A stretch of 64,000 nucleotides of DNA from Candidatus Magnetocorallium paracelense. Lineage in GTDB: Bacteria > Nitrospirota > Thermodesulfovibrionia > Thermodesulfovibrionales > Magnetobacteriaceae. A program made the position numbers and the translations under genes. The DNA lies in contig JAREWP010000090.1 in the NCBI GenBank assembly GCA_029001845.1, forward strand, positions 124,001 through 188,000, read 5' to 3'. The first letter of the stretch is position 1; every line of letters begins with the position of its first letter. The notes under the pieces were generated by a model. The model did no database searches. It was not told the origin of the DNA and was given only the letters and a program-made list of their open reading frames with translations. Below, one piece after another: positions 1-64,000 of the stretch.

Positions 1-59
1 AATGATATCTTGCACCGGCACATATTGATTTTATCAACTATATCAACAAGATAAGACAT
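1..59 (-). CDS. 5' end of an unidentified gene running off the window
   Basis: On the minus strand an ATG at 59-57 opens a frame that stays open to the window edge (19 codons, beginning MSYLVDIVDKINMC). A good GGAGG ribosome binding site sits about seven bases upstream (complement of the CCTCC near 66-70). The spacing and the open frame are the only evidence; the product cannot be named. It would be divergent from the HTH gene at 249. Confidence 0.4.
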   Translation of the reverse strand, partial: MSYLVDIVDKINMCRCKIS

Positions 60-248
60 ATTAAACCTCCTAAATTAGAATTTATTGTTAAGACCTGAAT
101 TGTATGTCATTTGATCAATTTTAACTATTGTTCCATATCGTCATCTTTAATTCCTTATTGTAACTTGTTGTAACACAGTTCTTTGTATAAGTCAATACAT
201 GCAGGTAGTATTTTTGACAGTGAGGAATAAAAGGGAATATAATTACTT

Positions 249-428
249 ATGGATAAATTACTTTCAGTTAACGAAACAATGAGTATTCTTAATATATCCA
301 GGCAAACTATTTATAGGCTTATAAAGCAGGGAAAGCTACTTCCTATAAAGATTGGAAGAAAAACATTATTTAAGGAAGAGGATCTTAAAAAATTTATTGA
401 AGAAAGTAGAACAATACCTCCTTCGTGA
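249..428 (+). CDS. Excisionase-like helix-turn-helix DNA-binding protein (59 aa)
   Basis: A complete 59-residue frame starting at ATG 249. The sequence has the form of the HTH_17/excisionase (MerR-like) family: an N-terminal helix with SVNETMSILNISRQTIYRLI, the wing-like LLPIKIGRKTLFKEED and a final helix KKFIEES. Proteins of this family bind DNA as small regulators, often next to mobile or toxin-antitoxin genes. An AGGGA about a dozen bases upstream is a weak ribosome site. Its TGA overlaps a GTG that opens a 20-codon frame, which in turn overlaps the DUF4258 gene, so the three frames look translationally coupled. The family assignment is strong; the regulatory target is unknown. Confidence 0.75.
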   Translation: MDKLLSVNETMSILNISRQTIYRLIKQGKLLPIKIGRKTLFKEEDLKKFIEESRTIPPS

Positions 429-487
429 AAGAATTAGACATAATAATAAATCAAAAGACAGCCAAAGTAAAAATAAATGATGCATAA
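425..487 (+). CDS. Possible 20-codon coupled micro-ORF
   Basis: GTG at 425 overlaps the stop of the HTH gene (GTGA). The frame runs 20 codons to TAA at 485-487, which overlaps the ATG of the next gene (TAATG). The peptide would be (M/V)KELDIIINQKTAKVKINDA. Both junctions are textbook coupling overlaps, but there is no independent sign that the peptide is made. It may be the remnant of a longer gene. Confidence 0.25.
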   Translation: MKELDIIINQKTAKVKINDA

Positions 488-726
488 TGAAAAGTGAGTG
501 TATTCTACCAGGCAATCCATTAGAGTTTATTCGTCAATGCGTTAAACAACAAAGAGTTCTATGGACATATCACATCAACATGCGGTTGAAGGAAAGGAGT
601 ATCTCCAGAAAAGCTATCATTGAGTCTGTTATATCGTATGAAATCATTGAAGAGTATCCCGATGATAAGTATTTTCCGAAATCAGGTCACATATCGGATT
701 ATGACATTCTGGTCATTACAGGATAA
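487..726 (+). CDS. DUF4258-type small protein, C-terminus probably damaged
   Basis: The 79-residue product has the DUF4258 signature: WTYHINMRLKERSISRKAI followed by an IIEEYPDDKYFPKSG segment. DUF4258 proteins are often the putative toxin half of a two-gene module with a YgiT/MqsA-type zinc-finger HTH antitoxin. No such antitoxin follows here. The usual C-terminal strand (an ILVI.. stretch, then ITxYxPD and W) is cut by a stop at 724. Fragments resembling it appear in other frames just downstream (LITIAYG near 735-765, YPNYFKYENTYLWND near 770-822), which suggests frameshifting. The family call is good; activity is doubtful. Confidence 0.6.
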   Translation: MKSECILPGNPLEFIRQCVKQQRVLWTYHINMRLKERSISRKAIIESVISYEIIEEYPDDKYFPKSGHISDYDILVITG

Positions 727-1042
727 AAAAGATACCGTTGATAACAATAGCCTATGGGAAGAAATAACTACCCCAATTATTTTAAATATGAAAACACTTA
801 TCTATGGAATGATACTGAGTGAGTTGCTATGGAGTTGTCAACAACTTTAAATAGCATTTTCAGCCCCAAAACTGTAACTCTAAGCCTTAATTTAAGGCTA
901 TTTTGGGTGGTAAATCAAATAAATTCAATATATTAGAGTGGTCCGACCCCGGATGGCCGGAAGCATCGCGTTATAATAATGATATAATTAAGGTATAATA
1001 AGTAATACGAGTTTATGTTCGCTTTATTAAGGAGGGGTAGCC
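727..1042. other. Intergenic region with decayed DUF4258 tail, a palindrome and a candidate promoter
   Basis: The first 100 bases hold the possible frame-shifted DUF4258 tail. A perfect 8-base inverted repeat with a one-base centre lies at 883-899. The stretch 971-1000 contains three TATAAT hexamers (972, 983, 994), a plausible -10 region for the LVIVD gene, but no convincing -35 box is seen. An AAGGAGGGG ribosome site lies just before the ATG at 1043. Confidence 0.35.
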
Positions 1043-2581
1043 ATGAAAAGCATGATAAATAAAAGTAAATTGTTGTTAGTACTTTTTACGGGATTTTTCC
1101 TTGTTCACACACTCATCGCCGATTGTTCGGCCCAAATAACTCCTGATGGATCCGTGGACACCCATGGTGATGCATTGAGTGTATATGTCTCAGGCGCATA
1201 TGCTTATGTGGCGGTTGGAGATAAGGGATTGCAGGTAATTGACATAGCCGCACCGGCTGATCCAAAGATAGTAGCCACCGTAAATACTCCCGGTTACGCA
1301 TGGCATGTACATGTCTCAGGCAATTACGCTTATGTGGCCGATGGCTCCAAAGGCTTACTGGTGATTGACATCAGCACACCGGATAGTCCAACGATAGCAG
1401 GCGCCGGAGATACTCTCGGTTATGCATCTGATGTCTATGTCTCAGGCAGCTATGCGTATGTGGCGGCCGGTGATAGAGGCTTACAGGTGATTGACATAAC
1501 CACCCCGAATAGTCCGACAAGAGTAGCCGGTATACTCGATGATGTTGGTCATAGTACAACTGATGTATATGTAGAAGGCGCAATCGCTTATGCAATAACT
1601 TTTGGTAGCAGCACCCGTAGTTCCCGTTACGCTAAAGTGACTGGTCCAAATACTCCCCATGAATATCATTCGGTATGGTTGATAGATATAAGCGATCCCT
1701 TAAATCCAACGAAGTCAAATTCCTTCTCATCGTCTAAAAATAGCGTGTCTCCAATAGATGATGTGTATGTCACAGACAATTACTTTTACATAACAAGTTA
1801 CTACTATGATGAAGCGACAGGCTTAAACTATGGCCTCTTCGAGGTGATAAAGGTAAGCGATCTGACGACAACCGGTACAGCGCTCACTCCCGGCTATGCA
1901 CGAGGTATATATGTGGCAGGCAAATACGCTTATGTGGCGGATGGGGATGAGGGATTACAGGTGCTTGACATAGGCAACCCGGAGAGACCGACGATAGTGG
2001 GAAATGCGGACATCCCCGGTGATGCACATGGTGTATATGTGGCAGGCAATTACAGTTATGTAACGGCTGACAGTTACCTTTACGTTATAGAAACAGGATT
2101 CGAAAGCAGTGGCGCTTCATCCCCGGTAACAAGGGTAGTACAGGCATTGGCGGCCGGTGATGTAACAATCACGGAAACGATTGACCTTTCCGATTTTGCC
2201 GGGGAGATATACGTGGATGGTGATTTTGCGTATGCAGCAGACGGTGAAAAGGGCATACACGTGATAGACGTACGTGATCCGTCGAATTTCGTGCAAGTGG
2301 GTTATGTTGACACACCGGGCCATGCGTACGATATATACGCAGATGGTGATTACGCCTTTGTGGCTGACGGTCTTCACGGCCTTCTGGTATTGAACGTGTC
2401 CGATCCCTATAATCCGGGGATAATTAATACCCTGGACCTGGGAGGCAACGCTAAACGCATCAGGGCATCAGGCGGCCGGGTCTATGTAACCAATGACGGA
2501 TACATTCAGATATTGGACATAAGCGAGCCCGGCAAACCCGTACTGCCCGGCAGTGCCGGGGATTGGGAGATAATTCATTAA
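1043..2581 (+). CDS. Secreted LVIVD-repeat beta-propeller protein (512 aa)
   Basis: The protein begins with a signal peptide (Lys-rich start, hydrophobic residues about 9-26, then CSA|Q). About ten LVIVD-type repeats of roughly 42 residues follow, of the form YAYVA.GDKGLQVIDI..P, which are known to form beta-propeller blades. Two repeats (about residues 180-290) are expanded and irregular, and one near residue 350 carries a long insertion. LVIVD proteins are surface or periplasmic and have no assigned enzyme activity. The start is fixed by the strong AAGGAGGGG site. The next gene begins 13 bases after the stop with its own Shine-Dalgarno, so the two are probably co-transcribed paralogues. Confidence 0.85.
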   Translation: MKSMINKSKLLLVLFTGFFLVHTLIADCSAQITPDGSVDTHGDALSVYVSGAYAYVAVGDKGLQVIDIAAPADPKIVATVNTPGYAWHVHVSGNYAYVADGSKGLLVIDISTPDSPTIAGAGDTLGYASDVYVSGSYAYVAAGDRGLQVIDITTPNSPTRVAGILDDVGHSTTDVYVEGAIAYAITFGSSTRSSRYAKVTGPNTPHEYHSVWLIDISDPLNPTKSNSFSSSKNSVSPIDDVYVTDNYFYITSYYYDEATGLNYGLFEVIKVSDLTTTGTALTPGYARGIYVAGKYAYVADGDEGLQVLDIGNPERPTIVGNADIPGDAHGVYVAGNYSYVTADSYLYVIETGFESSGASSPVTRVVQALAAGDVTITETIDLSDFAGEIYVDGDFAYAADGEKGIHVIDVRDPSNFVQVGYVDTPGHAYDIYADGDYAFVADGLHGLLVLNVSDPYNPGIINTLDLGGNAKRIRASGGRVYVTNDGYIQILDISEPGKPVLPGSAGDWEIIH

Positions 2582-2594
2582 AGGAGGGATAACC

Positions 2595-3575
2595 ATGAAA
2601 TGCATGAAAAGTAAGACCAAATTGTTTTTAGTGATTTTTACGTGTCTTTTTCTTGTTCACACCTTTGGCGTCAATTGTTCTGCCCAAAAAGTGGGCAGCG
2701 TGGACATCTCCGGCTGGACATATAATGTATATGTCCAAGGCAATTACGCTTATGTGACGAATGATTACTACGGCATACAGGTTATTGACATTAGTAACCC
2801 ACAGAGTCCAAGGATAGTGGCCACCGTGGCCACAGATGATAGCGCACACGGTGTATACGCTACAGGCAACTACGCTTATGTGGCGGCTAAATACGCCGGC
2901 TTACAGGTGATTAAGATTAGCGACCCCACTTCTCCAACGATAGTGGGCGCCGTGGTCACTAATGATTCCGCAGATGATGTATATGTCTCAGGCAATTATG
3001 CTTATGTGGCGACTTCTGCCTGGCGCGTACATGTGATTGACATTAGCAACCCCTATAGTCCAACATTAGCCGCGACCGTGTACACTGACGGTGAGGCCGC
3101 AGGTGTATATGTCTCAGGCAACTACGCTTATGTGGGAGGGAGCGGCTTACATGTGATTGACATTAGCGACCCCACTGTTCCAACGAAAGTGGGCACTGTG
3201 GACACTGACGGTTGGGTATACGATGTATATATCACAGGCAATTACGCTTATGTGGCGGTTGGAGATAAGGGTTTACAGGTGATTGACATTAGCGATCCCA
3301 CTGTTCCAACGAAAGAGGGCGCTCTGTTCACTCCCGATACCACAATTGGTGTATACGTGGCAGGCAACTACGCTTATGTTGGGGATCAGGATCAGGATTA
3401 TTACTCTAATAAGGGCGGCTTACATGTGATTGACATTAGCGACCCGACTGCTCCAACGAAAGTGGACACCGTGTACACCGGCGGTGATGTAGATGATGTA
3501 TATGTCTCAGGCAACTACGCTTATGTGCTGCAACTTTTCAACGGCTTACTGGTGATTGACATTAGCATTCATTAA
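2595..3575 (+). CDS. Secreted seven-repeat LVIVD beta-propeller protein (326 aa)
   Basis: A paralogue of the upstream gene. It has a signal peptide (residues 1-31, ending NCSAQ) and exactly seven repeats of the form NYAYV...GLQVIDISDP..PT, which would fill one seven-bladed propeller with nothing left over. Repeats are much more alike here than in the first protein, pointing to recent repeat amplification or gene conversion. The AAGGAGGG ribosome site overlaps the end of the upstream gene. Secretion and fold are well supported; the ligand is unknown. Confidence 0.85.
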   Translation: MKCMKSKTKLFLVIFTCLFLVHTFGVNCSAQKVGSVDISGWTYNVYVQGNYAYVTNDYYGIQVIDISNPQSPRIVATVATDDSAHGVYATGNYAYVAAKYAGLQVIKISDPTSPTIVGAVVTNDSADDVYVSGNYAYVATSAWRVHVIDISNPYSPTLAATVYTDGEAAGVYVSGNYAYVGGSGLHVIDISDPTVPTKVGTVDTDGWVYDVYITGNYAYVAVGDKGLQVIDISDPTVPTKEGALFTPDTTIGVYVAGNYAYVGDQDQDYYSNKGGLHVIDISDPTAPTKVDTVYTGGDVDDVYVSGNYAYVLQLFNGLLVIDISIH

Positions 3576-3654
3576 CTACTTTGCTTCTCTTTTTGGTTTT
3601 TTTTTAAAAAAAGTTTTCTAAAAGCAAATTCCTGTCATTTCATCATTAGATTAT

Positions 3655-3677
3655 GTAGGGGCGAACCTGTGTGTTCG
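3655..3677 (+). repeat. GTAGGGGC-type dispersed hairpin repeat, copy 1
   Basis: This stretch has the form GTAGGGGCGAACCTGTGTG followed by TTCG. The same unit recurs at 39579-39604 and, inverted, at 39652-39676. The rest of the gap 3576-3899 is AT-rich, with runs of T and A near 3590-3615 and no recognisable gene. Confidence 0.6.
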
Positions 3678-3899
3678 TTCCGGTCGACATTCTATTTGTC
3701 GGGCCATGTGTTTATTCGCCACCGTAAGTAACACCCTTTACTGAATGCTCACGAATAATAAATTTCGAAGGGAAAAGACTTCATGATTCGACATTTCTTT
3801 TTTGATATTCGATATTCAATCCTATATTTTTATTTGCACCACTGTTTCCCATGCACTGTGCTATAATACCCAAGCGCAACAAGTATCTGTAAAAGGCCT

Positions 3900-4868
3900 G
3901 TGACGACTTATAATAGTGAACACAATCAACTCCCTGCATGTATCGTAGTGCATAATCCCTACAGGGCGAACTCTCTCCGCTATATCAGCGACAAAAACAA
4001 GGACGTTTTTCTTTATACCGAGCGGCCTGATCCCGAGATTTTCAGCATCGAACATGAGGTCTTTTGCCGTACCATCGAGGCAAATGCAGTCACGACGATC
4101 GAGTTGACAGAACTGTTGAAGGCAAGCCCCTATGTCTCTCAGTTATTGCACCTCCTATCAGTCAATCCGAATCAGGTCTACACCCGTGACGCTCTGATTA
4201 CCTTTCCCTGGGCGCCGGATCATTGTCTGATAAGTGTGATGAAAGAGCCTGTTCGAAGGGTGGAGTCCATTGTTATGCGCGAGGCCGCGCGATTAACAGG
4301 CCTCAGGGAGATCGTGCAAATACCGCAGGATATTTACCTTGAGGGTGGAGACACCATTCCGATCGTCATGGATGGCAGGAGGTTTTTACTTACAGGGTAT
4401 GGCAGAAGGACGTCGGAAGATGCTTTATATTTTTTACAAAAGCATTTGATACCCGATTATGCGGACGCTGTTTTTGGCATAAAGCTGGCGGACTGGCGTA
4501 TCAATCTGGACGGCGGTCTTGTACCCGTAAGTTCCGACCTGATGGTGTGCCATCCCGATAGTCTGCTTTCCGGTATACTGCTCACCAAGAGGGGGGAAGA
4601 AAAAATAGCGGATCCCCTTGGATTTATGGAGGAGATGGGATGTAAGGCTGTAACGGTAACCAGGGAAGAATCTGTTTGGAAGCAGTCCTGTAACATATTG
4701 TGCCTGTCCGGAGGCAGACTGGTGATGTACGATCTGTCGCCTGATGTGGAAAACAGAATAAGAGCGGCCGGCGGAATCGATATTTTCACGGTGAGCGGTA
4801 AGGAACTGGTAAAGGGCAGGGGCGGATGCAGGTGTATGAGCAGGCCTGTTTATAAAGATTTTTCGTAA
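3900..4868 (+). CDS. Arginine-deiminase-like protein (amidinotransferase fold) lacking the catalytic His
   Basis: The 322-residue product aligns by motif with the arginine deiminase/amidinotransferase superfamily. It has an N-terminal TTYNSEHNQLPACIVVHNP start, YTRD (94-97), EGGD (148-151) and a C-terminal GRGGCRCMSRPV block with the nucleophile position at Cys312. In the family the motif HLDxxF supplies the catalytic His. Here the matching block is INLDGGLVPV (201-210), so Asn202 stands where His is expected. The protein may be inactive on guanidines or use a different mechanism. The GTG start at 3900 matches the usual N-terminus of the family; no ATG is available and the ribosome site is weak. 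It precedes a solute-binding protein, which could bring a substrate. The TAA stop lies inside a dispersed repeat. Confidence 0.75.
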   Translation: MTTYNSEHNQLPACIVVHNPYRANSLRYISDKNKDVFLYTERPDPEIFSIEHEVFCRTIEANAVTTIELTELLKASPYVSQLLHLLSVNPNQVYTRDALITFPWAPDHCLISVMKEPVRRVESIVMREAARLTGLREIVQIPQDIYLEGGDTIPIVMDGRRFLLTGYGRRTSEDALYFLQKHLIPDYADAVFGIKLADWRINLDGGLVPVSSDLMVCHPDSLLSGILLTKRGEEKIADPLGFMEEMGCKAVTVTREESVWKQSCNILCLSGGRLVMYDLSPDVENRIRAAGGIDIFTVSGKELVKGRGGCRCMSRPVYKDFS

Positions 4869-4950
4869 CGACTCTGGTATTTAGACTGAAGCAAGAATCA
4901 AATGACTTGGGAGCGTTCGCTAATAGCTGAAGGCTGACTGCTGCTTTCGG
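4865..4950. repeat. GTAAC/CTGAAG dispersed repeat, copy A
   Basis: It starts GTAACGACTCTGGTATTTAG followed by ACTGAAG. This matches the ends of the elements at 44554-44700 and 23207-23334. Its other end (GCTGAAGGCTGACTGCTG) instead resembles the right end of the 33391-33549 element, so this copy looks chimeric or rearranged. The TAA of the deiminase-like gene is formed by the element. Confidence 0.5.
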
Positions 4951-5009
4951 TTTAAAACATACCCCTGAACCCTTTGAAGGGTTATATCATTCATTAAAGG
5001 AGTTTTTTT

Positions 5010-6251
5010 ATGCATATATGTAGTACGAAAATAAACGTTGTATTCATGATTTTGGTTGTTTTTATGGTTTGTCTTTTATTGTCCTGTGGAGACGGCGGTG
5101 GCTCGGACGGGGAAAGAACCATAACCTTTTCAGCTCTGTTGCCGATATCCGGAGCAACAGGGGCCTTTACTACATCCGGCGAAAGTTCGAGCACGGCCAT
5201 AGAGCTGGCCGTATCGGATGTAAACGATTATTTGACGGAAAATGGCGCGGGGTTCAAGATCACGGTTATGGAAAAAGACACTCAGGCCGATCCGTCTATT
5301 GCCTTTGAAAAGGCGGAAGAGTCCGCTGCGGAGGGTGTGAAGGTCATCATAGGGCCGCTGACCAGTGCGGAAGCAGAGGAACTGCTGCCATGGGCGAATG
5401 AGAATCAAGTCTTGATGATCAGTCCTTCCAGCACTGCCCCGTCCCTTGCAATAGAGGATGACAACCTCTTCAGACTGTGTACTGATGACGTAAATCAAGC
5501 AGCCGCCACTGTTCAGAAGTTTGTCATAGACGGCATTAAGACAGTAGTGCCTGTATGGAGAAACGACATATACGGCAGCGAGCTGATTGAACAAGTGCGG
5601 AGTGCATTTCATGAGGAGGAAGAGGGCGAACCGACAAGGACGGTAACTACAGGCGTAAGCTACGCCCCTGACACTACTGATTTTACATCCGTTGCCGCCG
5701 CCTTGAACAGCGCGCTTTCCGATGCTTTAACTGAAAACGAGGCTCACGAGACTGCTGTTTATTTAATATCCTTTGACGAAGCAGGGGATATCATCAAAAA
5801 GGTAAAGGACGATCCGGTGCTTTCTTCGGTCAACTGGTATGCAAGCGACAGCACTGCTTTGAATCACGAGTTCACAACAGATGACGATGTTGCCGATTTC
5901 GCGCTGGCTACTCATTTAACCGCCCCCCTATACCATGTGGACTCCGACGAATCCGCCGTTGTGTCGAGTGCGATAGAGGAAGTCATCGGACGTGAACCGG
6001 ACTCTTTTACACTGATCGCATATGATGCGGTATGGGTGGCTGCAATGGCTTATCTCTCAGCTGGAACGTATGCCGATACGGAGACTCTAAAGGCGCAGAT
6101 ACTTGTAACCGCAGAGGAGCACCAGGGAATAACGGGATGGACAATACTGAATAACGCCGGAGACAGAGAATACGGCAGTTACTCCTTTTGGCAGATACAG
6201 GAGAGTGAAGGTCAGATTCAGTGGGTAAAGGTCTACTGGTATCACGGATGA
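5010..6251 (+). CDS. ABC-transporter substrate-binding lipoprotein (branched-chain amino acid/amide family)
   Basis: A 413-residue lipoprotein: hydrophobic residues 8-24, then the lipobox LLSC with Cys26, and a GGG linker. The mature part has the periplasmic-binding-protein type 1 (LivJ/urea-binding) layout: ITFSALLPISGATGAF near the start, a GVKVIIGPLTSAEAEEL block, the LMISPSSTAPSL block, VPVWRNDIYGSEL and FTLIAYDAVWVAAMAYL. Such proteins capture amino acids, amides or urea for an ABC importer. No permease or ATPase gene is nearby, so it is either an orphan or a sensor partner. An AAAGGAG ribosome site precedes the ATG. Confidence 0.85.
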   Translation: MHICSTKINVVFMILVVFMVCLLLSCGDGGGSDGERTITFSALLPISGATGAFTTSGESSSTAIELAVSDVNDYLTENGAGFKITVMEKDTQADPSIAFEKAEESAAEGVKVIIGPLTSAEAEELLPWANENQVLMISPSSTAPSLAIEDDNLFRLCTDDVNQAAATVQKFVIDGIKTVVPVWRNDIYGSELIEQVRSAFHEEEEGEPTRTVTTGVSYAPDTTDFTSVAAALNSALSDALTENEAHETAVYLISFDEAGDIIKKVKDDPVLSSVNWYASDSTALNHEFTTDDDVADFALATHLTAPLYHVDSDESAVVSSAIEEVIGREPDSFTLIAYDAVWVAAMAYLSAGTYADTETLKAQILVTAEEHQGITGWTILNNAGDREYGSYSFWQIQESEGQIQWVKVYWYHG

Positions 6252-6425
6252 TAAAAGTCGGGGATAGAGTGTTATCATCCTAACCCGGCGTAGCGGTCAC
6301 CAGACAAGTTTTTTTACCACAGATTACACAAATTACACTGATATCGAAAAAATAAATAATCTGTGTAATCCTTTGATCCATGATCCCCGTGAAGTGTTAC
6401 AAAATTTTAACCTTAAAAGGAAACA

Positions 6426-6530
6426 ACAGACCTTTCCGGTTTTGCAGGGGAGGTATTCATAGATGGCGACTTTGCCTATGCCGCAGATGGTGAAAAGGGC
6501 ATACGTTTGATAGACATTAGTAATCCATAA
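6426..6530 (+). pseudogene. Fragment of an LVIVD-repeat gene
   Basis: Thirty-four codons ending in TAA encode one LVIVD repeat (TDLSGFAGEVFIDGDF, then AYAADGEKGIRLIDISNP). They match repeat 8 of the protein at 1043 (IDLSDFAGEIYVDGDF..). No start codon or upstream repeat remains, so this is the 3' relic of a third LVIVD gene. Upstream in the same gap (about 6310-6370) is a stretch of the form ACCACAGATTACACAAATTA, with a partly complementary ATCTGTGTAATCC. Confidence 0.75.
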
Positions 6531-6552
6531 AGATTCATCTGTCACCATTGAG

Positions 6553-7470
6553 ATGAGTAATCATATCGAATATCGGGAACAGAGCATATTGCAGCAGCAG
6601 GAGAAGGCTGTTTTTACTGGTTTTATTGTGGGTCTCATCCCGATGCCTCCGAGTATTATAGCAATTTTTCTGGCCAACTCCCTGACAATCGTGGCCGATA
6701 CGATCCGGTGCGGCCTGGAAACCTTTGTCATATACCTTTCCTGGGCCACGCTGCGGAAGATTCGCAAGGGCCGTACCGGCCACTACGACTACGGTTTCGG
6801 CAAAGTCGAGGGCCTGGTCGGTATAGGTGTGGCCCTTACGATGATCGTCTCTTTCACCATAATCACGACCGGATCGATTAACAGGTTTTTCAATCCGGTG
6901 ACCGTAAAAGGCGGCGGGATGATACTTTATATCCTGCTTGTTGCGCCTTTTTTCGTTATTAACACGAGGTTGTTTATCAGATACCTTCACCTTTCGAAAG
7001 GGAAAGCTTCTCCCATACTTGAATCCCAGTGGCGGTTGTTTTTAACCAAATCAATGGGTAACCTCAGTGTTCTGGTTTCTCTGGGAATCGGCGTGGTTTT
7101 TACGAATCATGGCTGGGCCAAATATGCAGACCCGGCGGGCTCTATTGTACTGTCCGGTTTTATTTTATATTCCGCCTATAATATAGTTTCCAAGTCTGTA
7201 TTCGACCTTGCGGACAGGACCCTGGACGAGTCCAACCAGATGATGATCACCACCGAACTGGCGCGGTATTTTGATGTTTACGAACAGTTTCACGGCGTTC
7301 GTTCGAGGCGGTCCGGCAAAAAGGTTTTTATCGAGATTTTTCTTGAATTCAACGAGGAGTGCATAATGAAAGAAGTACAGGCAAGCATTGACGAGTTGAA
7401 GACCTCCATGGAAGAGAAAATCGAAGGAAGCGAAGTGTGGATCATACCGACCAGAGCCGGGATTGTGTAA
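6553..7470 (+). CDS. CDF-like cation transporter with altered metal site
   Basis: A 305-residue membrane protein. It has the cation diffusion facilitator layout: about six hydrophobic segments, the signature YDYGFGKVEGLVGI after TM2 (78-91), and a cytoplasmic C-terminal domain (about 225-305) ending in an IEIFLEF.. metallochaperone-like fold. Classical CDF proteins bind zinc with Asp-x3-Asp in TM2 and His-x3-Asp in TM5. Here the TM2 pair appears as Asp49/Cys53, and the TM5 pair as Lys166/Asn170 (TKSMGN). The transported ion is therefore uncertain. The start at ATG 6553 has only a weak ribosome site. The gene sits directly after an LVIVD gene relic. Confidence 0.75.
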   Translation: MSNHIEYREQSILQQQEKAVFTGFIVGLIPMPPSIIAIFLANSLTIVADTIRCGLETFVIYLSWATLRKIRKGRTGHYDYGFGKVEGLVGIGVALTMIVSFTIITTGSINRFFNPVTVKGGGMILYILLVAPFFVINTRLFIRYLHLSKGKASPILESQWRLFLTKSMGNLSVLVSLGIGVVFTNHGWAKYADPAGSIVLSGFILYSAYNIVSKSVFDLADRTLDESNQMMITTELARYFDVYEQFHGVRSRRSGKKVFIEIFLEFNEECIMKEVQASIDELKTSMEEKIEGSEVWIIPTRAGIV

Positions 7471-7924
7471 CTTCAGAACTTAGTAAAATAAATTTAGACA
7501 AGAGGGGGCGGACCACAGAAAATCCTTTAAAAACAAAGCTCTATGGTTGAAAACATACTGAGTTATGAGTAAGATTTCGATTTTTATGAAGACAGGATGT
7601 CCTTTACTGAACGTCCATCTTTAAACTTATAGGTCGACTTTTCAGGCATAATATTTGCTAATTTAATATGGCAGATAACCGGCAGGTTAACGCCAAGGCA
7701 AACAAAACCTTAATGTCCTTATAGACTTACGCAATTTTCATACCTGCACTCCGACAAACTTCTTAAAACCCAGCGGCCTAAAGCATTTATACTCATGATC
7801 TCACGGATAATAACTTGATCGCATAGGAATTTTTATTTTTTTTTATGCGGTTTTGCGAGAAATCGGAATTTTAGAAAAAAGGATTCATCTGTCTTAACAA
7901 CGTTCGAATTCATACAAAACAAAG

Positions 7925-8036
7925 CGTCATTCCCGCAGTCCCTTAAGCTGGAAACCGGCGTTTTTGAACACCTTCCATAACATGTTTTCTTCTTCCCGAA
8001 CTCCGGATTCCCGCTTAAGGGACTGCGGGAATGACG
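7925..8036. repeat. Long perfect inverted repeat (24-base arms)
   Basis: The arms at 7925-7948 and 8013-8036 are perfect reverse complements (beginning CGTCATTCCCGCAGTCCC), with a 64-base loop. The CGTCATTCCCGC form is typical of small REP-like elements. A degraded half-copy may lie near 54985-55003 (AAAGGGACTTCGGGAATGA). The remainder of 7471-8397 shows no gene. Confidence 0.65.
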
Positions 8037-8397
8037 GTATCTTATTTTTGAAACCATAAGTTATTAAGACAGTTGAAAGCCAAACATGAACAGCTAATCA
8101 GCTTAAAAAAGTCCGTCCGAAGAACGTTAACTTGATACTGAAAAAAACATATATGATGAATTTTTTCTTGCAAAAACTCCACCGGTTTAGGTTATACTGT
8201 AGAATGAATTGTAAGACATGAATCTGTCCACGGAAAAGATGGTATGAATTTAGGTTATCCCTTTTTTGTTCTGAAATTTGAGAATAGAAAGACGCCTGCA
8301 TTGGAAGTAGCAGGTGCTTTTAAATGCAAAACAATATATAAATGTATTATTTTTTAAAGAGGGCTTGCTTTTAATGTACTCTTTATGATACATTTAT

Positions 8398-8424
8398 TTG
8401 CAATTAAATTCTAAATAATTGCAA
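8398..8424. promoter_or_regulatory. Candidate operator of the XRE regulator
   Basis: A perfect inverted repeat TTGCAATTA (8398-8406) / TAATTGCAA (8416-8424) with a nine-base spacer lies 26 bases before the regulator start. An overlapping direct repeat of the form TTGCAAnnnAAATTCTAAA occurs twice (8398-8415, 8419-8436). Autoregulation by the XRE protein is the natural guess. Confidence 0.45.
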
Positions 8425-8450
8425 CAAAATTCTAAAATAGGTGAGTAGAT

Positions 8451-8828
8451 GTGAGAAAAAGAAAAGACATTAATCTGAGCAAACAAATAGGGCTGAAAAT
8501 TAAGGGACGCAGAAGAGAGCTTAAAATGACTCAGGAAACACTCTCAGAGCATTTAGGTGTCTCTTATCAGCAGGTACAAAGATATGAGAGCGGTGAAAAC
8601 AGAGTGAATGTTGAATTTTTACAACTGATTACTCAAGTGCTTCAAGTGCCGTTTTCATACTTCTTTGATGAAACAAAACCTAAAAACATCACAGTAAAGG
8701 AAACATATTTTCTAAAGGAAGACGAAAATACTCTCATTAGGGTTTTTAGGAGAATTAAAAGAGATGACTATAAAAAGATGGTTATTCAGTTACTCAAATT
8801 AATTGCCGAGCATAGTAAAAAATCTTGA
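8451..8828 (+). CDS. XRE-family transcriptional regulator (125 aa)
   Basis: The N-terminal 70 residues form a Cro/C1-type helix-turn-helix: IGLKIKGRRRELKMTQETL, SEHLGVSYQQVQRYESGENR, then VNVEFLQLITQVLQVPFSYFF. This matches the SinR/HipB-like repressor fold. The C-terminal part (about 75-125) is helical and Lys-rich, with a RVFRRIKRDDYKKMVIQLL helix probably used for dimerisation. The GTG start follows an AGGTGAG ribosome site. The gene stands alone between long non-coding stretches, so its targets are not obvious beyond its own promoter. Confidence 0.85.
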   Translation: MRKRKDINLSKQIGLKIKGRRRELKMTQETLSEHLGVSYQQVQRYESGENRVNVEFLQLITQVLQVPFSYFFDETKPKNITVKETYFLKEDENTLIRVFRRIKRDDYKKMVIQLLKLIAEHSKKS

Positions 8829-9495
8829 ACATAACACAGACGCCTGGAGACTAATGATCGGCAGTGCTCCCTTTTCTATAAATATTGGCTTTTAGAGTAA
8901 GCGAATATCAAGAAAAATACCTTCTTTTTTCCGTGGTGCAAGAAAACTGTATTTTAGTAATTTCACTTTGGTAATGAAACAGGATAGGTTTTAACAATGG
9001 CGCAGGCAAGATAGTCTTAAAATTTTTAAATTTACAAACCGATAAAAAATACACCCAACCAAAAAATTTCCTGCCTCCATACTCTTGCCTGCTCTTGATT
9101 GTATACACGAATAATTAGTATAATTCTATGTGTAAGTCGTATTTTTGACTCTCAAAGAGATGCCTTACAGATAATCATGCTTCTCAGGCACAGATTAGAG
9201 AGTTTTTCTGCTCACCGATAATTTTAAACCTATGACTCCGGCCTTGAAATATGTTACGTTCAATAATTTAATCGTTTTCTCTCTTTTTCAAGGTGATATT
9301 AAGAATGATACTACCCGGTGTTAAGCTGAATTGATATGGTTGTGCAGAATCGAAGGTAAATAGTTTTTCATGAATTTTGCATAAAAGATGAAAAGTAGTT
9401 TAAAAATGCCAAAATGGCAAGTTTTCGATAATTTGCATAAAAGTTAAACCCTGAAGAGAATATTTTGCATTTTGATCGTTTAGAGAATAACGGGG
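8829..9495. other. Intergenic region without a recognised gene
   Basis: About 670 bases with no supported frame. Near 9379-9448 two TTTGCATAAAAG units flank a TGCCAAAATGGCA inverted repeat, a possible binding site or promoter region for the SGNH gene. No terminator or RNA gene was recognised. Confidence 0.3.
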
Positions 9496-10710
9496 ATGAA
9501 GGTACTGCGAAGAAATGAGAAATATAAACCTTTTTTTTATATTATTTTGATGACTATCGTTGCTACGGCAATCTTTGTTTCCTTTATAGTCATTACAAGG
9601 TTCAGCTTTGAGATCAATTCGCAGATGATTACCTCAGATATATCACTGCCTCCTGCTGTAAAAAGAATAACAGAGAAATATATACGACTACTCGTTCCTC
9701 AGATGGTCGAAATAAAATATAAACATACCTCTTTACCCGGGGAATCGATGCCTGCGAAGATTTATCATCCGCCAATACAACTTTACGATTATCTGCCTCA
9801 AAACGCCTATTTCGAGAAACTCTCCAGACCATATGTAGAACAGGCGCCTATGATCTTTACTCCTTTTGTTACATATGCTCCCGCCCCTTTTGAATTTAAA
9901 GGTCCCTTTGGAACCATGACACATAACATCCAACAGTTCAGATACGATAAAAATCTGCCATATAAAAAACAGGAGAAGGAGATACGCATTTTCATAACAG
10001 GCGGTTCTACGGCCTGGGGATGCGGCGCGCCGAACGATAGCCGTACGATTTCAGGTTATCTCGAAAGAGAGTTGAACGATCGTTATAAAGGCGATTTCTT
10101 TTTTACTGTAGTTAACGCTGCGGCAGGCGGATGGGGTTCCACTGAAGAGAGAGTATGGATTTTAAACAGGATTTCGGAATACGATCCCGATATTATTATT
10201 TCATACTCCGGTTATAACGATATCGATTTTATGGTAGGGAAAAATGAAGATATTTACTCCTTTATACACCATGACGGTGGGTATTATTACGCCGGGCTGA
10301 GAGAATATGAATATTACAACCGCGGCGAATATATTGCAGACAAAATGACAAATAACAGCTCTCTTTTTTACAGAGATAACGATTTTCCCAGAAAAATCAT
10401 AAAAAATATAATCATAATATCGGAATATCTTGAATCGACTGGTGTTACATATATTTATGCGTTACAACCTATTAACAGAAAATCGGACAGCAGACTGCTC
10501 CATATCCCTGCCGCCGAAATTTTAATAGAATCGTTAAAAGAGGCAGAGAAAAGGCATCCTTATATTTTTATCAACCACCTGAACCTCCTGGAAGGCAGGG
10601 AAGAAGTTTTTCTCGACAACTGTCATTTAGGAGATATAGGCAACAGTATTGTTGCCGAAAATTTAATGAAGAATTTAATGCCTGTCATTAATAGAAGAAC
10701 TTTAAGGTAA
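9496..10710 (+). CDS. Membrane-anchored SGNH/GDSL-family hydrolase
   Basis: A 404-residue protein with an N-terminal anchor (hydrophobic 12-35). The extracytoplasmic SGNH domain shows block I IFITGGSTAWGCG (nucleophile Ser171), a Gly-containing block II (NAAAGGWGS), block III SYSGYNDIDF (Asn241) and block V LDNCHLGD (Asp374, His377). These are the catalytic and oxyanion residues of SGNH esterases. Such proteins hydrolyse or transfer acyl groups, often on surface polysaccharides. The long stretch between anchor and domain (40-160) resembles no domain I know. It lies convergent with the transglycosylase gene, 15 bases apart. Confidence 0.8.
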   Translation: MKVLRRNEKYKPFFYIILMTIVATAIFVSFIVITRFSFEINSQMITSDISLPPAVKRITEKYIRLLVPQMVEIKYKHTSLPGESMPAKIYHPPIQLYDYLPQNAYFEKLSRPYVEQAPMIFTPFVTYAPAPFEFKGPFGTMTHNIQQFRYDKNLPYKKQEKEIRIFITGGSTAWGCGAPNDSRTISGYLERELNDRYKGDFFFTVVNAAAGGWGSTEERVWILNRISEYDPDIIISYSGYNDIDFMVGKNEDIYSFIHHDGGYYYAGLREYEYYNRGEYIADKMTNNSSLFYRDNDFPRKIIKNIIIISEYLESTGVTYIYALQPINRKSDSRLLHIPAAEILIESLKEAEKRHPYIFINHLNLLEGREEVFLDNCHLGDIGNSIVAENLMKNLMPVINRRTLR

Positions 10711-10725
10711 TATTATCGTCTTTAT

Positions 10726-11334
10726 TCACCAATAGGGCCAAAAATTCCATCTCTTTTCAAGCTGCTGTCTGCAAACATGTAATTGTCCTCCATATCGGTC
10801 AGCCCTTTTCGCAACCTTTTTTGCAACCTTCATTAACCACTTTTTTTTAAGGTACGTCTTTCTTTTATAGCCTCCATGCCCCTCATGATAAGCCAGATAT
10901 TGTTTCCTGGCATTCCATTTCGGTATTTTAAGCGTTTTGTAGGATATATCTGTATACCAGCCTATAAAATCTACTGCGTCACTAAAATCGTCTCGATCGG
11001 CGCCCCACTTCCCCGTCTTTTCCTTATACCATTCCCATGTAGAATCTTTTACCTGGGCGTAACCATATGCCGATGAAATCCTCCATAAAGGAATAAAACC
11101 AAAGAGTTTTTTTCTGGGAGTTTTGGCTTTTGCACGAAAAGAGGATTCCTGATGGATTATTGCCATTTGTACCTGTATCGGTAGGCCGTACTTCTTATGT
11201 GTCTTTTTTGTTTTGCTGTACCAACTCTTTTTCTCATTAAAAATATTGCAAATATTATCTATATCTTTAGGTGGAGAGGTAGCACAACCGGTTGATATAA
11301 ATGCAATTAAAATAAATAAAAGAATTCGAATCAC
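10726..11334 (-). CDS. Lytic transglycosylase (SLT domain) lipoprotein
   Basis: A 202-residue lipoprotein with lipobox STGC (Cys17). The mature part is a lysozyme-like SLT domain: AIIHQESSF with catalytic Glu63, SSAYGYAQVKDSTW, and AYHEGHGGY. It would cleave peptidoglycan glycan strands with 1,6-anhydro product formation at the outer or inner membrane. Its start overlaps the pilR stop by four bases, so it is the last gene of the pilB-pilC-pilS-pilR operon. That position suggests it opens the wall for the pilus. The enzyme class is secure; the pilus role is inference from position. Confidence 0.85.
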   Translation of the reverse strand: MIRILLFILIAFISTGCATSPPKDIDNICNIFNEKKSWYSKTKKTHKKYGLPIQVQMAIIHQESSFRAKAKTPRKKLFGFIPLWRISSAYGYAQVKDSTWEWYKEKTGKWGADRDDFSDAVDFIGWYTDISYKTLKIPKWNARKQYLAYHEGHGGYKRKTYLKKKWLMKVAKKVAKRADRYGGQLHVCRQQLEKRWNFWPYW

Positions 11335-12713
11335 TCGATACCGTATTTCTTTAACCTGTGCCTAAACTGTCTGAATGTGATATTCAGCAGTTTGGCTGCA
11401 TCGGTTTTACTCCCCCTTGAAACTTCTATCGCTCTCTGAAGATAGGCCATTTCAATATCCTGTAATATCATGTCGAGATCCACGCCTTCATCGGCAATAT
11501 CGACGGGACAACTTTTTACACTGGAAAAACGTATCTCCGAGGGCAGGTCATCTTCTGAGATCATTTCGTTGTCAGATAATGTGACAATCCTCTCAACAGT
11601 ATTCTGAAGTTCTCTCACATTACCGGGCCATAAATAATTTACTAAAATATCTATAACCTTGGGAGTAAACTTTTTATTCTTTATGCCTGTTTTATCCAAA
11701 AAGTGTTGGATAAGCAGAGGAATGTCGTCTTTTCGTTCTCTTAAAGGGGGGATAATCAGAGGGATTACGTTTAATCTGTAATAGAGATCCTGTCTGAACC
11801 CTCCTGTCTCGATCTCCTGCTTGAGATTTTTGTTTGTTGCGGAGATTACTCTTACATCTACATGAATATCTTTTGTGCCGCCAATATTTCTGAATGAACC
11901 GTCTTCAAGGACTCTCAGGAGTTTTGCCTGAAGCTGTATGGGCATCTCACCTATCTCATCGAGAAAGATGCTGCCCTTATTGGCGACTTCAAACAACCCT
12001 TCTTTATTGCTTGTAGCTCCTGTAAAAGCTCCTCTAATATGACCGAAAAGTTCGCTTTCCAGAAGCCCTTCGGGAAGGGCCGCACAGTTAATCGTTACAA
12101 ACTCGTTGTTCGCTCTTTTACTCAGATTGTGAACTCCCCTTGCTATGAGTTCCTTGCCACAGCCGCTTTCACCCGTTATCAGGACATTGGAGTTGTTTTC
12201 CGACACCTTTACGATACTCGATAACAGAGCAACCATTTTCGGACTCTTGCCGATAATATTATCGAGTCGGTAAACTTCCCTGAACTGACTTCTCAGCGTT
12301 TTAACTTCTCTGCTGAGCCGCCTTTTTTCAAGAGCGTTTTTAATAATAATTCTTATCTCATCGATCTTAAAAGGTTTGTTAATATAATCATAAGCTCCCA
12401 TTTGTACTGCCTTGACTGCTGTCTCGGTGTTGCCGTAAGCAGTAATCATTAGTACAATAGTGTCAGGGGAGACATCTTTTACTGCCTTTAATATCTCGAA
12501 TCCGTCGTGAAAAGGCATCTTGATATCAGTCACAACGATGTCAAATATCTCTTTTCTTATCTGTTCGATTCCCTCTTTGCCGTCAAGTGCAGTAGAGACA
12601 TCATACCCCTCGCTGTCAAGGAGCATTCTTAAAATCTCGTTCATACTCTTTTCATCTTCAACGATAAGAATGCTGCCCTTTTCGTTATCTGTTTTCATAT
12701 CACAGCTCCTCAA
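11331..12713 (-). CDS. pilR: Sigma-54-dependent response regulator, PilR type
   Basis: A 460-residue NtrC-family activator. The receiver domain (about 14-130) carries the phospho-acceptor Asp63 in FDIVVTDIKMP. The AAA+ sigma-54 interaction domain has Walker A GESGCGKE and the GAFTGA loop that contacts sigma-54. A Fis-type HTH closes the protein (KTDAAKLLNITFRQFRHRLK). Overlap of four bases with the kinase gene upstream and the pilus genes next to it support PilR, the activator of pilin transcription, although pilA itself is not in the window. An internal ATG five codons later (12698) is an alternative start. Confidence 0.85.
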   Translation of the reverse strand: MRSCDMKTDNEKGSILIVEDEKSMNEILRMLLDSEGYDVSTALDGKEGIEQIRKEIFDIVVTDIKMPFHDGFEILKAVKDVSPDTIVLMITAYGNTETAVKAVQMGAYDYINKPFKIDEIRIIIKNALEKRRLSREVKTLRSQFREVYRLDNIIGKSPKMVALLSSIVKVSENNSNVLITGESGCGKELIARGVHNLSKRANNEFVTINCAALPEGLLESELFGHIRGAFTGATSNKEGLFEVANKGSIFLDEIGEMPIQLQAKLLRVLEDGSFRNIGGTKDIHVDVRVISATNKNLKQEIETGGFRQDLYYRLNVIPLIIPPLRERKDDIPLLIQHFLDKTGIKNKKFTPKVIDILVNYLWPGNVRELQNTVERIVTLSDNEMISEDDLPSEIRFSSVKSCPVDIADEGVDLDMILQDIEMAYLQRAIEVSRGSKTDAAKLLNITFRQFRHRLKKYGIE

Positions 12714-14305
12714 ACTATAACTTCCTGCTTAACAGGTAAAATTAACTCGAACGTTGTGCCCTCACCCTCTTTGCTCATAACGTTAATCGTTCCCGAATGA
12801 TCTTCCACTATTCTGTAAACCATGGCCAGACCAAGACCTGTTCCCTTGTTTTTTGTAGTGAAAAAAGGATAAAAAATCTTTTGCAGGTTTTCTCTGCTTA
12901 TACCTGTTCCGTTATCTGCAATCAATATCTTAACATAAGGTACTTCCTTTTTTAACGATATCCTCACCTCACCACAGCTATCTATGGACTGTACTGCGTT
13001 CAAGGCCAGATTCCAAAAAATCTGCTTAAGTTTGTCAGTATCTCCATCTATAACAATTCCATCTTCGATGTCAGTTTTTACGGAAATTTCTCCAACTCCT
13101 TTTGGCAGGGAACTTTTTAACATCTCAATGGTTTCTTCAAGAACACCGCCCAGTTCTATTTCTGCAAAATCAGGAAGCCTCGGTGTAGAGTAAAGGAGAA
13201 AATCGGTAATTATTTTATCCAAACGTTCGGTTTCTTTAATTGCTATATCCATCAAACGCTTTTTATTGTCTTCGCCGGCTCTTCCTTCTCTGAGTAGCTC
13301 AACGGAACTCCTTAGAGAGGCCAGAGGGTTTCTGATCTCATGTGCTATATTTGAGGAAAGCTCTCCTATGGCGGCCAGCTTTTCCTTCTCCTTAATTCGT
13401 CTTTCCATCTCTGTAATCTTTGTAATATCCTGGAATGTAATAACAAAACCTTTTGCTCTGTCATAGTTGTCTCTGTGGCTGGAAATGCTGATGTCTATGA
13501 ACTTTCTCAATTCGCCTCCGATTTCTATCGTTCCGTTATGTCTGCCCTCTTTCAAAGGCAGATCGATAAAGTTAAAAAGCTCCGATAAATTCATCTCAAT
13601 GATCCGGCTTCGTTCTATACCTGTGATAATTTCGGCAGAGCGGTTGAGAAACATGATTCTTCCCCTGAAATCCGTGTAAAACAGACCATTGGGAATACTT
13701 TCTATAACATCTCTGTGAAGGGCGTAGAGGTTTCTGAACTCGTTTTCCGTTTTTTCCAGTTCGCGGTATGTACTCTCTTCCCTGATTATGAGATAACGGC
13801 TGAAATAGGCAATCAAAAGCGTTGCAATAATATTTGTTAAAATGTTGTAAAAAAAATCTTCCGTTCCAAGAGATTCATTATAAGGTACGGGAATAATTTT
13901 ATAAAACTGAAGTTCTATGGTGGCGCCATAGGCTATACTGCTTATATAGGCTATAACAAGACCTGCCTGCTTACCAAGAAGAATTCCTGCGCCTATTACG
14001 TTTATAGGTAAAAATGTGAGGAACCAGCTCTCTATCCCTCCTGTAACAATAATAAGACAGAGTATTATAAATACATCTATTGTTACCTGAATATACAAGA
14101 AAACATGGATCCTTCTCTTCATTCTGCTTAAGACCATAATATATATGAATGAGAGAGTTGCAATAACAATTATCAGGTAGTAAAAAAGACGGGGATAAAG
14201 AAAAATCGATGTGTTTTTAATATAGAAAAAGTGGGACAGAAAAAGCAGGGCAGCCACGGACGCCCTGAAAAATATCAAAGCCTTAGCTTTACGCCTTTCA
14301 TCCAT
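12710..14305 (-). CDS. pilS: Sensor histidine kinase, PilS type
   Basis: A 531-residue kinase. About six hydrophobic segments fill residues 8-180, as in PilS, which senses pilin in the membrane. A PAS domain follows (about 195-305), then HisKA with the phospho-His in SNIAHEIRNPLASL, and a HATPase with NLALNAVQSI, DNGTGIS and KGTGLGLAMV. It lies 13 bases after pilC and overlaps pilR by four bases. Membrane topology and context make PilS much more likely than another NtrB-like kinase. Confidence 0.85.
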   Translation of the reverse strand: MDERRKAKALIFFRASVAALLFLSHFFYIKNTSIFLYPRLFYYLIIVIATLSFIYIMVLSRMKRRIHVFLYIQVTIDVFIILCLIIVTGGIESWFLTFLPINVIGAGILLGKQAGLVIAYISSIAYGATIELQFYKIIPVPYNESLGTEDFFYNILTNIIATLLIAYFSRYLIIREESTYRELEKTENEFRNLYALHRDVIESIPNGLFYTDFRGRIMFLNRSAEIITGIERSRIIEMNLSELFNFIDLPLKEGRHNGTIEIGGELRKFIDISISSHRDNYDRAKGFVITFQDITKITEMERRIKEKEKLAAIGELSSNIAHEIRNPLASLRSSVELLREGRAGEDNKKRLMDIAIKETERLDKIITDFLLYSTPRLPDFAEIELGGVLEETIEMLKSSLPKGVGEISVKTDIEDGIVIDGDTDKLKQIFWNLALNAVQSIDSCGEVRISLKKEVPYVKILIADNGTGISRENLQKIFYPFFTTKNKGTGLGLAMVYRIVEDHSGTINVMSKEGEGTTFELILPVKQEVIV

Positions 14306-14318
14306 GGCTGCTGCGTGG

Positions 14319-15410
14319 TTAGTGCACCATTGTAATAAGTTTGAAAATAGGCATATACATTGCTACTACTATAAATCCTACAGACCCGCCAAGCATGACT
14401 ATCATCAAAGGTTCTATCAATTGCGTCATATTGGATACGGCATTATCCACTTCATCATCATAGAAGTCTGCAATCTTTTCGAGCATGGCGTCCAAAGCGC
14501 CCGTTGATTCACCTATGGCGATCATATGAGTGACCATTGGAGGGAAAACCGTACTCTTTGACAAAGGGTCCGCCAGTGTCCGGCCTTCCGTAACTGCCCC
14601 GCGCACTTCGTTTACAGTTTTCTCGACGACTTTGTTTCCCGCCGTCTTGGCAGTCATCTCAAGACTGTCAAGGATTGGGACGCCGCTGCTGATAAGGGTG
14701 CCCAGCGTTCTTGTAAACTTGGCGACAGCGACCTTCCTCAAGAGCATACCAAATACGGGCAGTCTGAGAAGTATCTGATCTGTATAGTATCTCCCCTTCT
14801 CGGTTTTTCTTATTTGAAGTATTATAACAATAAAAGCGATTAAGCCTACGACAGACATAATCCCTCCGATTCCGCCGATAAAATGACTGGCCATGATTAT
14901 TAATGCCGTAGGAGCAGGTAAAGTGCCTCCCAACTGGCTGAACAACTCGGCAAAGGTAGGTACGACTTTGATCATAATAAGAGCGACAACACTGACTGAA
15001 ATGGATACGACAACAATAGGATAGGTCATCGCTCCTTTTACTTTTCTCTTAAGTTTCATGGCTTTTTCCATATAGTCGGCAAGTCTTTGGAGGACTATAT
15101 CCAATATACCTCCGTTTTCTCCAGCGTCAACCATATTACAATAGAATTCGTCAAAGACTTTTTGATGCTTCTTTAAAGAGTCAGCGAAGGTAGCACCGGT
15201 TTCCACATCGTTTTTTACTTTCGTCAATATCTTTGCCAGCCCTTTGCTGTCGACCTGCTGTGACAATATGTCCAGTCCCTGAACCAGAGGCAGCCCTGCG
15301 TCTATCATCGTGGAAAACTGCCTGGTAAAAACGACTATATCCTTTTCCTTTGGTTTCGCATCGGAAAACTCCATGCTGAGAAAAGGTTTTTTTTCCTTCT
15401 CTTCCGCCAT
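14319..15410 (-). CDS. pilC: Type IV pilus inner-membrane platform protein PilC (short N-terminus)
   Basis: A 363-residue member of the GspF/PilC family with two GspF repeats: FTRQFSTMIDAGLPLVQGLDIL near residue 30, and the related FTRTLGTLISSGVPILDSLE near 230. Three or more hydrophobic segments are present. It forms the membrane platform on which PilB and PilT act. Family members are usually about 400 residues and start with a 40-45 residue N-terminal arm that is absent here. The 107-base gap to pilB contains no in-frame sequence for it. The start at 15410 has a GGAGAAAAA-like upstream site. Confidence 0.88.
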   Translation of the reverse strand: MAEEKEKKPFLSMEFSDAKPKEKDIVVFTRQFSTMIDAGLPLVQGLDILSQQVDSKGLAKILTKVKNDVETGATFADSLKKHQKVFDEFYCNMVDAGENGGILDIVLQRLADYMEKAMKLKRKVKGAMTYPIVVVSISVSVVALIMIKVVPTFAELFSQLGGTLPAPTALIIMASHFIGGIGGIMSVVGLIAFIVIILQIRKTEKGRYYTDQILLRLPVFGMLLRKVAVAKFTRTLGTLISSGVPILDSLEMTAKTAGNKVVEKTVNEVRGAVTEGRTLADPLSKSTVFPPMVTHMIAIGESTGALDAMLEKIADFYDDEVDNAVSNMTQLIEPLMIVMLGGSVGFIVVAMYMPIFKLITMVH

Positions 15411-15517
15411 TTTTTCTCCCTATAAAAAATAAATATTCTCTGTGAACCGAAGCCGGCAGTTAACGACAATACTCACATGCCGACAACAGGTACTGACCTC
15501 TGTAAACTGTTTTTATA

Positions 15518-17269
15518 TTAGTCTTCAAATGTTGTCCTCAGCACCTCTTCAATGGAAGTGACGCCTGCCAACGCTTTTCTCAGACCGCTTTGACGCAGTG
15601 TCAGCATACCAAGGCGGATAGCCTCTTTCTTTAGCTCCGATGCCGCTGCGCCCTGGAGTATCAACTCTTTTAATTCGTCCTTAACGGACATTATTTCGTA
15701 TAATGCGATTCTTCCTTTGTAACCGGAATTATTACATTCCGGACAGCCAACGCCAATAAAAAAATTTGCCTCCTTTACTTTATCTTTGGGCACGCCTATT
15801 TTGATCAATGCCTCATCGTTGAAATTCTCCTCGGTTTTACAGGTCTGACACAGCTTTCTGGCCAGCCTCTGGGCTACTACAAGTATTACTGACGAAGAAA
15901 CAAGGATAGGTTCTATACCCATATTCAACAATCTGGTAATCGTACTTGGCGCATCGTTGGTATGGAGCGTACTTAAAACCAGGTGACCTGTCAGAGCCGC
16001 TTTAATTCCGATTTCAGCAGTTTCAAAGTCTCTAATCTCTCCAACCATGATGATATCCGGATCCTGCCTGAGAAATGCCTTCAAAGCGGCGGCGAAAGTC
16101 ATACCGACCTCTTCCCTTACATGAACCTGATTGATACCGAAAAAATTGTATTCCACAGGATCTTCGGCAGTCATAATGTTAACGTCAGGTTTATTTAACT
16201 GCGACAAAGCAGAATATAAAGTAGTGGTTTTACCGCTTCCCGTAGGCCCGGTAACGAGTATCATACCGTAAGGTTTTTCTATCGCTTCCAGGAAATCCTC
16301 AAGAGGTTGTTCCTCGAATCCCAGTTTTGAGAGGTCCAGTTGCAGGTTTCCTTTATCCAGAAGTCTTAGAACAATCTTTTCTCCAAAAAGGGTGGGAAGT
16401 GTCGACACACGAAAATCTATCTCTCTGTCTTCACCGAATTTGAGTTTTATCCTGCCGTCCTGAGGCACTCTTCTTTCCGATATATCGAGTCGGGAAATGA
16501 TCTTTATCCTGGAAGTAATAGCGTTTTTAATTTTAACCGGCAGTTTCAGTACAGGGGCCAGGACTCCGTCTTTTCTGTATCTGACCCTCAATTCCTGCTC
16601 TCCGGGCTCTATATGGATGTCGCTTGTATGGGAGTTGACAGCATTCATCAATATGCCGTTTACAAGCTTGACAATAGGGGGCGCATTAACGTCCGACATT
16701 CCGACGGCTTCTTCTTTTTGTTCGACAATGGTAACGTCCTCTGCAGCCTTGCCAACCATTTTGTTAAGATCTTCTATCTTTAATTCTTTCTCACCGGTCT
16801 GTTTGCCTCCTGAAGAAACTTTTACCTTCTCTTTTTTGGGATAGTATTTATCTATGGCTTCCATTATGGAGGATTCCGAGGCTACATGAATGGAAATCTT
16901 CATCCCCGTAAGGAATCTGACATCGTCTATGGCTATGTTATTGGAGGGGTCGGTAATGGCGATTCTCAGAGAGGCGCCATCCTTTGAAATAGGTATGAGC
17001 TGATATCTTTTTGCCGTTTCAAAGGGGACCAGCTTCAGCAGTGTTGTGTCAATTTTATGTTCGGCGAGATTTACAACAGGCGAATTATACTGCCTGCTCA
17101 GAAAGGTAATTAATGTCTCTTCAGAGACAAATTTTAGTTTTACCAGTACGGATCCGAGTCGTTTTCCTTCAAGCTTTTGTACGCGAAGGGCTTCATTAAG
17201 TTGCTCCTCATTTATTAACTTTGCTTTTAAGAAAAGTTGTCCCAATAATGAAGAGGTGCCTACAGCCAT
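15518..17269 (-). CDS. pilB: Type IV pilus extension ATPase PilB
   Basis: A 583-residue GspE/PilB ATPase. The N-terminal T2SSE_N domain (about 1-150) begins SSLLGQLFLKAKLINEEQL. The motor domain has Walker A GPTGSGKTTTLYS, the Asp box (NIMTAEDPVEY), Walker B (DPDIIMVGEIRD) and His box (TALTGHLVLSTLHTND). A Cys4 zinc-binding element follows (CQTC...CPEC). It powers pilus polymerisation in the cytoplasm at the PilC platform. It is the first gene of the minus-strand pilus operon; PBP1A is divergent to it. Confidence 0.92.
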   Translation of the reverse strand: MAVGTSSLLGQLFLKAKLINEEQLNEALRVQKLEGKRLGSVLVKLKFVSEETLITFLSRQYNSPVVNLAEHKIDTTLLKLVPFETAKRYQLIPISKDGASLRIAITDPSNNIAIDDVRFLTGMKISIHVASESSIMEAIDKYYPKKEKVKVSSGGKQTGEKELKIEDLNKMVGKAAEDVTIVEQKEEAVGMSDVNAPPIVKLVNGILMNAVNSHTSDIHIEPGEQELRVRYRKDGVLAPVLKLPVKIKNAITSRIKIISRLDISERRVPQDGRIKLKFGEDREIDFRVSTLPTLFGEKIVLRLLDKGNLQLDLSKLGFEEQPLEDFLEAIEKPYGMILVTGPTGSGKTTTLYSALSQLNKPDVNIMTAEDPVEYNFFGINQVHVREEVGMTFAAALKAFLRQDPDIIMVGEIRDFETAEIGIKAALTGHLVLSTLHTNDAPSTITRLLNMGIEPILVSSSVILVVAQRLARKLCQTCKTEENFNDEALIKIGVPKDKVKEANFFIGVGCPECNNSGYKGRIALYEIMSVKDELKELILQGAAASELKKEAIRLGMLTLRQSGLRKALAGVTSIEEVLRTTFED

Positions 17270-17380
17270 ATTCTAAGATAATTAAAAGACCTGTTTAAAG
17301 TCAAATTTATGCTTTGACAGGAAAAAACATCGATTTATATAATTAAAGGGATTGGGAATTTAGGAATTAAAGAATTCAGG

Positions 17381-17421
17381 GATTTAGGGATTGGGTTGTT
17401 GAATTCATTAATCCCTAAATT
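17381..17421. repeat. AT-rich inverted repeat between pilB and the PBP1A gene
   Basis: The arms at 17381-17392 (GATTTAGGGATT) and 17410-17421 (AATCCCTAAATT) match at 11 of 12 positions. Related GGGAATTTAGGAATT-type units surround it (about 17350-17440), and similar AATTCCTTAATTCC units lie before pilT (about 19640-19680). It sits in the divergent promoter region and could be regulatory or just a simple repeat. Confidence 0.4.
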
Positions 17422-17445
17422 GGGAATTCCTAAATCATTTTTTTT

Positions 17446-19551
17446 ATGATGAAGAGAATATTTTTTATTATTGTTTTATTGTCAGCAGTTTTTTTACTTG
17501 CTTTCCCCTTTTATATTTATCGCACACTGCCGTCTATAGAGGAAATTATTGATTATGAGGTTACACGGGGGTCATTTATCTATTCCGATACCAATGAACT
17601 TATTGCAAAGTTAAATTCTCAAAACTTCGACTATGTTCCGATAAAAGCCATTCCTGACAATATGTTAAACGCCGTGATGGCAGTCGAGGATTCCAATTTT
17701 TATTCACACCAGGGTTTGGACTACATTGCTATTTTAAGAGCTTTTCTAAAGGATATTTTTTATCTCTCACTAAAAGAGGGAGGCAGTACAATAACACAAC
17801 AGCTTGCAAAGATATTGTTTTTAACTCCGGAAAAGACATTAACCAGAAAACTCAGGGAATCTATGCTTTCATTGAAAATAGAGATGAATTTGAGTAAAAG
17901 GGATATATTGGAACTCTATTTGAACAGAATTTATTTTGGTCACGGCGCTTATGGAGTCGAAAAGGCCTCAAAACTCTACTTTGGACGTTCCATAAAGGAG
18001 ATAGCACTCCCTCAGGCGGCCATGCTGGCCGGCATCATTAAGTCGCCAAACAGATATTCTCCTCTTACTAATTTTACAATGGCGAAAAAAAGACAACGCA
18101 TCGTACTCTCTTTAATGGAAAAAAACGGTTTCATACGGAGGTCGGACAGAGAAAAGGCCAATAAAACAGCTGTTGTTTTAAATGACAGCAGCGATAATTC
18201 CATGAATTATTTTATCACAATGGTAAGAGCCCATCTTATAAAAAATTACGGAAAAAAGAAGGTCTTTCAAGAGGGGCTGAAAGTTTTCACAACATTGAAT
18301 ATGGAAGTGCAGAACCATGCCTCTTTATCGTTAAAAGAGGGACTGCGAAAATATGACAAATCACTCGGCTGGAGAGGAGTATCGTCAAATATCGAATTGA
18401 ACGAGTGGAATATCGACAGAGAGTTACACGCATCGATTCCATTCAGAAAGGGAGACGTTGTCAGAGGTGTCGTGATCAATGCCTCCGGTAAACGCGCCAT
18501 TGTGAGTGTCAGGGGCATAGTCGGGACTCTTCATGAATCTGAAGCCCGATGGGCAGGCAGACGGATCGATCAAGAGACAGGAGAGGAGATAATCGATGAA
18601 GATTTCGATCTGTCCGAATCCATCAAAGAGGGTGATGTCATATGGGTCAGAATAAAGGATATGAAAGGCCCCATGCCCATGCTTTCCCTTGAACAGCTGC
18701 CCCTCGTTCAGGGAGCGATAGTGGCTGTAGACCACAAAATCGGACACATCAAGGCATTGTCAGGGGGGTATGATTTTGTGAGAAGCGAGTTTAACAGGGT
18801 TGTATCGGCTCACAGACAGCCGGGGTCCGCTTTTAAGCCTTTTATTTACGCCATGGCGATAGAAAAGGGGAGTACGCCTTCGACAATTCTCAATGACATC
18901 CCCGTCAGCTTCAGGTGGTCAGGGAATAAATCATGGTCTCCATCGAATTTCGATAATCTCTACAGGGGAGAGGTCACAATGAGGGAAGCGATTGTATTAT
19001 CAGTCAATACTGTAACAGCCATGCTTGTGAAGGAACTCGGTGTCAGGAATCTGATTCATTTTTCTAAAAATCTGGGAATTAACGGCTCTTACCCTAAAGA
19101 CCTGACAATCTCCCTTGGTACATTGCTTTTGACTCCCTTAGAGTTGACAAAGGGGTACGCAATTTTCGCCAATGGCGGCTATAGTATTAAACCGATGATG
19201 ATCAGACGCATTGTGGATTTCCACGGCCGTGTCGTAGAGCATAACAGGCCCCTTAAGAAAAGAGTCATAAAAAAATCTACGGCATCAGGCATAACATTGA
19301 TGCTTAAAGATGTCGTTAAAGCCGGTACGGGAAGAAACGCTTATGTCAGAGGAGTTGAGAGCGCCGGAAAAACAGGAACAACCAGTAATTATAAAGACGC
19401 CTGGTTTTCAGGTTACACCGAGGAAATAACGGCTACTGTATGGGTAGGTTATGACAACGGGAGTTCCCTTGGCAAAGACGCAGGCGGCGGCAAAATAGCA
19501 GCTCCCATATGGGCCGATTTTATTAAGAGAACAAGCAAACGATTTGACTAA
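17446..19551 (+). CDS. mrcA: Bifunctional penicillin-binding protein 1A
   Basis: A 701-residue class A PBP with an N-terminal anchor (about 4-24). The GT51 transglycosylase domain (about 50-225) shows VEDSNFYSHQGLDYIAI, GGSTITQQLAKI and RIYFGHGAYGVEKASKLYF. An OB-like insert follows. The transpeptidase domain carries SAFK (active-site Ser about 462), SVN and KTGTT. It polymerises and cross-links peptidoglycan. Two ATGs (17446, 17449) are adjacent. PBP1A is often encoded beside the pil genes in proteobacteria, and here it lies between pilB and pilT, on the strand of pilT. Confidence 0.9.
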   Translation: MMKRIFFIIVLLSAVFLLAFPFYIYRTLPSIEEIIDYEVTRGSFIYSDTNELIAKLNSQNFDYVPIKAIPDNMLNAVMAVEDSNFYSHQGLDYIAILRAFLKDIFYLSLKEGGSTITQQLAKILFLTPEKTLTRKLRESMLSLKIEMNLSKRDILELYLNRIYFGHGAYGVEKASKLYFGRSIKEIALPQAAMLAGIIKSPNRYSPLTNFTMAKKRQRIVLSLMEKNGFIRRSDREKANKTAVVLNDSSDNSMNYFITMVRAHLIKNYGKKKVFQEGLKVFTTLNMEVQNHASLSLKEGLRKYDKSLGWRGVSSNIELNEWNIDRELHASIPFRKGDVVRGVVINASGKRAIVSVRGIVGTLHESEARWAGRRIDQETGEEIIDEDFDLSESIKEGDVIWVRIKDMKGPMPMLSLEQLPLVQGAIVAVDHKIGHIKALSGGYDFVRSEFNRVVSAHRQPGSAFKPFIYAMAIEKGSTPSTILNDIPVSFRWSGNKSWSPSNFDNLYRGEVTMREAIVLSVNTVTAMLVKELGVRNLIHFSKNLGINGSYPKDLTISLGTLLLTPLELTKGYAIFANGGYSIKPMMIRRIVDFHGRVVEHNRPLKKRVIKKSTASGITLMLKDVVKAGTGRNAYVRGVESAGKTGTTSNYKDAWFSGYTEEITATVWVGYDNGSSLGKDAGGGKIAAPIWADFIKRTSKRFD

Positions 19552-19697
19552 TATATTGATTTCTGTTAACATTTGAATTACAATTGACAATTTTTAAATT
19601 AAGGGATTAATGATTTGTCATATTTTAAAATTAATTAATTCCACAATTCCTTAATTCCTTAATTCGGAATTCAAAATTATAAACAAGGAGTGTCGCA

Positions 19698-20771
19698 ATG
19701 GCAAAAATAGACGCCTTTTTTAAGTTGATGAACGAACAGGGGGCATCGGACCTTCACATGGTGTCCGGCTCGCAGCCCATATTGAGGATAAGAGGAGAGA
19801 TGGAGAGGATCAAATACAAGACCCTCGACAATGACGAACTCAAGGCAATGCTTTATGAGATCGCCCCTGAAGATAAAGTTAAGATTTTCGAAGAGACCGG
19901 AGATATCGACTTCGGTTACGAAGTGGCGGGTCTCGCCAGGTATCGTGCGAATTTCTTTCAGCAAAAATGGGGAATCGGAGCTGTTTTCAGAGAAATTCCA
20001 AGTGAAATACTTACTGTAGAGCAATTGGGTCTTCCCGATATTTGCAAAAAGTTTGCAGCCCTTCATAAAGGAATGGTGCTTGTGACAGGCCCGACAGGAA
20101 GCGGTAAATCCACAACTTTGGCGGCAATTATGGATCATGCCAATAAAACTCGTAAAGATCATATTATTACAGTAGAAGACCCCATCGAATTTGTCCATAA
20201 GAGCCAAAGCTGTATTGTTAATCACAGAGAAGTGGGGATGCACACAAAGTCCTTTTCCAGTGCTCTCAGAGGCGCCCTCCGTGAAGACCCCGATATTATA
20301 CTGGTGGGAGAAATGAGAGATCTCGAAACGATCCAGCTCGCCCTTGAAGCAGCGGCAACAGGCCATCTGGTCTTTGGAACTCTCCATACACAGAGCGCCA
20401 CAAAAACAGTGGACAGGGTGATTGATGTTTTTCCCGCCAATCAGCAAAACCAGATCAGAACGACTCTGTCAGAGACATTAAAAGGCGTTATTGCACAAAA
20501 TCTTTTTAAAAGAGTCGATAAAAAAGGTCGATGCGCGGCATTGGAGATTCTCGTGATTACTTATGCCGCCTCAAATCTCATCAGGGAAGCAAAAACCCCT
20601 CAGCTTACCAGTGTCATGCAAACCGGGAAAAAACTTGGAATGCAGACATTGGACGACGCCATCCTCGATCTTCTGCAAAAGGGCTGGGTCAGCCCCGAGG
20701 AGGCTTATGACAAGTCCATCGATAAGAAAAGATTCGTTACGTTCCTGTCCGGCCCGCCACCGGAATTTTAA
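19698..20771 (+). CDS. pilT: Type IV pilus retraction ATPase PilT
   Basis: A 357-residue PilT-family hexameric ATPase: MAKIDAFFKLMNEQGASDLH start, Walker A GPTGSGKSTT (about residue 130), Asp box (TVEDPIEFVH), Walker B (DPDIILVGEMRD) and His box (ATGHLVFGTLHTQ). The C-terminal ALEILV motif is close to the AIRNLIRE-type region needed for retraction (here ASNLIREAKTPQL). Its role is pilus retraction and twitching. The start follows a GGAG site. It is separated from pilB and pilC by the PBP1A gene and read in the opposite direction. Confidence 0.92.
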   Translation: MAKIDAFFKLMNEQGASDLHMVSGSQPILRIRGEMERIKYKTLDNDELKAMLYEIAPEDKVKIFEETGDIDFGYEVAGLARYRANFFQQKWGIGAVFREIPSEILTVEQLGLPDICKKFAALHKGMVLVTGPTGSGKSTTLAAIMDHANKTRKDHIITVEDPIEFVHKSQSCIVNHREVGMHTKSFSSALRGALREDPDIILVGEMRDLETIQLALEAAATGHLVFGTLHTQSATKTVDRVIDVFPANQQNQIRTTLSETLKGVIAQNLFKRVDKKGRCAALEILVITYAASNLIREAKTPQLTSVMQTGKKLGMQTLDDAILDLLQKGWVSPEEAYDKSIDKKRFVTFLSGPPPEF

Positions 20772-20865
20772 GTTGTCACCTGAATCGATACGATTTTTAA
20801 ATCTTTGTGACTTTATGTGAGAAATAATATATGAGACAGCCGGCTAATTACCAAAGGAGGATTTT

Positions 20866-23178
20866 ATGGCTTTAATAGATTTTTTAAAATCCGTTTATGA
20901 ATTCGGCGGAATAAATGATAATGATTTAAATACCATTGCCGAGAATTCGGAGATTCTCGAATTCGGTGACAGCGCAATGATTCAGGGAAGAGGCGATATC
21001 GACAGGTATCTGTGGGTGGTGTATGAAGGCAAGGTAGAGGTCGTGCTCACTGAAAAAAACGGCCTGCCAAGAACAATTGCCACCATGCAAAGAGGTGAAA
21101 TATTCGGCGAAATGTCTCTCATGACAGGCGAGCCGGCGGGCGCAGATATAAAGTCTTCCGGTCTCAGTAAGGCCGTGAAAATAAACAGGGATATTTTTAC
21201 AAAAATACTTTTTGGAAATCCAAGCGTATTAAACAGAATATCCAAGACCATAACAAAGAGGCTTATTCAAAGGGAAAAGGACTTATCCGGTCTCTCCGAC
21301 TTTGGCTCTCCTTTGGTTTCCAATGAAGATATTTATGACCTTAATTTTACATCGGCAAAGGGACACTTCAAAATATTGGTTATTAACAGCCGTATGACAT
21401 CGGTCAAATATGCACTTTTCGATACAAAAAACAGCCATCCCTTAATCGAAGGATTGATAGATAAAATCGGGACCGAAGAACCCTACCACAAAGTGAAACG
21501 AAAAGAGGAGGTTACTGAGGCGCAGACAGATATAAAAGACACCAAAGAGGCGATAGAACTTCTTCTCTCTACAATAACATCTCCTTCATTAGGTTTGATA
21601 AAGGACGCCGGCGAGATCGACGCCGTAGGACACAGAGTAGTACACGGTGGTGATAAAATGTTTGCTTCCACTCTCATAGACGACTCGGTAGAGGATATTA
21701 TCAGGGAGTGTTCTCCCCTGGCTCCTTTACACAATCCTTATAATCTTGAAGGAATCAGGGCTATGAAAAGCCTTGTGCCCAATACACTTCATATTGCTGT
21801 GTTCGACACCGCTTTTCATAGTAATATGCCTGAACACGCATCCGCCTACTCACTACCACAGCATTTGAATGTGAAACGGTACGGTTTTCACGGAATTAAT
21901 CACAATTACGTTATGTTGATGGCTGCAACACATCTGAAACGTTCCATTGGAGAGATGAAAATAGTTTCCTGCCATTTGGGAAACGGTTCCTCCCTTTGCG
22001 CAATCGATCACGGCAGGAGTATAGATACAAGTATGGGGATGACCCCATCAGGAGGCTCGGTTATGGGCTCCAGAACCGGGGATCTCGACCCGGGTATTCT
22101 TATATACCTCATGCAGCTTGGCTTTTCGCCTGATGAACTGCATAAAATAATTAACAGAGAAAGTGGAATTAAGGGAATCAGCGGAATCAGCGGATATGTT
22201 TTGGATGTTTTAAAAGCCGCCGATGAAGGAAGTGAAAGCGCCAAAAATGCAATTACCATGTTTTGCTATTCCATCAAGAAATACATCGGCTCCTATATCG
22301 CAGCTCTTGGCGGGATCGATGTGCTCATATTTACGGGAGGGGTGGGAGAGAATTCCGCCGAGATACGCGCCAGAGTTTGTCACGGACTGGAAGCCTTCGG
22401 TATTTATGTTTTCGACGCAGCAAACAGGCTCGTGAAACCATACTCAAATGAAGTAAAAGTAATTTCTGAACCCGGTGCGGATAAGAAAATTATCGTAGTT
22501 CCCTCAGATGATAAAAGGATGATCGCACGGGAAACGCTTCATGCCGTTGAGAGACTCAGAACCGAGCAATCTTCGGTTTCAAGCTGGAAAAAACCGATAC
22601 CTGTGAACATATCGGCTCATCATGTACATGTTAATGAAGAGACCTTTCATCAATTATTCGGCAAAGACAGAAGCCTTACGCCAAAAGCACCTCTCAGTCA
22701 ACCGGGTCAGTTTGCATCGGAAGAGACCGTGAATCTCATAGGGCCTAAAGGCAGGGTCGATAAGGTGAGAATTTTAGGCCCCTACAGAAAGGATAATCAA
22801 GTAGAAATTTCCAGAACAGAGGAGTTTAAACTCGGTATCGATGCTCCGATAAGGGACTCCGGAGATATTGAAGGCACCCCGGGGATTGTAATAGAAGGCC
22901 CGGCTGGCCCGGCAAGACTGGAAAACGGAGTGATCTGCGCCAGAAGGCACATCCATATGTCTCCTGAAGACGCCTTGGGTTATGGTCTGCGCGACAGAGA
23001 TGTGGTTATGGTGAAAATAAAGTCACAGCGGGAGCTGATCTTCGGCGACGTTCTCGTTCGTGTACATCCCTCTTTCAAACTGGATATGCACATAGATACT
23101 GACGAAGGAAACGCTGCGGAACATATACCCGGTACTATTGGATTTATAGAAGGAATACAATCGAGAGCTTATATGTAA
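20866..23178 (+). CDS. ackA: Three-domain fusion: cyclic-nucleotide-binding fold, acetate kinase, PduL phosphotransacylase
   Basis: A 770-residue protein. Residues about 10-140 form a Crp-type cyclic-nucleotide-binding fold (RGEIFGEMSLMTGEP); the Arg that holds the cyclic phosphate is not evident (PAGAD where PRSA-like is usual). Residues about 165-560 are acetate kinase: GHRVVHGGD, LAPLHNPYNL, AVFDTAFHSNMP, KRYGFHG, CHLGNGSS, GSRTGDLDPG and FTGGVGENS are all present, though the usual NxGSSS phosphate loop is NSRMTS. Residues about 570-765 match PduL phosphate propanoyltransferase, with zinc motifs HHVHV (about 583) and ARRHIHM (about 692). Together PduL and AckA turn acyl-CoA into acid and ATP through an acyl-phosphate that need not leave the protein. 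An AAAGGAGG site precedes the ATG. The gene is monocistronic. Confidence 0.88.
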   Translation: MALIDFLKSVYEFGGINDNDLNTIAENSEILEFGDSAMIQGRGDIDRYLWVVYEGKVEVVLTEKNGLPRTIATMQRGEIFGEMSLMTGEPAGADIKSSGLSKAVKINRDIFTKILFGNPSVLNRISKTITKRLIQREKDLSGLSDFGSPLVSNEDIYDLNFTSAKGHFKILVINSRMTSVKYALFDTKNSHPLIEGLIDKIGTEEPYHKVKRKEEVTEAQTDIKDTKEAIELLLSTITSPSLGLIKDAGEIDAVGHRVVHGGDKMFASTLIDDSVEDIIRECSPLAPLHNPYNLEGIRAMKSLVPNTLHIAVFDTAFHSNMPEHASAYSLPQHLNVKRYGFHGINHNYVMLMAATHLKRSIGEMKIVSCHLGNGSSLCAIDHGRSIDTSMGMTPSGGSVMGSRTGDLDPGILIYLMQLGFSPDELHKIINRESGIKGISGISGYVLDVLKAADEGSESAKNAITMFCYSIKKYIGSYIAALGGIDVLIFTGGVGENSAEIRARVCHGLEAFGIYVFDAANRLVKPYSNEVKVISEPGADKKIIVVPSDDKRMIARETLHAVERLRTEQSSVSSWKKPIPVNISAHHVHVNEETFHQLFGKDRSLTPKAPLSQPGQFASEETVNLIGPKGRVDKVRILGPYRKDNQVEISRTEEFKLGIDAPIRDSGDIEGTPGIVIEGPAGPARLENGVICARRHIHMSPEDALGYGLRDRDVVMVKIKSQRELIFGDVLVRVHPSFKLDMHIDTDEGNAAEHIPGTIGFIEGIQSRAYM

Positions 23179-23206
23179 AGAGGGTAGTCAGGAGTTGTGT
23201 TGACAA

Positions 23207-23334
23207 AAACTGGAGGCTGAAGCAAAATATCAAATGACCTGGGCGTGTCAGCCAATAAAAAACTCAACGTTTTATCGATGAAGCATGTTTAACCTGACAC
23301 TCTTCAGCCTTCAGTCTATATAACTAAGTAGTTA
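23207..23334. repeat. CTGAAG dispersed repeat, copy B
   Basis: It begins near AACTGGAGGCTGAAG and ends CTTCAGCCTTCAGTCTATA plus a GTAGTTA tail. The ends are roughly inverted and match copies at 44554-44700 and 47067-47240. It sits downstream of the fusion gene. Confidence 0.55.
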
Positions 23335-23385
23335 TAAATTCTTTACCCTCTCCCGGGGCAGTTGTCTTTTGCAACCTGTAAAATA

Positions 23386-24231
23386 TTATTGGGCAGGATT
23401 ATTTTTCAACTGACTAACTTCTTCCTTTAATACCTTCAGCTCTTTATTCTGCTTTATTACATATAGGGTAAGCTTTTCTATCTTTTCCAGGAGTTTACCG
23501 TTAAGGCTTATTATATCGACAGTAGGAGCCTTTTCAGGGTCTGTTACGACTCCCGGCAGGTGCTTTTCTTTTTTAATAAAACCCTCTAAGTCCTCAAGGC
23601 TTCTCAGTTTATAATCAGGCTCAAACACGTAATCCCTGTGAACCTGACCTGAATTGGTGGCGCCGATTGTTCCATCGACATGTAGGGTGTACTCCGGGTT
23701 CTTTGTGCCGATGCCGACGTTGCCGCCTTCCCTGATAACCATACGGTTGTCCTCGTACCATTCATCGAAGACCAGGGTGTCATTCTCGGCTACAATTTGC
23801 CACTTCCTGGTCCTGTCGGTGATGTTGTCAATCAGAAACCGACCACTCAGATGCAGATCAACCTCCGGGTTCGTTGTACCGATACCGACGTTGCCGCTTC
23901 CGTCAACATAAACCGCATCGATGGGATCACCGTCCGAAGCGTCCAGGGAATGTCTGTTATCATTTCCTTCATCGTTGCCGCTAAACTCAACGCCATCCTG
24001 ATAAAGGTCGCCTGTGAAATTAATATCTCCTTCTACATCTAATGTATAGTCAGGATTTGAAGTCTCAATTCCCACGTTACCCATTATCGCCACATCTCCG
24101 GTTACTGTTCTGACCTGTTCAGGCGCCTCCTCCAACTCATTATAATACCTCTCTTCTTCATTTGCAAGACAAAGACCGTTCATTATAAATACCATACTGA
24201 ACATCATCAGTAAAAGCAAAAAATGTTTCAT
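23386..24231 (-). CDS. Secreted fibre-like protein with GNVGIGT repeats and C-terminal coiled coil
   Basis: A 281-residue protein with a signal peptide (1-23, ending CLA|N). Three copies of the motif GNVGIGTxNPExxLHVxG follow (about residues 50-70, 112-130, 168-190), as in phage-tail-fibre-like and cell-surface beta-helix proteins. Then comes DYVFEPDYKLRSLEDLEGFI with KKEKHLPGV, a segment seen before the terminal coiled coil of such fibres. The end (about 240-280) is a Lys/Glu/Leu coiled coil. It is probably a trimeric surface or secreted fibre. A GAGGTG ribosome site precedes ATG 24231, and a GGAGT-GAA-ACTCC hairpin (24261-24273) lies in the leader. Confidence 0.65.
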   Translation of the reverse strand: MKHFLLLLMMFSMVFIMNGLCLANEEERYYNELEEAPEQVRTVTGDVAIMGNVGIETSNPDYTLDVEGDINFTGDLYQDGVEFSGNDEGNDNRHSLDASDGDPIDAVYVDGSGNVGIGTTNPEVDLHLSGRFLIDNITDRTRKWQIVAENDTLVFDEWYEDNRMVIREGGNVGIGTKNPEYTLHVDGTIGATNSGQVHRDYVFEPDYKLRSLEDLEGFIKKEKHLPGVVTDPEKAPTVDIISLNGKLLEKIEKLTLYVIKQNKELKVLKEEVSQLKNNPAQ

Positions 24232-24289
24232 AATAAAACACCTCGTAAGAAAAAATTAATGGAGTGAAACTCCAATGTGTAAATATAAA

Positions 24290-24439
24290 TAATCTAAAAA
24301 CAGCAGTCAGCTATCAGCGGTCAGGCTTCAGCCTGGGAAAGAATAGATGTTATGCCAATAATAAGCTTCACCTTACGGGTGAATCTGTTTTGAAGCATAA
24401 AGAGCTGCAATTAAAGAGCTGACAGCTGTTTTTAGATTA
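24290..24439. repeat. Inverted-end dispersed repeat, copy C
   Basis: A 150-base element with perfect 15-base inverted ends TAATCTAAAAACAGC and its complement, extending to 23 bases with one mismatch. The interior (TTATGCCAATAATAAGCTTC, CCTTACGGGTG) recurs in opposite orientation at 33391-33549. The rest of the gap 24440-24638 shows no gene. Confidence 0.75.
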
Positions 24440-24638
24440 TACAATATTTCTCCATTAGAATATGTACAGACCTTGTCAATATTGTCCAAATATGGTCAGA
24501 TTCCTATACATGTAAGGGTTTACATGTCGCATATTTTCACAGGCGTCATGTCACTTTCACGGGCATGAATTTAGTGCGAAAAGTTATACTAAATGGCTAT
24601 TATAAAATCCAGGAACAGGTAAATAAGACCAAACAACT

Positions 24639-26639
24639 ATGGGAACCAAAATCGTTGTTTTAGCACTGCTATCCGGTATTGCAGCCGTTGTGACTATCGG
24701 GTATTTAAGTTATGCCACGGCAAAAGCATCTCTTTTAGAGGAGCAATACAATAAACTTACGGCTCTCCGAGAAACAAAAGCCTCCCAAATAGAGGATTAT
24801 TTCCACCAGATAAGAGATCAAATAGAGACTTTTTCGGATAATCTTATGATCGTTGATGCAACAAAGGCGTTCAAAGAGAGTTTCCATAAGACAGCTGAAG
24901 AGTCGAATCCGGCTGAATCGAATATTAAAAAAATCGAGATCGACTTAAAGCACTATTATGAAAATATTTTCTTTAATAAAGTCGATCAAAGCCTGAAAAA
25001 GGAAACATGCCTTTCCTGCTACATTCCCAAGGAGTTAAATACAAAGATATTACAAAGCATTTATATAGTGTCGAATCCCGATAAAATGAAAGATAAACAT
25101 AAACCGAAAATTGTAAATGCCGATGACTATAAAAGAATTCATGAAAAATATCATCAAAAAATAAAAGAATATCAGAGCAAGTTCGATTATTATGATATTT
25201 TTATAGTTGACCACGAAACAGGCCACATTGTCTATTCTGTCTTTAAAGAAGTTGACTTCGGAACCTCTCTGTTAACAGGTCCGTATAAAGGAACCAACTT
25301 GGCCAAGACCTTTCTTGCAGCCGGAGAAGCTTTAAATAAAAACTTTGTCAAATTAACGGACTTTGCTCCTTATTTCCCATCCTATAACAGACCGGCGTCA
25401 TTTATCGCATCTCCTGTTTTTGACGAACATAAGAAGGTTGGCGTGGTAATCTTCCAAATGCCAATCAGCAGGATCAACAATATAATGACCTACAAAGGAG
25501 ATTGGTCTTCCGTCGGGTTGGGGAAAAGCGGCGAATCCTATATAGTAGCAGACGATTATACGATCAGAAATCAATCCAGATTTCTGATTGAAGACAAAGA
25601 TGTTTATTTGAATACGATAAAAAGGACAGGAGTCTCCCAGGAAATAATTAATATGATAAAGAGTACAAACAGCTCTGTAGGCTTACAATTAGCAAAAACA
25701 AAGGGGACGATATCAGCCCTGAAAGGAGAGACAGGTATTGACATATTTCCTGACTATAGAGGCATAGAGGTGCTCTCCTCATATAAACCGTTGAACATAG
25801 GAGATGTGAAATGGGCTATTGTAAGTGAAATAGATAAAAGTGAGGCCTATGAATCGATTGATTCTCTCAGGAACCAGATTCTCCTTTGGGTTGCGATCCT
25901 TATCTTGTTAATAGGAACAGCAGGTACGGTCTTCATCGTATTCAGTCGTCGCCTGATTCAGCAACAACAGTATATAATAGAAACAGACAGACTGGCTTCC
26001 ATAGGAAGAATTTCCGCCGGCGTAGCTCATGAGATTAATACCCCCTTAACCTGTGTATACTTAACTATACAGGAAATACAATCATCTATTAAGGATAATG
26101 AACTTTTAAAAGAAATTGGGGAAGCCGGTAAAAATATAGAAAAAGCGGCGACAATAGCAAGAGAGCTGTTGCAGTTTTCCTGGAAAGGGGAAGTAGAACA
26201 TATTCCCGTAGATATTAATGGAATCATAAAAAGCGCCTATACACTGTTTACACATGCCTTAAAAGAGAGAGACGTCTCTCTTCAACTTTCTGACATTCCC
26301 TTTATTATGGGAGATCCTTTAAAGTTGGAAGAAGTCGTTGTTAATATTCTCCAGAACTCCCTGGATTCTGTTTCACGGGCGGGAGTAATTAAAATTGTTA
26401 CATCCTGCAAAGAGGAGTGGTGTAAAATTGAAATAACCGATAATGGGAAAGGAATAGCCAAAACAGATTTGCCAAAAGTCTTTGATCCCTTTTTTACAAC
26501 AAAAGAGTATGGTCAGGGAACCGGACTCGGTCTGTCGATTTGTTATGGTATAATTAAACAACACAATGGTTTAATAGATATAAAGAGTACATCAGGTAAA
26601 GGTACGACTGTAACGGTTATGCTTCCTGTGATGCATTGA
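24639..26639 (+). CDS. Cache-domain sensor histidine kinase
   Basis: A 666-residue membrane kinase: TM1 (about 4-25), a long periplasmic double-Cache region (about 30-405), TM2 (about 415-435), HisKA with the phospho-His in SAGVAHEINTPLT (about 462), and HATPase with NILQNSLDS, DNGKGIA and GTGLGLSICYG. The distal Cache part (DYYDIF..., PASFIASPVF, INNIM) closely resembles the repeated sensory modules of the chemoreceptor at 28686, so both may read related ligands. A CLSC pair occurs at about residues 125-128. An in-frame stop at 24625 forces the start near ATG 24639, but the ribosome site is weak. It precedes its likely response regulator. Confidence 0.85.
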   Translation: MGTKIVVLALLSGIAAVVTIGYLSYATAKASLLEEQYNKLTALRETKASQIEDYFHQIRDQIETFSDNLMIVDATKAFKESFHKTAEESNPAESNIKKIEIDLKHYYENIFFNKVDQSLKKETCLSCYIPKELNTKILQSIYIVSNPDKMKDKHKPKIVNADDYKRIHEKYHQKIKEYQSKFDYYDIFIVDHETGHIVYSVFKEVDFGTSLLTGPYKGTNLAKTFLAAGEALNKNFVKLTDFAPYFPSYNRPASFIASPVFDEHKKVGVVIFQMPISRINNIMTYKGDWSSVGLGKSGESYIVADDYTIRNQSRFLIEDKDVYLNTIKRTGVSQEIINMIKSTNSSVGLQLAKTKGTISALKGETGIDIFPDYRGIEVLSSYKPLNIGDVKWAIVSEIDKSEAYESIDSLRNQILLWVAILILLIGTAGTVFIVFSRRLIQQQQYIIETDRLASIGRISAGVAHEINTPLTCVYLTIQEIQSSIKDNELLKEIGEAGKNIEKAATIARELLQFSWKGEVEHIPVDINGIIKSAYTLFTHALKERDVSLQLSDIPFIMGDPLKLEEVVVNILQNSLDSVSRAGVIKIVTSCKEEWCKIEITDNGKGIAKTDLPKVFDPFFTTKEYGQGTGLGLSICYGIIKQHNGLIDIKSTSGKGTTVTVMLPVMH

Positions 26640-26785
26640 GTAGAAAGAGGATGTTAATATGACAGCGACACGTTGTTATATACAGCGAACCGGTCAGGCA
26701 ACAGGCAACTAACTGCTCTTTCGTCTGATATTGATTTCCCGCCACGATTTTCGTGAACCCTTTCATTATTACATACAAGCTGAAG

Positions 26786-27430
26786 ATGAAAGAAATTCTT
26801 ATAGTAGATGACGATAAAAAGTTGCGAGAGCAACTTACACGGATTTTAAGAAAATCGGGGTACCTGACAGAGGAAGCTTCATCCGGAAAAGAAGCTGTCG
26901 GAAAAGCTAAATCCCGACACTTCGATATCGTATTGCTTGACCTGATGATGCCGGGCATTTCAGGTATCGATACAATGATGGAGATAAAAAAAACGAACAG
27001 AAAAACAAAAATAATCATGCTAACCGCCTTTGCCACTGTTGGAAGCGCCGTTGAGGCAATAAAAAAGGGAGCAAACGAATTTATAGCAAAACCATTTAGA
27101 ATAGATGAGCTTCTGGTAATTATAAAACGAGTTATCGAGGAAGCCGGATTTGAAGAAACCTTGCCTGAATCTGACCTGAATAACATTTTTTCAACTTTAT
27201 CCAATCCCATCAGGAGGCAAATCCTCAAACTGCTTTATATGAGATCGAGTATGCGTTTTTCTGAGATAATAAAAAGCTTAAATATAGAAGATCATACTAA
27301 AATAGTATTTCATTTGAGAAGCCTTAAGGAAGCGGGCGTTATAGATCATGACGACGACAAGGCCTATGTGCTGACCGGTGAAGGCGAAAAAGTTCTGGAT
27401 GCACTTATCAATATCGAACATCCCAGGTAA
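26786..27430 (+). CDS. Response regulator with winged-helix (ArsR-like) output
   Basis: A receiver domain fills residues 1-118, with acidic DDD, the phospho-acceptor Asp in FDIVLLDLMMP and Lys in FIAKPFR. A C-terminal winged helix of about 80 residues follows (TLSNPIRRQILKLL, then MRFSEIIKSLNIEDHTKIVF and HLRSLKEAGVI), of the ArsR/HTH_20 kind rather than the OmpR or NarL kind. The frame is open from GTG 26753, but ATG 26786 fits the family start (MKEILIVDDD). It follows the Cache kinase by about 145 bases and is the likely partner. Confidence 0.82.
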   Translation: MKEILIVDDDKKLREQLTRILRKSGYLTEEASSGKEAVGKAKSRHFDIVLLDLMMPGISGIDTMMEIKKTNRKTKIIMLTAFATVGSAVEAIKKGANEFIAKPFRIDELLVIIKRVIEEAGFEETLPESDLNNIFSTLSNPIRRQILKLLYMRSSMRFSEIIKSLNIEDHTKIVFHLRSLKEAGVIDHDDDKAYVLTGEGEKVLDALINIEHPR

Positions 27431-27913
27431 CCTCCCTCCGTTTAATAAACCTAACCCGGCAAGATTGACGATTTTTGATTGACTATTGACGATTTAAGGA
27501 TTGTCAATTAATAATTATATATCCTGACGTTTTTCTTTTTGCTACTGTGAAGAACTTTTATAATATGCCAGATCGACAGGAAATTGTCGATAGAAAAAAG
27601 CTCTCTGTGTCCTCTGCGCTGTCTCTGCGCCCTCTGCGTTAAAATATACCCAATAAGTTCCACATCCCTTCTTAATATCAATATCGACAATTTTTTGTCT
27701 ATCCAGATGCCCTAAAAGCCTAAATTCGGCAGTTAAGCCGCAAAAGCTTTGACGGAAACGGGCTTACACTCATTCCCGGCAATCATCCGGCCTGGTTGAG
27801 TACTGACACCTGCCTCTTACTTTTGAATCAAGTGAGTTTTACTTCACAAAATATAGGTTTTAGAGAAAAACTTTTCTCTTGATTACTTTTTTTAAGAGAG
27901 ATAATATATATAT
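27431..27913. other. Intergenic region with low-complexity repeats
   Basis: No gene is seen. Near 27475-27515 several TTGACGATT/GATTGTCAAT units form short inverted repeats. At about 27601-27640 there is a CTCTGTGTCCTCTGCGCTG repeat followed by CTCTGCGCCCTCTGCG. A GC-rich structured stretch lies at about 27725-27800 but matches no riboswitch I can name. Confidence 0.35.
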
Positions 27914-28144
27914 ATGGGAAAGAAAACAGAAAAGACAAACTTCAAAAATAACGCATGCCCTTGTGTCTCCAATCCTTTTGATGAGTGTTACTGCGCAAAT
28001 ATTACAAGCCTTACCGCCATGAGAGCCATACATTACTGTGGTAACCATTATCTGCATTGTCCGATTTACGAAGAGCATTTTAAGAGCAGAGATGAAGAAA
28101 TAAATAACGATTTCAATAGTAAAGAGTCAATACCATCAACTTAA
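27914..28144 (+). CDS. Cysteine-rich small protein of unknown function (76 aa)
   Basis: A short acidic protein with a dense cysteine core: CPC, then DECYC, HYCG and LHCPIYEEHF within residues 15-58. The spacing suggests bound iron-sulphur or zinc, or disulphides. There is no signal peptide, so it is probably cytoplasmic. I do not recognise a named family. It lies upstream of an 89-residue protein and the chemoreceptor. The last five codons (SIPST) and the TAA are supplied by the palindromic element at 28128-28232, so the natural C-terminus may have been lost. No clear ribosome site precedes the ATG (a GAGAG lies about 17 bases upstream). Confidence 0.55.
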   Translation: MGKKTEKTNFKNNACPCVSNPFDECYCANITSLTAMRAIHYCGNHYLHCPIYEEHFKSRDEEINNDFNSKESIPST

Positions 28145-28232
28145 GGGGTGAAGCCCCTTCCAACAGAAGCGGAGCCTTCGAGTTTAGCCGCTGAAGGCGG
28201 ATGGTGCTTTGCTCCTTAAGTTAATGACATTG
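28128..28232. repeat. Palindromic element, short copy
   Basis: A 105-base element with ends CAATACCATCAACTTAAGG and CCTTAAGTTAATGACATTG, almost perfect inverted repeats. The interior has GCGGAGCCTTCGAGTTTAGC and CGCTGAAGGCGG. A longer copy in reverse orientation is at 63636-63769. It overlaps the 3' end of the cysteine-rich gene. Confidence 0.75.
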
Positions 28233-28262
28233 AGTAAAGAGTGATATATCAGGAGGCCATAG

Positions 28263-28532
28263 ATGGATAGATATGAAAATAATTTAAATTTAACAAATGA
28301 AGATGTAAGTAAAGCAAAACAAGCTTTGGAGTTGGCCATGTCTGAGGTTAAAAGACTGGCGGCATGTGGGGGAAAGACGTTGGATATTAATAAAACAATC
28401 GAAGTAGTTATGAATTTCATGCTGGCAGAAGTATCTGTCAGGGCGAAATCACTTGTACTGGCGCTGTTAATAGCAGAATATACAGCGATTAAAGATATAC
28501 GAAACGTAACAAGAGCTGACAGTCAGGTATGA
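28263..28532 (+). CDS. Small helical protein of unknown function (89 aa)
   Basis: It follows a strong AGGAGG ribosome site. The 89-residue sequence is predicted helical throughout (VSKAKQALELAMSEVKRLA, then VVMNFMLAEVSVRAKSLVLALL), with one cysteine in AACGGK. There are no membrane segments or known motifs. Location 150 bases before the chemoreceptor and after the cysteine-rich gene suggests a shared cluster. Function unknown. Confidence 0.55.
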   Translation: MDRYENNLNLTNEDVSKAKQALELAMSEVKRLAACGGKTLDINKTIEVVMNFMLAEVSVRAKSLVLALLIAEYTAIKDIRNVTRADSQV

Positions 28533-28685
28533 CAGGTATACGTTGAACATTATCATTCCGAAATTGTTGGATTTAAAATATGACTTATTTTGTAAATCCT
28601 GTATAGAGTCTTTTATTAACATCTGTTTTTAGTGAGATGTTCTTATTTTTTTAACCATAGCTTTATAAAAAAGTCGGAGGTAGAT

Positions 28686-31550
28686 ATGTTAAGACTAAGT
28701 AACATTAAAATGAAACCTAAATTAATAACCCTCTTTCTTCTCGCCGGATTGATCCCTCTTGTTATTGTGGGATGGTGGTCCGGAAGGCTCTCAACAGAGT
28801 CGCTTATGGAAAAATCTTACAGTCAATTAAGCGCTGTCAGGGAGATTAAAAGGACGCAGGTAGAGAAGTATTTCGAAGAAAGAAAAGGGGATACCGGCGT
28901 ACTTGTTGAGACAGTCGGAACTCTGCGCACCGAGGCATTTAAAAAACTGACCGCGATCAGAGATATTAAAAAGAGTCAAATCGAAAAGTACTTTAACGAA
29001 AGATTCGGTGATGTAAAAGTGTTATCTACAAATGAGAGCGCCATAAGAGCTTTGGAAGTGTTTGCCGATGCGTTCTCCTATGATGGAGGAACGACAGGGG
29101 GACCTCAGTGGCTTGAAGCAGCGGGCGCCTATGCCCAATGGCTCGATTCCTATAAAGAGGAGTATGGTTATTACGACCTTTTCCTTATCTCCGGAGAGGG
29201 AGATGTTGTGTATACTGTAGCGAGAGAATCGGATCTGGGTGAGAATCTGATAACGGGTCCGCTAAATACAAGTAATATAGGAAAACTTTTTCAGAACGCT
29301 TTAAACGGTCCTTCCATAGTTGATTTCATGCCTTACCCCCCTTCCAACAATGAGCCGGCCTCATTTATAGGAGCGCCTCTTATACGGGACGGGAGAGTTA
29401 TTGGAGTCGTTGCCTTACAGATACCCCTGGATGCGATCAACAATATAATGCAGGAGAGATCGGGACTCGGGAAGACCGGAGAGACTTACCTTGTAGGGGC
29501 GGATAAACTGATGAGATCCGATTCATTTCTGGATCCCGAACACCATTCGGTGATTGCTTCATTTACCGACCCCTCAAAAGGGAAAGTTGACACCGAGGCC
29601 TCTCGAGAAGCCCTTGCCGGGAAGACCGGAGAAGATGTCGTTATTGATTACAACGGCAATCCCGTGCTCTCCTCATACGGTACAGTAAAAATAAAAGGTC
29701 TCAACTGGGCGATCCTTTCCGAAATAGATGTGGCCGAGGCTTTTAGTCCTGTAGATAAAGAAGGAAAGGAGTATTATGCCAAATATCAACAGATGTACGG
29801 ATATTACGACCTCTTTTTGATAAATCCCGACGGATTTATATTTTATTCTGTTGCTAAAGAGTCGGATTATCAGACAAACATTATAGACGGTAAATATGCC
29901 GCTTCGAACCTCGGCGTTCTTATCAGGGACGTTTTAAAGACAAAACAATTCGGATTCGCAGACTTTGCACCTTATGAACCCAGTAACGGAGAACCTGCGT
30001 CATTTGTAGCGCAGCCAATCGTACAGAATGGAAATGTAGAAATGATCATAGCCCTCCAATTACCCCTTGAGGCTATAAACGGAATCATGCAGGAACGTAC
30101 CGGAATGGGGAAAACAGGCGAGACATACCTTGTGGGGCCGGAAAAACGAATGAGGTCCGATTCTTTTCTCGATCCGACAGGTCATACAGTAAAGGCTTCA
30201 TTTGCAGGAACAGTAGAAAAAAACGGGGTAGATACTGAGGCGGCAAAGGAAGCCTTGAGTGGTAAATCCGATGAAAAGATTATCTTTGATTATAACGGGA
30301 ATCCCGTATTGTCGGCCTACGCGCCAATGAAGATATTTGGAACCACTTGGGCGATTATTTCCGAAATAGATGAAGCAGAGGTAAAAGAGCCGATTAACAA
30401 CCTGATCACATCGATTGTAATAGCAGGAGTCATTATTGCAATAATACTTGTGATAACAGCCCTGTTTATTGCCATGGCAATAGCCGCCCCCCTTGTCAAA
30501 GGTGTTATATTCGCTCAATCCGTTGCTGAAGGAGATCTTATGGCTACTCTTGATGTAAAGCAAAGAGATGAAATCGGTATGTTGGCGAAAGCAATGGAAG
30601 AGATGAGAGAGAAACTTAAAAATGTAGTAGGAGAAATCAGAACGGCATCGGACAATGTCGCATCGGGTAGTCAGGAATTAAGCTCCACATCGCAACAGAT
30701 GTCACAGGGGGCCACCGAGCAGGCAGCATCCGCCGAAGAAGCGTCTTCTTCAATGGAAGAGATGGCGTCCAATATTAAACAAAATTCAGACAACGCGCAA
30801 CAAACCGATAAAATTGCAATTAAAGCAGCACAAGATGCCAGTGCAAGCGGAGAGGCCGTCACCGAAGGGGTAAAAGCCATGAAGGAGATTGCCGAAAAAA
30901 TCGGAGTAATTGAAGAAATCGCAAGACAGACAAATCTGCTGGCCTTAAACGCCGCCATAGAAGCAGCGCGCGCCGGCGAACATGGTAAAGGTTTTGCCGT
31001 GGTTGCCTCTGAGGTAAGAAAACTTGCAGAAAGAAGTCAAAGCGCTGCCGGTGAAATTAACGAATTGTCTGCTTCCAGTGTAAGGGTGGCCGAGCAGGCA
31101 GGAGAAATGTTGACGCAACTTGTTCCGGATATACAGAAAACATCAGAACTTGTGCAGGAGATAAACGCTGCCGCCATGGAGCAGAATACAGGTGCCGATC
31201 AAATTAATAAGGCTCTTCAACAGTTGGATCAGGTAATTCAGCAAAACGCCTCGGCCTCTGAAGAGATGGCCTCCACTGCCGAGGAACTCAATTCTCAGGC
31301 GTCAATGCTCCGTGAAAGTATTTCCTTCTTTAAAACCGGAAACACTGCAATAACATCGACGGGAGTTACTGAAGATGTATCCCACAAAAGCGCCCTTGCT
31401 CAAGGTCGTGTAGAAAAGCGGGAAGTCGTAAAAAATGAGATAAAAACTATAGACCATGCCCCGATAAGGGAGAGAAGAAGAGAGGGAATAGATTTGGATA
31501 TGGGAGGTGGTTCCGGTAACGACGATGACAGTGAATTCGAAAGATACTGA
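28686..31550 (+). CDS. Methyl-accepting chemotaxis protein with duplicated Cache module
   Basis: A 954-residue receptor: TM1 (about 12-32), two tandem extracellular modules, TM2 (about 572-595), HAMP ([19 protein letters not shown]), and a cytoplasmic signalling hairpin with tip [20 protein letters not shown]. Each module has the series [13 protein letters not shown], [10 protein letters not shown], MRSDSFLDP and then NGNPVLS, so the sensor is an internal duplication. The N-terminal helix AxREIKxxQxEKYFxER also occurs twice before module 1. The frame is open from 28632, but ATG 28686 has the GGAGG ribosome site and the expected membrane start. No pentapeptide tether is visible at the end; the tail is Gly/Asp-rich. 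Confidence 0.9.
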
Positions 31551-31584
31551 AGTGGGGCAGTTGCATTAGTTGGGTTAGGCAGGT

Positions 31585-31608
31585 GGGTTAGTTGGGGGTT
31601 GGGTGGGG
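31585..31608 (+). other. Predicted G-quadruplex between convergent genes
   Basis: Four G runs (3, 5, 3 and 4 Gs) at 31585, 31594, 31601 and 31605 are separated by loops of 6, 2 and 1 bases, the classic intramolecular quadruplex pattern. A fifth run lies at 31572. The block sits in the 93-base gap between the stop codons of the chemoreceptor and the kinase. Confidence 0.5.
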
Positions 31609-31643
31609 TAGTCAGGTGGTGTAGTCAGAAGGTGGGTCCCACA

Positions 31644-33311
31644 TTACCCTGTTTCAGTTGTTTCGGGCAGTTCAAAATAAAAAGTAGTCCCCTTTCCTTC
31701 TTCGGACTCAACCCATATTCTGCCGTCATGCCGTTCGACTATCTTCTTGCACAAAGCCAGTCCGATTCCTGTTCCCTCGTACTCGCCCCTTCCGTGCAAT
31801 CTCTGGAACATCATGAATATACGTTCAAAAGATTCCGGATGAATACCTATGCCGTTGTCTTTGACAGAAAAAAGCCACAGTCCCTCTCTTTTTTCGACGC
31901 CTTTATTACTCATGCTTTTATTGTATAAAATTTTTTTTGCCTCTACATGTATTTGAGGTGATTTATCACTCCTGAACTTGATTGCATTATTAATCAAATT
32001 TTGAAACAACTGCATGAGCTGAGTGCCGTCAGCTTCGATTCGAGGAAGATTATTTTTGGTAACAGTCGCCTTGGTCTCATTAATTGCTATCTGTAAATTT
32101 TGTTCTACAATATCGAGAACTTTCGAACAATCGGTTAACTGAAAGGACTTTCCTTCCGTGCCGATTCGTGAATAGAGCAAAAGATCGTTAATCAACTTTC
32201 TCATTCTTGCGGCGCCGTCTATGATGTAATCGATAAATTTATCCGCCTTAGGATCCATCTGCTTTCTGTACCTTTTTGCAAGGAGATCCGTAAAATTAGA
32301 GACTTTTCTCAATGGTTCCTGAAGATCGTGGGATGCTATATAGGCAAAATGCTCAAGCTCCTTATTCGATCTGGAAAGTTCTGTTGTCTGTCGCTTTAAA
32401 ATCGTTTCCATCCTTTTTTTCTCTCTCACCTCCTTTTCAAGCTCCCGGTTCACTCTCTTTAATTCACTTGTTCTCTTTTCTACTAGCTCCTCAAGATGAT
32501 ATCTGTACTCCTTCAGTTCCTTTTCTACTCTTTTACGTTCCGATATCTCTCTGAAGATGCCGATAATTAATTCCTTTCCCTCAAAATCGATTACAGTCGA
32601 ATGAATCTCTACAGGTATATGGACACCGTTCTTGTGTCTTACCAATAAGTCGTCTTTAAAACATTTCCTGTTTTTTACGCATTCTCGAAAAAGTTTTTCG
32701 TATTGTTCTGTGTCGGCAGAGGGATGTATCTTTTTAAAATGAAGACCAATTAATTCATACTTTGAAAAACCGATAAGCTCCTCAGCCTTTTTATTTACAT
32801 CTACTATAATTTCATCATTTGCATCGGCAACGAAGATAGCGTCTCCGGCAGCGTCAATCAACGTTTGATATCTCTTCTCCGATTCAGTGAGACGCTTTGA
32901 GATAAACTCGATTCTTTTTCTCTGGTTGTAGATATCTGTAAATACTTTTACTTTATTCACCAATATTTCCGGTATGATTGGTTTATGAAGATAGTCTACC
33001 GCACCTGCTTCGTATCCCTTAAGCACCCTTGAGTGGTCATGATTCAGTGCAGTGATAAAGATAATGGGGATAAAGCGTGTTCTGTGATTCGCTTTCATAA
33101 GTCGGGCAACTTCAAAGCCATTCATGTCGGGCATCATAACATCCAATATAACCAGGGCAAAGTCATAATCCATCAGCTTCAGCAAGGCTTCTCTTCCGGA
33201 CTTCGCTTTTATGATTGTAATACCCGGGTTTTCAAGAATTATCTCAAGAGAGAAGAGATTCTCCTCTTTGTCGTCGACTATAAGAATATTCAGCTCTTCC
33301 TGCTTATCCAT
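31644..33311 (-). CDS. Receiver-PAS histidine kinase
   Basis: A 555-residue soluble protein. An N-terminal receiver domain (1-120; Asp in FALVILDVMMPD, Lys in YLHKP) is followed by PAS (about 138-255), a Lys/Glu coiled coil (about 260-325), HisKA of the phytochrome-like type with ELEHFAYIASHDLQEPLRK, and HATPase with NLINNAIKF, DNGIGI and GTGIGLALCK. No membrane segment is present. A receiver ahead of the kinase core usually marks a relay intermediate controlled by another kinase. It is convergent with the chemoreceptor gene. Confidence 0.86.
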   Translation of the reverse strand: MDKQEELNILIVDDKEENLFSLEIILENPGITIIKAKSGREALLKLMDYDFALVILDVMMPDMNGFEVARLMKANHRTRFIPIIFITALNHDHSRVLKGYEAGAVDYLHKPIIPEILVNKVKVFTDIYNQRKRIEFISKRLTESEKRYQTLIDAAGDAIFVADANDEIIVDVNKKAEELIGFSKYELIGLHFKKIHPSADTEQYEKLFRECVKNRKCFKDDLLVRHKNGVHIPVEIHSTVIDFEGKELIIGIFREISERKRVEKELKEYRYHLEELVEKRTSELKRVNRELEKEVREKKRMETILKRQTTELSRSNKELEHFAYIASHDLQEPLRKVSNFTDLLAKRYRKQMDPKADKFIDYIIDGAARMRKLINDLLLYSRIGTEGKSFQLTDCSKVLDIVEQNLQIAINETKATVTKNNLPRIEADGTQLMQLFQNLINNAIKFRSDKSPQIHVEAKKILYNKSMSNKGVEKREGLWLFSVKDNGIGIHPESFERIFMMFQRLHGRGEYEGTGIGLALCKKIVERHDGRIWVESEEGKGTTFYFELPETTETG

Positions 33312-33390
33312 TTGTTTCTATAATTATCGATATTTACATGTAATAATTCTTTGTGTCAGGTTTTGAATTATAACATTTTGGCAATAGATA

Positions 33391-33549
33391 TTATCTAAAA
33401 GCAGCATTTAGCTGTCAGCCATCAGCAATCAGCTCTTTAATTGCAACACTTTATGCTTCAAAGCAGATGCACCCGTAAGGTGAAGCTTATTATCGGCATA
33501 ACATCAATTCTTTCCTTAGCTGAAGGCTGACTGCTGTTTGTAGGATTAT
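33391..33549. repeat. Inverted-end dispersed repeat, copy D
   Basis: The reverse complement of the 24290-24439 element, somewhat diverged. Ends are TTATCTAAAAGCAGC and GCTGTTTGTAGGATTA, and the core has CACCCGTAAGGTGAAGCTTA. The rest of 33312-33843 shows no gene; a partial stem of the GAGCCTTCAGCTGAGGAAA type occurs near 33581-33600. Confidence 0.7.
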
Positions 33550-33843
33550 ATTTCTAAAACCATTAGTAAGCAATCAGTGTGAGCCTTCAGCTGAGGAAAT
33601 TCCTTTTGAGTTTCCTCTCCCCTTGAGTCTGTCTTTACTCATATTTTTACCGGACACAGGGGGTAAGAGGAGTCAATAGTCTCAAAAAGACGCTGAATTT
33701 TCAAAGAGGAGTTGTCATCCCGGTGAAAAACGGAATCCAGGGGGGGAATTTTGGAAGTGTTTATGAAGATAACGGGAAGTTTCCCGGGAATAAAAGTACT
33801 GCGTAAGGATTATAGAATCGTCACAGATACGAATTAATCCGAT

Positions 33844-35136
33844 TTACGACGACAAACATTTGAATATACCCTTGCACCAGAGGCAATCACCGCATGGTAT
33901 GGTGTTGCCTGAGCAGTCGTATTGAAAATCCTCGGCCATCACGTAGTCGCAACATGAGGAGAGATTGCAGTCCGTGCAGTATGGGACATTATAACTTCTT
34001 ACATCTTCTCTGAATTTTCTGAATTTCCTCTGTTCCCATATCTCCCGGATCGACTGCTTATTCAAATCTCCCATTCTCATCTTTTTTACAAATTTCTTTC
34101 TTCCGTGAATAAAGGAGGTATAGGAATGCCAGAGCATATAACAAGGATATATATACCCTTCGGTGTCGATAAAAATACTTTCCTCTTCAATGAAATCACA
34201 TCTTCTGTCCGCTCTCGGGATTATGGCAGGCAGTTCTATCTGCATATTATATTTATCTGCTATCCAAGCCGTTTTGTCAAAAATTTCTCCGATTTCATTA
34301 ATAGAGGACTCCTCTCTTTTCAGGATATTGCGGATGTTTACATACTCTCCGACGAAAGAAGCCTCTTCCATTATTTGCATTATTACACCGATTGCATCTC
34401 TCTCATCTTTTGTGATTAAGAATTTTTTCATTATTTCATGATAGAAATTGTAGGTGATATTTTTCTCCTCGATTTCGTTCCTGTATTTATTAAAAACAGC
34501 GACAGCGCCCTCGGAGTTTGCGTCGTAAACTACATTTGATTCCAAATTCATGTCATAGGGCAACATGTGAGAAACGATGAGAAATCTGACTCCCCTTTCC
34601 CCGAAGTAATGTATCATCTCAGGAAGAAAGGAGACGTTATCTTTCATTAGAACAATCTGCACACCGGGAATCAGCCTTGTCCCCGGTGTTTTTGATATTT
34701 TTTTTATAATGGAATCCATGCCGGCAAGGACAATATCAAGATCGGAGTTTCTGCGAATTTTTGCATATAAATCGAGATCTGTGGAATCTATGGATATTGC
34801 GATTTTGTCCAGACCGCTGTGAACAAGGCGGTCAGCTGTCCTGTTATCGATAAGGAGTCCGTTGCTGTTAAATCCTATTGTTGTCTTATTGTTTAGTGAT
34901 TCTCGTGCAAGTTCGATAAAGTCGATAATACGGGGATGTAACAGCGGCTCCCCTATACCACTGAGACAAAGAAATTCTATTTTGGATATCTCTTTTAAAA
35001 TTTTTTTAAATAAATTGTAGTCCATGTCGGTTTTTAAAAGAGAATTGGAAGGGGAGGTTGAAATCGTTGTATTTTTCATACACATCGTGCATGAGATGTT
35101 GCAATTGACGGTTGTTTCTATGAATGCCTTTTTCAT
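33844..35136 (-). CDS. Radical SAM protein, probable tungsten-cofactor oxidoreductase maturase
   Basis: A 430-residue radical SAM enzyme with the CxxxCxxC iron-sulphur motif at Cys12/16/19 (CNISCTMC), the GxGEPLLHP motif and a C-terminal SPASM-like cysteine array (YPCYML, then YCTDCNLSSCC and CGDCLWCKGIFKC). The last block resembles the maturase associated with tungsten aldehyde oxidoreductases, and the AOR gene lies immediately upstream on the same strand. It probably modifies the AOR or its cofactor assembly. Assignment to that group is by motif and context, not by search. Confidence 0.78.
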   Translation of the reverse strand: MKKAFIETTVNCNISCTMCMKNTTISTSPSNSLLKTDMDYNLFKKILKEISKIEFLCLSGIGEPLLHPRIIDFIELARESLNNKTTIGFNSNGLLIDNRTADRLVHSGLDKIAISIDSTDLDLYAKIRRNSDLDIVLAGMDSIIKKISKTPGTRLIPGVQIVLMKDNVSFLPEMIHYFGERGVRFLIVSHMLPYDMNLESNVVYDANSEGAVAVFNKYRNEIEEKNITYNFYHEIMKKFLITKDERDAIGVIMQIMEEASFVGEYVNIRNILKREESSINEIGEIFDKTAWIADKYNMQIELPAIIPRADRRCDFIEEESIFIDTEGYIYPCYMLWHSYTSFIHGRKKFVKKMRMGDLNKQSIREIWEQRKFRKFREDVRSYNVPYCTDCNLSSCCDYVMAEDFQYDCSGNTIPCGDCLWCKGIFKCLSS

Positions 35137-35216
35137 CGTTTCGTCATGTAAGCAGGGGAGAGAGGGTGTATGGGGTTAAAAATTATTTATAGTTTGCTGT
35201 AGAGTGGTAATCCGGA

Positions 35217-35261
35217 GATTGGATGGCGCGTATATACTTTACTCATTCGCGCCATCCAATC
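35217..35261. terminator. Intercistronic hairpin between AOR and radical SAM genes
   Basis: A perfect 14-base inverted repeat (GATTGGATGGCGCG, loop of 17) lies between the AOR stop and the radical SAM start. No T run follows on the minus strand, so a rho-independent terminator is doubtful; a processing or attenuating stem is as likely. Confidence 0.4.
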
Positions 35262-35269
35262 AAAATCGG

Positions 35270-37003
35270 TTAGAAATTAAAAACCTGATCCAATTCTTCG
35301 TCAGGGACGTCAAATACAGTGTTATGAGGTGCTATAGGTACTTTATTAAAGAAACCGGGAAGCCTGTCTTTTTGTTTTGTAAATCCCGCTCTATTATTAA
35401 AATCCCGTTCGGTTTTCAGTACTTCCTTACCCATGGCAACTACATCGTCGGCAGTCATGTTAATGCCGTAAAAACCGTTCAGCATTTCATAGATAGCAGC
35501 AAAACACTCGGGCTTATCAAGGGCGGCAAAAGCGACAAAGAGGCAGAGACCGGTGCTGTCCAAAGCGGCAGTGGCTATCTGAAGATTTCTTGATACCTCT
35601 ACCTGCCCTTCTTTTGACAGGGGGTCGGCTTTACCGCCTATATTCAATACATTTGTAGCTACCGAATATCCGGCCGTGTGGTCGGCCCCCATTGGAGAGG
35701 TTGCATATGTCACTCCTATGCCCTTGATCGATCTGGGATCGTAGGCAGGCAGAGCCTGGCCTTTTACAACAGGAACTTTTTCGACACCGAATACCTGACC
35801 TGTAATCAGAGCTCCGCTGCCGATGATTCTGCCAAGAGGGGTTCCGTTTTTCACCTCTTCAAGAAGTTTCAACGCACCCTTAGAGTCTCCAAAGGAGCAA
35901 ATACCAGCGTCCATGGCGACTGCTATTGCCGCGCCCATCTCTATTGTATCGAGACCAATATCGTCGCACTCTCTGTCGAGTCTTGTAATATCGTCTAGAT
36001 CATCAATGCCGCAGTTGGGGCCAAAGGCCCATACGGTTTCATATTCAGCTCTTTTAGAGAGGTATTTTCCCTCTTTGTCATTGTAAATACCGGAGCACTT
36101 AATAACGCAACCTCTGTGACAGCCGTGAGAGATTATTCCTCCTCTTTCCTTCATCAGATCGGTTTGCTTCTCTCCGGAAATATTCTTTGTACCTTCAAAC
36201 TGTCCTGTAGTGAAGTTTCTCGTTGGAAATCCTCCGGCTTCGTTAATTATATTGGAGAGAATGTTTGTGCCGTATGTAGGCAGGCCTTCGCTTGTAACGG
36301 GATGTTCGGAAAGAGCTTTGGCGAATTTTCTGCAAGCTGTGGTAAAGGCCTCTTTATCGGCAGGTTTTCTCATGTCGGTATTTGCGTCATTGCATACGAC
36401 TGCCTTTATTCCTTTTGAACCGAGAACGGCGCCTACGCCGCCCCTGCCTGCATGTCTTGTCGGTCTCATTTCCGGATCCGTTACAGCAACGCTTGCGCCG
36501 GTCAGAAGACGCTCGCCTGCGCTTCCGATTGTCATAAAGGCTGTATTCTTTTCTCCGTGTTCTTTTTTAAGGTTTTCTACAAGCTCGTAGTTATTCATAT
36601 TTTTAAAAGGATCAGCAGGTTCGAGCCTGAAATCGTCTTTTTTAAGTATCAGTGTAAATAATTTGTCCTTTTCAGGTTTTCCTTCTATAACGACTGCCGA
36701 TATTCCAAGCCTTGCCATAATCTGAGCTAACTGTCCGCCTGCATTGGATTCCTTTATTCCGCCGGTTAGGGGACTCTTGCATCCTACGGACAGCCTGCCT
36801 GAAATCGGAGCCGTTGAACCGCTTAACGCTCCCGGAGCAATGACAAACTTGTTTTCCTCTCCCAGAGCATGTGCAAGAGGGGGCACTTCCTCTCCGATGA
36901 TAGCCGATGTAAGCGCTCTGCCGCCAAAGTAAGTCCATTTTTCAGGTAACTCTTCGGACTTTACAGATCCGTTACTCATGTTTACCCTTACAATATTACC
37001 CAT
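35270..37003 (-). CDS. aor: Aldehyde:ferredoxin oxidoreductase (tungsten enzyme)
   Basis: A 577-residue AOR-family protein. The N-terminal domain begins MGNIVRVNMSNGSV with GGRALTS and GRLSVGCKSPLTGG, and binds bis-pterin tungsten cofactor. The [4Fe-4S] ligands are Cys residues in CHRGCVIKC, plus a later Cys in DSTGLCLF. It oxidises aldehydes to carboxylic acids with ferredoxin as electron acceptor, or the reverse. The slightly short length (about 577 compared with 600 or more) reflects small loops. The gene after it is the likely maturation radical SAM protein. Upstream lies an inverted repeat with TTGAT/ATCAA halves. Confidence 0.88.
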   Translation of the reverse strand: MGNIVRVNMSNGSVKSEELPEKWTYFGGRALTSAIIGEEVPPLAHALGEENKFVIAPGALSGSTAPISGRLSVGCKSPLTGGIKESNAGGQLAQIMARLGISAVVIEGKPEKDKLFTLILKKDDFRLEPADPFKNMNNYELVENLKKEHGEKNTAFMTIGSAGERLLTGASVAVTDPEMRPTRHAGRGGVGAVLGSKGIKAVVCNDANTDMRKPADKEAFTTACRKFAKALSEHPVTSEGLPTYGTNILSNIINEAGGFPTRNFTTGQFEGTKNISGEKQTDLMKERGGIISHGCHRGCVIKCSGIYNDKEGKYLSKRAEYETVWAFGPNCGIDDLDDITRLDRECDDIGLDTIEMGAAIAVAMDAGICSFGDSKGALKLLEEVKNGTPLGRIIGSGALITGQVFGVEKVPVVKGQALPAYDPRSIKGIGVTYATSPMGADHTAGYSVATNVLNIGGKADPLSKEGQVEVSRNLQIATAALDSTGLCLFVAFAALDKPECFAAIYEMLNGFYGINMTADDVVAMGKEVLKTERDFNNRAGFTKQKDRLPGFFNKVPIAPHNTVFDVPDEELDQVFNF

Positions 37004-37078
37004 AATTTTGTCCTCCCCTTTAAATTTGTATGTGATGACTTTAGACAGAAGGTTTGAAGGCTTTCAGTAGAAAAATAT

Positions 37079-37098
37079 ATTGATAACGCAATATCAAT
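37079..37098. promoter_or_regulatory. Inverted repeat upstream of AOR and HDOD genes
   Basis: The halves ATTGATA (37079-37085) and TATCAAT (37092-37098) are perfect inverted repeats with a six-base spacer. The TTGAT/ATCAA cores look like FNR/CRP-type half-sites but are eight bases apart, not the usual four. They sit in the divergent region between AOR and the HDOD gene. Confidence 0.35.
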
Positions 37099-37148
37099 AC
37101 CATTAAATACAATTTTATACTTTACGGTTATGTAAAATCAAGGGTGGA

Positions 37149-37162
37149 TAAACTATAGTTTA
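37149..37162. promoter_or_regulatory. Perfect 14-base palindrome in the divergent promoter
   Basis: TAAACTATAGTTTA is a self-complementary 14-mer 44 bases upstream of the HDOD-GAF start. It could be an operator, but the AT-rich setting makes chance plausible. Confidence 0.3.
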
Positions 37163-37205
37163 CAAATCCGACTGACTCGTTGTACTCTTAATAAGGGCTT
37201 GGTAA

Positions 37206-38789
37206 ATGAAAGATAACATTCGTAATACAGTTGCTTTATTACAGCAGAGGTTTCGTGAAAACGGCGATTTCCCGATGTTTTCTCATACGATGCAGTTAAT
37301 TAGTAAACAGACATCATCGGGAAGTGATGCTACGATTACGGATCTGACAAATACGATACTTAACGATTACGCTCTGTCAAATAAGATTCTCAAGCTTATA
37401 AATTCAGTGTTTTACAGCCAGTTTCAGCTTGGAGAGAAAATAAGCACTATTTCACGTGCAGTTTTTATCCTCGGATTCGAACAGATAAGAAATATCGCTT
37501 TGTCTATGAAACTTTTCGACCATTTGCTTAATCAAAAAGCATCGCCCGATGTTAAGGACAATATCCTAATGTCCTTTATGAGCGGCATTATTGCCAGAAA
37601 TATGGCAGGTAAGGTCGATATAAGCGATACAGAGGATGTCTTCATATGCGCCATGTTTTATAATCTCGGTAAATTGCTGGCTGTCTTTTATCTTCCCGAG
37701 GAAGCGAAAAAAATAAAATATATTTCCATGAAAAAAGGAATAAACGAAGAGATTGTCGCACAAAAAATACTTGGTATCTCTTATACAAGACTGGGAATAA
37801 GCATAGCAAAGGGATGGCAGTTTCCTGACAGAATAGTTAACAGCATGATAAAACTTCCAACTGCTAAAGTAGAGACTCCCGACACCGTTGATATGCAGTT
37901 TCGTGTTTTAACTTCCTTTTCGAATGAGCTCAGTAGTATGGTCAATAATATGGAGGGGTCTCCGGACAGGCAAAGAGAGGAGTTAAACAGTCTGATACAG
38001 AGATTCGACAACTGTTTCATTATTGATGAAGAAGAGCTGATAGAGTTGGTGAACTCCTCTGTCCGTGAAATGGATGAGTATTCCAACCTCTATAAGATCG
38101 ATCTGAGGCATAGTACATTCGTTCATAAAATGAGCAGAGTGTCAAAGGGTGAGCAGATCGACGATATTGCAGAAGCCGAAACCGTTATGCCCGCTTCGGG
38201 CAGCGATTTGGATTTATTGTGCAATCAGGGAATAGATATAACAGCCGCGCAGGGTATTAGCGAGTTAGACGAAAAGCCGGAGAATATTCTCACTGTGGGA
38301 ATTCAGGATGTCACGAATTCTCTTCTGGGCAATTATTCGATAAACGATATATTACGTATGATTTTAGAGATAATGTATCGCGGTCTTAACTCTACAAGGG
38401 CTCTGATCTGTATAAGAAATACACAGGCGCCGGTTATGGAGGGCAGATTCGGTTTCGGGGCTGATATAGATTTTATTATTAAAATATTCCGCTTTAAAAT
38501 TGAGAACTCAAGGGATATTTTTAATATTGCTTTACGCAAAGAGTCTGAAGTTTATGTCAAGGATGTAAAGCTGCCCCATATAAAACCCCATATACCGAAA
38601 TGGTATCTTGAGTCCATAAGAGCCGAAACACTGCTGATTCTTCCATTAATTGTTAATAATACGCCTCTGGGCATTATTTATGCCGATAATTACAAGGCCG
38701 GTTGTTTAAATGTCGAGCCACAGCAATTGACGCTGCTGAAAACTTTGAGGAATCAGGCTGTTATGGCTGTTAAGCAAAAAATGCTCTGA
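37206..38789 (+). CDS. HDOD-GAF signalling protein
   Basis: A 527-residue protein. The N-terminal HDOD domain (about 10-215) has LIKLINSVFYS-like NKILKLINSVFYSQF and an IARNMAG / FICAMFYNLGKLLA stretch. A linker of mixed charge leads to a C-terminal GAF domain (about 375-525: ILRMILEIMYRGLNSTRALIC, then LLILPLIVNNTPLGIIYADN). HDOD proteins are non-catalytic relatives of HD phosphohydrolases used in signalling and cell-cycle control. No classic HD pair is evident. Weak AGGG-type ribosome site. It is monocistronic. Confidence 0.75.
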   Translation: MKDNIRNTVALLQQRFRENGDFPMFSHTMQLISKQTSSGSDATITDLTNTILNDYALSNKILKLINSVFYSQFQLGEKISTISRAVFILGFEQIRNIALSMKLFDHLLNQKASPDVKDNILMSFMSGIIARNMAGKVDISDTEDVFICAMFYNLGKLLAVFYLPEEAKKIKYISMKKGINEEIVAQKILGISYTRLGISIAKGWQFPDRIVNSMIKLPTAKVETPDTVDMQFRVLTSFSNELSSMVNNMEGSPDRQREELNSLIQRFDNCFIIDEEELIELVNSSVREMDEYSNLYKIDLRHSTFVHKMSRVSKGEQIDDIAEAETVMPASGSDLDLLCNQGIDITAAQGISELDEKPENILTVGIQDVTNSLLGNYSINDILRMILEIMYRGLNSTRALICIRNTQAPVMEGRFGFGADIDFIIKIFRFKIENSRDIFNIALRKESEVYVKDVKLPHIKPHIPKWYLESIRAETLLILPLIVNNTPLGIIYADNYKAGCLNVEPQQLTLLKTLRNQAVMAVKQKML

Positions 38790-38854
38790 TTTCATTATGA
38801 TTAAGATATAAAAGGCTCTTTACGGAATGCTCTCGAATTTGTTATCTTCGACAT

Positions 38855-39379
38855 ATGAATACAGATGAACAAAAGGGGCTTTTAGAGGCTATGTTTTTTA
38901 TCTCCGGCGATGTGTTGAGTCTTTCGGATATGAAAAAAATTATTGAGCTTCCCGATGGAGAGATCAGACGCCTTGTAGAGTCTTTGATCGTCGACTATAG
39001 AGAGAGGCAGGGCGGTATGATGATCGTTGAGATCGCTAACGGTTTTCAGATGGTGTCTAATCCGATTTATGCAAAATGGTTAAAGGAGATGCGGAAAAGG
39101 ACGACGGAAAACAAGCTCTCAATGGCCGCTGTAGAGACTCTTTCAATTATTGCTTATAAACAACCGATTATAAAGGCCGAGATAGAGCATATCCGCGGTA
39201 TAGGTTCCGACGGAACATTAAAAACTCTCCTCGATAAAAGACTGGTAAAGATTACAGGAAGAAAAGAAGGCCCCGGCAAACCGTTGCTTTACGGTACAAC
39301 AAAGACTTTTCTGCAATACTTTGGTCTAAAGGACCTCTCCGAGCTGCCAACTTTAAAGGAATTCACCAAAGAGGAGTGA
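38855..39379 (+). CDS. scpB: Segregation and condensation protein B
   Basis: A 174-residue ScpB: two winged-helix domains, with LLEAMFFISGDVLSLSDM at the start, the conserved GFQMVSNP and LSMAAVETLSIIAYKQPIIKAEIEHIRG (first part), and GRKEGPGKPLLYGTT. It works with ScpA and SMC in chromosome condensation. ScpA is not next to it, unlike the common scpA-scpB pair. Confidence 0.92.
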   Translation: MNTDEQKGLLEAMFFISGDVLSLSDMKKIIELPDGEIRRLVESLIVDYRERQGGMMIVEIANGFQMVSNPIYAKWLKEMRKRTTENKLSMAAVETLSIIAYKQPIIKAEIEHIRGIGSDGTLKTLLDKRLVKITGRKEGPGKPLLYGTTKTFLQYFGLKDLSELPTLKEFTKEE

Positions 39380-39428
39380 TTTTCAAGAAGAGCTGATATT
39401 TATCCCGAAAATAAACTGATGCGTACCG

Positions 39429-39514
39429 GAAGGAGCAGCAATGTCCTGCTGAAACAAGCTGAAACTCGCAGACTCAAACACCACCTTGTTTCATCAGGAC
39501 ATCACTGCTCCTTC
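39429..39514. repeat. 30-base-arm hairpin
   Basis: Arms 39429-39458 and 39485-39514 are inverted repeats with three mismatches (beginning GAAGGAGCAG) and a 26-base loop. It could terminate scpB transcription or be a small element. A C/T-rich CTTCTTAACC follows. Confidence 0.5.
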
Positions 39515-39521
39515 TTAACCA

Positions 39522-39676
39522 TTTTCATGCTTTGTGGTACCCGGAGGGCCATGGATGTTTATTCCGAAAATAAAAATGTAGGGGCAGACCTGCGTGTCTG
39601 CCCCGGCAGTGGCTAATGAACAAACACACCGTAGTAACGGCACGCGGCCGAGGCGAACACACAGGTTCGCCCCTAC
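39522..39676. repeat. GTAGGGGC hairpins and TTTTCATGCTTTG repeats
   Basis: A TTTTCATGCTTTGTGG unit starts at 39522 and is repeated at 39692-39737 and near 42717-42760. Between them lie a perfect hairpin GGGGCAGAC (39581-39589) / GTCTGCCCC (39596-39604) and an inverted GTAGGGGC-type repeat at 39652-39676. The open frames crossing 39419-39933 are not genes. Confidence 0.6.
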
Positions 39677-39834
39677 GAGCTATCATGAATATTTTTCATG
39701 CTTTGCGGCGGTGCGGAGGGCCATAGACGTTTGCATTGAAATTGTATTATCTCGCCAATTTCCGCAGATCGGAGGTTCTTTACCGAGATTACATCACAAT
39801 GCTACAACCATCGCCTCTTCTGTACGATCAGGGT

Positions 39835-40386
39835 TTAGGCGGTGCTTTTTTTGGTTGTTTTCTTCTTAACAGGTTTCGCCGCACCGGCAGGCTTCGGCTT
39901 TTTTGCTTTAGATGCGGTTGTTTTTTCTTTTGATGAGGCTTTTACGGTTGTCTTAGGTTCTTTGGTTAATTCTGTGGCGGGCATGGTTTTGTAGAACTCC
40001 TTTGCAGATTCCAGCACTTCGCCGATATACTCCCTTGTCTCCTCTGTTAAAGATATCCCTTTTTGTTGTAATTCGGTGATAAAATCTTCCCAACCGGTAT
40101 GGTCCCATATTCCTTTGGTCTTCTTTATAAAATCGGCTGTAAGCGAAGATAAGCTTGCCATGGTTTCGGATATTGCGGCATTAGAATCTTCCATTGTCTG
40201 AGTCTGATAGATTTTTTTCATTGCTTCCAGCATTCCGCCTATATAACTCTGCATCTCTTCGGAAAGTTGAACGCCTTTTTTCTGTGCATCGGAGATGAAG
40301 TTCAGCCAAGCGTTGTGATCCCACATTCCCTGTTGTTTCTCAACAAAATTGGCTGCGTTTTTGATAAGTTCGTCTAAGGTTATCAT
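39835..40386 (-). CDS. Two-repeat helical protein with histone-H1-like tail (183 aa)
   Basis: Residues about 10-60 and 80-132 are two related motifs: ANFVEKQQGMWDHNAWLNFI and ADFIKKTKGIWDHTGWEDFI, each continuing QKKGVQL..E...YIG.VLE..K..Y. The C-terminal 45 residues are rich in Lys, Ala, Thr and Pro (KAKKPKPAGAAKPVKKKTTK), like histone H1 or AlgP-type DNA-binding tails. There is no signal peptide. It may coat or compact DNA. A good GGAGG ribosome site (CCTCC in the plus strand) precedes the start. I know no named family. Confidence 0.65.
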   Translation of the reverse strand: MITLDELIKNAANFVEKQQGMWDHNAWLNFISDAQKKGVQLSEEMQSYIGGMLEAMKKIYQTQTMEDSNAAISETMASLSSLTADFIKKTKGIWDHTGWEDFITELQQKGISLTEETREYIGEVLESAKEFYKTMPATELTKEPKTTVKASSKEKTTASKAKKPKPAGAAKPVKKKTTKKSTA

Positions 40387-40505
40387 GTCCTGGTCCTCCT
40401 ATTAAATGCTTTTTGGATTTTATGCATAGATGATAACAAATTAATTGTTGATTCTTCAATCTTCAAAATCATTTTATTGCTGCTTGACCGGTATCATATA
40501 AATAG

Positions 40506-42716
<2,211 letters not shown>

Positions 42717-42720
<4 letters not shown>

Positions 42721-42760
42721 TTATGCTTTGTGGCGGCCCGGAGAGTCATGGGTGTTTAAT
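42717..42760. repeat. TTTTATGCTTTG repeat, third copy
   Basis: It is similar to units at 39522-39562 and 39692-39737 (ATGCTTTGTGGCGGCCCGG, then AGAGTCATGGGTGTTTAA). It abuts the ATPase gene fragment. Confidence 0.45.
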
Positions 42761-42860
42761 ACTTGGAGGAATCGTCGGCGCTGTGTTAAAGTACCCCTTT
42801 TTTGTAATACTGAGCTGTTTTAGATAGCGCCGCCATCGTGTTCGGGCTTTTCAATGTATT

Positions 42861-43676
42861 GTGATGGAATCGGATTATTATTTTATTATTAATAAAAAGG
42901 GAGAAAAGACAGCTTGTTTAAAAACCGGCAGAGGAGACAGGAAGTTATTGTTTTTGCATGGTAATTTGGCCTCTTCTGTGTGGTGGAGGAGGTGTTTTCC
43001 CTTTATTAAAGCGGGTTACGAGGTTTACGCCCCGGATTTGCCCGGCTGTGGGAAAACCCCTGAAACAGGGAAAAGACACAGTTATGAGTATCTGAGCGAT
43101 TTTGTTCATGACTTTGTGACTGCATTGGAGCTCAGGCGTTTTTATCTTGTCGGTCATTCCATGGGCGGAGGGATTGCACAGCTATTTGCAGTTTTATATC
43201 CTTATATGGTAGAAAAACTGGTGCTTGTGGATTCGGTATCGATGAGCGGTTTTTCTCTTTTATATGATCTCGGGCAGGAGAAGCTTAGAGCGTTGATGCA
43301 TGAAAGGGAAAAACTTGAGAGGGCACTAAAGGCGGTAACGCCCTTTCTCGATGACGACGAGTTTTTTTCGACTATTTTGGAAGATGCAACATCGGCCTCG
43401 GAACAGGTGTTTATGGAGCATCCTCTTGTTATGAAGAGTGCGAATTGGCGGGGACTGGCAGAGCGAATAGATTGTCCTGTTTTGTTTTTACAGGGAGCGG
43501 AAGATAATTTTATACCTCCTGAGAGTACCCTGAAAACGGTAGAAGCGATAAATGAGTGTGAAATGGTTTTTTTGAAAAACTGCGGACACTCGCCAATGGT
43601 TGAAATACCTGAGAGATTTTGTAATGTGTTGTTTGATTTTATAGAAAATCGAGGAGTCTTTAATGAGTATTCTTAG
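42861..43676 (+). CDS. Alpha/beta-hydrolase
   Basis: A 271-residue hydrolase with the nucleophile elbow GHSMGGG (Ser about 100), an oxyanion LLFLHGNLAS, and a C-terminal acid/His pair (GAEDNFIPPEST; GHSPMVEIPERF). Substrate is unknown; related enzymes include esterases and acyl hydrolases. The frame begins GTG ATG (42861/42864). It overlaps trpC by 14 bases, so the two are coupled. Confidence 0.85.
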   Translation: MMESDYYFIINKKGEKTACLKTGRGDRKLLFLHGNLASSVWWRRCFPFIKAGYEVYAPDLPGCGKTPETGKRHSYEYLSDFVHDFVTALELRRFYLVGHSMGGGIAQLFAVLYPYMVEKLVLVDSVSMSGFSLLYDLGQEKLRALMHEREKLERALKAVTPFLDDDEFFSTILEDATSASEQVFMEHPLVMKSANWRGLAERIDCPVLFLQGAEDNFIPPESTLKTVEAINECEMVFLKNCGHSPMVEIPERFCNVLFDFIENRGVFNEYS

Positions 43677-44454
43677 AGAGATTATTGAGAGGAAGAAAGA
43701 GAGGTTAAGTTCCCTGAAGCGTCAGGAACCTTTAATTTCCATGAGGAAGCGTGCAGAGGAAGCTGAAAGAGAGAGGGATTTCGCTGCCGCCGTGCGGCGA
43801 GGCGATGGTGATTCTATACGGTTAATTGCCGAAGTAAAGAAGGCTTCTCCTTCAAAGGGCTTGATAAGAAAGACCTTTAACCTTAAAGAGATAGCAGAGG
43901 CTTACCGAAAAAAGGGAGTTAACGCCATATCTGTGCTTACTGAAGAGGACTATTTTTCCGGCAGTCCTGATTATATCGGGGGTGTAAAAAAGATTGCTTC
44001 ATGTCCTGTATTGAGAAAGGATTTTATTTTCGATGAGTATCAGGTTTACGAGGCAAAGGTGATTCATGCCGACGCTCTTTTGCTCATTGCCGCGGCATTA
44101 AGCAGGAGTCAGGCAGAGGAGTTACTTTCCATATCGAGAGAGACGGGTCTTGACGTGCTTTTTGAAGTACACAATCTAAAGGAACTCGATACAGCGATGT
44201 ATCTCGATTGCAATATTATAGGAATAAATAATCGTAACTTAAAATCGCTTGAAGTAAATATCTCCACTACCCTCGATATGATTAAAGATATTCCTCCAGG
44301 GAAAATAGTTGTCAGTGAGAGTGGCATGAATTCCTGTGATGATGTCGGACTTGTCGAAAAGGCAGGCGCCCATGCCGTACTTATAGGTACATCGATTATG
44401 AAGTCCGATAATATGGAAGAAAAAATCGATTTGTTAATGAAAAAAGGACGCTGA
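43663..44454 (+). CDS. trpC: Indole-3-glycerol phosphate synthase
   Basis: A 263-residue TIM-barrel enzyme of tryptophan synthesis: IRLIAEVKKASPSKGLI, SVLTEEDYFSGSPDYI, CPVLRKDFIFDEYQVYEA, IGINNRNLKSLEVNISTTL and SESGMNSCDDV. Key residues (EVKKASPSKG, LRKDF, E..N.R) are intact. It closes the indole ring from carboxyphenylamino-deoxyribulose phosphate. It is away from other trp genes. Confidence 0.95.
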   Translation: MSILREIIERKKERLSSLKRQEPLISMRKRAEEAERERDFAAAVRRGDGDSIRLIAEVKKASPSKGLIRKTFNLKEIAEAYRKKGVNAISVLTEEDYFSGSPDYIGGVKKIASCPVLRKDFIFDEYQVYEAKVIHADALLLIAAALSRSQAEELLSISRETGLDVLFEVHNLKELDTAMYLDCNIIGINNRNLKSLEVNISTTLDMIKDIPPGKIVVSESGMNSCDDVGLVEKAGAHAVLIGTSIMKSDNMEEKIDLLMKKGR

Positions 44455-44507
44455 TTTGCATTTTCTCTCTTTTTATGCTAATTTTTAAAGCCCACGGTAT
44501 TCATTTT

Positions 44508-44528
44508 CCCCTCCCCCGGCGGGAGGGG
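44508..44528. terminator. GC-rich hairpin after trpC
   Basis: CCCCTCCC and GGGAGGGG (44508-44515, 44521-44528) form a perfect stem with a five-base loop, 54 bases after trpC. No T tail follows, so terminator function is uncertain. Confidence 0.4.
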
Positions 44529-44553
44529 GCAGGGGCCTGATAAATATATTTTC

Positions 44554-44700
44554 GTAACTACTTAGGTGTTTAGGCTGAAGACTGAAGCAAAAAATGAATA
44601 TTTTCGGCTCCCCGGCCAATTATAAGGCGTCATATTTTGCCAAGACTTGTGTTTTAACCTGATAGTCTTCAGCCTTCAGTCTATCTGCCGGAGTCGTTAC
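44554..44700. repeat. GTAAC/CTGAAG dispersed repeat, copy E
   Basis: A 147-base element. Its ends GTAACTACTTAGGTGTTTAG and CGTTAC are related as inverted repeats, and internal GGCTGAAGACTGAAG and CTTCAGCCTTCAGTC are complementary. It matches copies B and F. It lies just before the argG leader. Confidence 0.65.
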
Positions 44701-44762
44701 ATATCTTTTATTGAAATGTGACAGGACAGAAGTCGTGGCAGTGTTAAATATAAGGAGTCGTT

Positions 44763-45950
44763 ATGAAAAAGATTGTTCTTGCCTATTCCGGCGGACTGGA
44801 CACGTCGGTAGCCATAAAATGGCTTAAAGACACTTATAAGGCGGAAATAATCGCCTTTTGCGCAGATCTGGGACAGGAAGAGGATGTCGCTGCAGCCGAG
44901 GAGAAGGCGTTAAAGAGCGGGGCCTCAAAGGTGTATATCGAGGATTTGAGAGAGGAGTTCGTTCAGGATTATGTGTTTCCCATGTTACGGTCCAATGCCG
45001 TTTATGAGGGGTCTTATCTTCTCGGCACCTCCATAGCGAGACCTTTGATTTCCAAAAAACAGATAGAGATTGCAATAAAAGAAAATGCAGACGCCGTCTC
45101 TCACGGGGCAACGGGAAAGGGCAACGACCAGGTACGATTCGAGCTTGGTTATTACGCCCTTAAGCCCGATATTAAAATTGTTGCTCCCTGGAGGGAATGG
45201 CCGTTTAATTCTCGAAATGCTTTGTTAGAGTACGCCGCGAATAACGGTATCGAAGTACCTGTCACAAAGGAAAAGCCCTACAGTACGGACAGAAACGCTT
45301 TTCATATAAGCTATGAAGGCGGAATCCTCGAAGATCCCTGGGCCGCGCCTCCGGACGATATGTACACAATGCTTGTATCGCCTGAAAAAGCACAGGATGA
45401 ACCGGAGTATATCGAGATACATTATGAATCGGGCGATCCCGTTAAAATTGACGATAAAGCACTCTCGCCCTTTGATATACTTTCCAGGCTAAATGCTATT
45501 GCCGGCAGAAACGGTGTGGGAAGGATCGATATTGTGGAAAACAGATATGTCGGAATGAAATCGAGAGGCGTATATGAAACTCCGGGAGGAACGGTTCTCC
45601 ACGCCGCGCACAGGGCCGTTGAATCGCTGACTCTTGACAGAGAAGTGCTCCACTTACGTGACTCGTTGTCAAATCGCTATGCCGAAATGATTTATAACGG
45701 TTACTGGTTTTCACCTGAGAGAAAGGCGCTGCAGAGTTTTATAGACGAGACTCAGAGGAATGTGACAGGTGTCGCCAGATTAAAACTTTACAAAGGAACC
45801 TGTCAGGTGACAGGTCGGAAGTCTCCTTTATCGTTGTACAATGCTGACCTTGCCACATTCGAAGAAGATGAAGTCTACGATCATAGAGACGCCGAAGGTT
45901 TTATCAGGCTTAATGCCTTGAGATTGAAAAGCGGAGGAATGAGCTCATAA
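44763..45950 (+). CDS. argG: Argininosuccinate synthase
   Basis: A 395-residue ASS: PP-loop [15 protein letters not shown] at residues 6-20, the [21 protein letters not shown] stretch (shown here in part: [14 protein letters not shown]), [15 protein letters not shown] and [19 protein letters not shown]. It makes argininosuccinate from citrulline and aspartate in arginine synthesis. An AAGGAGTC site precedes the ATG. Its stop overlaps the proposed dprA start. Confidence 0.95.
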
Positions 45951-47056
45951 CAACTTCCGGTTATAATGATGTTGACCTGAAATACTGGATAGCACTGTCA
46001 AGGATTCCGGACATCGGTCCCCACACATTAAAAAAACTGCTGGCGGAATTCAGTACTCCGGAAAATATTTTCTCAGCCTCGATACCGGACCTTTTAAAGG
46101 TACATAAGGTGGGGAAGGCAAGGGCTGAAAAAATCGCCTCCTTTTCCGACTGGGATAATGTGCAGAGAGAGATCGAGTGGCTTGAGAAATCGGGAGTGAA
46201 GATCGTCAGGTACTGCGACAGTGATTATCCTGAACTTTTAAAACAGATTTTCGATCCTCCCTTTTTATTGTATATAAAGGGGCGTCTTTCTGAAGAGGAT
46301 AAATTCTCCATCGGCATCGTGGGTTCACGTAAAGCGACTCCTTACGGGATGAGTGTCACTGACAAAGTGTCGGGGGAGCTGGCTGCTTCGGGTTTTACCA
46401 TTGTAAGCGGCATGGCCAGAGGAGTCGATTCGGCAGCCCACAGAGCGGCCGTTAAAAAACAGGGGCGTACGATAGCAGTACTTGGTTGTGGTATTAATGT
46501 TGTTTATCCGCCTGAAAACAGAGGTCTCCTGGAAAAAATTACGGAAGCCGGCGCCGTGGTGACGGAATTTTCACCGGGAACAAAACCCGCCAGAGAAAAT
46601 TTCCCTGTCCGAAACAGACTTATAAGCGGACTCTCCCTTGGGGTATTGGTTATTGAAGCCACTGAAAAGAGCGGCTCTCTAATAACGGCCAACCATGCAT
46701 TGGACCAAAACAGAGAGGTCTTTGCAATTCCCGGAAATATTCTGTCCGACAATACGACCGGTACTCATAAGCTGATTCAAAGGGGGGCTAAACTGGTGCA
46801 CAGTGTAGACGATATTATATCGGAACTGGCCCCGGCCCTCAAAGGGTTTATTAATAAAAGCCGTAAAAATGATATAATCCTTACGGATGAAGAGAACAGG
46901 CTTTGCTCTATGTTGTCTGCCGAGCCGATTCATATTGACGACATTATAAGAGAATCGGGGATGTTTTCAAAGGAGGTTCTTATGATACTATTGAACCTGG
47001 AATTAAAAAATATTGTAAAGCAGCTTGAGGGAAAGAAATTTCAACTGTTATATTAA
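45947..47056 (+). CDS. dprA: DNA processing protein DprA, with unusual start
   Basis: About 369 residues. The Rossmann core shows [58 protein letters not shown] and [18 protein letters not shown]. DprA loads RecA on incoming single-strand DNA in transformation. The frame upstream of the first usual start (GTG 46109) still encodes conserved DprA sequence ([20 protein letters not shown]), so the gene starts earlier. The only well-placed candidate is ATA at 45947, nine bases after GGAGG and overlapping the argG stop (ATAA). ATT 45923 is less likely. A C-terminal winged-helix ([11 protein letters not shown]) is present. Confidence 0.85.
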
Positions 47057-47066
47057 TATGTCTTTG

Positions 47067-47240
47067 CTATTTAGGTGTTTAAACTGAAGACTGAAGTGAA
47101 TTTCGCCTGTCAGGTTGTCATTAAAAGAGGTTTCACTTTTTGACAGTCGGAGTTTCCGATTCACCATACCAATGAAAGAACAAAGTAATTGTCGATAGTT
47201 GTATCCTTATCTAAATGCCTTCAGTCTTTCGTTTGTATGC
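47067..47240. repeat. CTGAAG dispersed repeat, copy F
   Basis: It begins TATTTAGGTGTTTAAACTG plus AAGACTGAAG and ends AAATGCCTTCAGTCTTTCG. The ends are related to copies B and E, while the interior differs. Confidence 0.5.
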
Positions 47241-47273
47241 CTTAGTTAATCATGTCTTGCAAAGGAGGTGAAT

Positions 47274-47552
47274 GTGAAGAGTAAATTTATGAGTCTTTTG
47301 GAGTTTATAGCATTTGAAATGGTGGAAAACGACCTTTCCATTGATGAAGCCATTTTACGAATGAACGACCAGATTACTCCGGCTCAGCTCGGCGATACGG
47401 GAAAGCCTTGCGATGTAACTGTTTTAAAGGACAAGGATCTTGATGTTATAAAGACATTCATTACATACTTACTGATCGAAGGCGCACATCTCGACAGTGA
47501 AGATATTTACGCTATAATTTTTGGTAACGGTAAGAGGATATTATGGAATTAA
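47274..47552 (+). CDS. Small acidic protein between dprA and topA
   Basis: A 92-residue acidic protein (MSLLEFIAFEMVENDLSIDE, then AILRMNDQI ... FITYLLIEGAHLDSEDIYA). The AAGGAGG site is followed by GTG 47274; an in-frame GTG at 47268 lies inside that site and cannot be the start. The frame overlaps topA by ten bases, so the pair is coupled. No known family was recognised; the two helices suggest a small helical protein. A role with TopA is only suggested by coupling. Confidence 0.55.
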   Translation: MKSKFMSLLEFIAFEMVENDLSIDEAILRMNDQITPAQLGDTGKPCDVTVLKDKDLDVIKTFITYLLIEGAHLDSEDIYAIIFGNGKRILWN

Positions 47553-49846
47553 AAGAAAGTCTCGTAATAGTCGAGTCGCCTGCAAAGGCGAAAACGATTA
47601 ATAAGATTTTGGGTAAGAACGTGGCTGTAAAGGCGTCGGTAGGTCATATTATGGATCTTCCAAAAAAGGAACTTGGCGTTGATACCGAAAACGGTTTCAC
47701 TCCGAAATATACCGTTATTCCGGGAAAAGAGAAGGTGATTAAGGAGCTGAGAGAGGCTGCTGCTAAAGTATCCAACGTTTATCTGGCTCCTGATCCGGAT
47801 CGTGAAGGAGAAGCGATTGCATGGCACATATCGGAAATAATTTCAGAACATGCCAAAAAAGCGAAAAAGAAATCTGCTCCGGAAATATTCAGAATCACAT
47901 TTAACGAGATAACCGAGAGGGCCGTAAAGGAGGCAGTTCAAAATCCATCGGCAATTGATAAAAACAGAGTATACGCCCAGCAGGCAAGGAGAGTGCTGGA
48001 CAGACTCGTAGGTTATAAACTGAGCCCCCTGTTGTGGAGAAAGGTAAGCAAAGGACTCAGCGCCGGCAGGGTTCAATCGGTGGCAGTACGGTTGATTGTA
48101 GACAGGGAGCGTGAAATAGAGGCATTTAAGGAAGAGGAGTATTGGAGCGTGGAAGCCCTTTTCGAGGGAAGTCTTCCTCCTCAGTTTAAGGCCAGACTTT
48201 TCAAATATAATGACTCTACCGTTATCGAAAGATCTGCAAAGGGCAATAAATTCCTGATAACCTCCGAAAGGGAGGCTAAAAAGGTTGAAGATGATATTAA
48301 AGACCAGTCCTATATTCTTAAATCGATAGAAAAAAAGGCAAAGAGAAGGAGCCCTTCTCCTCCTTTTATTACAAGTACTTTACAGCAGGAGTCATCTAAA
48401 AAATACAGATTTTCCGCTAAAAAGACAATGATGCTGGCCCAACAGTTATATGAGGGCATAGAGATCGGAGATAAAGGTTCCGTAGGGTTAATTACGTATA
48501 TGCGAACCGATTCGACGAGACTGGCTCCCGAGGCTGTTGCATGGGCAAGGAATTTTATTGAAAATGCCTACGGAAAGGAGTATGTTCCCAAGAACCCTCC
48601 TAAGTACAAAGTGAAAGCCTCTGCTCAGGAGGCCCATGAAGCTGTCAGGCCCACATACGAGGAGTATGAACCTTCTGCAATAAAGAAATTCCTCTCTGCA
48701 GATCAGTTCAAGCTTTATTCGTTGATATGGAAGCGTTTTACAGCCAGCCAGATGTCGCCCGCCAAAATGAAACAGACGATCTTTGAGATTCATGATTCAA
48801 GAGGAAAGGCGATATTCAGAGCAACAGGAACAATAATAGAATTTAAAGGTTTTTTAGCCCTTTACTCTGAAGAAGACAGCAACGATACTGGAGACGATGC
48901 CGCAATTCTTCCGCCAATTAAAGAGGGAGAGAGCGTTAATTTAATGGACCTTAAACCGGAGCAGCATTTTACGCAACCACCGCCAAGATACACGGAAGCG
49001 ACTCTGGTCAAGACACTGGAAGAGAAGGGAATTGGGAGACCCAGTACCTATGCCGCTATAATCTCCACTATTGTAGACAGGAAATATGTCTTAAAAGAGG
49101 AGTCCAGGTTTAAGCCGTCAGAGCTGGGCGTCGTTGTTAATGACTTACTTGTTAAGGGATTCCCGGAACTTATAGATTTGAAGTTTACTGCAAAGATGGA
49201 GGGAGAGCTGGACAAAATAGAAGAAGGTGAATTAATGTGGGATAAGGTAATAGACGATTTTTATCCCACATTTAACGAAGAGATAGAGAAGTTTCTGAAA
49301 ACTCCCGGTAAAATGAAACCTGAAGATATACCTACCGACATAAACTGCGAGCAGTGCAATAAACCGATGGTCGTCAGATGGGGCAGACACGGACGTTTTT
49401 TTGCATGCTCCGGGTTTCCTGAGTGCAAAAACACCAAACCTCTTGAAAACGATAATGGAAGCGGTAAATCGGAACCTCAGGTCGAAAAAACCGATGAGCT
49501 TTGCGGAAAATGCGGCTCTCCGATGGTAATAAAGCAAGGAAGGTTCGGGAGGTTCATCTCCTGCTCCAACTATCCGGAGTGCAAAACTACGAAATCTTTT
49601 ACAACAGGGGTTAAATGCCCTGAAGACAACGGCGATATAGCCGAAAAAAGATCAAAAAAGGGCAGGCTGTTTTACGGGTGCAGTAATTATCCTGAATGTA
49701 AGTTCGCAATATGGTACAAACCGATTGCAGAGAAATGTCCTGGTTGCGGCAATTCTTTTATCCTTGAAAAGAAAAATAAGAGTGGTGTCACTGTGTTTTG
49801 TAACAATAAGGAATGCGGTTTTAAGGAATCGAGAGGAAATGATTAG
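47543..49846 (+). CDS. topA: DNA topoisomerase I
   Basis: A 767-residue type IA topoisomerase: TOPRIM SLVIVESPAKAKTINKILG, acidic DPDREGEAIAWH, the active-site Tyr in GLITYMRTDSTR, and KGLSAGRVQSVAVRLI. The C-terminal part has about four zinc-ribbon units (CEQCNKP...CSGFPEC, CGKCGSP...CSNYPEC, CPEDNGD..CSNYPEC, CPGCGNS...CNNKEC). It relaxes negatively supercoiled DNA. Ten-base overlap with the upstream small gene. Confidence 0.95.
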   Translation: MELKESLVIVESPAKAKTINKILGKNVAVKASVGHIMDLPKKELGVDTENGFTPKYTVIPGKEKVIKELREAAAKVSNVYLAPDPDREGEAIAWHISEIISEHAKKAKKKSAPEIFRITFNEITERAVKEAVQNPSAIDKNRVYAQQARRVLDRLVGYKLSPLLWRKVSKGLSAGRVQSVAVRLIVDREREIEAFKEEEYWSVEALFEGSLPPQFKARLFKYNDSTVIERSAKGNKFLITSEREAKKVEDDIKDQSYILKSIEKKAKRRSPSPPFITSTLQQESSKKYRFSAKKTMMLAQQLYEGIEIGDKGSVGLITYMRTDSTRLAPEAVAWARNFIENAYGKEYVPKNPPKYKVKASAQEAHEAVRPTYEEYEPSAIKKFLSADQFKLYSLIWKRFTASQMSPAKMKQTIFEIHDSRGKAIFRATGTIIEFKGFLALYSEEDSNDTGDDAAILPPIKEGESVNLMDLKPEQHFTQPPPRYTEATLVKTLEEKGIGRPSTYAAIISTIVDRKYVLKEESRFKPSELGVVVNDLLVKGFPELIDLKFTAKMEGELDKIEEGELMWDKVIDDFYPTFNEEIEKFLKTPGKMKPEDIPTDINCEQCNKPMVVRWGRHGRFFACSGFPECKNTKPLENDNGSGKSEPQVEKTDELCGKCGSPMVIKQGRFGRFISCSNYPECKTTKSFTTGVKCPEDNGDIAEKRSKKGRLFYGCSNYPECKFAIWYKPIAEKCPGCGNSFILEKKNKSGVTVFCNNKECGFKESRGND

Positions 49847-49849
49847 GAA

Positions 49850-50803
49850 ATGAAGAAACTCTTCTGTCCTGACGTAGATCTGAGAGTAATACAATGCGAT
49901 TTAACGAACTATTGCAATTTGCAATGCATAATGTGCAGTAATCTTGGTATCTGGAAGGGTGAAAGGGCTTTTGAGAAAAAAGTAATGCCCGATGAAATAT
50001 GGGACCGGATATGCGAGGTCGGGGTAAAAGAGATCTGGCTCGGTTTTGCTTATGAGCCCATGCTGGACCGCTCGATATGGCAAAAGGTTCTTAAATATCA
50101 TCGCCTCCACAACAGTGTTTTCTTCTCAATAATCAGTAACGGCCTTAATTTCGACGAAGAGGATATCAATATCATGAGAGATATCCCCTTCAGGGTCGTC
50201 AATATCTCCCTAAATGGAGGAGACAGAGAAACAGTCAGCAAGATTATGGGTTTTCATGTCTGGGATCAGGCATGGTGGACAATAAAAAATCTCCTCATCC
50301 TCAAAGACCTGCATATCGTCGTTTCTTCTGTTTTTTTAAACGAAAACAGGGAAAGTAATTACCGACTAATCGATAAAGTGTCGAAAATGAACACAGGCAG
50401 AATATCGATAAGCATTGGCCATCCAAATCAAACAACGAATTGTCTTATAAGTGTCCCGGTGTCAGAGAAGTACAGAGAAGAGTTTGCCAACTATAAAAAT
50501 TACGGTAAAGAGAGAGGAATAGATGTCATTGAGAATAAGAGGGAGTTCGAGTTTGAAGATATTGACGAGTTTTGGGAGCGGTACGATATATGCTCCAAAC
50601 TCTGGCGACGAATACACATCTCTTACAATGGAGATATTCGTTTGTGCTGTGAGAGAACGGTAAAAATGGGGAATATAAAAGACGCTTCGATTATGGATAT
50701 TATAAAGGGAGGAGAGTTCGATTCGGCCAGGAATTCGATATGGAAAAACGAGGGGCCATGTAAAGGTTGCAGAGTAATTGCAGAAAACCTGGCGCATAAC
50801 TAA
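49850..50803 (+). CDS. Radical SAM protein with SPASM-like C-terminus
   Basis: A 317-residue radical SAM enzyme: CxxxCxxC at Cys22/26/29 (CNLQCIMC), and a C-terminal cluster region with CSKLWRRIHISYNGDIRLCC, ERTVKMGNI and CKGC, typical of SPASM auxiliary iron-sulphur binding. SPASM enzymes modify peptides or proteins. It starts four bases after the topA stop and leads a set of three radical SAM genes. Substrate unknown; no precursor peptide gene seen nearby. Confidence 0.8.
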   Translation: MKKLFCPDVDLRVIQCDLTNYCNLQCIMCSNLGIWKGERAFEKKVMPDEIWDRICEVGVKEIWLGFAYEPMLDRSIWQKVLKYHRLHNSVFFSIISNGLNFDEEDINIMRDIPFRVVNISLNGGDRETVSKIMGFHVWDQAWWTIKNLLILKDLHIVVSSVFLNENRESNYRLIDKVSKMNTGRISISIGHPNQTTNCLISVPVSEKYREEFANYKNYGKERGIDVIENKREFEFEDIDEFWERYDICSKLWRRIHISYNGDIRLCCERTVKMGNIKDASIMDIIKGGEFDSARNSIWKNEGPCKGCRVIAENLAHN

Positions 50804-50817
50804 GGAGTTGTCTTTGC

Positions 50818-52251
50818 ATGGGAGACGATAACATGGGGTTTTTCGATTTCGAGCATGGAAAACTGATGCTCAATGTAACGAATAAATGCAATTTCTACTG
50901 TGCAATGTGCGTTCCTGTACGAGATAAAGGCCGTTCCACTCTCACTAAAAAAGAGGCCTTTAATGTGGCTGACTTCGCGATTGGAAAAAAATTTCATTTT
51001 GTCGAGGTTTCCGGGGGAGAGCCTTTTTTAGTCGACTATACAGTCGATCTGATCGAGAAACTTTGTTATGGAAATATTACATTCGTACAATTGATTACAA
51101 ACGGCGCTTTAATAACCAATAGAGATATTGACAGATTAAAGGGCCTGCCGAATCTACATGTCACTTTTTCTTTACACGGCACAGGCGATACACATGATCG
51201 GATCACAACCAAAAAAGGGGCCTTTGAAAAGGCTGATCACAATCTTCGTCAGATGGCTGACAGCGGTGTCAATGTAGCCCTTAATACTGTCATACAAAAG
51301 AGTAACTATCATTCTATTTACGATATCTACACATATTTCTCGGATATACCTTATGAGTGGCACGGCCTCACACCGGTTGAAATGCATCTCCCTTTAGAAC
51401 AGTCGGAAATTCAAATTCCGCCTGAAAGCGTTGATGAAGTTGAAAAAGCCATCATACAGATCAGAGAGTCAGCCGAAGCCAAAGGAAAGGTGGTGTATTT
51501 ACCGGAAAAAATGCCGTCATATGAGAATAGTAACCTTTCCCTTCAGAGTAAGGGGAAAAAATATTTACATCCCGGTTTTATGTGTTCAGTACCTCGCAGG
51601 CTTTTGATCGTTTATAATTCAGGGCATATTTTGCCTTGTTATCACTACAACTGGAGAAAGTATGAAACCGTATTGGACTTCAGAAGATATGATTCTGTGG
51701 AATCGATGATTATGGGCGACGATTACATGAATATGATTCTCAAAGGCACAGGTCCGCTCGGCTGTCCGGGCTGCGACACGCTCTGCTATGTTTGGGATGA
51801 TGATTTCAGGCGAAAAATTACGGAACCGTCGTTTATGGACACTACGATTTCCAGTACATCCGAGTACCTCAGAGAGGAAATGATAAAAAGAGATCCCTCT
51901 TTACTATATGAAATTGACGGCATACATAATATAAACAAATTAAAAGGTAATCGACCTGTGTACATATGGGGCGCCGGGAGGGGCGGCATTCTGACGAAAA
52001 GGTTATTAAAAGAGTTGAATATTGCTGTGTCCGGTTTTATTGACAGTGATCCTGACAAAAATGGGATCGTGGTATCGGACCTGACGGTGTCATCTCCTGA
52101 TTTACTTGATAAATTATTTAATCGGGAGAATTCTGAAAACAGCCCTTACGTGGTAATCGGCTCTATGAGCGCAGGAGAGATAAAGAAGCTGCTAAGGGAA
52201 AAGGGTTTTAAAGATTACAAAGATTTTCAGGTCAATGAACGGATCATTTAA
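50818..52251 (+). CDS. Radical SAM protein with C-terminal Rossmann-like domain
   Basis: A 477-residue protein. The radical SAM domain has CNFYCAMC (Cys24/28/31) and VEVSGGEPFL, with later cysteines (CSVPRRL, LPCYHY and CPGCDTLC) that look like a SPASM/twitch region. From about residue 380 a new domain begins RPVYIWGAGRGGILTKRLL, continues GFIDSDPDKNG and ends YVVIGSMSAGEIKKLL. That resembles the nucleotide-binding N-terminal domain of PglD-like or sugar-modifying enzymes. The same domain ends the next protein. AGGAG lies about ten bases before the ATG. Confidence 0.8.
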   Translation: MGDDNMGFFDFEHGKLMLNVTNKCNFYCAMCVPVRDKGRSTLTKKEAFNVADFAIGKKFHFVEVSGGEPFLVDYTVDLIEKLCYGNITFVQLITNGALITNRDIDRLKGLPNLHVTFSLHGTGDTHDRITTKKGAFEKADHNLRQMADSGVNVALNTVIQKSNYHSIYDIYTYFSDIPYEWHGLTPVEMHLPLEQSEIQIPPESVDEVEKAIIQIRESAEAKGKVVYLPEKMPSYENSNLSLQSKGKKYLHPGFMCSVPRRLLIVYNSGHILPCYHYNWRKYETVLDFRRYDSVESMIMGDDYMNMILKGTGPLGCPGCDTLCYVWDDDFRRKITEPSFMDTTISSTSEYLREEMIKRDPSLLYEIDGIHNINKLKGNRPVYIWGAGRGGILTKRLLKELNIAVSGFIDSDPDKNGIVVSDLTVSSPDLLDKLFNRENSENSPYVVIGSMSAGEIKKLLREKGFKDYKDFQVNERII

Positions 52252-52292
52252 TCCTATTGAGTAATCTCTGTTGCATTATTATAAGAAAAAAA

Positions 52293-54026
52293 ATGTCGGA
52301 ATATGATTTTACATTGATATTTTGTCCCAGATGGGGTGTCATGCGTCCCTGGACAGCACCTGCATATCTGTTGGAAGCTGTTCGTTCAAAGGGCTTCAGA
52401 GCGCAATATCTGGATTATAATGTACGCCTTTTTTGGGAAAACCATACGCCCGAACTCTGGACGGAAAATCTCCAGCATCAGTTTTGGAAAACAAGGGACT
52501 TGTCCTATTTCCTTGATCAAATAGACCTCTCTGAAATCAAAGCGCCTATTGTGGGTTTTTCCCTCACTGAAACCAATATACTTTTTTCCGTGGATCTGGC
52601 AAGAAGATTAAAGGCGCACGATCCCGGGAAGACCATTATATTCGGAGGTCATCGGATTTTCTTTCACGAGGACGCAGAGAGAGAGGTCCCAAAGGATGTA
52701 TGTGATGCAATTGTCAAAGGCGAAGGTGAGCTGACGCTTATCGATATCCTTGAAAACGGTCTCAACAGGAACCTCGGAACCTATACGCCCGATGGCGACA
52801 AGTGGGTCTTTAACGGAGAAAGGGGTCTGATACGCGATCTTGATACATTCCACTGGCCTCGTTATGAAGATGTAAACTGGAATCAGTTTCCAATGCGTCA
52901 ATTGGGTATTATGGGAAGCAGAGGGTGTATTAACAGATGCGCCTTTTGTAACGATATTGTACGGGCCGGTCATAAATTCAGATGGCGTTCGGCCGAGCAT
53001 GTCGCCGATGAGATGCTATATCATAAAAAATATAATGATATCGGATTTATGTTGTTTAACGATCCTCTACTGAACGGCCATTATCCCACTCTGGACAGGC
53101 TCTGCGATATTCTGATTAAAAACAACTTCACCACTCCTTGGGCGGGTAATTTTGCAGTACGAAGAAACATGCCTTTGGACTTGATAGAAAAAGCAAAGAG
53201 GGCAGGTTTTATAACAGCTATCATAGGTCTTGAATCCGGCAGCAATCATGTCCTGAAGCTTATGAAAAAACCTTCTACAGCAGAAGACTCTGAGGAGTTT
53301 ATCGATAAGCTTCATAAGGTCGGAATCAAAGTGGAATTAAATCTTGTTATCGGCTTCCCAGGTGAAAGAGAAGATGATTTTAAAGATACAATGTCTCTTG
53401 TCTCGGATCTTGCGCCTAAAATTTCACAGATTGTAAGTATTTGCACTCTGAATGTGGATCGTTCCTATTTATGGGATAACCTGGAAGATTATAATGTGAA
53501 TTATGACACAAAGGACAGCAAAGCCTATATCCGATGGGCCACACACGACAGAACCAACACATATGAAATCCGTTGTGATCGTGCAAGGAGGCTGATCGAA
53601 CATGCCAACTGTCTTGGTCTTACCCATGATCGTTTTGATGCAGATATAGAGCAGGAAAAACACCTCATAACCATAGACGAGGTAAAAAAGAACAGAGAAA
53701 TATTCCTGAAAATCAAGTCAGCGCACTCAGGCGCCAGAACGGTCTATATTTGGGGCACAGGCAAAGGAGGTGTCAGCACATTCAACGCCCTTGACGCTAT
53801 GGGGATTCATGCATCGGGATATATCGACAATAATCCCGACAAATGGGGCGGCACTGTTTCGGGCCTCACCATACACTCTCCTTCCTCTCTATTGAAAGAC
53901 CAAAATGGCAGTAACAAACCATATGTGGTAATAGGCTCCATGTATGCCGGAGAGATCACGAAGCAGCTCGATGAGATGGGTTTTCAAAAGGGAACAGACT
54001 ATATGTCGAATCTTGTGGGGATTTGA
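52293..54026 (+). CDS. B12-binding radical SAM protein with C-terminal Rossmann-like domain
   Basis: About 577 residues. The N-terminal cobalamin-binding-like region includes LIFCPRWGVMRPW and IIFGGHRIFFHEDAE. The radical SAM core has CINRCAFC (about 211) and GLESGSNHVLKLMKKPST. The C-terminal domain (from about 480) repeats the preceding protein's: VYIWGTGKGGVSTFNAL, GYIDNNPDKWGG, YVVIGSMYAGEITKQL. B12-type radical SAM enzymes often methylate unactivated carbons. The frame is open from 52257, but ATG 52293 (MSEYDFTLIF) fits the usual start; its ribosome site is poor. Confidence 0.82.
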   Translation: MSEYDFTLIFCPRWGVMRPWTAPAYLLEAVRSKGFRAQYLDYNVRLFWENHTPELWTENLQHQFWKTRDLSYFLDQIDLSEIKAPIVGFSLTETNILFSVDLARRLKAHDPGKTIIFGGHRIFFHEDAEREVPKDVCDAIVKGEGELTLIDILENGLNRNLGTYTPDGDKWVFNGERGLIRDLDTFHWPRYEDVNWNQFPMRQLGIMGSRGCINRCAFCNDIVRAGHKFRWRSAEHVADEMLYHKKYNDIGFMLFNDPLLNGHYPTLDRLCDILIKNNFTTPWAGNFAVRRNMPLDLIEKAKRAGFITAIIGLESGSNHVLKLMKKPSTAEDSEEFIDKLHKVGIKVELNLVIGFPGEREDDFKDTMSLVSDLAPKISQIVSICTLNVDRSYLWDNLEDYNVNYDTKDSKAYIRWATHDRTNTYEIRCDRARRLIEHANCLGLTHDRFDADIEQEKHLITIDEVKKNREIFLKIKSAHSGARTVYIWGTGKGGVSTFNALDAMGIHASGYIDNNPDKWGGTVSGLTIHSPSSLLKDQNGSNKPYVVIGSMYAGEITKQLDEMGFQKGTDYMSNLVGI

Positions 54027-54163
54027 TTTTTAGGGGTGGCCACAGCGAGTCTTTCATGCCGGTTCAAAGAAAAATAATAAGGATTTCAATAATGAAATCA
54101 TAATATTGAAAAATGTTTTCTTCAAGTCAATCAAAAATATCCTTGAATCAACATCCTTAGGTT

Positions 54164-54780
54164 TTATTCCTGGCCGAATAGAATATAAGCAGGTATGCCG
54201 ACAATACCGGGGCCTAATTCTTTTATTTCACTACCTTCATAAACCACAATTTTAAGTATCGAATTTATTCCGGTAAGGGCGTCTACTTTTTTAAGATGCC
54301 TGGCGTCATGGGGATGGACCTGATCAGAGTGTTTGACTTCTATTGCTATGGCCTTTTCTCCGTTTGTGATAAAGAAGTCTACCTCCATTCCGTCAAAGGT
54401 CCTTATATGGTAAAGTTCCCATTCCGGATGAAAGTGTGAAAGCAGCTTTATCAACTATGCAGCAATAATCCCTTCATATTGCTGCCCTGTCAGTTGCCCC
54501 CATTGATTGCTAAGTACTCTGTTAGATCAAAGAGAACAGGGACTTTCTGCACTTCATCGAGAACGGCGGCTGAGTAAGTGTTTAAAAACTCTTCTCCTCC
54601 CATGTTTTCGAATTCACTATGAAAAACAGGATTGTCGAGATTAACATATTCCATATGGGAGCAGGCATATCGAGCGAGTGTTGTTTTACCAACCTGACGA
54701 GCTCCTCAAACGATTAGTCCTCTAAGGGAACTTTGATTTTTCCAATATGATATAGATTGCTCAAACCAGCGTTTTTTCAT
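54164..54780 (-). pseudogene. Degraded AAA_14/DUF4143 ATPase gene
   Basis: From ATG 54780 the minus strand encodes KKRWFEQSISYWKNQSSLRG, an in-frame stop, then GARQVGKTTLARYA (Walker A), VLDEVQKVP (Walker B), further stops and a large internal gap. The C-terminal DUF4143 part survives as a 96-codon open frame (54164-54454: FDGMEVDFFITNGEKAIAIE, then VKHSDQVHPHDARHLK). The family ATPases often act as genome-defence or mobile-gene proteins of uncertain role. Stop codons and the deletion show it is dead. Confidence 0.8.
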
Positions 54781-55525
54781 AGAAGTATTATGAATAATTA
54801 GGAGTCAGCATTATTCTGACTCCTGAATTCGGAATGTCTAAATAGTTTCAAAGTATTATATAAATATTTACGTAATATTTCAACTGTTCTTTGAAATTTT
54901 TCGTTTCTTTGAATTATGCACCTTTGTTTGAGAGGAGATAAATCATGTAATAAGTTGTATTCGAGGTGTCCTGATTGCTGCTAAAGGGACTTCGGGAATG
55001 ATGTAAAACCAAATAAATGCCAGGTTTTGAAGAGTTATTGTCCTGTACCCCAATATCTGTGAGAATGTGGGTAAAGATAAGGTATGATGGGGCGTTTTTT
55101 CCGATTAAATTTTACTTGGATAATAATGTGTTTTAAAGCACATCTTTGATAAGAGGTTATGGTTTATCCTTACTTTATACCGATGATTTTTATAAAGAAA
55201 ATCCAAAACTGTTCACAGAGTTCAGGGATCGGTGGTCTGTATAAAGATATTTGTCTTTTTTTCACTATAAGAACTCCGAAAAGGATGGAAAAACCAATTA
55301 TGCTCATGAAATTCAATAAATCAAGTCCCTTTTACTTTCAACTGACCTCTGACTTCTTATTACAGTGAACCGTTACGAAAATACTCTAAAATAGAATTAC
55401 AAAGGAGGTGTAAAGAATTTTTACCAAGGTGTGAGTTTAAATGGCTGTAAATTTTAAGAAACGGTAATTTGCCGTTTAATTTTTGAAAACCTTATGTTAA
55501 GCATATAAAAAAGAGGAGGTTTCAG
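54781..55525. other. Long non-coding stretch before the LamG protein
   Basis: Contains the dispersed element at 55209-55376 and a partial CTAAAGGGACTTCGGGAATG hairpin arm (about 54984). An AAAGGAGGTG motif occurs at about 55400 with no frame behind it. The frame at 55159-55368 is inside the repeat and is rejected as a gene. Confidence 0.4.
55209..55376. repeat. GTTCAC-end dispersed repeat, copy 1
   Basis: A 168-base element with ends CTGTTCACAGAG and CAGTGAACCGTTAC (inverted). The interior AGTTCAGGGATCGGTGG, ATTTGTCTTTTTTTCA and TGACCTCTGACTTC matches the copy at 63480-63783. Confidence 0.7.
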
Positions 55526-57106
55526 ATGTCAGGAAAAAGGAAAATGAAAAATTGTTTTTTTACAGCTCTGTTTCTTTTCATGATTCTATCTATAGTACCG
55601 GTTTCTGTCGTTTTGGCGGATGTGGATCTTGTAGTGGAAGACATTTCCAGGGATGAGACTTACTACTATACAACATTTTGCAATCGCGGTGATTCTACGT
55701 CAGATGAAACGTTTACCTTTCTTACGACGAATTTGGATACAGGCGAATCTTATCAGTCTAATTCCCTTTATCCCTATAACATACCTGCCCCTGGTGAATG
55801 TGAAGTCTCCGGAGGACTAACATGCGGGCTTATCGGAGATCCTGATTGTAATGCCGATATAACAGTATCAAAGTTTATAGATGACGTGAATACTGTTCCT
55901 GAAAGTAATGAAGACAACAATGAGTTTATTAAGGATTTCGGAATTGTCGAGGCAGAACCTGATGACTCCCTGGTTGCTCATTATCCATTTAATGGCAATG
56001 CCGTTGACGAGAGTGGAAACGGTAATGACGGAACTGTTGTGGATGCTCTGCTGACTGAAGACCGACATGGCAATCCCGACAGTGCATTTGCATTTGACGG
56101 GGTGGACGATTCTATAGACGTAGACGACAGCGACAGCCTCGATATAACGGAGAATATTACTCTTGTCGCCTGGATGTTTCCAATGGAGGAAAAGACTCAG
56201 ACGATTGTACGTAAGATTGGTGATTCCACGACAACTCATCCTTACGCTTTATCTACCAGTGCAACAGGCGATTTGATTTTCACTCTTACATTGGATGGAG
56301 GACAAAATCAGCTGAGAAAAAACGGTTATGCTCTGAATGAGTGGTCCTGCATAGCGGGAACTTATAACGGCGAGGCAATGAATCTCTATGTCAACGGAGA
56401 GCTCGAAGTGTCACTCGATGCAACAGGGGCGATCGATTCCAATGACAATATGCTTAAAATCGGCAGCAGGCTCAATTTGGAATCAAGCACTTTTAACGGG
56501 ACACTCGATGATATAAGGATTTACAACCGTTCTCTCTCCGATAGTGAAGTCGCAGACCTTTGTATGATGGACGACAATAACGGAGATAACGACGATGGCG
56601 ATACAGGTGACGGAGATAATGATGATGGAGGCAATGATGATAACGAGATTCCTGATGGTGTTGACCTGACAGGAGAGTGGAAGGAATTTTCAGTTAAAGA
56701 AAAGAGTAATGATAAGCTTAAAATAGAGGGAAAACTCTATTTTTACAATAATGGAATCGAGCATTATAGCGGTACTGCCAAAATTGATTTTTATCTGTCA
56801 GACGATGAGGTGTTGAGTACAGATGACAGGTTCTTGAAACAGGCGACACTAAACTTTAACTCAAACGGCGCCACAAGAGAGGTAAAAGTCAAAAGTGTTG
56901 TTAAGGCTGAAATCGTTGAGGGTAAATTCGCTTTATCCTTTGTCGATGCAGACAACGCCATTCCTGAAGTTGATGAAGAGAATAATATCGTTATAAGTCC
57001 TGTCATAGAGGATGAAGATGATCATGATGACGATGGCGATGAGTGCAAAGGAAAGGGCAAAGGTAAAGACAAGGATTGCGATGACGACGATGACGACGAT
57101 GATTAA
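55526..57106 (+). CDS. Secreted LamG-domain protein with Asp-rich tail
   Basis: A 526-residue protein with a signal peptide (about 1-31, ending VLA|D). A CARDB-like region (about 32-140: CNRGDSTSDETFTF, VPESNEDNNEFI) is followed by a LamG/concanavalin-like domain (about 145-350: LVAHYPFNGNAVDESGNGND, LDDIRIYNRSLSDSEV). A short Asp/Gly linker leads to a second CARDB-like domain (about 385-500: VDLTGEWKEFSV ... VPEVDEENNIV-like AIPEVDEENNIV). The end is GKGKDKDC and a run of eight Asp, a likely calcium-binding or charged surface tail. It is probably a cell-surface or secreted adhesin-like protein. An AGAGGAGG site precedes the ATG. Confidence 0.8.
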   Translation: MSGKRKMKNCFFTALFLFMILSIVPVSVVLADVDLVVEDISRDETYYYTTFCNRGDSTSDETFTFLTTNLDTGESYQSNSLYPYNIPAPGECEVSGGLTCGLIGDPDCNADITVSKFIDDVNTVPESNEDNNEFIKDFGIVEAEPDDSLVAHYPFNGNAVDESGNGNDGTVVDALLTEDRHGNPDSAFAFDGVDDSIDVDDSDSLDITENITLVAWMFPMEEKTQTIVRKIGDSTTTHPYALSTSATGDLIFTLTLDGGQNQLRKNGYALNEWSCIAGTYNGEAMNLYVNGELEVSLDATGAIDSNDNMLKIGSRLNLESSTFNGTLDDIRIYNRSLSDSEVADLCMMDDNNGDNDDGDTGDGDNDDGGNDDNEIPDGVDLTGEWKEFSVKEKSNDKLKIEGKLYFYNNGIEHYSGTAKIDFYLSDDEVLSTDDRFLKQATLNFNSNGATREVKVKSVVKAEIVEGKFALSFVDADNAIPEVDEENNIVISPVIEDEDDHDDDGDECKGKGKGKDKDCDDDDDDDD

Positions 57107-57166
57107 TAATGTTAATGAGCAAAACCTGTTTTTATAACAAAATTAGTCATTCTTATTGTCTCGTTA

Positions 57167-57202
57167 ACAAAGGAGGGGCGTTCTATGGCGCCTCCCCTTT
57201 GT
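57167..57202 (+). terminator. Terminator hairpin after the LamG gene
   Basis: An ACAAAGGAGGGGCG stem pairs with CGCCTCCCCTTTGT (two imperfect positions) across eight bases, then TTTTAATT. It lies 60 bases after the stop and is a plausible rho-independent terminator. Confidence 0.65.
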
Positions 57203-57318
57203 TTTAATTAAGTCCCTATTTTCTCTTCACTCCCTCTCTCCTCTTGAAGGGATGAGGATTAGCATAGTTTTTTTGTATTTTTTATTTCTGATATTTAAGT
57301 ATTTTGGGCAGTGTTTCA

Positions 57319-57418
57319 GTAAGTTCTCAATAAGTTGAGGTATTTAAAACTAATCCTTATATTCCCCCTTAAAAAAAGGGGTGCAGGAGGTGTTTACCTC
57401 AACTTATTGAGAACTTAC
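57319..57418. mobile_element. 100-base MITE-like element with perfect 24-base inverted ends
   Basis: Arms at 57319-57342 and 57395-57418 (beginning GTAAGTTCTCAATAAG) are perfectly complementary, with a 52-base centre that itself contains a CCCCTT/AAGGGG stem. GTGTTTC at 57311-57317 and 57419-57425 flanks the element, so it resembles a target-site duplication of 7 (or 8 with one mismatch). There is no coding frame in it, so it would need a helper transposase. Confidence 0.65.
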
Positions 57419-57541
57419 GTGTTTCTTTAATTTTTTGATTAAGGTTAAAATAAATAGAATAAATATGGCACTGAAACTATAATCCCGGAAAATGATCATA
57501 TCCTGTTATTCTACAAAAATATAAAGTATGGAGGTTTTGCA

Positions 57542-59167
57542 ATGAAAAAACAAAGTATTTTTTTTATTGTCCTATTGGGAATTTTAACAACACTATTACC
57601 TTCTTTTTCTGCCTATGCTTCAGAACTTGGAGATGTGATAGATACGATAGACGCGCCGAGCCATTACCATACCGGCTTGACCTATGACGGTACATATCTG
57701 TGGCATGCAGCCGTTTACAGCCGTAAGATATATAAATTGGATACAGAGGGCAATGAGATTTCCTCTTTTGACTCACCCGGAAAGGGACCTTTGGGCTTGG
57801 CCTATGACGGCGTTAATCTGTGGCATGCCGATGGCATTGATAAAAAAATATATAAATTGGACACAGAGGGTAATGTTATCGCCACCTTCAACTCACCGGG
57901 TTCAAATCCGGTAGGTTTAACCTACGATGGCGTTTATCTTTGGAATTCCGATGATGATGACGGTAAGATATATAAATTGGATATTGGCGGTAACGTTATT
58001 GCTTCTTTTGACTCACCTGCAGGCGATCCTGCCGGACTGGCATACGATGGCGCTTATCTTTGGCTTGCCGATTCACGCAATGAAATGATATATAAACTGG
58101 ACACCAACGGTGCTGTTATCGCTTCTTTCAACTCACCCGGTTCCACCCCTCAAGGTTTAGCTTATGATGGCGTCTACCTTTGGAATGTCGATTACTACGG
58201 CGGAATATATAAAATTTATATCGGTTTAAGTCTTGGCGAAGTAATCGACTCTTTTGAAGCACCCGGATTCTACCTTAGAGGTTTGGCTTATGACGGTACT
58301 TATCTTTGGAATGCAGATGCCTGGTACTACAAGATTTTTCAGTTAGATAAGGAGGGCAATGAGATATCCTCTTTTAATGTACCCGGAACCGGTCCGCAGG
58401 GTTTGGCGTATGATGGTGTTTATCTCTGGCATGCCGATTCCGACGACGATAAGATATATAAATTAGACATTAACGGCAATGTAATATTCTCTTTTAACTC
58501 ACCCGGTTCATATCCAACGGGTTTAACTTATGATGGCGTTTATCTTTGGAATGTTGACGATAGTGATGATAAAATATACAAATTAGACACCGGTGGAAAT
58601 ATCATTGACTCTTTTGACTCACCCTTTAAGGGCGGTTTACCTTGGGGGTTGGCATATGATGGTACTTATCTTTGGCATGCTGATTTTAATAGTGCGATAA
58701 TCTATAAATTGGATATAGGAGGCAATATATTGGATTCTTTGGAGTCCCCGGCCTTGAATCCTACAGGTTTAGTCTTTGATGGCGCCTATCTTTGGAATGC
58801 CGATTTTTATGGCGGCGTATATCAGATTTATATAGGCTATGAAGAGGATGACGATAATACAGGAGACGACTCGGATTGGGATGACTGTGAAAATCAAAAA
58901 ATTCCTGTCTATCACAATGGAAACCTTGCGATACCATATGTAAATGCCGGACATTTAGGATGTTATGAGAATGTTGAGGTCACTGTCGGTAATTTATTGA
59001 ACCATACGAAAGTCTCTTGCTATTGTCCTGGCGAAGATCTCACTGCAGTATATAACAGCGGCAATCTCTCAGTTCCATATGTAGATGCCGGAGATTATGG
59101 CTGCCATATAAATGTAGAGCTGACGATTGGCCATATCTTAGGTTACAGAGTAACTGAATGCCAGTAG
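57542..59167 (+). CDS. Secreted ten-repeat propeller-like protein
   Basis: A 541-residue protein with a signal peptide (1-26). Ten repeats of about 40 residues have the form GLAYDGVYLWHAD...KIYKLDTEGNVIASFNSPG, an NHL/propeller-like surface pattern. Repeats 5 and 10 end in the same odd YGG(I/V)Y(K/Q)IYIG, and each block starts with LG(D/E)VID, so repeats 1-5 were duplicated as a unit into 6-10. The C-terminus has two more 40-residue repeats (VYHNGNLAIPYVNAGHLGC and VYNSGNLSVPYVDAGDYGC) of another kind. Two five-bladed propellers, or one ten-blade fold, are possible. GGAGG site precedes the ATG. Confidence 0.82.
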   Translation: MKKQSIFFIVLLGILTTLLPSFSAYASELGDVIDTIDAPSHYHTGLTYDGTYLWHAAVYSRKIYKLDTEGNEISSFDSPGKGPLGLAYDGVNLWHADGIDKKIYKLDTEGNVIATFNSPGSNPVGLTYDGVYLWNSDDDDGKIYKLDIGGNVIASFDSPAGDPAGLAYDGAYLWLADSRNEMIYKLDTNGAVIASFNSPGSTPQGLAYDGVYLWNVDYYGGIYKIYIGLSLGEVIDSFEAPGFYLRGLAYDGTYLWNADAWYYKIFQLDKEGNEISSFNVPGTGPQGLAYDGVYLWHADSDDDKIYKLDINGNVIFSFNSPGSYPTGLTYDGVYLWNVDDSDDKIYKLDTGGNIIDSFDSPFKGGLPWGLAYDGTYLWHADFNSAIIYKLDIGGNILDSLESPALNPTGLVFDGAYLWNADFYGGVYQIYIGYEEDDDNTGDDSDWDDCENQKIPVYHNGNLAIPYVNAGHLGCYENVEVTVGNLLNHTKVSCYCPGEDLTAVYNSGNLSVPYVDAGDYGCHINVELTIGHILGYRVTECQ

Positions 59168-59174
59168 AATTTAT

Positions 59175-59215
59175 TCAGGCGCTGTTACCTGCCTCTTGTT
59201 GGTAGTAGCGCCTGA
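59175..59215 (+). terminator. Terminator-like hairpin after the ten-repeat gene
   Basis: Arms TCAGGCGCTGTTACC (59175-59189) and GGTAGTAGCGCCTGA (59201-59215) form a 15-base stem with two mismatches, followed by TTTATT. It lies 8 bases after the stop. Confidence 0.6.
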
Positions 59216-59400
59216 TTTATTACTATGAAATCATCTTTTTAGCTGTTCAGTTTAAATTTGTCCCTTTTACACATAACAGCGTCACTGTTCCCACAATCAA
59301 CCCTGATTGGTTTATTTATGCGAAGCCACAGGCAAATTATGGATATGCTAACCCGGAGTAGTTCCGGTTATGTTGGTTAATGCAGCAAACCCAAATTCTC

Positions 59401-61008
59401 CTATCGAGCCCCTGGCAGTTCTATAGTAAAAGTAACTCCATTTTTGATATTATTTACATAAAACATCCCGCCCATGTTTTTTTCAATAATTGTTTTTGAC
59501 ATATACAAACCGATCCCTGTACCTTCAGATGGTTTTTTTGTTGTAAAATAAGGCTCGAATATTCTCTCAATAATCTCTTTGGGAATATTCTTTCCGCTGT
59601 TGCTGATGCTTACAACTGCGCTCCCTTTTTTCTTAAAGTGTTTTATTAAGATATCTCCACTGTCTTCTTCTAATAATCTCTCTTCCCTGGCTTCCAGAAT
59701 AGCGCTTCTGGCGTTACTTATTATATTCAGGATTACCTGCTTAAATTCGTTCGGATAACCGGTAATAATCAAGTCTTTACTTTCACCTGACTTAATTATG
59801 ATATCTATATAATTATGTTTAAGCTGAGCTCCCTGCAGTGTGATTACCGAGTTTATCGCCTCGATTATATTGAAATCCTCTTTATTTTTAGAGGTTCTGT
59901 AAAAATTTCTGAAATCATCTATTGTCTTTGACATGAATTCTATCTGGTTTAGTGATTTTTTAACGGTCTCATCGAGATATTTTTTATCCAACTCTCCGAA
60001 CTCATAGGCGTCACTGATATCCTGCACGATAATTCCCAATGCATTTAACGGCTGTCTCCACTGATGGGCTATCGCCCCTATCATCTCTCCCATAGCCGCC
60101 ATCTTTGATTGCTGAATCAACATTTGTTCGTTTTGACGGCGATTTTCTATCTCCTCGTTGACTCGATATTCTAAACTCCTGTTTAGTTCTCTGAGATCGT
60201 TTTCCATAATCTTTCTCTTTGTTATATCCGTAAACATTCCCTCCACTCTTTGAATCTTTCCATCGCTATCTGTTTGTATTGTTGCACTGAACAGAGTGTT
60301 TATTGTTTTTGCATGATATTTGTTCTTCATATCGATTTCATAATTTTTTATATATCTCTTCTCATTCAATTCTCTCAATAGGGATTCCCAGAGATCAGGG
60401 CTTGCTAAAAGAGTCGACACATCCCGGCCAGTTAATTCCTCTGTATTATTGTATCCGAGCATTTTTACGCAAGCCGGATTGGCTGACAATATCTTTCCAT
60501 TATGACCTATTGTAATGATGCCTTCTTGCGTGGATTCAAATAACTTCCTGTATCTCTCTTCGCTTTTGTGCAATGCCAGTTCTGCTCGTTTTCTGGCGAT
60601 TCTGTCATTATATTTTTTTAAAACTTCCTGAATAGAGATTGGCAATAATTTTATATATCCCCGGCCCGGATCTTTCACTATGTAATCGTTGACACCGTTT
60701 TTCAGCGCCTCTACCGCAACTTTCTCTGAGCCGCTTCCCGTTAGGAAGACGATGGGTAAATCGATTTTCTCGGCAAGTACTCTTTTACAAAAATCCAGGC
60801 CGGACATGTCGGGCAGACCATGATCGGTTACAATGATATCGAACAAAGAGGGATTGCTTCTAATCTCCTGTAAGGCTTTATTCGCGCTTGTGTAGTCGAT
60901 AATCTTGCAAAGTATGTTATTCTTTTTAAATGCGCGGTGAAAGGCCAGGCAGTCGTCTTCATTGTCTTCTATTAAAGCGATTCGAATCGGAACAGCAGCT
61001 TCATTCAT
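59401..61008 (-). CDS. Receiver-PAS histidine kinase
   Basis: A 535-residue soluble kinase: receiver domain (1-125; Asp in FDIIVTDHGLPDMSG), PAS (about 148-265: FESTQEGIITIGHNGKI), a Glu/Arg coiled coil (about 275-300), HisKA of the HxWRQPL type (GAIAHQWRQPLNALGI), and HATPase (NIISNARSAI, FTTKKPSEGTGIGLYMSKTI). It is last in a three-gene operon and probably a relay partner of the two genes ahead of it. The gap to the receiver gene is 24 bases. Confidence 0.86.
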   Translation of the reverse strand: MNEAAVPIRIALIEDNEDDCLAFHRAFKKNNILCKIIDYTSANKALQEIRSNPSLFDIIVTDHGLPDMSGLDFCKRVLAEKIDLPIVFLTGSGSEKVAVEALKNGVNDYIVKDPGRGYIKLLPISIQEVLKKYNDRIARKRAELALHKSEERYRKLFESTQEGIITIGHNGKILSANPACVKMLGYNNTEELTGRDVSTLLASPDLWESLLRELNEKRYIKNYEIDMKNKYHAKTINTLFSATIQTDSDGKIQRVEGMFTDITKRKIMENDLRELNRSLEYRVNEEIENRRQNEQMLIQQSKMAAMGEMIGAIAHQWRQPLNALGIIVQDISDAYEFGELDKKYLDETVKKSLNQIEFMSKTIDDFRNFYRTSKNKEDFNIIEAINSVITLQGAQLKHNYIDIIIKSGESKDLIITGYPNEFKQVILNIISNARSAILEAREERLLEEDSGDILIKHFKKKGSAVVSISNSGKNIPKEIIERIFEPYFTTKKPSEGTGIGLYMSKTIIEKNMGGMFYVNNIKNGVTFTIELPGAR

Positions 61009-61032
61009 GTTTACTCCATTAATTCAATTCCA

Positions 61033-61470
61033 TTAATTCGGAAACTCCACCAGTTGCCAGAATATGTTTATATTCTTGATCGCTTCGGCAAAGTTATTGA
61101 ATCCCACAGGTTTCATAATGTATGCATTGACTCCGAGATCATAGCACTTAATCCTGTCCTCGTCGGATTTTGAAGTGGTCAGCATAATAACGGGCAGTCT
61201 CCTGGTGCTTTCATTCTCGCGAATATGCCGCAAAGTCGTAATACCGTCCATCTTAGGCATTTTTATATCGAGTAATACAATACCCGGAGTGGGAGAATTG
61301 GTGGGGTCCGTGAATTTACCACGGCGAAAGAGGTAATCGAGACAATCTTCGCCGTCAGATACGACATGAAGGTGGTTTGAGATGCTATGCTTTTTCCATG
61401 CTCTCTTTGTAACGATTACGTCATCCTCACTGTCTTCAGCCATAAGAACTACAAAAGGTCTTGTGTTCAT
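61033..61470 (-). CDS. Single-domain response regulator (Rcp1-like)
   Basis: A 145-residue lone receiver domain: acidic EDSEDDV pocket, phospho-acceptor Asp in GIVLLDIKMPKMDG, Thr/Ser in IMLTTSKSDED and Lys in YIMKPVGF. Output by protein contact is likely. Start has AAAGGAGG. It lies 4 bases after the kinase upstream, so they form an operon. Confidence 0.9.
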   Translation of the reverse strand: MNTRPFVVLMAEDSEDDVIVTKRAWKKHSISNHLHVVSDGEDCLDYLFRRGKFTDPTNSPTPGIVLLDIKMPKMDGITTLRHIRENESTRRLPVIMLTTSKSDEDRIKCYDLGVNAYIMKPVGFNNFAEAIKNINIFWQLVEFPN

Positions 61471-61474
61471 CGTT

Positions 61475-63256
61475 TTATTCCTCCTTTAAATTTATTGGAA
61501 GGGTTATAAAAAATGTACTGCCCTCTCCTGGTGTTGATTCTACATGAAGAGAGCCTTTTAGCATGATCGATGCTTTTTTTACTATGGCAAGCCCGATTCC
61601 TGTACCGTCGTACTCCTGAGGGGGATGGAGTCTGCGAAAAACCTGAAAAATTTCTTTAAAATATTGTGGATCGATTCCTATGCCGTTATCTTTTACAAAT
61701 ATTTCACAACTATGATTCTCTTTTGTCTTCTGTCCGATCTCTATGAGCTTTTTTGTCGATTTATTGAATTTAACTGCATTTATGATCAGGTTTTCAAATA
61801 TCTGCCTGAGTAACTTTAAATCGCTTTCTATAATCGGCAATTTTCCCATGATTGTAATCTCAACATCTTCCGGGAACTCCAATGATGAGACAAGGTTGCT
61901 CAGGAATTTATATATGTCTATTTCGATGATTTCAAGTTCCTTTCTTCCAACTCTGGAAAATTCCAGCAGATCCTCTACAAGATTCTCTGCTTTTCTGACT
62001 GCCCTGGTCATATTTTGAAGGTACATTTTTTGTTCTCCATCAAGGGACTCTTCTAAGTCTTCATACAAAAAATCTGAGTAGTTTTGTATAGCCCTGAGAG
62101 GGGTTTTCATATCGTGTGAGATTGTATATATATATTGAGACAGCTCCTCGTTGAGCATTTTGTAGTCCGTTATGTCTCTTTGTACGTATATTGAGTTTGT
62201 CTCGCTCTCTGTTTTTTCAATGAATGGCTTGATGCTGAGAAGAATGTCTCGTTTGTCTCCGCCATGGGTTAATATCGTCATCTCCTCATTTTCAATGTAA
62301 CCTTCATGAATCAACTTCTGTTTCAATTCCTCTAATTTTAACTTCGAATCAGAGGTGTAAAATCGATTTATGGAGGTTCCGATCAATTTTTCACGCCCAT
62401 AGCCGAGAACCTTTACAGCAGTCGCGTTTGCGCTCAGGATTGTGCCGTCCTTTGAGGTTATATAAAAAAGCTCCGGAGCACTTTCAAAAAACACCCTGAA
62501 TTTTTCTTCACTCTCACGCAAAGACTTTTCCGCCTCTATTCTCTCCTTCAACCTTTTTGTACTATGAAAAAAGAGGAATCCGATGCCTGCGGTTCCCATA
62601 ATCCAAAATAGTATATGGAGAGCAGAAATCGCCATGACCTCTTTCTTTTCCATTACAATATATGGTTCCATAGGTAATGCGATCCCCACGCCTCCTCGAA
62701 TTTCTCCTTCTTTATAACCCTGATGGGCGTGACATTTTAAACAGTGCTTTTTCGTAGACATAGGACGCATTAACCTCAGATAAGGCTTACCGTCCATGTC
62801 AACAATCTCGATGACCTCTTCTGTGCCTGACTCAAATTTTTTCAGCGCCATTTGTTCCCACAGGTCAGGAGAATTTTTTGGATTCAGCACTTTCAGGCTT
62901 GTGATACGGCCGCGAATTCCGTACATTTCGGTGTATTCCTCCATTAACTGACGCACTACGTAAGCAGGGTTCATCAGGGTGAGCGATTTACCTGACTGTG
63001 TGATAACATCACGATCCGGTATGTGGGTCAAATAAGGGTTAGGAGGTGTTCTTTCGTCAGGCGGTACGTATACGCCGCCATGTCTGGACGCCCATAAACG
63101 GAACGCCTGGTCTTTATTAAAGTTGGCGCGAGCTTCTTTTTTTGCAAGCTCCAGAGTTTGTTTCTTTTCATTGGTGATGTTCCAATATACTGACGACATT
63201 ATCAACAAGGTCCAAAGGAAAAGGGCCAAAATTGAATATCGAATATACAGTTTCAT
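61475..63256 (-). CDS. Tll0287-like (DUF3365) heme-motif histidine kinase
   Basis: A 593-residue membrane kinase. TM1 (5-25) is followed by an extracytoplasmic DUF3365-like domain with a CxxCH heme-attachment motif (Cys172, Cys175, His176 in HCLKCHAHQGYKEGEIRGGV). TM2 (about 205-225), PAS (about 250-365), HisKA (LSQYIYTISHDMKTPLRAI) and HATPase (NLIINAVKF, GTGIGLAIVKKA) follow. The domain is known in c-type heme and redox or gas sensors. An AAGGAGGAGG ribosome site precedes the ATG. It heads a three-gene sensory operon. Confidence 0.88.
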   Translation of the reverse strand: MKLYIRYSILALFLWTLLIMSSVYWNITNEKKQTLELAKKEARANFNKDQAFRLWASRHGGVYVPPDERTPPNPYLTHIPDRDVITQSGKSLTLMNPAYVVRQLMEEYTEMYGIRGRITSLKVLNPKNSPDLWEQMALKKFESGTEEVIEIVDMDGKPYLRLMRPMSTKKHCLKCHAHQGYKEGEIRGGVGIALPMEPYIVMEKKEVMAISALHILFWIMGTAGIGFLFFHSTKRLKERIEAEKSLRESEEKFRVFFESAPELFYITSKDGTILSANATAVKVLGYGREKLIGTSINRFYTSDSKLKLEELKQKLIHEGYIENEEMTILTHGGDKRDILLSIKPFIEKTESETNSIYVQRDITDYKMLNEELSQYIYTISHDMKTPLRAIQNYSDFLYEDLEESLDGEQKMYLQNMTRAVRKAENLVEDLLEFSRVGRKELEIIEIDIYKFLSNLVSSLEFPEDVEITIMGKLPIIESDLKLLRQIFENLIINAVKFNKSTKKLIEIGQKTKENHSCEIFVKDNGIGIDPQYFKEIFQVFRRLHPPQEYDGTGIGLAIVKKASIMLKGSLHVESTPGEGSTFFITLPINLKEE

Positions 63257-63479
63257 AAAAAACCTCCTCCTTAAAAATCAACGCCAAGTCTGTTACAATT
63301 CCGATTGAGAGCTTATATTTATTATAACATGACACTATTTAAAAACAAGTTTGAAGAGATTCAATAAACAGCCAAAGCAAAAAATCATATAAACGGGCAA
63401 TTATGAGTTAACTTCTTTGTCCCTGTAATTATAGTAATTGACTTTTATAATTTATTCTGATATCATTTTTTAATTTATT

Positions 63480-63783
63480 GTAACGCTTCACAGAGTTCAG
63501 GGATCGGTGTTCTGTTTTAAGAGATTTGTCTTTTTTTCATATAAAGAGCTCTGAAAAGGCAGGTGCTCATGAGATTCGATAAAAGAGTCCTTTTACCTTC
63601 TTTACCTCAACCGGCCTCAGATTGCAGTGAACAGTCAATGTCATTAACATAAGGAGCAAAGCACCTTCCGTCTTCAGCGGCTAAACTCGAAGGCTCCGCT
63701 TCGCTGCGCCTTCTCAAACATGACCCGCTTCCGTCGGAAGGTGCTTTACCCCTTAAGTTAATGGTATTGCAGTGAACAGTTAC
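63480..63783. repeat. GTTCAC-end dispersed repeat, copy 2, interrupted
   Basis: A copy of the 55209-55376 element (CAGAGTTCAGGGATCGGTGT, ATTTGTCTTTTTTTCA). It is interrupted near its right end by the 63636-63769 palindromic element and continues at 63770-63783 (CAGTGAACAGTTAC). Confidence 0.7.
63636..63769. mobile_element. Palindromic element, long copy, nested inside another repeat
   Basis: A 134-base element with ends CAATGTCATTAACATAAGG and the complementary CCTTAAGTTAATGGTATTG, the reverse-orientation partner of 28128-28232. ATTGCAGTGAACAGT occurs on both sides (63621-63635 and 63766-63780), as expected from insertion with target duplication into the outer repeat. Confidence 0.65.
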
Positions 63784-63846
63784 AATTTATTATGAGTTCA
63801 TCGGCAATAACAGGTTCATTCCATATTCAAAAAGGGGGAATTAAAA

Positions 63847-64000
63847 ATGAAATGTAAGAACGGATTTTTAAATGGTGCGATAGTCGGATTAATCTTTACT
63901 TTTTTTCTTTTTTCGCTTTCCGGGTGTGGTTCAACGGATTTTAAAAAAGGAGATTCATCAATGTCCGCAGTTATGGAAGTTGCAAAATCTTCCCGTTCCG
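63847..64000 (+). CDS. Lipoprotein, truncated at the window end
   Basis: A GGGGG ribosome-site region precedes ATG 63847. The frame starts with a signal peptide (MKCKNGFLNGAIVGLIFTFF) and lipobox LSGC, then GSTDFKKGDSSMSAVMEVAK. Only 51 residues are visible. It is an outer-membrane or periplasmic lipoprotein of unknown type. Confidence 0.6.
   Translation, partial: MKCKNGFLNGAIVGLIFTFFLFSLSGCGSTDFKKGDSSMSAVMEVAKSSRS

Follow-up and report, generated by a model that had tools for sequence, protein, structure and literature searches.

The gene at positions 20866 to 23178 raises the question of whether a single protein, in which the enzymes of two consecutive steps are fused, performs both of them. 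In anaerobes, the conversion of acetyl-CoA to acetate and ATP is central to energy metabolism. The original prediction, made from the window (the whole 64,000-nucleotide stretch of Candidatus Magnetocorallium paracelense DNA analysed here), described a 770-residue protein joining a cyclic-nucleotide-binding (CNB) domain, an acetate kinase (AckA) and a PduL phosphotransacylase, and proposed channelling of acyl-phosphate and possible control by a ligand. Its coordinates, strand, length and domain order proved exact by open reading frame and Pfam analysis, and the consecutive-step logic (PduL, then AckA via acyl-phosphate) was borne out as logic. The features of the gene are as follows.

20852..20865, plus strand: strong Shine-Dalgarno sequence (AAAGGAGG) and spacer, 5' of the ATG at 20866 (sequence)
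20866..23178, plus strand: CNB-AckA-PduL fusion protein, 770 aa, A-type with an eroded nucleotide site (open reading frame, Pfam, homologues, AckA tree)
20971..21210, plus strand: CNB domain, aa 36-115 (Pfam PF00027)
21334..21363, plus strand: CNB-AckA linker, about aa 157-166, YDLNFTSA (alignment with homologues)
21370..22530, plus strand: acetate kinase domain, aa 169-555, with altered nucleotide motifs and a retained acyl pocket carrying E384D (PF00871)
21385..21408, plus strand: PHOSPHATE1 loop NSRMTSVK, aa 174-181, canonically N-x-G-S-S-S-x-K (G9R, S10M, S11T in Methanosarcina thermophila numbering)
22195..22203, plus strand: LOOP4 YVL, aa 444-446, replacing D-[FM]-R (D283Y, R285L; alignment)
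22510..22512, plus strand: D549, where M. thermophila AckA has Glu384, in the window copy only (alignment)
22600..23121, plus strand: PduL/PTAC domain, aa 579-752, retaining R103/S127/H204 and every zinc ligand (PF06130; 5cuo mapping)

The profile search confirmed all three domains above their curated cut-offs. The CNB match (cNMP_binding, PF00027, aa 36-115) scored 51.9 bits against a cut-off of 27.5, the acetate kinase match (PF00871, aa 169-555) scored 409 bits over the full profile (1-392), and the PTAC match (PF06130, aa 579-752) scored 250.5 bits against 25; TIGR00016 also recognised the acetate kinase above its curated cut-off (402 bits). An AlphaFold model built with 29 relatives had a mean pLDDT of 81.6, and Foldseek recovered the expected folds: M. 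thermophila AckA (1g99, E 9.9e-45), Rhodopseudomonas palustris PduL (5cuo, 1.3 Å over 185 columns) and CNB folds of the CRP family. The models do not discriminate an eroded site, as the window protein and the kinase-intact control L010, modelled from the same alignment, had equal confidence profiles with LOOP3 low in both.

The same full-length, three-domain protein was found in independent assemblies, which rules out a frameshift or an assembly join. Homologues aligning end to end at 51-61% identity are present in Syntrophales and in further Nitrospirota, among them Candidatus Magnetobacterium casense and Ca. Magnetominusculus; fusions from Planctomycetota and Lentisphaerota are about 41-43% identical to the window protein. 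A survey of relatives, as the original prediction had proposed, recovered complete proteins with the order CNB-AckA-PduL from Nitrospirota, Syntrophia and Planctomycetota/Lentisphaerota; the linker of the window protein resembles the (D)DPYDL.F[ST]SA linker conserved among its homologues. In Myxococcota, AckA-PduL was found with the CNB domain mostly undetectable. At least 33 of the 149 sampled Syntrophia genomes (the class of L010) encode an AckA-PduL fusion, most with a CNB domain. Among 148 sampled Nitrospirota genomes the fusion is limited to the family of the window, the other matching genomes encoding an ordinary stand-alone AckA. Ack-PduL fusions were already noted by Erbilgin et al. 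in 2016, who suggested channelling (PMC4784909); in the open-licence literature, we found no paper combining 'acetate kinase', 'PduL' and 'cyclic nucleotide-binding domain', and none on a pseudokinase of the acetate kinase family. Some Syntrophia genomes (G348, G364 and G413; loci L203, L204, L206, L208, L209 and L211) carry two kinase-intact fusions. This is an independent duplication, in which the second fusion has a more diverged CNB cassette (FGDMSVFTGNLVAFD).

The PduL domain of the window protein appears fully equipped. Using Rhodopseudomonas PduL numbering and published residue roles (PMC4784909), all ligands of Zn1 (H48, H50, E109) and Zn2 (H157, H159, H204) were found together with the phosphate-contacting R103 and S127, which upholds the predicted presence of a full PduL with both zinc motifs. 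All 58 family-conserved positions are unaltered.

The acetate kinase domain gave a different picture on its two sides. Its acetate/acyl pocket is complete (R91, V93, L122, D148, F179, H180, P232, R241); relative to M. thermophila AckA it carries G9R, S10M and S11T in PHOSPHATE1, D283Y and R285L in LOOP4, and E384D. At the PHOSPHATE1 positions N7, S10, S11, S12 and K14 the window copy has N, M, T, S and K, with Arg instead of Gly at position 9. The adenosine-pocket residues of LOOP4 are replaced by Y444 and L446; D283 is present in all 31 canonical rows of our alignment, and D283/R285 are not conserved across all AckAs (PMC5517563). Glu384 is replaced by Asp549, a conservative change restricted to the window copy. 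The description of the AckA catalytic blocks as intact thus stands for the acyl/acetate side, with the conservative E384D, but not for the nucleotide side. The altered NSRMTS loop was correctly recognised, yet the extent of the change was understated, given that D283, R285 and E384 are altered as well. Mutants of the M. thermophila enzyme indicated that the PHOSPHATE1, PHOSPHATE2, LOOP3 and ADENOSINE motifs are important for catalysis (PMC4390882).

These changes are shared by a clade. On the AckA tree, 13 Nitrospirota rows including the window copy form the A-type group (support 100/99), characterised by G9R, loss of R285 and D283Y (Cys in one row), with S10/S11 lost in most rows and N211H in every row except the window copy, which keeps N211. 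The clade retains N7, S12, K14, R91, D148, H180, R241 and the ADENOSINE glycine. Compared with the 31 canonical rows, 8 of 77 near-invariant positions have diverged: 7 of the 22 in nucleotide motifs, whose ranges we set from PMC4390882, and one of the 55 elsewhere, this being E385, which adjoins E384. The enrichment in nucleotide motifs was significant (Fisher p 0.0005), with the reservation that positions are not fully independent. None of the 9 acyl/acetate-site positions has diverged in the clade, and the group of paralogous and solo AckAs showed no divergence at any of the 77 positions. Four derived states, G9R, D283Y, E385K and N211H (the last absent from the window copy), have reached or nearly reached fixation, a pattern that, judged by these residues, is not random decay. 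Whole-domain identity was rejected as a signal of erosion, A-type domains lying below B-type domains (the second copies described below) by just 0-6 points in identity to the Syntrophales fusion, and in some cases showing no deficit; it is the motifs that carry the signal. Inactivity cannot be deduced from any one substitution, because N211S occurs in most Syntrophia fusions, many of whose genomes have no other AckA.

In the genome of the window organism (99.6% complete), AckA and PduL domains each occur only twice, all of them on two CNB-AckA-PduL fusions. The second fusion (G000:C91:6196-8478) is 45% identical to the window protein and presents the reverse condition. Its AckA shows the canonical residue at each motif position, with a score of about 495 bits versus 409 for the window copy, and its PduL scores 158 bits versus 250, with 18 of 58 conserved positions changed (including S45Q, Q74V, R97A, S127A, R194K and N211L). 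The comparison of relatives showed that this complementary pattern, as read from conserved residues, recurs across the bacterial family. In six second (B-type) copies that bear a PduL, 12-18 of the 58 conserved PduL positions are changed, with R103K in four of the six, and the B-type branches on the PduL tree are long (0.75-1.75, versus 0.22 for the window copy). PduL dN/dS was 0.15-0.28 in B pairs versus 0.05-0.12 in A pairs, AckA being low in both; these Nei-Gojobori values are approximate because some pairs have a dS close to 1. On the AckA tree, the B copies do not group together with support, and a single duplication is therefore indistinguishable from several.

In the casense-like genomes G153 and G154, the A-type fusion is accompanied by a CNB-AckA that has lost PduL (L154, L155). 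Relatives otherwise pair the A-type fusion with a B-type fusion or with a stand-alone AckA that retains the CNB-AckA linker. Stand-alone canonical AckAs at L124:5885-7180, L126:6669-7964, L128:5790-7082 and L160:3654-4988 retain the N-terminal linker DDPYDLNFTSA; these linker-bearing proteins are apparent products of gene fission. Four loci (L030:100-1140, L125:5462-6505, L127:6291-7334 and L129:5457-6497) encode 347-348-aa proteins made of an intact PduL and an N-terminal AckA remnant of about 150 aa that is not recognised by Pfam. Genus g2 carries both forms, a stand-alone AckA with the linker and a PduL with the remnant.

On the same strand as the window gene, a PilT/PilU-like type IV pilus ATPase (19698-20771, plus strand) stops 94 bp upstream; it is not conserved at other A-type loci, where we found no conserved operon or partner genes. 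A 281-aa protein encoded at 23386-24231 on the minus strand has 'NVGIGTTNPE' repeats and a tail-spike-chaperone-like C-terminus, and gave no Pfam match at E <= 1. B-type neighbours (a tRNA nucleotidyltransferase-type gene with DUF401, or TilS in the genome of the window) were not informative, and no microcompartment genes were recognised among the scanned neighbours of the fusion. Elsewhere in this genome, frames of 3,300-6,500 aa with repeated matches to AMP-binding acetyl-CoA ligase models (contigs C42, C100, C30, C81, C13 and C40) suggest an unusually NRPS-rich Nitrospirota genome.

Across genomes, a degenerate kinase in the fusion goes together with a canonical kinase elsewhere. All 18 genomes whose fusion has a degenerate kinase (12 Nitrospirota and 6 Planctomycetota/Lentisphaerota) also encode another AckA with canonical motif residues; where the fused kinase is intact, another AckA or a second fusion was present in 11 of 43 genomes. 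The associated Fisher value (2.6e-8) exaggerates the strength of this link, since the erosion began in one or two lineages and not in 18 independent events. Several of the genomes surveyed are MAGs of unstated completeness. Forty further fusions were fetched to test the correlation between kinase erosion and the presence of another AckA; the PHOSPHATE1 loop was intact in all 40 (36 Syntrophia and 4 Planctomycetota), including those of Planctomycetota without another AckA. Six Planctomycetota/Lentisphaerota fusions (L011-L014, L020, L032) have an even more degenerate kinase (N7S/A, G9R, S12D, K14R) and an intact PduL, and each of these genomes encodes a separate canonical AckA. A single origin of the erosion in Nitrospirota and in the PVC group was weakly rejected (held-together tree 24.9 log units worse, p-AU 0.027).

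No strong match to a classical Pta was found in the 11 f1-type relatives of the window's family (either none, or about 30 bits in frames of about 345 aa that are probably PlsX), and acetyl-CoA to acetate plus ATP would therefore need PduL and AckA from two proteins in these organisms. The genome of the window organism also encodes a classical Pta of 722 aa, which may explain why the B-type PduL is most eroded there.

Collectively, these data favour a partition of the two enzymatic steps between duplicated CNB-AckA-PduL fusions, the window gene being the PduL arm. Based on the sequence comparisons, we give this reading a probability of about 0.66. The window PduL would interconvert acyl-CoA plus Pi and acyl-phosphate plus CoA, and the acyl-phosphate would then be used in trans by the paralogous kinase of the sister fusion. 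The window AckA would make little or no ATP and is a probable pseudo-kinase. It is full length in all 13 A-type rows and evolves with a dN/dS of 0.07-0.13 (Nei-Gojobori), which indicates strong purifying selection and is near the value of its PduL. With its intact acyl pocket, this argues that the domain is not junk and that it probably serves in binding acyl-phosphate or acetate, in assembly or dimerisation, or in regulation of PduL. Several observations weigh against the partition. The same purifying selection and the many catalytic residues kept leave room for some remaining or modified kinase function. N211 is present in the window copy, and single-residue losses are weak evidence, as illustrated by N211S in Syntrophia without another AckA. 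The classical Pta means that the A/B pairing is not forced in the window's own genome, and the 18/18 correlation comes from two lineages only, the Nitrospirota A-type clade and the PVC group.

A more elaborate form of the partition is possible but doubtful. Here the A-type AckA would be a specialised pseudo-acetate-kinase whose kept acyl pocket, with the new PHOSPHATE1 Arg, detects acyl-phosphate or acetate. Together with a CNB domain that has ceased to bind cyclic nucleotides, it would gate the fused PduL. Kinase activity would be supplied in trans by the sister fusion, possibly by hetero-oligomerisation, and a similar loss would have occurred separately in Planctomycetota/Lentisphaerota fusions.

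It is unlikely that the AckA domain is catalytic with a changed phosphoryl donor or acceptor (pyrophosphate, phosphate or another nucleotide), or acts as an acyl-phosphatase, as might be imagined from the PPi-dependent acetate kinase of Entamoeba. Alteration of the donor-side motifs with retention of the acyl side would fit such an enzyme, and the fixed derived G9R, N211H and D283Y at low dN/dS suggest new selection. However, the greatest alteration is in the PHOSPHATE1 loop, which would be expected to contact whatever phosphoryl donor is used. The hallmarks of the Entamoeba enzyme are G331Q-I332M and an extra Gly in PHOSPHATE2 (PMC5517563); the window copy has G492-V493 and a PHOSPHATE2 (HLGNGSS) of normal length, and a PPi-type kinase of this kind was rejected for lack of the hallmark residues.

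We consider improbable a fully bifunctional enzyme, in which acetyl-phosphate made by PduL is converted to acetate and ATP by the fused AckA, with channelling and control by a CNB ligand. The three full-length domains, the intact acyl pocket and purifying selection on AckA would be in line with it, as would the homologous Syntrophia fusions, most of which look kinase-intact and are often the sole AckA. On the other hand, the whole clade selectively lacks near-invariant nucleotide-motif residues, the window copy adds E384D, and a canonical kinase is always encoded elsewhere in such genomes. Channelling of acyl-phosphate, although proposed for Ack-PduL fusions (PMC4784909), is for this reason doubtful into the window copy's own kinase site.

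Highly improbable is a decay of the AckA domain after duplication that would leave a PduL with baggage and no present role for the kinase part: the AckA remnants of genus g2 indicate that this part can be dispensable, and within its clade no AckA branch is longer than that of the window copy (0.59), but the dN/dS is too low for simple pseudogene-like decay and the domain is full length, with no diverged acyl-site position at clade level.

The regulatory part of the original prediction fared less well. Its observation of a missing Arg in the cyclic-phosphate pocket was correct: the phosphate-binding cassette FGEMSLMTGEPAGAD (aa 80-94) keeps the Glu and lacks the Arg, reading GEPAGAD instead of the usual GTPRAAT-type motif. 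No CNB-bearing relative that was inspected has the cassette Arg, even where the kinase is intact, and conventional control by cAMP or cGMP is therefore unlikely. The CNB domain may respond to something besides a conventional cyclic nucleotide, or may be structural.

A little-noticed fusion carries the acetate step widely in Syntrophia and magnetotactic-type Nitrospirota. The duplicate pair is a clear case from nature in which the two activities of a bifunctional fusion have apparently been divided between copies with the fusion unbroken, and relatives display intermediate stages (lost PduL, fission, AckA remnants). The Pta-AckA pathway was treated in a 2023 report as setting a marine magnetotactic Nitrospirota apart from freshwater ones (PMC10278575), and the fusion pair may bear on this distinction. 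For annotation, a strong acetate kinase score (409 bits) does not equate to a working ATP site, nor does a strong CNB score equate to cyclic-nucleotide control.

Compared with known systems, the window protein resembles CRP/PKA-type CNB domains in fold and in carrying FGE in its phosphate-binding cassette, but lacks the cassette Arg and a helix-turn-helix. Like the R. palustris PduL (5cuo), it has the zinc ligands, R103, S127, H204 and all 58 family-conserved positions; unlike it, its PduL has no encapsulation peptide and is fused to CNB and AckA. The PPi-dependent acetate kinase of Entamoeba histolytica (PMC5517563) is likewise an AckA homologue with a changed nucleotide side, but the window protein has neither the occluding ADENOSINE Gln-Met nor the PHOSPHATE2 insertion, its changes lying in PHOSPHATE1 and LOOP4. 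With M. thermophila AckA (ASKHA family, 1g99/1tuy) it has in common the fold and the acyl pocket (R91, V93, L122, D148, H180, P232, R241), and differs by the NSRMTSVK PHOSPHATE1 loop, D283Y, R285L and E384D. The Ack-PduL fusions described in 2016 (PMC4784909) resemble it in having AckA and PduL in one chain and no encapsulation peptide; the window protein differs in placing a CNB domain before AckA and in an AckA in which several nucleotide-site residues have been lost, two properties that go beyond the 2016 description.
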